In this document: positions 1 through 34,075 of the stretch, piece by piece | How the letters are laid out: the number at the start of each line of letters is the position of its first letter | How positions within the stretch are numbered: position 1 is the first letter of the stretch | Assembly (NCBI GenBank): GCA_030425715.1 | Contig: JAUIAA010000002.1 | Span: 1-34,075 of the forward strand | Reading direction: 5' to 3' | Origin: Bacteroidia bacterium | GTDB lineage: Bacteria > Bacteroidota > Bacteroidia > Flavobacteriales > Flavobacteriaceae | Length of the DNA: 34,075 nucleotides | The notes under the pieces: generated by a model | What the model was told of the DNA's origin: nothing | What the model saw: the letters and a program-made list of their open reading frames with translations, nothing else | Database searches by the model: none | Program-made: the position numbers and the translations under genes

Positions 1-1672
1 GCATGGTATTTAACTCTAGTGGAAATACATTTTCGTTATCTATCAAATCATTTGCAACTACCTTTGCCGTACGGCAATCCCAAGCCCAAATAGTGGCGTT
101 GCCTAAAGGTGGTTTTCCATCTTCAGTAGGTAAATATTTCTCTACTTCTGGTAAGGTAATTGGTAAGTGCTTTGCATCAATCATTTGCGGCAAACCATTT
201 TTATAATACACCGGAAAAGGTTCTCCCCAATAGCGCTGACGAGAAAAAACAGCATCCCGTAAACGGTAATTGATTTTTCCTTTCCCTATACCTCTTTCTT
301 CCAATTCAAAAATGGCTCGTTTGATGGCTTTTTTAGCAGGTAACCCGTTTAAGAAATCGGAGTTTACAATTACAGCTGTTTTATCTTCACAGGCATGTTC
401 TGAAATATCAATGTCTTGGAAAATATTCGGGATAGCAATATCAAAATGTTTAGCAAAATCATAATCGCGTTGGTCCCCACAAGGTACCGCCATTACCGCG
501 CCAGTGCCATAGCCTGCTAACACATAATCGCCTATCCAAATAGGAATAGGTTTTCCAGTAAAGGGATGTTCGGCATAAGCACCAGTAAACTGACCAGATA
601 TCGTTTTTACATCTGCCATTCTCTCGCGTTCGCTTCGCTTGGCAGTCACCTCAATATAATTATCTACTGCCTCTTTGTATTCTGAAGTTGTAATTTTAGT
701 CACCAACTCATGTTCTGGTGCTAAAGTCATAAACGAAACCCCAAAAATAGTATCTGGACGAGTAGTAAAAACCTCAATATTTTTTTCGTGATTTGCAATT
801 TTAAATTGAACCATCGCCCCTTCCGATCTACCAATCCAGTTGGTTTGCGAATCTTTTAAAGGTTGTGGCCAATCTATGGTATCTAAACCATCCAATAAGC
901 GTTGTGCATATGCCGTAATTCGCATACTCCATTGCTTCATTTTTTTACGAACTACTGGGTAACCACCACGTTCAGAAACGCCATTTACAATTTCATCATT
1001 GGCCAAAACGGTTCCTAATTGCGGACACCAATTTACTTCGGTTTCGGAAAGAAAAGTAAGTCGGTATTTTGCCAACACCTCTTGTTGTTGTTTTTCAGAA
1101 AAATTATTCCAATCTGTGGCAGAAAAAGAGATTACATCATCATCACAAGCAGCATTTACACTTGTGTTTCCTGTTTTTTCAAACTGAACTATTAAATCTG
1201 AAATTGGTTTTGCTTTATTTTCAAGTCTATCATAATACGATTCAAATAATTGAATAAAAATCCATTGGGTCCATTTATAATATTCAGGACTTGAAGTACG
1301 AACTTCTCTACTCCAATCAAAAGAAAAACCTATTTGATCTAGCTGTCTACGGTATGTTTTTATATTCTCTTCGGTAGTTTTTGTTGGATGTTGACCCGTT
1401 TGTATGGCATATTGTTCGGCCGGTAAACCAAAAGAATCATAACCTTGCGGATGCAAAACATTAAAGCCTTTATGACGCTTGTAACGTGCATAAATATCAG
1501 AGGCAATATACCCAAGCGGATGCCCAACATGTAAACCCGCACCACTAGGATAAGGAAACATATCTAACACATAATATTTAGGCTTAACACTATGGTTTAC
1601 CGCTTTAAAAGTTTGGTTATCGCTCCAATATTTTTGCCATTTGGCCTCAATTTCGTTATAATCGTATTTCAT
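1..1672 (-). CDS. leuS: Leucyl-tRNA synthetase, partial (C-terminus runs off the left edge)
   Basis: Reverse-strand reading from ATG at 1672: MKYDYNEIEAKWQKYWSDNQTFKAVNHSVKPKYYVLDMFPYPSGAGLHVGHPLGYIASDIYARYKRHKGFNVLHPQGYDSFGLPAEQYAIQTGQHP; class I HIGH-type motif and LeuS editing-domain motifs (KRSERERMADVKT). Absent from the ORF track, presumably because it is incomplete. Confidence 0.95.
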   Translation of the reverse strand, partial: MKYDYNEIEAKWQKYWSDNQTFKAVNHSVKPKYYVLDMFPYPSGAGLHVGHPLGYIASDIYARYKRHKGFNVLHPQGYDSFGLPAEQYAIQTGQHPTKTTEENIKTYRRQLDQIGFSFDWSREVRTSSPEYYKWTQWIFIQLFESYYDRLENKAKPISDLIVQFEKTGNTSVNAACDDDVISFSATDWNNFSEKQQQEVLAKYRLTFLSETEVNWCPQLGTVLANDEIVNGVSERGGYPVVRKKMKQWSMRITAYAQRLLDGLDTIDWPQPLKDSQTNWIGRSEGAMVQFKIANHEKNIEVFTTRPDTIFGVSFMTLAPEHELVTKITTSEYKEAVDNYIEVTAKRSERERMADVKTISGQFTGAYAEHPFTGKPIPIWIGDYVLAGYGTGAVMAVPCGDQRDYDFAKHFDIAIPNIFQDIDISEHACEDKTAVIVNSDFLNGLPAKKAIKRAIFELEERGIGKGKINYRLRDAVFSRQRYWGEPFPVYYKNGLPQMIDAKHLPITLPEVEKYLPTEDGKPPLGNATIWAWDCRTAKVVANDLIDNENVFPLELNTM

Positions 1673-1893
1673 CAAAACTATTTTTTGAAAATGCTTTCCT
1701 AAAGAAGGAAAAATTATTGACATTCAAATTTTTATACCTATTCCATAGGTAAATAAAGTTTGCAAAGGTAAGCTTTAAACCATAAAGCACAAAGTGGAAA
1801 GCTTCTTTGTTAAACAGCACAAAAATTCATCTTTTTTAACGTTAAATTACTTAAAATTAATACCTTTACGGTTGTCACTAAACAATCTATCAC

Positions 1894-3513
1894 ATGAAAT
1901 TGCCCCTCAAACTCATCGTGGTTATAGCCTTATTATGGTCCTGTAACTCAAAAAAAAATGTAGAACTTATTGTTGTAAATGCCAAAGTTTATACGGTTGA
2001 CGATAATTTTACGATAGCAGAAGCATTTGCCATTCAAAATGGCAAGTTTGTGGCAATTGGTAATACCGAAACTATTTTAGCACAATTTGATGCCCCTGAG
2101 GTTATCGATGCCAATCAAAGCACAATTCTTCCAGGGTTGATTGATGGACATTGTCATTATTATAATCTTGGACGTTTTATGCAAAAAGTAAATTTAGTGG
2201 AAACAAAAAGTTTTGATGAAGTTGTACAAAGGATAGTTACCTATCAGAAAAAAAATAAAAAGAAATTTATTATTGGTAGAGGGTGGGATCAAAATGATTG
2301 GAAAGAAAAAACTTTTCCAAATAAAGCTAAATTAGACCAGCTTTTTCCTAACACTCCAGTTGCTCTAGAAAGAATAGATGGACATGCTCTTTTGGTGAAT
2401 CAAGCGGCATTAGACGTAGCTGGAATTGATAATACAACCAAAATAGAAGGTGGGGAAATCATCAAATTAAATGGAGAAATCACAGGAGTTTTAATTGACA
2501 ATGCCCAAGTTTTGGTAGAAAACATATATCCCGAACCAAGTTTGCAAGAAAACATTGCGGCATTAAAAATGGCAGATGAAAAATGTCTTTCAGAAGGACT
2601 AACAACTGTTGACGATGCTGGATTAAGCAAAAATATAATTGATTTAATTGATAGCTTACAGTTGTCTAATGATTTAAAGATAAGGGTTTACGCCATGGTT
2701 TCGGCAACCAAAAAAAACTTAGATTATTATTTAAAACACGGCATAGTAAAAACAGAAAAACTAAATGTTAGATCGTTTAAAGTCTATGCCGATGGTGCTT
2801 TAGGTTCTAGAGGTGCCGCTATGAAAGAACCCTATAGTGATAGAGCAAATCATTTTGGAGCCATGGTAACTCCACCAGATAGTTTAAAGGCTATTGCAAA
2901 AGCTATTGCCAATTCCGATTTTCAAATGAATACCCACGCCATAGGTGATTCGGCTAATGCCTTTGTTTTAGAAACCTATACCAAAGCTTTAAAAAGCCAA
3001 ACCAACCGTAGATGGCGTATAGAGCATGCCCAAGTAATTGATAGTATTGATTTTGATTACTTTACAGATATTATACCCTCTGTACAACCCACCCATGCTA
3101 CAAGTGATATGTATTGGGCAGAAGATAGAATCGGTCCTAAAAGAATTCACGACGCATATGCCTATAAAAAACTACTTGACATAAAAGGGAAAATTGTTTT
3201 AGGAACAGATTTCCCAGTTGAAAAAGTAAATCCGATGCTCACTTTTTACGCTGCAATTAGCAGGAAAGACCTAAGTGGTTACCCTGAACAAGGTTTTGAA
3301 ATGCAAAATGCTTTAACAAGAGAAGAAGCCTTAAAAGGCATGACCATTTGGGCCGCCTATAGCAATTTTGAAGAAAATGAAAAAGGAAATATTATTGCTG
3401 GTAAATTAGCAGATTTTGTTATTTTAGACCAAAATATTATGGAAATAGAAGAAAAAGATATTCCTAAAACCAAGGTAATTAATACCTATATCCATGGAGA
3501 AAAAGTTTATTAA
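1894..3513 (+). CDS. Amidohydrolase family (YtcJ-like) lipoprotein
   Basis: 539 aa ORF; lipobox-like N-terminus (LLWSCNSKK); GLIDGHCHYYNLG metal-binding motif, TDFPVE near C-terminus. Confidence 0.85.
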   Translation: MKLPLKLIVVIALLWSCNSKKNVELIVVNAKVYTVDDNFTIAEAFAIQNGKFVAIGNTETILAQFDAPEVIDANQSTILPGLIDGHCHYYNLGRFMQKVNLVETKSFDEVVQRIVTYQKKNKKKFIIGRGWDQNDWKEKTFPNKAKLDQLFPNTPVALERIDGHALLVNQAALDVAGIDNTTKIEGGEIIKLNGEITGVLIDNAQVLVENIYPEPSLQENIAALKMADEKCLSEGLTTVDDAGLSKNIIDLIDSLQLSNDLKIRVYAMVSATKKNLDYYLKHGIVKTEKLNVRSFKVYADGALGSRGAAMKEPYSDRANHFGAMVTPPDSLKAIAKAIANSDFQMNTHAIGDSANAFVLETYTKALKSQTNRRWRIEHAQVIDSIDFDYFTDIIPSVQPTHATSDMYWAEDRIGPKRIHDAYAYKKLLDIKGKIVLGTDFPVEKVNPMLTFYAAISRKDLSGYPEQGFEMQNALTREEALKGMTIWAAYSNFEENEKGNIIAGKLADFVILDQNIMEIEEKDIPKTKVINTYIHGEKVY

Positions 3514-3514
3514 A

Positions 3515-4066
3515 CTATTGTAAAATTATAGGCAGTTTTACTCTAGTTGTATCCCAACCCAATATAATTTCAATATGCTTGCTTTTATCTTTAAAGGCTA
3601 TAGAAAAGGCTTCAATAGGTTCGGCTTTACTTACTTTTGCTGTCGTTCTAGCAGCGTCAAACTTTTTATCGTATTCATAAGTACCCCAAGTGTCTAAATT
3701 TGAGCTTAAAATTAAGGTCCATTCTTTTTCTTCAGGAATGGCATACAAAGTATAAGTCCCTTTTTTAACCGGTTTATTTCCAAAAAGAACATCTTGATAA
3801 AATCTTATTTCCGTAGCTTCGTTTGCCCCAACCCTCCATACTTTGCCGTAAGGAATTAGTTTCCCAAAAATTTCTCTGTTGTGTTTCTGCGGTCTTCCGT
3901 AAAGCACCTTGATTATTGGCGGAGAAATTTTATTGGCTCGATAATAAACAATATCATGAGGGCTTTTATCTAAATCCTTAAAATCTTGGGCATGCACCTC
4001 TGTTGCTGCAAAAAATACTAAAGTAAAAAGAAATAAAATCGATAATTGTTTTCTAAACGTATTCAT
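3515..4066 (-). CDS. DUF2911 domain-containing secreted protein (copy 1)
   Basis: 183 aa ORF with signal peptide; YGRPQKHNREIFGKLIPYGKVWRVGANEATEIRF...GTYTLYAIP resembles DUF2911. Confidence 0.8.
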   Translation of the reverse strand: MNTFRKQLSILFLFTLVFFAATEVHAQDFKDLDKSPHDIVYYRANKISPPIIKVLYGRPQKHNREIFGKLIPYGKVWRVGANEATEIRFYQDVLFGNKPVKKGTYTLYAIPEEKEWTLILSSNLDTWGTYEYDKKFDAARTTAKVSKAEPIEAFSIAFKDKSKHIEIILGWDTTRVKLPIILQ

Positions 4067-4070
4067 AAAT

Positions 4071-4631
4071 TTATATTTCGGCTAAAATGGCGTCGTTGGT
4101 TTTTAATGGAATATCAACTCTGGTGGTATCCCAAGCCAAAACCATAAAAGTGTTTTTGTAATCTTGCTTAAACGCAATGGAAAACACATCTAGCTCCTCC
4201 ATCTTTTTTACAGGAACTTTTATTCTTGCCACATCTTTGGTCTCATCATAAAAATAAGCCCCCCAAGTATCTGTATTGTTGTTTAAAATAATTGTCCACT
4301 CTTTCTCTCCTGGTATGGTATGCATCACATAAGTACCTGCTTTAATTACCTTGTTGCCAAACATCATGTCTGTATAAAACTTCACTTCAGTAGCCTCATT
4401 GGCTCCTGTTTGCCAAATTTTACCATACGGGATTTCTTTGCCAAAAATAGCACCTTTCTCCTTTTGGGGGCGGCTATAAACCACCTTTATCAAAGGTTTT
4501 GCAATGTTTTTATGACGTAAATAGGAAATATCTGTTGGACTCTTATCCAGTTGCTCAAACTTCTGAGCTTGGATGGTGTTGGTGAGAAAAAATGCCATAG
4601 CAATAACAGCAGTAAAATAAACTTTTTTCAT
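4071..4631 (-). CDS. DUF2911 domain-containing secreted protein (copy 2, paralog of the adjacent gene)
   Basis: 186 aa ORF with signal peptide; same motifs as the 3515-4066 product (IPYGKIWQTGANEATEVKFYTDMMFGNK). Confidence 0.8.
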   Translation of the reverse strand: MKKVYFTAVIAMAFFLTNTIQAQKFEQLDKSPTDISYLRHKNIAKPLIKVVYSRPQKEKGAIFGKEIPYGKIWQTGANEATEVKFYTDMMFGNKVIKAGTYVMHTIPGEKEWTIILNNNTDTWGAYFYDETKDVARIKVPVKKMEELDVFSIAFKQDYKNTFMVLAWDTTRVDIPLKTNDAILAEI

Positions 4632-4801
4632 AGCAGTGATAATAGTTAATTGATTTACCTGGTAGATTATAACGTGAAATACTTTTAAATATTATACAGC
4701 CATACCCATAATAAAGTAAAAAACTGATTTTTAGTGCCAAATTACAACCTTAAACTTATATTGTTGTATTTTTGTATCTTCATACATTCATTCCTATTCC
4801 T

Positions 4802-5476
4802 ATGAAAATACTAATAGTAGAAGATGAGCTAGAGATACTTAAGGTTATCAAAAAATATTTGCAAAATGCAGATTTTATTTGCGAATCGGCCATGACTTAT
4901 TTTGAAGCCGAAGATAAATTTATTAGCTATAAGTACGATATTGTAATTCTAGATATAACGCTTCCCGATGGAAATGGATTAGACCTGCTTAAAACCATTA
5001 AAAAAATAAATCCAGAAACTGGAGTGCTAATCGTTTCCGCTAAAGATTCTTTAGACGATAAACTTATGGGCTTAGATTTAGGTGCCGATGATTATATTAC
5101 GAAACCATTTCATTTACCAGAACTTAATTCAAGAATAAACTCCATAATAAGAAGAAGAAAATTTGAGGGTAATGAGAATATCATTTTTCATGAAATTGAA
5201 ATAAACCCAGATGCCAAAACAGTTTTTGCAAACAAACAACCCGTAGAACTTACCAAAAAAGAATACTTTTTACTCCTTTACTTTATTACCAATAAAAATA
5301 GAGTTTTAACCAAAGAAGCAATTGCAGAACACCTTTGGGGGGACAACATAGATTTGGCAGATAATTTTGATTTTATTTATACTCACATGCGAAACTTGAG
5401 AAAAAAAATAAAAAAAACTGGTGCCAACGACTACTTGCAAACCATTTATGGATTAGGATATAAATTTGGTGATTAA
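4802..5476 (+). CDS. Two-component response regulator, OmpR/PhoB family (receiver plus winged helix)
   Basis: MKILIVEDELEILKVI...DIVILDITLPDGNGLDLL...ADDYITKPF receiver; C-terminal LTKKEYFLLLYFITNKNRVLTKEAIAEHLWG...IYTHMRNLRKKI...YLQTIYGLGYKF winged-helix. Internal ATG at 4802 preferred because the upstream TTG start overlaps a TATTTTTG -7 box (4767-4774). Confidence 0.93.
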   Translation: MKILIVEDELEILKVIKKYLQNADFICESAMTYFEAEDKFISYKYDIVILDITLPDGNGLDLLKTIKKINPETGVLIVSAKDSLDDKLMGLDLGADDYITKPFHLPELNSRINSIIRRRKFEGNENIIFHEIEINPDAKTVFANKQPVELTKKEYFLLLYFITNKNRVLTKEAIAEHLWGDNIDLADNFDFIYTHMRNLRKKIKKTGANDYLQTIYGLGYKFGD

Positions 5477-6723
5477 TGCGTTTAATTCAAAAAACAAAAA
5501 GAACCTACATCCTATTTTCAATAATAATTTTTATTGTTTCCAGTACCGCAATTTATTTTACCCTAAAAAACATTATTGAAAAAAGACAAGACGAAAAACT
5601 TTTATGGGATAAAGAATTAATTGCACAAAAAATAAAATACGAATATCCACTACCTATTTTTGATGTAGAAGATTTTGATAAAAATGTAAATTTAAAAGAT
5701 ACGCTTTACTTTAAAGATACCTTAATTTATCAATTAATTAATGGTGTAGAAAAATATGAAAAATACAGGCAGCTTACTTCTATAGAAACCTTACACAATA
5801 AAACATACCGAATTATCACTAGAAGCTCTGATGTAAAAACACAAGATTTTTTCTTAGCAATTGTGCTCTCTGTTGGTGTGGTGATTTTATTATTAATTTT
5901 AGTAGTGTATATAGTCAATACCGTAATTATGAATTACGCTTGGCTTCCGTTTTATGAAAATCTAGAAATTTTAAAAAACTTTTCTGTTGAATTAAACGAA
6001 CCCATTGCACTAAGAGGGTCTTCAGTAGATGAGTTTAAAGAGCTAAACACTTCTATTGAAAAATTAACTGGAAAATTAGTTTCCGATTTTAGAAACCTTA
6101 AAGAATTTACCGAGAATGCTTCGCATGAAATGCAAACTCCTTTAGCCATAATGCAAAGCAAAGCAGAGTTTTTAATGCAATCTGAAGAGTTAAAACGCAG
6201 TCAAATCAAACAAATAAAAGCCATTTATGTAGCATCAAAAAGGTTGTCTAAACTAAACAAAACTCTTTTGCTTTTATCAAAAATTGAAAATCAACAATTT
6301 AGCGAAAAAGAAGAAATTCATATCAACGAAGTAATTGATAAACATTTAGAATTGGTAGAAGATTTTATAGAAAATAAAAAAATAAGCATAAACAAAAATT
6401 ATGCACTTGGTGCCAAATTAAATGCGAACCCATTATTGTTTGACATGGTTATTACCAATATTATTGGCAATGCTATTAAGCACAATATAGAAGGGGGAGA
6501 AATTTCTATAGTAACTTCAGATTTGTTTATTAGTTTTACCAACTCTGGTTTGCCGCTAAATATTCCATCTAAATCTTTATTTGAAAGGTTTAGAAAAGAC
6601 AGCAAATCTGCAGATTCTTTTGGGCTTGGTTTGGCTATTGTTAAAAAAGTTTGCGATACCAATAATTGGAATATTAACCATACTTACCTTGATAACCAAC
6701 ACAATATTACTATCTATTTTTAG
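5476..6723 (+). CDS. Sensor histidine kinase
   Basis: 1-nt overlap (TAATG) with the response regulator; two TM segments; H-box ENASHEMQTPLAIMQSKAEFLM; N-box NIIGNAIKHN; G-box DSFGLGLAIVKKVC. Confidence 0.92.
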   Translation: MRLIQKTKRTYILFSIIIFIVSSTAIYFTLKNIIEKRQDEKLLWDKELIAQKIKYEYPLPIFDVEDFDKNVNLKDTLYFKDTLIYQLINGVEKYEKYRQLTSIETLHNKTYRIITRSSDVKTQDFFLAIVLSVGVVILLLILVVYIVNTVIMNYAWLPFYENLEILKNFSVELNEPIALRGSSVDEFKELNTSIEKLTGKLVSDFRNLKEFTENASHEMQTPLAIMQSKAEFLMQSEELKRSQIKQIKAIYVASKRLSKLNKTLLLLSKIENQQFSEKEEIHINEVIDKHLELVEDFIENKKISINKNYALGAKLNANPLLFDMVITNIIGNAIKHNIEGGEISIVTSDLFISFTNSGLPLNIPSKSLFERFRKDSKSADSFGLGLAIVKKVCDTNNWNINHTYLDNQHNITIYF

Positions 6724-6778
6724 ATTTATTTTTAATATAAAAATCATTCAGAAAACTTTAACATTTTATTGGATTATA

Positions 6779-6814
6779 ACTTCAGAATTCCTATAGAAAC
6801 CCAACATACATTTG
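6779..6814 (+). promoter_or_regulatory. Promoter 1 of the sRNA array: 11-bp-phased repeat plus -7 box
   Basis: ACTTCAGAATTCCTATAGAAACCCAACATACATTTG: TTCAGAATTCC then a degenerate TATAGAAACCC repeat, and -7 box TACATTTG at 6807-6814. Repeat start to -7 box is 28 nt, identical to promoters 2 and 3. Confidence 0.7.
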
Positions 6815-6817
6815 CCA

Positions 6818-7044
6818 CGTTAATTATTTGGTACAGCCAGTAAATAACCATCTCAAAAAGTTCAAAATTACAATCTAGATATTGAGATGAATAGATTAGA
6901 CTTTTAGTTACAATTTTATCTTATTAATATATTTTGAGGGGAATGGTATTAAAAAAGATAAATACTTCGCAAATACTATGAAACATTAAGCTATTATAGT
7001 TTTGCATAAAGGTTCTTACATTGAAATTGTAAGAACCTTTTTTT
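6818..7044 (+). ncRNA. Predicted small RNA, copy 1 of 3
   Basis: TSS inferred a few nt after TACATTTG; CATCTCAA/TTGAGATG hairpin (6849-6856/6882-6889); TGAGGGGAAT at 6935-6944; GCAAATAC 6969-6976; ATTAAGCTATT 6985-6995; TTTGC 7001-7005; terminator hairpin plus U-tract ending about 7044. Confidence 0.78.
7008..7044 (+). terminator. Intrinsic terminator of sRNA copy 1
   Basis: GGTTCTTACA (7011-7020) ... TGTAAGAACC (7028-7037) followed by a T-tract. Confidence 0.88.
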
Positions 7045-7058
7045 ATAAAAATAAAATA

Positions 7059-7094
7059 ACTTCAAAATTTCTTCAGAATTGAAAATTACATTCG
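7059..7094 (+). promoter_or_regulatory. Promoter 2 of the sRNA array
   Basis: ACTTCAAAATTTCTTCAGAATTGAAAATTACATTCG: TTCAAAATTTC + TTCAGAATTGA (11-bp phase), -7 box TACATTCG at 7087-7094. Confidence 0.75.
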
Positions 7095-7097
7095 CAG

Positions 7098-7310
7098 CGT
7101 TATCATGAATACTGACATCCAAATTTCAGAAATATTGATGGCTATGAAGTAAATTCTGAATTATTTTAGATTTACAGTTTTATTTTAAATTATATTTTTT
7201 TGAGGGGAATTGTATAATCTTAAAATAAAACTTGCAAATACATTGAAATATTAAGCTATTTTAATTTGCGTAAAACCCGTTTAAATTTTTATTTAAACGG
7301 GTTTATTTTT
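7098..7310 (+). ncRNA. Predicted small RNA, copy 2 of 3
   Basis: TTCAGAA/TTCTGAA hairpin (7125-7131/7154-7160); TGAGGGGAAT 7201-7210; GCAAAT 7234-7239 paired with ATTTGC 7264-7269; ATTAAGCTATT 7250-7260; 14-bp terminator stem. Confidence 0.82.
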
Positions 7311-7311
7311 T
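7273..7311 (+). terminator. Intrinsic terminator of sRNA copy 2
   Basis: AAACCCGTTTAAAT (7273-7286), TTTT loop, ATTTAAACGGGTTT (7291-7304), then ATTTTTTT: a 14-bp perfect stem. Confidence 0.9.
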
Positions 7312-7336
7312 TAAACCGATTAGGAATCATAACAAA

Positions 7337-7372
7337 ACTTCAGAATTTCTTCAGAATTCAGTTATACATTTG
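7337..7372 (+). promoter_or_regulatory. Promoter 3 of the sRNA array
   Basis: ACTTCAGAATTTCTTCAGAATTCAGTTATACATTTG: TTCAGAATTTC + TTCAGAATTCA (11-bp phase), -7 box TACATTTG at 7365-7372. Confidence 0.78.
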
Positions 7373-7375
7373 TAT

Positions 7376-7594
7376 TAAATCTTTAATTTCGTTTACTTTT
7401 TTTAAAATTAAAGGTTTTTATTTTTCTAACAATTTAGTGATTTCAGGTTAAAATCACCATAATATTAAACTGAGGGGAATAATATTATACAATAGATTTT
7501 AACTTTATGCAAATACTACAAATATTAAGCTATTTTTATTTGCACTATTTAAAAGCCTACCACAATTTACTTTTAATGTGGTAGGCTTTTTTTT
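7376..7594 (+). ncRNA. Predicted small RNA, copy 3 of 3
   Basis: GTGATTT/AAATCAC hairpin (7437-7443/7451-7457); TGAGGGGAAT 7471-7480; GCAAAT 7509-7514 paired with ATTTGC 7538-7543; ATTAAGCTATT 7524-7534; strong terminator. Confidence 0.82.
7551..7594 (+). terminator. Intrinsic terminator of sRNA copy 3
   Basis: AAAAGCCTACCACA (7551-7564) ... TGTGGTAGGCTTTT (7577-7590) plus T-tract. Confidence 0.9.
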
Positions 7595-7685
7595 ATGGCA
7601 AAATTCCACACGTATCTTATTAAAAAATGTTGATAACTTGGAGCTTAAAATCAATGAAAAATAAGCTTAAAAAAGGTGGTTTTAC

Positions 7686-7693
7686 TATATTTG
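7686..7693 (+). promoter_or_regulatory. Predicted -7 box of the gyrB promoter
   Basis: TATATTTG matches the Bacteroidota TAnnTTTG -7 element, 39 nt upstream of the gyrB ATG. Confidence 0.55.
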
Positions 7694-7704
7694 TACGTTT
7701 ATGA

Positions 7705-9669
<1,965 letters not shown>

Positions 9670-9687
9670 TTTAAAACTTTATAAAAA

Positions 9688-10611
9688 ATGAAAGTAACTG
9701 TAGTTGGAGCTGGTGCAGTAGGTGCTAGCTGCGCAGAATATATAGCAATTAAAAACTTCGCATCTGAAGTGGTAATTGTAGATATTAAAGAAGATTATGC
9801 AGAAGGAAAAGCCATGGATTTGATGCAAACAGCATCTTTAAATGGATTTGACACCAAAATTGTTGGAAGTACCAATGACTATTCTAAAACAGCCAATAGC
9901 GATATTGCAGTAATTACAAGCGGTATTCCAAGAAAACCTGGGATGACTCGTGAAGAATTAATTGGTATCAATGCTGGTATTGTTAAATCGGTAAGCCAAA
10001 GTATTTTAGAGCATTCACCAAATGTAATTTTTGTGGTAGTGAGTAATCCGATGGATACGATGACTTATTTAGTACACCAATCAACCAATATTCCTAAAAA
10101 TAGAATTATTGGTATGGGGGGTGCCTTAGATAGTGCTCGTTTTAAATACAGATTAAGTGAAGCTCTAGAATGCCCTGCATCAGATGTAAATGGAATGGTT
10201 ATTGGTGGCCATAGTGACACTGGTATGATTCCTTTGACAAGATTAGCGGTAAGAAATAGTATTCCGGTAACCAAATTTATTTCTGAAGAAAGATTGCAAG
10301 CAGTTGCTGAAGCTACAAAAGTTGGAGGTGCTACTTTAACTAAAATGTTAGGAACCAGTGCTTGGTATGCTCCTGGAGCCGCAGTTTCTGCAATGGTACA
10401 AGCCATTGCCTGTGATCAGAAAAAAATGTTCCCATGTTCTGCTTTACTAGAAGGGGAATACAATTTAAATGATATTTCAATAGGCGTACCATGTATTATT
10501 GGCAAAAACGGTATTGAAAAAATTGTTGCCTTAGACTTGAACGATGCAGAACATGCAAAATTACAAGAAAGTGCTGCAGCTGTTAGAAAAACAAACGGAT
10601 TATTAAATTAA
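9688..10611 (+). CDS. mdh: Malate dehydrogenase
   Basis: 307 aa; MKVTVVGAGAVGASCAEYIA Rossmann motif, SNPMDTMTYL, GMGGALDSARF, VIGGHSDTGMIPL. Confidence 0.93.
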   Translation: MKVTVVGAGAVGASCAEYIAIKNFASEVVIVDIKEDYAEGKAMDLMQTASLNGFDTKIVGSTNDYSKTANSDIAVITSGIPRKPGMTREELIGINAGIVKSVSQSILEHSPNVIFVVVSNPMDTMTYLVHQSTNIPKNRIIGMGGALDSARFKYRLSEALECPASDVNGMVIGGHSDTGMIPLTRLAVRNSIPVTKFISEERLQAVAEATKVGGATLTKMLGTSAWYAPGAAVSAMVQAIACDQKKMFPCSALLEGEYNLNDISIGVPCIIGKNGIEKIVALDLNDAEHAKLQESAAAVRKTNGLLN

Positions 10612-10646
10612 TAAAAAATAATTCTATCCTTATTAAACCACCTTTG

Positions 10647-10682
10647 AAAAGCTACTTTTTAGTAAATAAAGTAGCTTTTTTT
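10647..10682 (+). terminator. Intrinsic terminator downstream of mdh
   Basis: AAAAGCTACTTT (10647-10658) / AAAGTAGCTTTT (10668-10679) with T-run. Confidence 0.75.
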
Positions 10683-10698
10683 AACTTAAACCAAAACC

Positions 10699-11355
10699 AT
10701 GAAAAAATTATTGTTATTTACGCTTTTGACATTTTCTTTAACTGTTTTCGCACAAGAAAAGCTTACGGAAGGAATCGTTATTCAAAAACAAACTTTTACT
10801 AGCTCGAATGCTGCTTTAAACGGACAGTTAGCCATGCTTGGCGATATGCAAACTACTACTTATTTTAAAGGAAATAAATCAAGAACAGAGCTGTCTAACC
10901 CCATGGCTGGCGATGTAACTACTATTATTGATAATGACAAAAAAGAAATGGTTGCCATAATGGACAATCCACAACTTGGAAAAAAGTATACCATTAAAAA
11001 ATTAGATATTGATGAGGAAGATTTAAAAAATATAACCGTTACTCCTTCAGAAGAAACCAAAGATGTTTTAGGCTATACCTGTAAAAAATATGACATTGTT
11101 TTAAACAAACAAGGTGTTGAATCTAAATTGGTAATGTATACTACAGATAAAATAACTGCTTTATCTGATCAAACTGCAAGTTTCGGAGGTAAAGTAAAAG
11201 GGTTTCCAATGTCTATTGAAATTCAAGCGGAACAAGCAGGGATGGACATTATTATAAATATGGAGGTTACCGAAATTAAAAAGGTAACTGTTGACGCTAG
11301 TAAATTTGACATGACCGTGCCAGAAGGCTATGAAAAGATGGACGCTTTAAAATAA
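10699..11355 (+). CDS. DUF4412-like secreted protein
   Basis: 218 aa with signal peptide (MKKLLLFTLLTFSLTVFAQ); YFKGNKSRTEL...VLGYTCKKYDI...VPEGYEKM pattern. Confidence 0.65.
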   Translation: MKKLLLFTLLTFSLTVFAQEKLTEGIVIQKQTFTSSNAALNGQLAMLGDMQTTTYFKGNKSRTELSNPMAGDVTTIIDNDKKEMVAIMDNPQLGKKYTIKKLDIDEEDLKNITVTPSEETKDVLGYTCKKYDIVLNKQGVESKLVMYTTDKITALSDQTASFGGKVKGFPMSIEIQAEQAGMDIIINMEVTEIKKVTVDASKFDMTVPEGYEKMDALK

Positions 11356-11373
11356 GAAGTCAAATAAAGTGAT

Positions 11374-11405
11374 AAAAAAAATCCAGCTTTAAGCTGGATT
11401 TTTTA
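11374..11405. terminator. Bidirectional terminator between convergent genes
   Basis: AATCCAGCTT (11380-11389) / AAGCTGGATT (11391-11400) flanked by A-run and T-run. Confidence 0.8.
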
Positions 11406-11406
11406 T

Positions 11407-13080
11407 TTAGGATAGCCCTGAAATTTTACCGTCATTATCAATAAACATATGTTCACTAGCAGGTGTACTTGGCAACCCTGGCATTCGCATCATTTTTCCT
11501 AAAATTGGTATGATAAATTTTGCTCCAGCCGCTATTTCTATTTCTCTTACAGTTATTACAAAATTCTCAGGTCTTCCAATTAAACTTTCATTATCCGAAA
11601 ATGATTTTTGTGTTTTTGCCATACAAATTGCAAAATCATTAAACCCTAAACGCTCAATTCTTCTCAAATTTAGCTTCGCTTTTTTATCATAATCTACTCT
11701 TGTTGCACCATAAATTTCCCTTGCAATCGTTTCAATTTTTTCCGTTACCGGAGATTTCCAATTGTAAATTGGTTTAAATTGTGCTGCTTTATTATCCACT
11801 ACATCCACTACAGCTCTAGCCAAATCTTTAGTTCCTTCACCACCTTTTGCCCATCCTTCTGAGCGAACTGCTTGTACCCCTAATTTTGCACAAGTATCAA
11901 TAATAAATTGTACTTCTTCTTCAGAATCACTAACAAATGAATTGATTGCAACTACAGGCTCTACCTTAAATTTTCGGATATTCTCTATATGCTTTTCTAA
12001 ATTGGCAAACCCTTTTTGTACTTTTTCTAAACTTGGCGTATTCAATTCTGCACTACTTGCACCCCCGTGATGGCGCAATGCTCTAATTGTCGCAACCAAC
12101 ACTACTGCTTTTGGGCTCAATCCGGCAGCAGCACATTTGATATCTAAAAATTTTTCTGCTCCTAAATCTGCTCCAAAACCTGCTTCTGTAACCACATACT
12201 CCGATAAGGAAAGCCCCATTTTGGTAGCCATAATCGTATTTGTTCCTTGAGCAATATTGGCAAAAGGTCCGCCATGAATAATTGCTGGATTTTTCTCTAA
12301 AGTTTGTACCAAATTAGGTTTGATGGCATCTTTTAATAAAATTGCCATGGCATTTTCTGCTTTTAAATCTCTAGCAAAAATTGGTTCTTTATCAAATGTA
12401 AATCCAATAAAAATATTACCCAAACGCTCTTTTAAATCTTCAAAACCTGTAGCCATACACAAAATTGCCATTACCTCTGAAGCTGGGGTTATATTAAATC
12501 CGTCTTCTCTAGGTATACCATTGGCTGTACCGCCTAGGCCTATAGTAATTTGTCGTAATGACCTGTCATTCATATCGATAACCCGTTTCCATAAAATCGT
12601 TCTTGGATCTAAATTCAAGGTTTTTGAGCTCTGCAAATTATTGTCAATTAAGGCAGAGAGTAAATTATTTGCCTTTTCTATGGCATTAAAATCACCAGTA
12701 AAATGCAAATTGATATCTTCCATAGGTACTACTTGAGAATACCCCCCTCCAGCGGCACCTCCTTTAATACCAAAAACTGGACCTAAGGAAGGCTCTCTTA
12801 ACACTACAGTAGCCTGTTTTCCTATTTTATTTAGTCCCTCGGTCAATCCAATAGAAACGGTAGTCTTTCCTTCTCCTGCCGGGGTTGGTGTTAACGCAGT
12901 AACCAAAACCAAATTGTTTTTCTTTACCTTTTCCTCATCAATTAAATGCAAAGGCAATTTTGCTTTGTACTTTCCATATAATTCTAAATCATCCGTGTCA
13001 ATTCCTAGTTTTACTGCTATATCTTGAATGTGCTGTAAATCAGTGTTTTGTGCAATTTCAATATCCGTTAAATATTTCAT
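11407..13080 (-). CDS. fhs: Formate--tetrahydrofolate ligase
   Basis: 557 aa; TPTPAGEGKTTVSIGLTEGLNKIGK P-loop, REPSLGPVFGIKGGAAGGGYSQVVPMEDINLHFTGD, IIPILGKMMRMPGLPSTPASEHM. Confidence 0.96.
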   Translation of the reverse strand: MKYLTDIEIAQNTDLQHIQDIAVKLGIDTDDLELYGKYKAKLPLHLIDEEKVKKNNLVLVTALTPTPAGEGKTTVSIGLTEGLNKIGKQATVVLREPSLGPVFGIKGGAAGGGYSQVVPMEDINLHFTGDFNAIEKANNLLSALIDNNLQSSKTLNLDPRTILWKRVIDMNDRSLRQITIGLGGTANGIPREDGFNITPASEVMAILCMATGFEDLKERLGNIFIGFTFDKEPIFARDLKAENAMAILLKDAIKPNLVQTLEKNPAIIHGGPFANIAQGTNTIMATKMGLSLSEYVVTEAGFGADLGAEKFLDIKCAAAGLSPKAVVLVATIRALRHHGGASSAELNTPSLEKVQKGFANLEKHIENIRKFKVEPVVAINSFVSDSEEEVQFIIDTCAKLGVQAVRSEGWAKGGEGTKDLARAVVDVVDNKAAQFKPIYNWKSPVTEKIETIAREIYGATRVDYDKKAKLNLRRIERLGFNDFAICMAKTQKSFSDNESLIGRPENFVITVREIEIAAGAKFIIPILGKMMRMPGLPSTPASEHMFIDNDGKISGLS

Positions 13081-13237
13081 ATTTATTTATTTTATTCTTT
13101 TGCTAATTTACTGAAAAATAGAGGATATAATATCATCATAAAAGCTATAAAATTCATGCCTTATTTCTTTTAAACCTAAATCTTTTGAGTATATTTGCGC
13201 GATTATTCAAATAAATTTTTAATAAAAAAAGATAAGA

Positions 13238-16222
13238 ATGCAGAACAAAGGACTTATTAGATTATTTGCAATCGTATTTAGTATTGTTTGTTTATACCAG
13301 TTATCGTTTACCTGGATGGCAAAAAATGTAGAGAAAAATGCTGTGAGCTACGCTAAAACGAATGCGTCTGATAATGATGCAAAAGGAATTGCAAAGTTAG
13401 AAAGAAAGTATCTAGACTCTGTAGCCAATCTCCCAGTAGTAAATTTGGGAATTACAGATTTTACGTACAATGAAGTTAAAGAAAAAGAAATTAATCTTGG
13501 ATTGGATTTAAAAGGTGGTATTAATGCTACTTTAGAAGTATCTGTTAAAGATATTTTATTCGGTTTAGCCAATCAGTCTAAAAATCCTGTTTTTAATAAT
13601 GCTTTAGCGGAAGCTAGTAAGGCACAAAAAAATAGTGATAAAGATTATTTAACCTTGTTTTTTACTGCTTTTGAAAACGAAAGCAAAGGTACTGTAAAAC
13701 TTAGTGACCCAAGTATTTTTGGTAACAAATCATTAAAAGATAAGATCAATTTCAAAATGTCTGATGATGAGGTAAAACCAATTTTACAAGAGGAAGTAAA
13801 AGGTTCTATCAATACTGCATTTGAAGTATTACGTAGTAGAATTGACCGTTTTGGGGTAACACAACCTAATATCCAAAGAATTGGAGAGTCTGGTAGAATT
13901 TTAATTGAATTACCTGGTGCTAAAGATATTGATCGTGTTAAAAAATTATTACAAAGTACTGCAGAATTACAATTTTGGGAAGTGTATACCAACCAAGAAA
14001 TTGCTCAATTCTTTGTAGATGCCAATAACAAATTAGCCGAAATTTTAAAACCTGAAACTACCGAAGTTGCTACAGATTCAACAGCAACTGCAGATGCCGA
14101 AATTGATGATTTATTAGGTGAGGTAAAGGACTCTGTTAATTTAGAAGCTGCTAATCCTTTATTTAGCAAATTAATGCCTAGGTTTCCACAAGCTGCCAAT
14201 GACATCAGCTCCATTGTAGCTACAGCAAGCGTAAAAGATACTGCAACAATTAACAAATACCTTAGCATGAAAGAGGTAAGGCATTTACTACCTGCAGATA
14301 TGAAATATGCTAAATTTGCATGGGATGCCAAACCAATTAATAATACAGATTTTATTAATTTTTATGTAATCAAATCTAACCATGAAGATGTTGCTCCAAT
14401 TCAAGGAGATGTAATTTCTGATGCAGCACAGGTTTTTGATCAATTAGGTGCTAACCCTGAGGTAAGCATGACCATGAACTCTAAAGGAACCAAACTTTGG
14501 AGTAAAATGACTACGGATAATGTGGGTAAATTTGTGGCTGTAGTTTTAGACGATTATGTGTATTCTGCACCTAGAGTAAACGATGCAATTACTAATGGTA
14601 GAACTTCTATTTCTGGACAATTTACTATTGATGAAGCACAAGATTTAGCAAATGCCTTAAAATCTGGTAAATTACCTGCTGCAGCAAGAATTATTCAATC
14701 AGATGTTGTTGGACCTTCATTAGGTCATGAGGCAATTCAAAGCGGTACAAATTCATTTATCATTGCTTTAATTTTAGTATTGATTTGGATGATTTTTTAC
14801 TATGGTAAAGCAGGAATTTTCTCAGATATTGCCTTATCATTAAACATCTTATTTATTTTTGGAGTACTCGCCGCCTTTGGTGCTGTACTAACCTTACCTG
14901 GTATTGCAGGTATTGTGTTAACCATTGGTATGGCAGTAGATGCAAATGTGCTGATTTATGAAAGAATTAAAGAAGAATTAAACAGAGGTAAAGGTTTAAA
15001 AGAATCTATAAACGATGGTTTTAGTGGTGCCTTATCTTCTATTTTAGATGCAAACGTTACTACCTTATTAACAGGTATAATTTTATATATTTTCGGAACA
15101 GGTCCTGTAAAAGGATTTGCGACTACTTTAATGATAGGTATTGTAACCTCATTATTTTCGGCAATTTTTATTACAAGATTATTAATTGAATGGTATGTAA
15201 ACAAGGGAAATACAATTACTTTCAATACCAATATTACTAAAAATTGGTTTAAAGATCTTAGAATTGATTTCTTAAAAAAACGTAAAGTTGCGTATATTAT
15301 TTCGGGAATCATTTTAGCTTTAGGTATTGGCTCATTATTTACCAACGGTTTAAATTATGGTGTAGACTTTAAAGGAGGTAGAACCTATACCGTTCGATTT
15401 GAAAATGCCGTTAGTGCTCCTGATATTGCGAGTAGTTTAAAACCTGTTTTTGAAAGTTCTCCAGAAGTAAAAACTTTTGGTACAGCAAATCAATTAAAAA
15501 TAACTACGAAGTATAAAATTGACGATAATGGTATTCATGTTGATGAGGAAGTACAAAAATTATTATACGATGGTGTAAAACCATTTTTACCTGCTGATTT
15601 GAGCTATGATGACTTTATATTAAAAGGCGAAGACTCTGGTCATAAAATTGGTATCATGGGATATATGAAAGTTGGACCAACCATTGCAGATGATATCAAA
15701 CAAGCTGCTTTTTGGGCAATTATTGGTTCTTTAATTGTGGTTTTCTTATATATCTTAATCCGTTTTAGAAAATGGCAATTTAGTTTAGGTGCGGTAGTTG
15801 CAGTATTTCACGACGTATTAATCGTACTTTCTTTATTCTCTATTTTTTATAAAATACTGCCATTTGATATGGAAATAGGCCAATCGTTTATTGCCGCCAT
15901 ATTAACCGTGGTAGGTTACTCTTTAAATGATACCGTAGTAATTTTTGACAGAATTAGAGAGTTTACCAATAAACATACTACATGGAAATTTAATAGAGTG
16001 GTAGATGCTGCATTGAGTAGTACTTTAGGTAGAACTGTAAATACTTCATTAACCACTTTAATTGTATTGTTAGCTATCTTTCTTTTTGGTGGAGATTCTA
16101 TTAAAGGATTTATGTTCGCCTTAATTATAGGGGTAGTAGTAGGTACTTATTCCTCCTTATTTATTGCATCGCCAATTATGTACGACACCATGGTGAAATT
16201 AGATAAAAAAAGTAAAAAATAA
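13238..16222 (+). CDS. secDF: Protein translocase SecDF (fused SecD and SecF)
   Basis: 994 aa; LGLDLKGGINATLEV (SecD), GIAGIVLTIGMAVDANVLIYERIKEEL, LNYGVDFKGGRTYTVRF and VVGYSLNDTVVIFDRIRE (SecF). Confidence 0.95.
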   Translation: MQNKGLIRLFAIVFSIVCLYQLSFTWMAKNVEKNAVSYAKTNASDNDAKGIAKLERKYLDSVANLPVVNLGITDFTYNEVKEKEINLGLDLKGGINATLEVSVKDILFGLANQSKNPVFNNALAEASKAQKNSDKDYLTLFFTAFENESKGTVKLSDPSIFGNKSLKDKINFKMSDDEVKPILQEEVKGSINTAFEVLRSRIDRFGVTQPNIQRIGESGRILIELPGAKDIDRVKKLLQSTAELQFWEVYTNQEIAQFFVDANNKLAEILKPETTEVATDSTATADAEIDDLLGEVKDSVNLEAANPLFSKLMPRFPQAANDISSIVATASVKDTATINKYLSMKEVRHLLPADMKYAKFAWDAKPINNTDFINFYVIKSNHEDVAPIQGDVISDAAQVFDQLGANPEVSMTMNSKGTKLWSKMTTDNVGKFVAVVLDDYVYSAPRVNDAITNGRTSISGQFTIDEAQDLANALKSGKLPAAARIIQSDVVGPSLGHEAIQSGTNSFIIALILVLIWMIFYYGKAGIFSDIALSLNILFIFGVLAAFGAVLTLPGIAGIVLTIGMAVDANVLIYERIKEELNRGKGLKESINDGFSGALSSILDANVTTLLTGIILYIFGTGPVKGFATTLMIGIVTSLFSAIFITRLLIEWYVNKGNTITFNTNITKNWFKDLRIDFLKKRKVAYIISGIILALGIGSLFTNGLNYGVDFKGGRTYTVRFENAVSAPDIASSLKPVFESSPEVKTFGTANQLKITTKYKIDDNGIHVDEEVQKLLYDGVKPFLPADLSYDDFILKGEDSGHKIGIMGYMKVGPTIADDIKQAAFWAIIGSLIVVFLYILIRFRKWQFSLGAVVAVFHDVLIVLSLFSIFYKILPFDMEIGQSFIAAILTVVGYSLNDTVVIFDRIREFTNKHTTWKFNRVVDAALSSTLGRTVNTSLTTLIVLLAIFLFGGDSIKGFMFALIIGVVVGTYSSLFIASPIMYDTMVKLDKKSKK

Positions 16223-16249
16223 TTTACTTTACCAACTAACTATTTTATT

Positions 16250-16286
16250 AAAAACCTTTTAAGTAAATTGCTTAAAAGGTTTTTAG
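16250..16286 (+). terminator. Intrinsic terminator downstream of secDF
   Basis: AAAACCTTTTAAG (16251-16263) / CTTAAAAGGTTTT (16271-16283). Confidence 0.7.
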
Positions 16287-16344
16287 TTTTTATGTACTTT
16301 TGCACTTTCCTTTTTAAAAGGGAATTTTGATTTTTATATAGATA

Positions 16345-16884
16345 ATGAGTTTGATTAAACTACACGACAAAGAATTTGAACCTTTTATTGACAAAAACCG
16401 TATAGCAAAATATGTAAAGTATTTAGCAGAGGTAATTGCAGATGACTTAGATAAAGATGAACAACCTATTTTTATAGGTATTTTAAATGGCTCTTTTATT
16501 TTTGCCGCAGATTTTGTACGTGAATACCCATACGATTGCCATATCTCTTTTGTAAAATTAGCTTCCTATGAAGGAACCAATTCTAGCGGAAAAGTAAAAC
16601 AGTTGGTAGGAATCAATGAAGATTTAGAAGGTAAGACTGTTGTGATTCTTGAAGATATTATTGACTCTGGGAATACCTTAAGCGAGATTTATAAAATTTT
16701 TCAAAATCAAAATGTAAAATCCTTAAAAATAGCCACCTTATTCTTTAAACCTGATGTATTTACCAAAGCCCTACCCATTGATTATATTGGTAAATCTATT
16801 GAAGATAAATTTATTGTAGGTTACGGTTTAGACTATGATGGTTTAGGAAGAAATTTACCTGACATTTATCAATTAAAAGCATAA
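16345..16884 (+). CDS. hpt: Hypoxanthine phosphoribosyltransferase
   Basis: 179 aa; VVILEDIIDSGNTLSEI PRPP motif, LNGSFIFAADFVR, DYIGKSIEDKFIVGYGLDYDGLGRNLPDIY. TACTTTTG -7 box at 16295-16302. Confidence 0.92.
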   Translation: MSLIKLHDKEFEPFIDKNRIAKYVKYLAEVIADDLDKDEQPIFIGILNGSFIFAADFVREYPYDCHISFVKLASYEGTNSSGKVKQLVGINEDLEGKTVVILEDIIDSGNTLSEIYKIFQNQNVKSLKIATLFFKPDVFTKALPIDYIGKSIEDKFIVGYGLDYDGLGRNLPDIYQLKA

Positions 16885-16900
16885 AAATAAAGATAATCTG

Positions 16901-17473
16901 ATGAAAAATATAGTTTTATTTGGCCCTCCAGGTGCAGGGAAAGGAACACAAGCAGAAGTTTTAAAAGACAAATATGATTTGGTACATATCTCTACTGGAG
17001 ATGTGTTTAGATACAATATTAAAAATGCAACCGATTTAGGAAAATTAGCACAATCCTTTATGGACAAAGGAGATTTGGTTCCTGATGAAGTAACCATTGA
17101 TATGCTTAAAGCCGAAGTAGATAAAAACACCGATGCAAACGGTTTTATTTTTGACGGATTCCCTAGAACAGAATCACAAGCCAAAGCTTTAGATACTTTT
17201 TTAGCGGAAAAAAATGAGAACATAAATGGAATGGTTGCCTTGGAAGTACCTGAAAACTTATTGGTAGAACGTTTATTGAAAAGAGGTGAAACTAGTGGTA
17301 GAGCCGATGATCAAGACGAAAGCAAAATAAGAAACCGCTTTAACGAATACCAAACCAAAACTGCTATTTTACAAGATTACTACGCTGCTCAAAACAAATA
17401 TTTTGGCGTAAATGGTGTAGGTTCTATTGAAGAAATTACAGGTAGACTTTGTCAGGTTTTTGACAAACTATAA
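16901..17473 (+). CDS. adk: Adenylate kinase
   Basis: 190 aa; MKNIVLFGPPGAGKGTQAE, HISTGDVFR, FDGFPRTESQA. Confidence 0.96.
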   Translation: MKNIVLFGPPGAGKGTQAEVLKDKYDLVHISTGDVFRYNIKNATDLGKLAQSFMDKGDLVPDEVTIDMLKAEVDKNTDANGFIFDGFPRTESQAKALDTFLAEKNENINGMVALEVPENLLVERLLKRGETSGRADDQDESKIRNRFNEYQTKTAILQDYYAAQNKYFGVNGVGSIEEITGRLCQVFDKL

Positions 17474-17503
17474 AAAATTTAACCCTTTTCTGATACGAAG
17501 AAG

Positions 17504-18496
17504 ATGACTGAAGGAAATTTTGTTGATTATATAAAAATATTTGCTGCCTCTGGCAAAGGTGGGAAGGGTTCTGTGCATTTACATAGAGAAAAATACATTT
17601 CCAAAGGTGGACCAGATGGAGGTGATGGAGGTCGTGGTGGTCACGTAATTTTACGTGGTAACAAAAATATGTGGACCTTGTTTCACTTAAAATTTAAACG
17701 CCATTTTAAAGCGGAGCACGGAGGTGCTGGAAGTAAAAATAGAAGTACTGGTAAAGATGGCGAAGATATTTATATTGAAGTCCCATTAGGAACTATTATT
17801 CGTGATGGAGAAACGCAAGAGGTACTGTATGAAATTACCGAAAATGAGCAAGAAATTATCCTAGCGGAAGGCGGAAAAGGTGGTAGAGGAAACTGGCATT
17901 TTAAATCGGCCACCAATCAAACTCCTAGGTATGCACAACCCGGTATAGATGGTGTAGAAGGATGGTATCAATTAGAATTAAAACTCCTAGCGGATGTGGG
18001 ACTTGTTGGATTTCCAAATGCAGGAAAATCTACTTTATTATCCGTATTAACATCCGCAAAACCAAAAATAGCAGATTATGCTTTTACTACCTTAAAACCA
18101 AATTTAGGTATTGTAGAATATCGTGATTTTAAAAGTTTTGTCATGGCAGATATTCCTGGAATTATTGAAGGTGCCGCGGAAGGAAAAGGTTTAGGTCATC
18201 GTTTTTTACGTCATATTGAAAGGAATTCAACCTTGTTATTTTTGATACCTGCAGACAGTGAAAATATACAAAAAGAATACGAAATTTTGCTAAACGAATT
18301 GAAGTTGCACAACCCTGAATTATTAGATAAAGACAGGCTTTTGGCAATTTCCAAATCGGATATGTTGGATGATGAATTAAAGCAAGAGGTAACTAAAGAA
18401 TTACCTAATGATTTAAATCATATTTTTATTTCTTCAGTTGCACAAACAGGCTTGACCGAATTGAAAGATTTACTTTGGCAGATGTTAAATAATTAG
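17504..18496 (+). CDS. obg: GTPase Obg
   Basis: 330 aa; glycine-rich Obg fold ([14 protein letters not shown]), [60 protein letters not shown]. Confidence 0.96.
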
Positions 18497-18607
18497 GCTA
18501 GTAAATACTTCTTAAAGCAAATTATTTAGAGATTAATAAAAATTATTTGAATCAAACATTTAGGGAATAAAATCCCAATATTGTGTGTAATTTTAAAAAT
18601 CAATATT

Positions 18608-19015
18608 ATGAAGTTAACTTTTTGTGTAATCCTTTTAATTATTTTAAAAGCAAATTCACAAAATTTTTCTGATGAATTAACTACAATTAAAAGTAAAAAT
18701 CAAGAATGTTTGAACGTGGGAAAACATATGTTTGATTGTTCGGTGAAATATTATCAAGAAAGTGATAGTTTATTAAATGTAGTTTATGATAGAATAAAAA
18801 GTAATTTACGCTCAGAAGAAAAAAACGACTTAGTAAACTCCCAATTAGCTTGGATTAAACTTCGAAATTTAGAATTTAAGAAAATTAATTCTAAAAATAC
18901 AGACTTAGGAAATGGACTTGATGATAAAATGATTAAAAATCAGGAAAAAGCTAATTTCACCTCTAAAAGAATACAATTCTTAATAAATAAATTCTTGAAA
19001 ACTGAAAGTAAATAA
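18608..19015 (+). CDS. Secreted LprI/DUF1311-like protein
   Basis: Signal peptide from ATG 18608 (MKLTFCVILLIILKANS); two Cys, YDRIKSNLRSEEKNDLVNSQLAWIKLRNLEF typical of LprI N-terminal/DUF1311. Confidence 0.6.
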   Translation: MKLTFCVILLIILKANSQNFSDELTTIKSKNQECLNVGKHMFDCSVKYYQESDSLLNVVYDRIKSNLRSEEKNDLVNSQLAWIKLRNLEFKKINSKNTDLGNGLDDKMIKNQEKANFTSKRIQFLINKFLKTESK

Positions 19016-19071
19016 AATACCCTGTGTACGAAAAAAATACACTTAAACCCTATAGTTTACATAAACTTAGA

Positions 19072-19206
19072 TTAACTAGGCAATAACAATTCCATCAATC
19101 TTTCCAAATTATTAAAAAGATATAAAACTACAGCAAGTACAATTACCAAAATAATCGCCCTTTTATAATTTGGTTTTTTTCGTTTTACAAATTTTGAATC
19201 TTTCAT
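19072..19206 (-). CDS. Small single-TM protein (44 aa)
   Basis: Reverse-strand ATG at 19206: MKDSKFVKRKKPNYKRAIILVIVLAVVLYLFNNLERLMELLLPS*; basic N-terminus plus one TM helix, just upstream of mnmD on the opposite side of the intergenic gap. Below the ORF-track length cutoff. Confidence 0.5.
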   Translation of the reverse strand: MKDSKFVKRKKPNYKRAIILVIVLAVVLYLFNNLERLMELLLPS

Positions 19207-19217
19207 ATCTGTATTAA

Positions 19218-19889
19218 TTATATCTTTTTTACTCCTCTAAGCATTTCTCTTTTCCCAGGAGGACCAGGCAATTTTTCTACTAAAAACCCCACTTTTTGCA
19301 TCGCCCTACGCACACTTCCTTTGGCAGCATAAGTTACTAAAATTCCGTTTTCTTTTAATGCCTTATACATTTTATCAAATATTTCTTCTGTCCATAGTTC
19401 AGGTTGTACTCTGGCACCAAAGGCATCAAAATAAATCAAATCAAATTGGCTGTTATCTTTGATGTCTTCAAAATGTTCTTTTCTCTTTTTCAAGGAAAAA
19501 GAACCCTTTAAAATTTCATGGTTTTTATCCCAATTCAATGTATGCATTTTACCAAAAAAACTTGCAAAATGTTCTGCATTCAACTCTGTAACATAATTCA
19601 ACTTTTCTATATCTTCTTTACCTACTGGAAAAGCTTCCACCCCTTCGTAGCTTATTTTTAAATTTCGCTTTTGCGCTTCTAAAAAAGTAATAAAACAGTT
19701 TAAACCAGTACCAAAACCAATTTCTAAAATAGCTAAACTAGAACCATTTTTATAATTATCTAATCCGTTTTTAATAAAAACATGATACGCCTCTTGAATA
19801 GCTCCATGTTTAGAATGGTAGTTTTCATCCCATGCAGGCAAATAAATGGTTGTCGATCCATCAGCTGTGGTAATTATTTCTCTTTGCAT
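19218..19889 (-). CDS. mnmD: tRNA 5-methylaminomethyl-2-thiouridine methyltransferase (MnmD domain)
   Basis: 223 aa; ILEIGFGTGLNCFITFLEA, DLIYFDAFGARVQPELWTEEIFDKMY, GILVTYAAKGSVRRAMQKVGFLVEKLPGPPGKREMLRG. Confidence 0.9.
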   Translation of the reverse strand: MQREIITTADGSTTIYLPAWDENYHSKHGAIQEAYHVFIKNGLDNYKNGSSLAILEIGFGTGLNCFITFLEAQKRNLKISYEGVEAFPVGKEDIEKLNYVTELNAEHFASFFGKMHTLNWDKNHEILKGSFSLKKRKEHFEDIKDNSQFDLIYFDAFGARVQPELWTEEIFDKMYKALKENGILVTYAAKGSVRRAMQKVGFLVEKLPGPPGKREMLRGVKKI

Positions 19890-19997
19890 TGTATTTCTTT
19901 CCCTACAAAGTTACAAAATGTAAATTCTTTGAAAAATTCCTAACTAGGAAGTAGACAAGTGCGTATTATTGAGTATTTTTGCATAAAATTTACGCAG

Positions 19998-21068
19998 ATG
20001 ATTATGCAAGAAACACTTACCATAAACGTTGAAAAAACGAAAAAATCTAAAATTAACGAAGTTGATTTTAGCAATTTACCATTCGGACAAGTTTATACCG
20101 ATCATATGATGGTATGCAATTTTGCAGATGGTAAATGGGAACAACCAAAAATCATTCCTTACCAAAATATTAGCCTAGATCCTTCTGCTAAGATATTTCA
20201 TTACGGGCAATCTGTTTTTGAAGGTATGAAGGCTTATAAAGATGCGAATGATCAGGTTTGGTTATTTAGACCACTGGAGAATCAAAAAAGAATCAATATC
20301 TCCTCTAAACGTTTGGCAATTCCTGAATTTCCTGAAGCGTATTTTATGGAAGGACTTAAAACTTTATTGCAGGTAGATAGAGACTGGATTCCAACTACAG
20401 ATGGGAGTTCTTTATATATCCGCCCATTTGTTTTTGCATCGGGTAATGGTTTCCATGCGTCACCATCTGATAAATATACTTTTATTATTGCTTGCTCGCC
20501 ATCTGGCGCTTACTTTGGAGGAAAAGTAAAAGTTTTGATAGAGCAAACTTATTCAAGATCGGCAAATGGTGGTGTTGGTTATGCTAAGGCTGGCGGTAAT
20601 TATGCAGGGCAGTTTTACCCTACGCAATTGGCGATTGAAAAAGGCTACCAACAGGTAATTTGGACAGATGATACCAGCCATGAATATATTGAAGAGGCTG
20701 GAGCGATGAATATTTTTGTTCGTATTGGCGATACTTTAATTACCGGGCCAACCAGTGATAGAATTTTAGATGGAATTACACGTAAAAGTATTATTGAAAT
20801 AGCCAAAGATGAAGGAATTAATGTTGAAGTAAGAAAAATTACCGTTAACGAATTGGTTACAGCTGCAGAAAATGGTGCATTAAAAGAAATGTTTGGAGCT
20901 GGTACTGCCGCCGTAATTTCGCCAATTTCAGGTTTTGGTTATGGCGATAAAGACTTTGACATTCCAGAAATAGCAGATAAATTCGCCCCTATTTTAAAGA
21001 AAAGAATTACAGATATACAATACAATCGCGCTGAAGATAAATTTGGCTGGCGTTATTTAGTGAAATAA
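19998..21068 (+). CDS. ilvE: Branched-chain amino acid aminotransferase
   Basis: IFHYGQSVFEGMKAYK, YIRPFVFASG, GGNYAGQFYPTQLAIEKGYQQVIWTD, EEAGAMNIFV. Start placed at 19998 (or 20004) because the TATTTTTG -7 box lies just upstream and inside the ORF-track extension. Confidence 0.94.
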   Translation: MIMQETLTINVEKTKKSKINEVDFSNLPFGQVYTDHMMVCNFADGKWEQPKIIPYQNISLDPSAKIFHYGQSVFEGMKAYKDANDQVWLFRPLENQKRINISSKRLAIPEFPEAYFMEGLKTLLQVDRDWIPTTDGSSLYIRPFVFASGNGFHASPSDKYTFIIACSPSGAYFGGKVKVLIEQTYSRSANGGVGYAKAGGNYAGQFYPTQLAIEKGYQQVIWTDDTSHEYIEEAGAMNIFVRIGDTLITGPTSDRILDGITRKSIIEIAKDEGINVEVRKITVNELVTAAENGALKEMFGAGTAAVISPISGFGYGDKDFDIPEIADKFAPILKKRITDIQYNRAEDKFGWRYLVK

Positions 21069-21069
21069 G

Positions 21070-21096
21070 AAAAAAGCTCCGATTGGAGCTTTTTTT
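21070..21096. terminator. Bidirectional terminator between ilvE and the MazG-like gene
   Basis: AAAAAGCTCC (21071-21080) GATT GGAGCTTTTT (21085-21094). Confidence 0.8.
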
Positions 21097-21481
21097 AATT
21101 TTCAAGTATTTCTATAATATTGGGTTTAAAATATTTTGGTCCTTTCATTACCTTCCCATCTTCTCGATAGATTGGTTTGCCATCTGCATCTAATTTACTC
21201 ATATTACTTCTTTGAATTTCATTAAACACTTCTTCAATTTTATATTGCATACCGTGTTCTAATATAGTGCCACAAAGTATATATAACATATCCCCAAGTG
21301 CATCAGCAACCTCAACCAAATCTTTGTTTTTTGCCGCTTCTAAATACTCTTCATTTTCTTCTGCCATTAAATTAAAACGTAAATCTAAAATATTTTCTGG
21401 TAAATTTACAGTGGGTTCATTTTGCACTCCCAAGCCAAAAGCTTCATGGAATTCTTGTACTGCTTTTAATTTATTTTTCAT
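21095..21481 (-). CDS. MazG-like nucleotide pyrophosphohydrolase
   Basis: 128 aa; LRFNLMAEENEEYLEAAKNKDLVEVADALGDMLYILCGT (E-x3-E ... E-x3-D type motif). Confidence 0.75.
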   Translation of the reverse strand: MKNKLKAVQEFHEAFGLGVQNEPTVNLPENILDLRFNLMAEENEEYLEAAKNKDLVEVADALGDMLYILCGTILEHGMQYKIEEVFNEIQRSNMSKLDADGKPIYREDGKVMKGPKYFKPNIIEILEN

Positions 21482-21650
21482 GTTCTATTTTCTTTATAAT
21501 CTTCAAAATTAAAATTTTACCATTTTAATGCAACATTCCATAATATTATTTATAAACATTTTATTCTATATACAATCTAATTCATTCGCAAATCAGTAAA
21601 AATAATATATTGTATATTTGATATGTAAATCATTGCTTTACTATTTTGTT

Positions 21651-23093
21651 ATGAAATATATCTCCTCTAAAATTATACTAATACTACTTGGTTTTTCAGT
21701 TGTTTCATGCTCTAGCAGTTTAAGCGAACCCGATGACCCAGGAGGTACAAATCCACCCGATAACCCAAACCCAGATATTAATTATACAGAAATTCAACCC
21801 TACCCGCAGCGGTCTGGTGATCCCAATAAAGGATATGAATATTTAATTAATGGAGATTATATGAATACAGGAATACCCTATGAAGCTTTTCTTTTGGGTT
21901 ATGGAGAAGATGAAACAAATGTATTGCAACGTGAAGGGGACAATAGTGTAATTCCCCATGATTTTACAGCTATAAACGCCGAAAATGGAGCTCGTGTGGT
22001 AGCGATGAATTGTTTGCAATGTCACTCCTCTTCTATCAATGGAGAGTTTAAAATTGGTTTGGGTAATTATGCCTTTGATTTTACTATTAATAGAGCAGAT
22101 CAAGTGCAATTGGCTAGTACTGCCATTTCCTATTTATACGGTACAGATAGTAAAGAATGGGAGGCTTTTGAACCCTTTAAAAAAAGTTTAGAAATTTTAG
22201 GACCAAGAACCATAACAGAAACAAGAGGAGTGAATCCTGCTGATAAAACCACATTTATTCTTACAGCTTATAGAGATAAAAATACTTTGGAGCAATTAGA
22301 TAATCCAGCCATTGCAATTCCCGACGAAGTAATCCCTTCTGATGTACCCGCATGGTGGCTATTAAAAAAGAAAAATGCCTTATTTTTTCATGGTATTGGA
22401 AGAAAAGATTATGCAAGAGCAATGATTACTATGGTTTTAGCTACCATTAAGGATGTGGACAAGGCCATAGAAGTGGATCAAAAATTTAAGGATATATTGG
22501 CTTATATCAAAACCATAGAACCTCCTAAATATCCTTTCGATATAAATTCGAGTTTGGCAAGTCAAGGTGAAGAAGTATTTTTGAAAAAATGTACTGGATG
22601 CCATGGAACTTATGGTAACAATCCAACCTATCCAAACAAATTAATCGCTTTAAATACGATTGGTACGGATCCTGCGCTTTCTAATTTTTATTCAGACAAT
22701 ACGCCTCAAGCCAATTATTTTAAAGATTGGTTCAATACAGGTTGGTTTGGGCAAGGTGAAAATAGTTTGGAAGTTATTGCTGATGGAGGTTATATCGCTC
22801 CTCCTTTAGATGGAATTTGGGCAACAGCTCCTTATTTTCATAATGGTTCCGTACCAACCATAGAAGATGTTTTAAATAGTAAAAACCGACCAAAATATTG
22901 GAGTAGAACCTATATTAGTACCGATTATAATACAGAAAAAGTAGGGTGGAATTACCAAAGGGTAAATTCAAAAATAGATTCGAATACGTATGATACCACT
23001 CTTAAGGGGTATGGTAATCAAGGACATTCTTTTGGAGATAGTTTAACAGATGGGGAAAGAACCGCGCTTTTAGAATATTTAAAAACACTTTAA
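21651..23093 (+). CDS. Di-haem c-type cytochrome lipoprotein
   Basis: Lipobox VVSCSSS; two CXXCH motifs (CLQCHSS, CTGCHGT); YIAPPLDGIWATAPYFHNGSVPTIEDVLNSKNRPKYW. Start at 21651 downstream of TATATTTG (21613-21620). Confidence 0.8.
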   Translation: MKYISSKIILILLGFSVVSCSSSLSEPDDPGGTNPPDNPNPDINYTEIQPYPQRSGDPNKGYEYLINGDYMNTGIPYEAFLLGYGEDETNVLQREGDNSVIPHDFTAINAENGARVVAMNCLQCHSSSINGEFKIGLGNYAFDFTINRADQVQLASTAISYLYGTDSKEWEAFEPFKKSLEILGPRTITETRGVNPADKTTFILTAYRDKNTLEQLDNPAIAIPDEVIPSDVPAWWLLKKKNALFFHGIGRKDYARAMITMVLATIKDVDKAIEVDQKFKDILAYIKTIEPPKYPFDINSSLASQGEEVFLKKCTGCHGTYGNNPTYPNKLIALNTIGTDPALSNFYSDNTPQANYFKDWFNTGWFGQGENSLEVIADGGYIAPPLDGIWATAPYFHNGSVPTIEDVLNSKNRPKYWSRTYISTDYNTEKVGWNYQRVNSKIDSNTYDTTLKGYGNQGHSFGDSLTDGERTALLEYLKTL

Positions 23094-23809
23094 GATAATT
23101 TCATAATTACTTTTGCTGGCATAAGCCGCATTAAGCAAGCAATAAAAAACCAACGCTTGGTAATATATGCTTTCTTTTTTCTCTTTTTGATGGCCACAAA
23201 AATTTGCCAAGCTGCTTTGTCTAAAGATGCCATTCCAAAAGTACTGCCCAAAGCCATTTTGGTATCTACAAAACCCGGAGCTATATCTGTTACATAAATA
23301 TTTGCTTTACTTTTCTTTGCTTTCATCCATAGCGATTCTAAATAATTGTTTTGAAAAGCTTTAGAAGCAAAATAAGCGGGAACATGTCTGTTTCCTCGTA
23401 CTCCTGCAACTGATGATATCCCAACCAAATGACCAAAACCTTGTTGTTTAAAAAGCTTGTAAGCCATACCGTAAATATGGGTTGCTGCAATCACATTTGT
23501 TTCTATAGTTGGAACTTCCTTATCCCAATCTAAATTGTAATTTGGCGTTGCAATACCTGAACTATATACAATCAAGTCAATGGATTGCAGCTCTAATTGT
23601 AGCTCTTGTAAAACCTTAGAGTTTGTTTCTATTTTAGTAACATCATGTTTTTTTATGATATACTGACTTGGATTTGTAGCCCGAATTTCTTTAAGCTTTT
23701 CTTCCCTTCTTCCAGTAATGGCAACTTTATATCCATCCTTTACTAGCAATGCAGCCAAAGCTTTACCTATACCTGAAGTTGCTCCAAAAATCACAGCTTT
23801 TTTATTCAT
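23090..23809 (-). CDS. Short-chain dehydrogenase/reductase
   Basis: 239 aa; AVIFGATSGIGKALA, IVYSSGIA, SSVAGVRGNRHVPAYFASKAF (Ser...YxxxK). Confidence 0.9.
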   Translation of the reverse strand: MNKKAVIFGATSGIGKALAALLVKDGYKVAITGRREEKLKEIRATNPSQYIIKKHDVTKIETNSKVLQELQLELQSIDLIVYSSGIATPNYNLDWDKEVPTIETNVIAATHIYGMAYKLFKQQGFGHLVGISSVAGVRGNRHVPAYFASKAFQNNYLESLWMKAKKSKANIYVTDIAPGFVDTKMALGSTFGMASLDKAAWQIFVAIKKRKKKAYITKRWFFIACLMRLMPAKVIMKLS

Positions 23810-23854
23810 TTACGTCAATTTACGCTACATTTGCAACCATAAATATAGAACAAA

Positions 23855-24043
23855 ATGTTTAGTAAAGGACAACTTATTTTTGCTGGTGTTTTTGCAATAA
23901 TTTTTGCAATTATTATGGTTTGGAGTTATAAAAAAGATGTGAAGTTACATCAGTTTTACTACAAAAAGGTATGGGTTGTTGCTTTAGGAATCATTATTGC
24001 CATTGCTTTATTTGCAATATTAACTTTTGCCTTACATGAATAA
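23855..24043 (+). CDS. Small two-TM membrane protein
   Basis: 62 aa, MFSKGQLIFAGVFAIIFAIIMVWSYKKDVKLHQFYYKKVWVVALGIIIAIALFAILTFALHE; TACATTTG -7 box at 23826-23833. Confidence 0.65.
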   Translation: MFSKGQLIFAGVFAIIFAIIMVWSYKKDVKLHQFYYKKVWVVALGIIIAIALFAILTFALHE

Positions 24044-24090
24044 TGCCTAACCAATTTTAGAATCAATCTTTTTTGTTTTATTTTTTAAAT

Positions 24091-25359
24091 TTAGGCATCG
24101 ATTACTGCCTTTTCCTCCAAAACAATTTTATATAATTTATCGCTTGGGCGGATTCTAAATTCTAATGGAATGGTTATTTGATCTCCTCTTTGGGCCTGGG
24201 TTCCTTTTTCATCATTTACATACATCTCTTTTACCTCCATTTCTTGCGCTCCTGTTGTTGGGCCTGTAATCAAAATGGTATCTCCAACTTTAAGATCAAA
24301 AGCCTCTAATTTAAATTCGCCAATACTCGATTTAGGGAAGTAATGCATGCCTTTACCGATATAAACCTTTTTTTGCGAAGCTTGAGAACCTGGTCCGTTA
24401 CTCCACTCTCCCAATTTTTGTCCTAAATAGTATCCATTCCAAAAACCTCTATTGTAAACCTTTTCCAATTCTTGCATCCAACCGATTACTTTGTCTTTAT
24501 TATAAGTGCCATTATCAATGCTATCAATTGCATTGCGATATGCTTTTATCACTCTCGCAACATATTCTGGTGCACGACCTCTACCTTCAATTTTAAGTAC
24601 TTTTATTTTTGCATCGGCAACTTGATCTAAAATATCTATGGTACATAAATCTTTAGGCGACATGATATATTCGTTATCAATTTCCATTTCAAAACCAGAT
24701 TCCTGATCGATAACGGTATATTTTTTTCTACAGTTTTGCTTACATGCTCCTCGATTTGCGGAAGAGTTATGCGAATGTAAACTCAAATAACACTTACCCG
24801 AGACTGCCATACACAATGCTCCGTGTCCAAATATTTCCACTTCAACCAATTTCCCTGAAGGCCCTTTGATTTGCTCCTTTTCTACTTGTTCAGTAATCTT
24901 TTTAATTTGGCGTAAACTCAATTCTCTACTCAACACAACTGTATCGGCAAACATGGCATAAAACTTCAAAGTTTCAATATTGGTAATATTGATTTGGGTT
25001 GAGATATGCACTTCCATATCCGCTTGACGAGCCATAGCAATAACTGCTTGGTCCATAGCAATAACTGCCGAAATATCAGCTTCTTTGGCTTTGGTAATTA
25101 AGGTTTTTACAATGCTTAAATCATGGTCGTAAATAATGGTATTTAAAGTAAGATAGGTTCTTACATTTTTGGCTTTACATCGATCCGAAATTTCTTGTAA
25201 ATCCTCTAAAGTGAAATTAATAGATGCTCTCGCTCTCATGTTTAACTGCTCTACACCAAAATAAACAGAATCTGCACCATTATCTAAAGCTGCTTGCAAG
25301 GATTCAAAATTACCTGCAGGTGCCATTAATTCTATACTATTTTTATTATCCAATACCAT
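24091..25359 (-). CDS. Peptidase U32 family protein
   Basis: 422 aa; ELMAPAGNFESLQAALDNGADSVYFG, GHGALCMAVSGKCYLSLHSHNSSANRGACKQNCRKKY (U32 signature), MSPKDLCTID. Confidence 0.93.
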   Translation of the reverse strand: MVLDNKNSIELMAPAGNFESLQAALDNGADSVYFGVEQLNMRARASINFTLEDLQEISDRCKAKNVRTYLTLNTIIYDHDLSIVKTLITKAKEADISAVIAMDQAVIAMARQADMEVHISTQINITNIETLKFYAMFADTVVLSRELSLRQIKKITEQVEKEQIKGPSGKLVEVEIFGHGALCMAVSGKCYLSLHSHNSSANRGACKQNCRKKYTVIDQESGFEMEIDNEYIMSPKDLCTIDILDQVADAKIKVLKIEGRGRAPEYVARVIKAYRNAIDSIDNGTYNKDKVIGWMQELEKVYNRGFWNGYYLGQKLGEWSNGPGSQASQKKVYIGKGMHYFPKSSIGEFKLEAFDLKVGDTILITGPTTGAQEMEVKEMYVNDEKGTQAQRGDQITIPLEFRIRPSDKLYKIVLEEKAVIDA

Positions 25360-25563
25360 AATCCTAAATTTAAATCTTCTGTTTTTCGAGTTTGCAAAAT
25401 TACGATATATTATTCAATTAAACTTAGACTGTTAAAATTTAACTGTTTGAAACTTTATTTGAAATAAATTAAACAAACTGTTGTAAAATTTAAACTGCAC
25501 CGCATTTATACTTTTAAAATTTATCATCTTTGCAGCATAAAAATACTATTAAATAAATTGAAC

Positions 25564-26553
25564 ATGAAATTAGCTGTAGTTGGTGCAACAGGAATGGTTG
25601 GCACAGTGATGCTAGAAGTTTTAGCAGAAAGAAATTTTCCATTTACAGAATTGCTATTGGTTGCCTCAGAAAAATCTGTAGGAAAAACATTAGCTTTTAA
25701 AGGTAAAGATTATACTATTATAGGCTTACAGGATGCGGTAAATCAAAAACCAGATATTGCCTTATTTTCTGCAGGAGGTACAACCTCGTTAGAATGGGCT
25801 CCAAAATTTGCAGAAGTTGGGACAACTGTTGTAGATAATTCTTCCGCTTGGCGAATGGACGCTACAAAAAAGTTAGTGGTTCCAGAAATCAATGCAGATA
25901 GTTTGACTAAAGAAGACAAGATTATTGCCAATCCGAATTGTTCTACCATTCAAATGGTAGTTGCTTTGGCTCCATTACATAAAAAATACCAAATAAAAAG
26001 ATTGGTAATTTCCACTTATCAATCTATAACTGGAACAGGTGTTAAAGCTGTTGAACAATTAGAAAACGAATATAGCAATGTACAAGGAGAAATGGCATAC
26101 CCTTATCCTATACACAGAAATGCCATACCACACTGTGATGTTTTTGAAGAAAATGGCTATACCAAAGAAGAAATGAAATTGGTTAGAGAAACACAAAAAA
26201 TATTAAATGATAATACAATTGCAGTAACTGCAACAGCGGTAAGAATTCCTGTAGTTGGAGGCCATTCGGAAAGTGTGAATATAGAGTTTGAAAACCATTT
26301 TGAAGTTGCTGATATTAGAAAAGAACTTCACGATACTCCAGGGGTTACGGTACAAGACAATTTAGATACCAACACTTATCCCATGCCAATTTATGCCCAA
26401 GGGAAAAACGATGTGTTTGTAGGCAGGATAAGAAGAGATGAATCACAACCAAATACTTTAAATATGTGGGTGGTTAGTGATAATTTACGAAAAGGTGCTG
26501 CAACCAATACTATTCAAATTGCAGAATATCTATTGCAAAATAAATTGGTGTAA
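25564..26553 (+). CDS. asd: Aspartate-semialdehyde dehydrogenase
   Basis: MKLAVVGATGMVGTVMLEVLAER, DIALFSAGGTTSLEWAPKFAE, NPNCSTIQMVVAL, GGHSESVNIEF, FVGRIRRDES. Confidence 0.95.
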   Translation: MKLAVVGATGMVGTVMLEVLAERNFPFTELLLVASEKSVGKTLAFKGKDYTIIGLQDAVNQKPDIALFSAGGTTSLEWAPKFAEVGTTVVDNSSAWRMDATKKLVVPEINADSLTKEDKIIANPNCSTIQMVVALAPLHKKYQIKRLVISTYQSITGTGVKAVEQLENEYSNVQGEMAYPYPIHRNAIPHCDVFEENGYTKEEMKLVRETQKILNDNTIAVTATAVRIPVVGGHSESVNIEFENHFEVADIRKELHDTPGVTVQDNLDTNTYPMPIYAQGKNDVFVGRIRRDESQPNTLNMWVVSDNLRKGAATNTIQIAEYLLQNKLV

Positions 26554-26585
26554 TTTATTTTAAAATTTAAACTAGTACATAAGTT

Positions 26586-26614
26586 AAACGCCGTTCATTG
26601 AACGGCGTTTTTTT
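26586..26614. terminator. Intrinsic terminator between asd and thioredoxin
   Basis: AAACGCCGTTC (26586-26596) ATT GAACGGCGTTT (26600-26610) plus T-run. Confidence 0.82.
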
Positions 26615-26615
26615 A

Positions 26616-26975
26616 TTATTTTTCTACTTTTAGCACCTCTTTAATTATTTCTTCTAAATTGTGTTTTGGTAAAGCCCCTTGCGCCATTTGCGGTTGACCT
26701 TCTGTTGTGCAAAACAACATAGAAGGAATACTTTTAATAGCAAACGCTGCTGATAGTTCTTGTTCGGCTTCTGTATCTACCTTATAGATATTTATTTTTC
26801 CTTTATATTCTTCAGATAATTCTTCTAAAATTGGAGCAACCATTTTACATGGTCCACACCAATCTGCATAAAAATCTATTATACAAGGTAAATCTCCTTC
26901 AAATTTCCATTCTTTATTTTCTTCGTAATTAAATACTTTTTTCAAAAACGAATCTTTGGTTAACATTTCTGTCAT
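26616..26975 (-). CDS. Thioredoxin
   Basis: 119 aa; CIIDFYADWCGPCKMVAPILEELSEEY active site WCGPC, IKSIPSMLFC. Confidence 0.92.
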   Translation of the reverse strand: MTEMLTKDSFLKKVFNYEENKEWKFEGDLPCIIDFYADWCGPCKMVAPILEELSEEYKGKINIYKVDTEAEQELSAAFAIKSIPSMLFCTTEGQPQMAQGALPKHNLEEIIKEVLKVEK

Positions 26976-27013
26976 AATTCAATTTTAATTTATCAATTGT
27001 TTTTCAAATAATT

Positions 27014-27029
27014 AGCAATATATATGCCA
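27014..27029 (-). promoter_or_regulatory. Candidate sigma-54 (-24/-12) promoter for the thioredoxin gene
   Basis: Reverse-strand TGGCATATATATTGCT: GG-N10-GC spacing, close to the TGGCAC-N5-TTGCA-type consensus, about 40 nt upstream of the ATG at 26975. Confidence 0.65.
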
Positions 27030-27220
27030 TGAATAAAACTTAGACAGACTGGCAGACTCAAATTACTCATTATGTGTTTTTATTACTATATTTTGTTAGA
27101 TTATGTGGAAAAATACGTCTATTTAACAAAATAAACTAAAAACTATACTGCTTTTACACAGGCATTGAATTTCTTATGAATCGTATATAAAAGCAATAAA
27201 TTATTCCATTAACTAAAACT

Positions 27221-27257
27221 AAAAATCCTGTAAAATAATTTCTACAGGATTTTTTTT
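27221..27257 (-). terminator. Terminator near the 3' end of the PiT gene
   Basis: ATCCTGTA (27225-27232) / TACAGGAT (27243-27250) with A-run and T-run on either side; could act in either direction. Confidence 0.6.
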
Positions 27258-27276
27258 TATAAAGATTGAAAGGTTA

Positions 27277-29541
27277 TTACAATTTTATATTGGCTTTTTT
27301 CATACTTATGTGAAACTCTTGGTACAACTCTAAAAGATTCATAATAGCAGAAATTAAATCTTTAGTTTCTAGTAAATTACCAAAATATAAGGTAGAGTTC
27401 TTTGCACTGGTTTCTGTAGTTCTAATTCTAGAAATTTGTTTTTCAATAGAATCAGATACATGGTTGAACAGTTCTTGTTTTTCGGATAAAATCTTTCCTA
27501 GATTTCCAAAATTTCTTTCTTCAAAATCCTTTTCAATTACTGTTAGTAGCTTATCTAACTCAACATCAATCGTTTTTAAATCCTTAATCTGACCCTTTTT
27601 TAAGTTTTTATGATTGTTATTTACATGTTTATAACTTGCTTTAGAGATATAACTAATAGACTGTGATATATCTTGTAAATAACCTAAGACCAATATATAA
27701 AATCTACTAGCTTCTACAGATGTATCATCTAATGATTTGATAAAGTAAAAAGCTTCATCTTTTAAATTATTAACCTCATCATTTAGTTTATTTACGTGTT
27801 TTTCATTCTTTTTCAATTTATTTAAATCGTGTGTAGATAAATCATTTACCACACTTGAATACAACTTATTTACACGTCTAATTACTTCAGAAATATGGTC
27901 CGATGTTTCCTCTATAACTCCATTGATGGTTATCAAATCTGCTCTTTCTATAAATCTTTGTTTTTGCTCTTCTTTTGCCTTTTTTGAATGGTTGATAGAA
28001 CTTCTCATCATTAAAAATAGAACTGCTAAAAGTAAAATTGCCACCATTACAATTCCGCCAAGGCTAATTAAATAGGCAGCAATTGCTGCTGCGGTAAATG
28101 CTACAAAGGCTGTAACAAACCAACCTCCTATTACATTAATTACACCCGCTACCCTGTAAACTGCACTTTCTCTACCCCAAGCTCGATCTGCCAATGAAGT
28201 ACCCATGGCCACCATAAAAGTTACATAGGTGGTAGACAATGGTAATTTTAATGAGGTACCTATTGAAATTAGAATACCGGCTACAATTAGATTAACGGAT
28301 GCCCTTATCATATCAAATGCTGGCATTTCAAAAGCTTTATTTTTAGGCAGCTTTACTACAGGTTTTTGAAATTTTGAATCAATAAATTGTATGGTACTTT
28401 TTGGCAACAATTGGTTAAATCCATAATTAATTCCCATTGCTGCTCTTACCACTACTCTAGAAACATTATTAGGTTGAAATTTTTCATGCCCATCTCCTTG
28501 ACGGGATAAATTAATTCCTGTTTCAATAACAGTTCTTGCTTTTTTTGAAAACCACAAGGTAACTACCATTATTCCCCCAGCTATTAACAATAAAATAGTG
28601 TTAGATGGTACTTTTTCTCCTAAAACACCCATTGAAAATTCATTGGCAGCTAAACCTGAGGCCTGCCATGCTTCATAAGAATTCCATGCCGCAATAGGTA
28701 CACCAATAAAGTTTACCAAATCATTCCCTGAAAAGGCCATGGCTAAAGAGAATGTTCCAATTCCAATAATTATTTTTAAAATATTCCATTTGAATACTTT
28801 GATAAACAATTGCGAAATGAATGTCCAAATTACAAAACTAACCGCAACAATTTCTAAAACTCTTCCTTCAATTAAATGCTGAATATCTTTGTAAAATGGC
28901 GTTCCTTTTAAACCTTTAATAAATATAAAATAGGTAATTGCTGTAATAGCAAAGCCCCCAAATAATGCACTGATATAACTTGGTCTTTGTTCAATATCGA
29001 AGGAATAAATCAACCTAGAAAAATATTGTACGATTGCGCCTACCGAAAATGCCACGACTACCGAAAGTAGAATACCAAATATAATTTGCATGGCTTTTTC
29101 TGAATTGATATACGTCCAAATATCAGAAACCGTTTGACCATCTGTAGCCGAAATTTTTATCAAAGCCATGGCCACCGCTGCTCCTAAAAGTTCAAATACT
29201 ATAGAAACTGTTGTAGAAGTAGGCATTCCTAAACTATTGAATACATCTAACAGCAGTATATCTGTAATCATTACTGCCATAAAAATGTACATTATTTCGT
29301 TAAAGAAAAATTCATCCGGAACAAAAATCCCTTTACGTGCCACCTCCATCATACCGCTTGAAGTAATCGCTCCAAAGGCCACCCCAATACTGGCAATAAT
29401 CATAATTTTCTTAATAGAAATCGCTTTTGAACCTATTGCAGAATTCAAAAAATTTACTGCATCATTGCTAACCCCAACAACTAAGTCAATTATTGCTAAA
29501 ACAGTTAATGCAACAAGCATTAAAATATATGGGTCTCCCAT
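27277..29541 (-). CDS. Inorganic phosphate transporter (PiT family) with C-terminal PhoU-like helical domain
   Basis: 754 aa; IDLVVGVSNDAVNFLNSAIGSKAI, SLGMPTSTTVSIVFELLGAA, FSGNDLVNFIGVPIAAW, LPLSTTYVTFMVAMGTSLADRAWG; about 220-aa coiled/helical C-terminus. Confidence 0.9.
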   Translation of the reverse strand: MGDPYILMLVALTVLAIIDLVVGVSNDAVNFLNSAIGSKAISIKKIMIIASIGVAFGAITSSGMMEVARKGIFVPDEFFFNEIMYIFMAVMITDILLLDVFNSLGMPTSTTVSIVFELLGAAVAMALIKISATDGQTVSDIWTYINSEKAMQIIFGILLSVVVAFSVGAIVQYFSRLIYSFDIEQRPSYISALFGGFAITAITYFIFIKGLKGTPFYKDIQHLIEGRVLEIVAVSFVIWTFISQLFIKVFKWNILKIIIGIGTFSLAMAFSGNDLVNFIGVPIAAWNSYEAWQASGLAANEFSMGVLGEKVPSNTILLLIAGGIMVVTLWFSKKARTVIETGINLSRQGDGHEKFQPNNVSRVVVRAAMGINYGFNQLLPKSTIQFIDSKFQKPVVKLPKNKAFEMPAFDMIRASVNLIVAGILISIGTSLKLPLSTTYVTFMVAMGTSLADRAWGRESAVYRVAGVINVIGGWFVTAFVAFTAAAIAAYLISLGGIVMVAILLLAVLFLMMRSSINHSKKAKEEQKQRFIERADLITINGVIEETSDHISEVIRRVNKLYSSVVNDLSTHDLNKLKKNEKHVNKLNDEVNNLKDEAFYFIKSLDDTSVEASRFYILVLGYLQDISQSISYISKASYKHVNNNHKNLKKGQIKDLKTIDVELDKLLTVIEKDFEERNFGNLGKILSEKQELFNHVSDSIEKQISRIRTTETSAKNSTLYFGNLLETKDLISAIMNLLELYQEFHISMKKANIKL

Positions 29542-29684
29542 TAATTTCTGATTTTAAATGTTTTGCAAAAATATACCAACAAAAAATATCGTATGTTACC
29601 AAATTGTTAACATTCAATAATGTTTGAAAGCCAAAACAATCAAAATACTTACCAATTTTATAGTACATTTGGTAAAAAAATAAT

Positions 29685-31805
29685 ATGTACAGGTATCTAA
29701 TTTTTCTTACTTTATTATCCTCATTACATAGCTGCAAAAGCCAAAATAAAGAAACTATGAACGAGCAACACCAATATACAAACGCGTTGATTCATGAAAC
29801 CAGTCCTTATTTATTACAACATGCGCACAACCCTGTAGACTGGCATGCTTGGAATGATGAAACTTTGGCTTTGGCAAAAAAAGAAAATAAACTTTTACTA
29901 ATTTCTATAGGGTATGCCGCATGCCACTGGTGTCATGTGATGGAAGAGGAAAGTTTTGAAGATTCTACTGTGGCGGCGGTTATGAATAAACATTTTATCA
30001 ATGTAAAAGTAGACAGAGAAGAAAGACCCGATGTTGATCAAATATACATGAATGCTGTACAACTACTTACAGGTAGTGGTGGCTGGCCATTGAATTGTGT
30101 AGCCTTACCAGATGGAAGACCTATATGGGGAGGTACTTATTTTCCAAAAGAAAATTGGTTAAATGCCATAGAAAAATTAGCAGAGTTGTATAAAACTGAA
30201 CCTGAAAAAGCAGAAGAATATGCAGCTAAATTAACCGAAGGCATCCATCAATCTGATTTGGTTACCCTCAATAAAGAAGCTCCAAATTTCACGAAAATAG
30301 AGCTAGATAGTGCTGTAACAAAATGGGAAGCTTATTTAGACCCTAAAAATGGTGGAAATAAAGGAGCTCCTAAATTTCCGATGCCCAGCAATATTAATTT
30401 CTTATTGCGCTATGCCACACAAACCAAAAATAGCGAATTATTAAAATATGTGAACACTACGCTTACGCAGATGGCTTATGGTGGTATTTTTGATCAAATT
30501 GGTGGAGGGTTTGCAAGATATTCTGTGGATGAAATTTGGCATATTCCACATTTTGAGAAAATGCTTTATGATAATGCCCAATTGGTTTCTTTGTATTCCA
30601 AAGCGTATCAGGCTACAAAAAATCCATTGTATAAAGAGATTGTTTATCGAACTACGCAATTTGTAGAAAGTGAATTGTACAACGGTAAAGGTGCTTTCTA
30701 TTCTTCGCTTGACGCGGATAGCAAAACAACAACAGGAGCACTAGAAGAAGGAGCTTATTACATTTGGACCAAAGATGAATTGGAAAAAATATTAGGTGCT
30801 GATTTCAATTTATTTGCCCAGTATTACAATGTAAACTTGCATGGTAAATGGGAAGAAAACAATTACCATTTGATAAGAACTTTATCTGATGAAGAGATTG
30901 CCAACAAAAATAACATCTCAGTAAATGAACTTTCTAACAAAGTGAAAAGCTGGCAAAAAACGCTTTTGGCAGCAAGAAATAAAAGAGATTTACCAAGACT
31001 TGACGATAAATCGTTAACTTCCTGGAATGCCCTTATGTTAAAAGCCTATGCAGATTCCTATGCCGTTTTTAACGAAAAACACTTTTTAGAGATGGCATTA
31101 AAAACCGCGCAATTTATTACTTCAAAACAATTAAAAGAAGATGGAGGTTTATACCGTAATTTTAAAAATGACAAAAGTACCATTGATGCTTATTTAGAAG
31201 ATTATGCTACAACTATTTCGGCATTTCTACGATTGTACGAAGTAACACTTAATGAAAATTGGTTGCAAACTGCCAAACAGTTGACCGATTATTGTTACGA
31301 TCATTTTTACGATGATAACAACAAGATGTTCTTTTTCACCTCCAATACAGATGCTAATCTTATCAGTAGAAAAACAGAAACCGATGATAATGTCATCCCG
31401 TCTTCCAATTCGATTATGGCCAATAACTTATTTTTATTAGGGCACTATTTTTACAATAAAAAATATAGCGATAACGCCAAGGCTATGCTAAATAATATGA
31501 AAGCCAGTACATTAAACTATGCTGGAGGAGCGAGTAATTGGCTACAACTGTACATGAATTTTGCGGGTAATTTTTACGAAGTAGCCATATCAGGGAAAAA
31601 TGCCAAAGAAAAATTACAAGAACTCAACCAACATTATATACCCAATAAGTTGATTGTAGGTAGTACCAAAGACAGCAAATTGCCATTACTAGAATTTAAA
31701 TATGCCGAAAATGAAACTACTATTTTTGTATGTGTAGATGGTGCTTGCCAATTACCTGTTACAAAAACAAACGAAGCCTTAAAACAAATTAAAATAGAGT
31801 TATAA
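29685..31805 (+). CDS. Thioredoxin-domain (DUF255/YyaL/SPATA20-like) lipoprotein
   Basis: 706 aa; [77 protein letters not shown]. Confidence 0.92.
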
Positions 31806-32164
31806 TGAATTTAATACAAGCTTTTTTAGTAGGTCTCGTTGCATTTTTACATCTCTATTTTATGGTATTGGAAATGTTTTTTTGGACCAAACCTAAAGGG
31901 CTAAAAGCTTTTGGACTTACCAAAGAAAAGGCGGAAGACTCTAAAGTGCTAGCTGCAAATCAAGGTTTGTATAATGGGTTTTTAGCCGCAGGTTTAATTT
32001 GGTCTATACTTGATAAGAACTACCAATTAGAATTGGCATTTTTCTTTTTGTTTTGTGTAACGGTTGCTGGATTATATGGCGCATACTCTACCAACAAAAT
32101 AAAATTGTTTTTTGTACAATCTTTACCAGCAATGATAGCTATGATAGCTTTAATTTTTATCTAA
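31805..32164 (+). CDS. DUF1304 family membrane protein
   Basis: 119 aa, four hydrophobic segments; FHLYFMVLEMFFWTKPKGLKAFGL...NQGLYNGFLAAGLIW pattern; overlaps the preceding stop by 1 nt. Confidence 0.82.
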   Translation: MNLIQAFLVGLVAFLHLYFMVLEMFFWTKPKGLKAFGLTKEKAEDSKVLAANQGLYNGFLAAGLIWSILDKNYQLELAFFFLFCVTVAGLYGAYSTNKIKLFFVQSLPAMIAMIALIFI

Positions 32165-32841
32165 ACTTGTTTTTTAGGTTTACCAGCTACAAAATCTTTT
32201 AAATAAAAGGGCTCAAAATACGCAACATCTTCAAATGCTCTTTGGTTAAATTTTTCAAAAGAAATTCTAGCCATTTCCTTTGCAGATGGGTAATAGTTGT
32301 CTAAAAACACTGTATTAGGATGATTTATTACGGTCTTGCACTTATCAGCTCCATCGCCTAAAAAATATATTCTATGGCCCTCTAGTAAACTAGAAAATGC
32401 ATCTTTATTTATAACCTTTGCGGTAGTATTTTTTAATAATTGGTACTGGTTATTATACACCGCGCAATAAACTTCAAGTCTACGTGCATCAATCATTGGA
32501 ACGATAAGTTCTCCTTTTTTTATTTTAATGGCTTGTGCTAAGCTATCTAAGGTAGGAATAGAGATTAATGGTTTATCTAAAGCAAAACAGAGTCCTTTAG
32601 CTGCAGAAACCCCAATACGTAAACCCGTATAAGAGCCTGGGCCTTTACTTACTGCAACGGCATCAATATCCTGCATTGTTAATTTTGCATTTTGCAATGC
32701 CTCTAAAATAAATGTATGTAATTTTTCGGCATGCGAGAATTGGCCTTCATTCAATTCAATAATAGACTTCGCTACACCATCTACTGCCACACAAACGGAA
32801 CAATTTTTGGTAGCGGTTTCTATATTTAAAATTACAGCCAA
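32161..32841 (-). CDS. tsaB: tRNA threonylcarbamoyladenosine biosynthesis protein TsaB
   Basis: 226 aa; ILNIETATKNCSVCVA, VSKGPGSYTGLRIGVSAAKGLCFALDKPLI. Confidence 0.93.
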   Translation of the reverse strand: MAVILNIETATKNCSVCVAVDGVAKSIIELNEGQFSHAEKLHTFILEALQNAKLTMQDIDAVAVSKGPGSYTGLRIGVSAAKGLCFALDKPLISIPTLDSLAQAIKIKKGELIVPMIDARRLEVYCAVYNNQYQLLKNTTAKVINKDAFSSLLEGHRIYFLGDGADKCKTVINHPNTVFLDNYYPSAKEMARISFEKFNQRAFEDVAYFEPFYLKDFVAGKPKKQV

Positions 32842-32850
32842 CTTTTTGAT

Positions 32851-34075
32851 TTAATTTACTTCAACAGGGATTCCGTAATAAAACTCTAACAATTTCACTT
32901 TAAAAATAAAATCATATTTGGCTCTTAAAAAATCGGATTGTGCTTTAACCACATTATTTTTAATTTGGCTAAATTCAAAAGAATTCATCACTCCAACATT
33001 AAATTTTTCTTGTGCATATCGAAATGATTCCTCTTGCGCGGCTACTGATTTTTTTGCAGCATCATATACCTTTAGTGCTCCTCTAGCATCTAAGTACACC
33101 GTATTGATAATACGCTCTAAATCCAATTCTTCTTTATCTAATTGGTATTCTTGTTGCTCTTTAAAAATTTTCGCTTTCTTAACGTTATTAGATGCTTTAA
33201 ATCCGTTAAAAACAGGAATATTTAAACTCAAGCCATAGGAATACCCTTTATTATCTCCAAATTGATCAAAAAAACTATCTGCTCCTACAGTTCTCACCGA
33301 AGTTTTAGGTCCTAAAACATTTTGATTCGTACCTTCTACAATTCCAATTACCTGTGTTGGATCATTTGGGTCGATATAAGATTGAAATCCATTGATATCT
33401 GAATATCTAGAATTCCAATTAAAAAAACCTGTTAATTGTGGTTGTAAGGCTCCTTTTGCCAACGCTATATCTTTTTCTGCCAACTCAATATTGGCTTTCG
33501 CAACTCTAATTTCATTTCTGTTTTCTAATGCTTTGGCATAAATATCTTGTACAGAGTAATTTGCTAAATTTACTAATGGTAAACTTGCAATTTCTGTATC
33601 TGAAATGTCAAAATTATCTGCATTTTCTAATTGTAATAACTGCGCAAGGCTTAATAGTGAAAGCTTTTTGTTGTTTTCGGTTACAATTAAATTTTGTTCG
33701 TCATTTGCAACGGTGGCTTGTATTTCGTACAAATCTCCTTTAGGAATTGTACCCGCTTCAACTAATTTCTCACTTCTAGAAAGTTGCTCTTGAGAAATTT
33801 CTAATTGTGGTTTAGCTACATTAATAGCTTCCATATCAAACAATACTTTTAAATAAGCATTAATTACGTTTAAAGTAATATCGTCTTTAATTTTATCCAT
33901 CTGGTATCTATTTGCCAAAATACTCAACTCTGCTTTACGCATTTGATTCACATTTTGCCTACCACCATAAATCATGATGCCAGAAGAAAGACCTGCAGAG
34001 GTATTTGCCGTAGTTTGGTTTCGCAATACACCGGTAGTTACATCGGTAGTTAAACCAGAATTCCATGCTTGTGAA
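32851..34075 (-). CDS. TolC family outer membrane efflux protein, partial (N-terminus beyond the window)
   Basis: Frame is open through 34075 (SQAWNSGLTTDVTTGVLRNQTTANTSAGLSSGIMIYGGRQNVNQMRKAEL...); coiled repeats and YSYGLSLNIPVFNGFKASNNVKKA typical of TolC. The TTG start at 34026 in the ORF track is an artefact of truncation. Confidence 0.9.
   Translation of the reverse strand, partial: SQAWNSGLTTDVTTGVLRNQTTANTSAGLSSGIMIYGGRQNVNQMRKAELSILANRYQMDKIKDDITLNVINAYLKVLFDMEAINVAKPQLEISQEQLSRSEKLVEAGTIPKGDLYEIQATVANDEQNLIVTENNKKLSLLSLAQLLQLENADNFDISDTEIASLPLVNLANYSVQDIYAKALENRNEIRVAKANIELAEKDIALAKGALQPQLTGFFNWNSRYSDINGFQSYIDPNDPTQVIGIVEGTNQNVLGPKTSVRTVGADSFFDQFGDNKGYSYGLSLNIPVFNGFKASNNVKKAKIFKEQQEYQLDKEELDLERIINTVYLDARGALKVYDAAKKSVAAQEESFRYAQEKFNVGVMNSFEFSQIKNNVVKAQSDFLRAKYDFIFKVKLLEFYYGIPVEVN

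Follow-up and report, generated by a model that had tools for sequence, protein, structure and literature searches.

The window, that is the whole 34,075-nucleotide stretch of DNA analysed, carries a gene for an OmpR-type response regulator, a gene for a PorY-family sensor histidine kinase and, after a gap of about 1 kb, gyrB (Table 1). The kinase scored 404.5 bits against the NCBIfam model NF052314 (T9SS_HK_PorY; cut-off 350), which is a broad model. The strongest-scoring relatives of the adjacent regulator include the PmrA/BasR, CtrA and PhoB models, all under their cut-offs. PorX was ruled out as the identity of this regulator, which consists of a receiver and a Trans_reg_C domain, whereas PorX combines a CheY-like receiver with a PglZ domain. 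Two tandem DUF2911 genes (3515-4066 and 4071-4631, minus strand) lie divergent from the response regulator gene; their synteny is kept throughout the genus, and they are possibly tied to the two-component system. On the other side, gyrB was found downstream in every locus with a contig long enough, and it probably stands outside the sRNA/two-component system.

The gap between the kinase gene and gyrB contains three copies of a single module, with copy starts spaced 280 and 278 nt apart. The sequence-only reading had placed three small-RNA genes here, with -7 boxes at 6807, 7087 and 7365 and a period of about 280 bp, and these coordinates were reproduced. It had also called the gap free of any credible ORF; indeed, no ORF of at least 80 aa is present in this gap of the window, and the smaller ORFs look incidental. 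The predicted sRNA genes are about 215-225 nt long. The covariance model built for the family (R1) matched copy 1 with 64.2 bits (6899-7013), copy 2 with 79.6 bits (7161-7277) and copy 3 with 89.7 bits (7429-7551), and the folding z-scores of the three copies were -3.8, -6.3 and -5.2, respectively. The second stem-loop contains ATTAAGCTATT at 6985, 7250 and 7524. As had been proposed, each copy has its own intrinsic terminator: all three end in a G+C stem followed by a T run. A terminator pattern scan found those of copies 1 and 2, against 0.2 expected by chance, and the loop of the copy 3 terminator exceeds the length that the scan permits. From the earlier list of blocks, the promoter, the two loop boxes and the terminator were retained. 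The 5' hairpin was not, because it varies between copies and some short homologues have no space for one, which places it outside the conserved core. In three loci (L007, L014 and L018) the last array copy is short, the distance between regulator box and GAGGGG being just 68 nt, as against about 108-168 nt in the remaining copies, which suggests that the RNA can do without its 5' region.

Table 1 Genes and predicted sRNA features of the locus, in positions of the window
Feature	Position	Strand	Basis
OmpR-type response regulator (receiver + winged helix)	4772..5476	+	Pfam Response_reg, Trans_reg_C
PorY-family sensor histidine kinase	5476..6723	+	NF052314, HisKA, HATPase_c
Copy 1 putative regulator box (11-bp direct repeat)	6779..6800	+	17/22 vs consensus
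Copy 1 -7 promoter box TACATTTG	6807..6814	+	sequence; TAnnTTTG consensus
sRNA copy 1	6820..7045	+	start inferred from -7 box
Copy 1 loop A, TGAGGGGAAT	6935..6944	+	UGAGGGGA invariance
Copy 1 hairpin B, loop AUUAAGC	6969..7005	+	fold, covariation, loop conservation
Copy 1 intrinsic terminator	7009..7045	+	terminator pattern scan
Copy 2 putative regulator box	7059..7080	+	21/22 vs consensus
Copy 2 -7 promoter box TACATTCG	7087..7094	+	sequence
sRNA copy 2	7100..7312	+	start inferred
Copy 2 loop A, TGAGGGGAAT	7201..7210	+	sequence, conservation
Copy 2 hairpin B	7234..7269	+	fold, covariation, conservation
Copy 2 intrinsic terminator	7273..7312	+	terminator pattern scan
Copy 3 putative regulator box	7337..7358	+	22/22 vs consensus
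Copy 3 -7 promoter box TACATTTG	7365..7372	+	sequence
sRNA copy 3	7378..7594	+	start inferred
Copy 3 loop A, TGAGGGGAAT	7471..7480	+	sequence, conservation
Copy 3 hairpin B	7509..7543	+	fold, covariation, conservation
Copy 3 intrinsic terminator	7551..7594	+	sequence and fold
gyrB, conserved downstream neighbour	7732..9669	+	Pfam

The pattern GAGGGG-N30-60-TTAAGCTAT was present in 20 of the 22 genomes of the genus, and a reversed-pattern control gave two matches. Named records with the pattern include the marine species Lutimonas halocynthiae and L. saemankumensis. R1 gave 79 matches in loci, mostly two or three per locus, and at every locus whose contig permits checking the sRNAs sit in the gap between the kinase gene and gyrB. 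When 400 Flavobacteriaceae genomes from 237 genera were searched with R1, under stricter filters that weak matches could escape, only Lutimonas and one sister genus were recovered. Neither the window nor any of five related loci gave a match reaching the gathering threshold in Rfam 15, a relaxed Rfam search gave only far sub-threshold matches, and viral contigs yielded no sRNA matches. Further, no description of the RNA family was found in a non-exhaustive search of open-licence papers. The family thus appears to be undescribed, and the earlier statement that it is not a named one agrees with both Rfam searches.

Across 55 distinct copies, 24 of the 26 base pairs of the two hairpins had changed on both sides. 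The covariation score was 0.451, compared with 0.160 for column shuffles and 0.07-0.13 for slid pairings, figures that are inflated because the alignment was fitted to the R1 model. RNAalifold on the raw MAFFT alignment gave no structure, and the coarse structure was taken instead from pair counts and from single-sequence folds, which give the same two hairpins. Loop A (UGAGGGGA) was invariant in all 54 distinct copies covering that part, and loop B (AUUAAGCUAUU) was conserved except in some first-position copies, the first copy of the array often having a changed or decayed loop B. In the copy tree, many branches of which are poorly supported, as expected with 124 columns, the copies clustered by array position (9 changes, compared with a mean of 24 after shuffling). 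The copies are thus orthologous by position, suggesting that the duplication is old: it probably predates the diversification of the genus, and the copies have probably kept separate identities since before then. The covariation and the positional orthology uphold the view of the sequence-only reading that these are selected RNA genes rather than a recent duplication or an inert repeat. Its idea of a redundant output stands in part only, given the separate identities of the copies and the frequent change or decay of loop B in the first one.

Upstream of the -7 box, which follows the TAnnTTTG promoter consensus (PMC9723704), we found a direct repeat with an 11-bp period and the consensus ACTTCAGAATT-TCTTCAGAATT, an element that the earlier reading had not mentioned. 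At least 17 of its 22 positions agreed with the consensus in 49 of 55 distinct homologues, and of the 50 boxed copies, 48 had precisely 6 nt between the end of the repeat and the -7 box. Regulators of the OmpR/PhoB type recognise direct repeats of 11 bp that adjoin or overlap the -35 region. Close sites were few when five genomes were scanned, at 4-8 in each, and the sRNA locus ranked with the best of them. In some orthologous pairs from other Flavobacteriaceae genera, whose regulators are 55-72% identical, a similar repeat and promoter lie just after the kinase gene or before the regulator gene, ahead of protein genes. Their products, as judged by eye, are small secreted, PepSY-like, sulfatase-like membrane and PAP2-like proteins and TonB-type receptors. 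The kind of repeat in these orthologous pairs, the small number of genomic sites and the OmpR-type neighbour together make it most likely that the repeat is the site of the adjacent regulator, and the sRNA genes are most likely the main output of this regulator in the genus. Together with the covariation and the positional orthology, the rigidly spaced box argues for a multicopy sRNA output of the two-component system, as had been put forward from the sequence.

The genes behind these promoters suggest a PmrA-like envelope regulon across the family Flavobacteriaceae. For the box itself, a PmrA-like assignment was retained as no more than a resemblance, the regulator's PmrA, CtrA and PhoB scores all being below cut-off. 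Autoregulation of the regulator gene was considered, and no box was seen by eye at 4632-4771. Just past the kinase gene in loci of other genera (L096-L102), repeats resembling CTTTAGATTT-N-CTTTAGAATT and a TAnnTTTG box stand ahead of envelope genes. Further promoters with the repeat were seen in genomes of the genus (L117, L118, L120, L113, L122, L124, L129 and L134). Their genes encode a small Lys/Cys-rich lipoprotein, parallel beta-helix-like secreted proteins, a small PepSY-like protein (in the window's genome) and a 279-aa lipoprotein starting with MKKNVLLVAIFLF.

Candidate targets were surveyed by pattern searches and fetched stretches. When the loop B complement ATAGCTTAAT was sought before ATG codons in five whole genomes, gldL recurred among the matches in all three good Lutimonas genomes, and the gene order gldK-gldL-gldM was confirmed. 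A match of TAGCTTAA or longer lay in the gldK-gldL spacer in 13 of 17 genomes of the genus and was absent from all 28 gldL leaders of other genera. The window's own genome carries the spacer site AAATAGCTTAATA (L205), for which predicted duplexes with loop B ranged from -11.8 to -14.2 kcal/mol across the three copies. In the genus, AATAGCTTAA is the commonest 10-mer of gldL leaders and stands at a variable distance of 24-38 nt from the ATG. The site is absent in four genomes of the genus (G158, G160, G161 and G169); three of the four keep loop B, and G169 has no sRNA pattern match. For the sister-genus genome G148, matches to the exact pattern included neither the gldL site nor the PD40 site in exact form. 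The short motif CTTAA is common in outgroups (24 of 28 gldL leaders, often inside ACTTAAGT), so part of the gldL site may predate the sRNA and have another role. A separate observation concerns many other genera (L212, L215, L221, L223, L227, L228, L235 and others), in which a palindrome-like conserved ACCTACTTAAGTA lies in the gldK-gldL spacer 30-45 nt before gldL and is possibly a distinct cis-element. In addition, L209 (G170:C138) holds a second gldL-like copy with two TAA codons inside the match, which is a pseudogene, a sequencing fault or assembly contamination.

A search for ATAGCTTAA upstream of ATG codons in 11 genomes, combined with the earlier matches, gave at least 46 ORFs. These come from the matches listed and retrieved, which leave out the rows of G025 and most matches of G153. 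Among them, only gldL (at least 9) and a gene for a secreted PD40 beta-propeller protein (at least 6) recur beyond a pair, in counts of orthologues that are not independent of one another. Codons 6-8 of the PD40 gene include TCCCCTC in five of the six genomes and GCCCTC in the sixth, and the Pro codon at the loop A match is CCC in 5/5. The PD40 mRNA thus offers a match to each conserved loop, and the order of the two is antiparallel, with predicted duplex energies of about -14 kcal/mol for loop A and -12 to -13 kcal/mol for loop B. The PD40 gene with its site was not recovered in the window's own genome, which is 71% complete. Total counts of loop B complements near ATG codons were not above the reversed-pattern control, and loop A complements upstream of ATG codons showed neither an excess over the reversed control nor a recurrent gene. 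With no overall excess, the case for the targets rests on the recurrence of orthologues and on the double match.

These results point, with fair though not high confidence, to base-pairing multicopy sRNAs that are activated by the adjacent regulator and act on the gliding/T9SS motor, a scheme in which we infer that the RNAs are expressed, that this regulator activates them, that the duplexes form and in which direction the effect goes. A signal would be passed from the PorY-family kinase to its OmpR-type partner, whose main output in the genus would be two to three trans-acting sRNAs. The phosphorylated regulator would bind the 11-bp repeat upstream of each TAnnTTTG box, so that the copies may be activated separately, and each transcript would stop at its own terminator. 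Each RNA is predicted to expose loops A and B on its two hairpins. Loop B would pair in the gldK-gldL spacer, upstream of the gldL start, and set the output of GldL relative to GldK, possibly by repression or by a changed stability that uncouples GldL from GldK. On the PD40 mRNA, the two loops would straddle the start codon, loop B pairing immediately upstream and loop A immediately downstream, and so block translation; repression is thus the likelier effect on this gene. In two sampled genera, the tandem sRNAs occupy the place that protein genes hold behind the kinase gene in related systems. We offer only tentatively, and with less than even confidence, the wider proposal that a PorY-family system became a switch with sRNA output, in which paired seed loops flank a start codon, the level of GldL is set within gldK-gldL-gldM, and sensing is linked to gliding/T9SS with no binding of the regulator at gld promoters.

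Several other readings were weighed against this one. An inert tandem array, or one of regulator or terminator elements that yields no functional RNA, is very improbable in view of the covariation of both hairpins, the two invariant loops and the orthology by position between diverged genomes. It is hardly more credible that the repeats encode small peptides, whether secreted or regulatory: short ORFs are present by chance, but they share no conserved frame, and the changes in the hairpins compensate pairing rather than codons. More weight attaches to the possibility that AATAGCTTAAT in gldL leaders is a cis-element of the gldK-gldL spacer unrelated to the sRNAs. The CTTAA core of the outgroup leaders and the four genomes of the genus that lack the longer site are in line with such an element. 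However, the extension to AATAGCTTAA occurs only in the sRNA-bearing genus, its distance from the ATG varies, and an unrelated gene has the same 9-11-mer in its leader; we regard this explanation as doubtful.

A further alternative accepts the RNAs as real and two-component-controlled, and assumes that they bind a protein through the invariant GAGGGGA loop in the manner of Rsm/Csr, the gldL and PD40 matches being incidental. It would account for loop A being kept more strictly than loop B, with UGAGGGGA unchanged even where loop B has decayed, and for the lack of excess or a recurrent gene among loop A complements near ATG codons. Nevertheless, CsrA (PF02599) was found in none of five genomes, four of them at least 90% complete, whereas control genomes were positive, and titration of CsrA as by RsmX/Y/Z was rejected on this absence and on the single invariant G-rich loop per RNA. 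Moreover, in five genomes both loops find correctly ordered matches in the PD40 gene, which keeps its CCC codon there, and the sixth has a near-match. Protein binding through loop A is therefore unlikely, and base pairing with target mRNAs is the reading that we prefer.

Few sRNAs of Bacteroidota have known regulators, and how they find their targets is little understood; Bacteroides is reported to have no obvious Hfq and ProQ (PMC7366714). The present system is compact and belongs to a genus with cultivated species, and it brings together a regulator, its likely box, old paralogous sRNAs and two predicted mRNA targets. If true, the proposed pathway would connect the T9SS/gliding motor with a PorY-family kinase through RNA. 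Control of T9SS genes by PorXY has been disputed, as one report found no binding of PorX to T9SS promoters (PMC5005315) and a later one described binding to the porT promoter (PMC8050853).

PorX binds PorL/GldL in Porphyromonas gingivalis and F. johnsoniae (PMC5005315, PMC10951265), and thus a connection between PorY-family kinases and this motor protein exists already. By analogy, a link from the kinase to the motor is plausible here by another route. The Lutimonas system resembles PorXY in its PorY-family kinase and in a proposed output that touches the same motor protein, and differs in that the partner is a DNA-binding OmpR-type protein encoded beside the kinase, not a PglZ-domain PorX, and in the proposed sRNA route. 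In Pseudomonas, GacA has a small direct regulon, and its main output is paralogous sRNAs with G-rich loops. The present locus is similar in having a two-component regulator with paralogous G-rich-loop sRNAs as its likely main output. Rsm RNAs carry many GGA loops and titrate CsrA/RsmA by means of them, whereas the Lutimonas RNAs have one G-rich loop each, and with CsrA absent the analogy to GacA-RsmX/Y/Z drawn by the sequence-only reading does not extend to protein titration. Its second analogy, Qrr1-4, fails at the promoter. Qrr1-4/5 of Vibrio are paralogous base-pairing sRNAs below a phosphorelay, with sigma-54/LuxO promoters and Hfq. The Lutimonas RNAs would share the position downstream of phosphorelay signalling, but their promoters combine a TAnnTTTG box, not a sigma-54 type, with an OmpR-type 11-bp repeat 6 nt upstream.

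LhrC1-5 of Listeria monocytogenes are five copies, all dependent on LisRK, and each RNA has several CU-rich pairing motifs, one of which covers the Shine-Dalgarno sequence, that pair around the translation start of an envelope gene (PMC4132741). Like LhrC, the Lutimonas RNAs are multicopy, with their own promoter and terminator per copy and several predicted pairing loops; unlike LhrC, the loops are GAGGGGA and AUUAAGC and the targets are others, the likeness being one of functional class. Bacteroidota scarcely use Shine-Dalgarno pairing. In Flavobacterium psychrophilum, Rfp18 is a structured sRNA reported to be conserved in Flavobacterium, with metalloprotease targets, and one of its stem-loops is predicted to pair in the fpp2-fpp1 spacer and to uncouple the two genes (PMC9723704). 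The Lutimonas RNAs likewise are flavobacterial sRNAs with predicted pairing in an operon spacer; this comparison is by description, not by sequence, and R1 matched only 2 of the 237 sampled Flavobacteriaceae genera. Overall, the evidence from these sequences points to sRNAs that are closer to LhrC of Listeria or to Rfp18 of Flavobacterium than to either of the two analogues proposed at the outset.

Follow-up and report, generated by a model that had tools for sequence, protein, structure and literature searches.

A family of tandem small RNAs (sRNAs) in the marine genus Lutimonas is very probably activated, through direct repeats phased at 11 bp in each promoter, by the OmpR-family response regulator (RR) encoded immediately upstream. 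The locus lies in a 34,075-nucleotide stretch of flavobacterial DNA (hereafter the window), where an OmpR-family two-component system (TCS) is followed by three tandem terminator-ended RNA genes and gyrB. That the adjacent RR acts through these repeats had been predicted from this window, and the reading is supported by the linkage of array and TCS, a matrix scan in four genera, the way in which the site tracks the recognition helix and an envelope-related regulon. From sequence we could establish the promoter grammar and its conservation, the TCS linkage, the structure of the RNAs (by covariation) and a wider set of genes with the box. The genes of the locus are:

4802 to 5476, plus strand: OmpR/PhoB-family RR, the predicted activator (Pfam Response_reg, 5.6e-27; Trans_reg_C, 2.2e-20).
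5476 to 6723, plus strand: cognate sensor histidine kinase (HK) with HisKA and HATPase domains (Pfam; NCBIfam NF052314).
6819 to 7045, plus strand: sRNA 1, predicted transcript (core 6924-7012, terminator 7008-7045; covariance model 59.6 bits; fold z -4.1).
7099 to 7311, plus strand: sRNA 2 (core 7190-7276, terminator 7273-7311; covariance model 79.8 bits; fold z -4.2).
7377 to 7597, plus strand: sRNA 3 (core 7460-7550, terminator 7552-7594; covariance model 72.2 bits; fold z -4.6).
7732 to 9669, plus strand: gyrB, the conserved downstream neighbour (Pfam DNA_gyraseB; synteny).

Pfam confirmed that the gene upstream of the array encodes an OmpR-family regulator, with a receiver domain and a winged helix whose recognition helix is NFDFIYTHMRNLRKKI (alignment of the DNA-binding domain). 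Among the NCBIfam matches listed, the RR reaches no equivalog cut-off, scoring 158 bits against the 296 required for the PhoB equivalog. The HK exceeds the curated cut-off of the PorY family NF052314 (404.5 against 350 bits). PorY of P. gingivalis signals to PorX, which is encoded elsewhere (PMC4800418), whereas the Lutimonas HK is paired with an OmpR-family RR; PorY is therefore a family name here and not an assignment to the T9SS. Two adjacent DUF2911 genes (window 3515-4631) are divergent from the RR gene and are kept beside the TCS across Lutimonas, and no RR box was found between them and the RR gene. On the other side of the array, gyrB has its own promoter, with TATATTTG just upstream, and probably lies outside the RR regulon. 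A DnaA-box-like TTATCAACA on the minus strand, within ATGTTGATAACTT (window 7626-7639), lies about 90-100 bp 5' of gyrB and is conserved in 8/8 loci examined. No tRNA was found in the window.

The three RNA genes are preceded by the following promoter elements, P1 to P3, with predicted transcription start sites (TSS):

6780 to 6797, plus strand: P1 operator, CTTCAGA-N4-CTATAGA, with a degenerate second half-site (gapless alignment; PWM 21.5).
6807 to 6814, plus strand: P1 -7 box, TACATTTG, TSS predicted at 6819 (promoter alignment; -7 box convention after PMC9723704).
7060 to 7077, plus strand: P2 operator, CTTCAAA-N4-CTTCAGA (alignment and repeat search; PWM 26.3).
7087 to 7094, plus strand: P2 -7 box, TACATTCG, TSS predicted at 7099 (promoter alignment).
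7338 to 7355, plus strand: P3 operator, CTTCAGA-N4-CTTCAGA, perfect (alignment and repeat search; PWM 31.7).
7365 to 7372, plus strand: P3 -7 box, TACATTTG, TSS predicted at 7377 (promoter alignment).

The three 36-mers on which the original prediction was built were found at 6779-6814, 7059-7094 and 7337-7372, and they align without gaps as described. They had been called identical, which goes too far: P1 has TTCAGA..TATAGA, P2 TTCAAA..TTCAGA and P3 TTCAGA..TTCAGA. The proposed half-site, TTCAGAATTnn recurring every 11 bp, had the right phase, but the half-site proper is a 7-mer, CTTCAGA, and the spacer is 4 bp, alignment positions -1 and +10 being an invariant C. The general layout is CTTCAGA-N4-CTTYAGA in 11-bp phase, followed after 9 nt by a TAnnTTTG -7 box. 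The reported absence of a TTG -33 element was borne out by inspection of P1, P2 and P3. By the flavobacterial convention, in which the -7 box spans -12 to -5 (PMC9723704), the half-sites occupy -38 to -33 and -27 to -22. The array displays the sequence features of an OmpR/PhoB activator-type promoter: an adjacent RR gene, half-sites of about 11 bp in place of the -33/-35 element and a fixed spacing to the -7/-10 box.

The fixed distance to the -7 box, 9 nt in P1-P3, holds well beyond the window. In 44 of 47 distinct orthologous or paralogous RNAs the spacing is the same and the promoter is gapless, with no insertion or deletion from the first half-site through the second to the -7 box. The 47, drawn from some 20 Lutimonas genomes and a sister genus, comprise 36 RNAs found by pattern, eight found by covariance model in the same arrays and three from that sister genus; the remaining three lack the promoter, each being a single member of an array. 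Across 33 aligned promoters, information averages about 1.5 bits per position in the half-sites and 1.28 in the -7 box, against 0.33 in the spacer, 0.29 in the upstream flank and 0.20 downstream. Position +1 is usually G (1.2 bits). That half-sites and -7 box are rich in information beside poor flanks marks the element as selected sequence and not as a remnant of duplication. Within the window, TTCAGAATTTCTTCAGAATT with up to three mismatches matched twice (P2 and P3), against 0.02 matches expected in shuffled sequence. A scan of the whole draft genome with a degenerate repeat and at most two mismatches recovered only P2, P3 and two unrelated weak matches. A generic sigma-70 promoter scan was uninformative.

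The cores and terminators of the three RNAs fold 4.1-4.6 standard deviations better than shuffles. All three share GAGGGGAAT, followed by a GCAAAT...ATTTGC stem enclosing ATTAAGCT, and each sRNA has two conserved hairpin loops, GAGGGG and UUAAGC. RNAalifold found no consensus structure on a loose alignment, and an explicit two-hairpin structure was tested in its place; it paired 86.6% of cells, against 37-52% when slid along the alignment. Its covariation score was 0.272 against 0.149 in shuffles, with a change from UA to CG beside the UUAAGC loop as one example, in a test that calls for caution on related sequences. sRNA 1 has an additional 5' hairpin, CATCTCAA...TTGAGATG (5' alignment), and in RNA1-type members the arms of this extra hairpin have changed yet still pair, as judged by eye. 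The 5' region of the sRNA is unlikely to encode a small peptide, the conserved part reading as a hairpin with paired changes and showing no conserved frame. Across 36 RNAs, TGAGGGGAA and ATTAAGCT do not vary, an invariance that comes in part from how the RNAs were collected, as GAGGGGAA and ATTAAGCT were in the search pattern. The third RNA of the sister genus, retrieved with the covariance model, has TGAGGGGAC and ATTAAGTG. Rfam gave no match at gathering score in the window and, at relaxed thresholds, only sub-threshold unrelated matches over the array; the sRNAs are therefore a new RNA family.

The RNA-core pattern matched 20 of 22 genomes of Lutimonas, the genus of the window, and the two genomes without a match are 61% and 67% complete. 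Named records that carry the system are those of Lutimonas halocynthiae and L. saemankumensis. When a stricter RNA pattern was run against 301 genomes of the family, matches came from Lutimonas only, and the covariance model, run over 150 sampled genera, added one further genus, the sister genus G150. Arrays consist of two to four look-alike RNA genes. G150 has three; its first and second RNA units are nearly the same in sequence and lie 284 bp apart (L127, about 5860-6600, reverse complement), a recent tandem duplication that includes promoter and terminator. These duplicates show how the array grows by tandem duplication.

Gene order is RR-HK-RNAs-gyrB in every locus with enough flanking sequence, G150 included. 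Arrays without this TCS, which had been named as evidence that would speak against the regulator, were not encountered: array and TCS are never apart where the contig extends. Apparent HK truncations in two genomes are scaffold gaps (runs of N). RNA-motif matches in Acinetobacter and Deltaproteobacteria contigs adjoin no such TCS and were taken as chance; those in Deltaproteobacteria had no model match and that in Acinetobacter was marginal (29.2 bits).

A motif matrix built from the sRNA promoters only was used to scan, in other genera, the loci of 13 RRs related to this one. Near four RRs with helix DFIYVHINNLRKK (L028-L031, 57-59% identical), in genera G010, G013, G050 and G037, the top matrix scores were 9-17.6, mostly far above local shuffles (at most 6.1). 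The matches precede the RR's own gene at L028, L029 and L030, and further ones precede genes for an OMP_b-brl_3 receptor, an LtaS/OpgB-like sulfatase, a DUF347 protein and others. Most of the L028-L031 matches are followed by TAnnTTT at the distance seen in the sRNA promoters. No comparable promoter-placed matrix matches were seen near the eight RRs (L032-L039) whose helix is DFIYSQIKNLRKK or close to it, and L027, with a YTHL helix, was intermediate. The box thus travels with the recognition helix, YTH and YVH helices having the site and YSQ helices lacking it. In a genome-wide pattern search, the sites lay beside the TCS in 4/4 cases in G050, 6/7 in G010 and 3/4 in G013, and genomes without a close RR gave zero to two poor matches. 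These clustering counts are descriptive, as the pattern was partly informed by sites from the matrix scan; the matrix scan is the independent test. No box was found upstream of the RR gene in Lutimonas or G150, so the autoregulation suggested in the relatives is absent here. The relatives have the box at their own gene and at envelope protein genes, and Lutimonas has it at sRNAs, which suggests that the output of one regulator has been changing.

Genome-wide in Lutimonas the box is rare, occurring at the sRNAs and a few protein genes. It lies upstream of an OmpA-family lipoprotein gene (SCVSKKKYV...) in at least ten Lutimonas genomes, including that of the window (G000 contig 241, L182). In four genomes it also lies a few tens of nt upstream of a gene for a 39-41-aa protein, MIxKHxTTxxMVKxxxxVIExRV. 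These genes were located as follows:

L182:674-1629, L041:3130-4125 and L040:3255-4250: OmpA-family lipoprotein with the RR box in its promoter.
L184:694-813, L185 835-954 (reverse complement), L188:651-770 and L199:548-673: 39-41-aa protein.

Between two genomes compared, 9/10 differences in the 39-41-aa reading frame fall at third codon positions, and it is thus very likely to be a real gene. It has no Pfam match, and no close homologues of the 39-aa protein were found in G010, G013, G050, G037 or G150. In two Lutimonas genomes the box was seen upstream of large, apparently secreted proteins (741+ and 936+ aa; L181 and L183). The predicted regulons of related RRs in other genera are envelope-centred too. 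With the box on envelope genes in both Lutimonas and the relatives, an envelope-response system is the best reading of the TCS that we can infer, and there is about an even chance that the sRNAs serve this response.

We propose that, on a signal, the HK would phosphorylate the RR, which would then bind CTTCAGA-N4-CTTYAGA as a head-to-tail pair at -38/-27, replacing the -33 element. At each RNA gene, the bound RR would bring in sigma-A RNA polymerase at the TAnnTTTG box. The outcome would be a co-ordinated output of two to four homologous sRNAs with Rho-independent terminators, with co-induction, elsewhere in the genome, of the OmpA-family outer-membrane lipoprotein and, in several species, of the 39-aa protein. 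Without Hfq, the sRNAs would most probably work at the post-transcriptional level and supply the repressing side of the envelope response. The steps that we infer are binding by the RR, activation, the role in envelope stress and base-pairing by the sRNAs.

It is improbable that the repeats are bound by another OmpR-family regulator encoded in this genome and that the adjacency of the TCS is synteny only. Flavobacterial genomes contain several OmpR-family RRs, and that the adjacent one binds here is a prediction. However, the site follows the orthologues and near-relatives of this RR across genera, their own promoters included, it is missing near RRs whose recognition helix differs, and array and TCS are not separated in any locus whose sequence extends far enough. 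Nor is the RR likely to be a repressor, whose operator at -38 to -22 would block sigma-A polymerase until the signal de-repressed the sRNAs. The operator does span the -33 region and the spacer, and repression is possible in principle, but this is quite improbable: an unaided promoter would have no -33 element to use, and the geometry is that of activators which take over the -35 contact (CiaR, PMC3091779; PhoB, PMC3348028).

The missing -33 element, together with the presence of the repeats in nearly all array promoters, could also be read as an RR-independent core promoter element driving constitutive housekeeping copies of the RNA. We consider this highly improbable, given that the half-sites have the phasing of OmpR-family dimers and that the box is rare genome-wide, found only at these RNAs and a handful of further genes, and clusters at related TCSs in other genera. 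As for a recent duplication in tandem of a single RNA gene, with repeats under no selection, the array members are indeed paralogues, and the G150 pair, 284 bp apart, is nearly identical. Yet information has dropped to 0.2-0.3 bits per position in the flanks and the 5' parts of the RNAs, against 1.3-1.5 in half-sites and -7 box, and unrelated genes carry the same element, so that a duplication-only reading is already contradicted and has next to no probability. Activation by the adjacent RR is the reading that we retain.

Hfq, the usual chaperone of sRNAs, was detected in 0/6 genomes, near-complete Lutimonas genomes among them, and control genomes were positive. Complementary 9-mers near start codons were neither enriched over controls nor conserved. 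The antisense TTCCCCTCA-N-ATG, considered as a target signature, was about as common as its reversed control, had no recurring gene and was discarded. The exposed conserved loops would suit mRNA pairing or protein binding, with mRNA pairing weakly favoured. More tentatively, and with only a modest chance of being right, the GAGGGG and UUAAGC loops might act through an unknown partner and not by Hfq-type seed pairing, either by protein titration in the manner of CsrB/RsmZ or by a new pairing rule for mRNAs without a Shine-Dalgarno sequence. They would then form a genus-level, Hfq-independent post-transcriptional arm of an envelope TCS in Bacteroidota.

Firmicutes and Proteobacteria have known families of homologous sRNAs under TCS control. 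To our knowledge, few Bacteroidota sRNAs have an assigned regulator. No report of a TCS-driven homologous sRNA family in Bacteroidota was found in the titles and abstracts of mostly openly accessible literature, and none was found on Lutimonas sRNAs. The system unites a regulator, its operator code, an RNA family and part of a protein regulon in one compact, testable package. Rfp18 of Flavobacterium is likewise a structured flavobacterial sRNA, for which the accessible part of its source reports no TCS control (PMC9723704).

At the level of the operator, PhoP of M. tuberculosis binds 7-bp direct repeats with a 4-bp spacer (PMC4832192). PhoP/PhoB-type operators share with Lutimonas these repeats, the spacer and the predicted head-to-tail arrangement, with PhoB placed over the -35 region, and in the PhoB model the pho box and the C-terminal domain of sigma share that region (PMC3348028). 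The operator sequence differs, and the Lutimonas RR falls well short of the PhoB equivalog cut-off. LisRK-LhrC1-5 of Listeria resembles the Lutimonas system in having multicopy homologous sRNAs, one RR and a repeated loop motif, and each LhrC promoter depends on one RR and is induced by envelope stress (PMC4132741). However, the LisR element lies near -55 to -75, upstream of -53 (PMC4132741), whereas the Lutimonas operator covers the -35 region from -38 to -22. The LhrC loops carry UCCC and not GAGGGG/UUAAGC, the phylum is different, and the Lutimonas array is not a member of LisRK-LhrC.

The closest known analogue is CiaRH with the csRNAs of Streptococcus, LisRK-LhrC being second, and neither is homologous to the Lutimonas system as a whole, since helix, half-site, RNA sequences and loop motifs differ. 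CiaR is an OmpR-family RR. Its site, TTTAAG-N5-TTTAAG, lies 10 nt from the -10 box in front of homologous csRNAs (PMC3091779), and some csRNA genes are in tandem (PMC8186281). The half-site is CTTYAGA in Lutimonas, the box is the Bacteroidota TAnnTTTG, the RNA sequences are unrelated, the systems are not orthologous, and all RNAs stand in one array directly behind the HK gene. The Lutimonas system works like CiaRH but falls outside it, CiaR combining helix VVEVYVSKVRKKL with TTTAAG and the Lutimonas RR NFDFIYTHMRNLRKKI with CTTYAGA (PMC3091779). What the two systems have in common is an OmpR-family RR, direct repeats in 11-bp phase at a fixed spacing (10 nt in CiaRH, 9 nt in Lutimonas) and several homologous terminator-ended sRNAs, some of them in tandem; in both, the strongest promoters drive the sRNAs.
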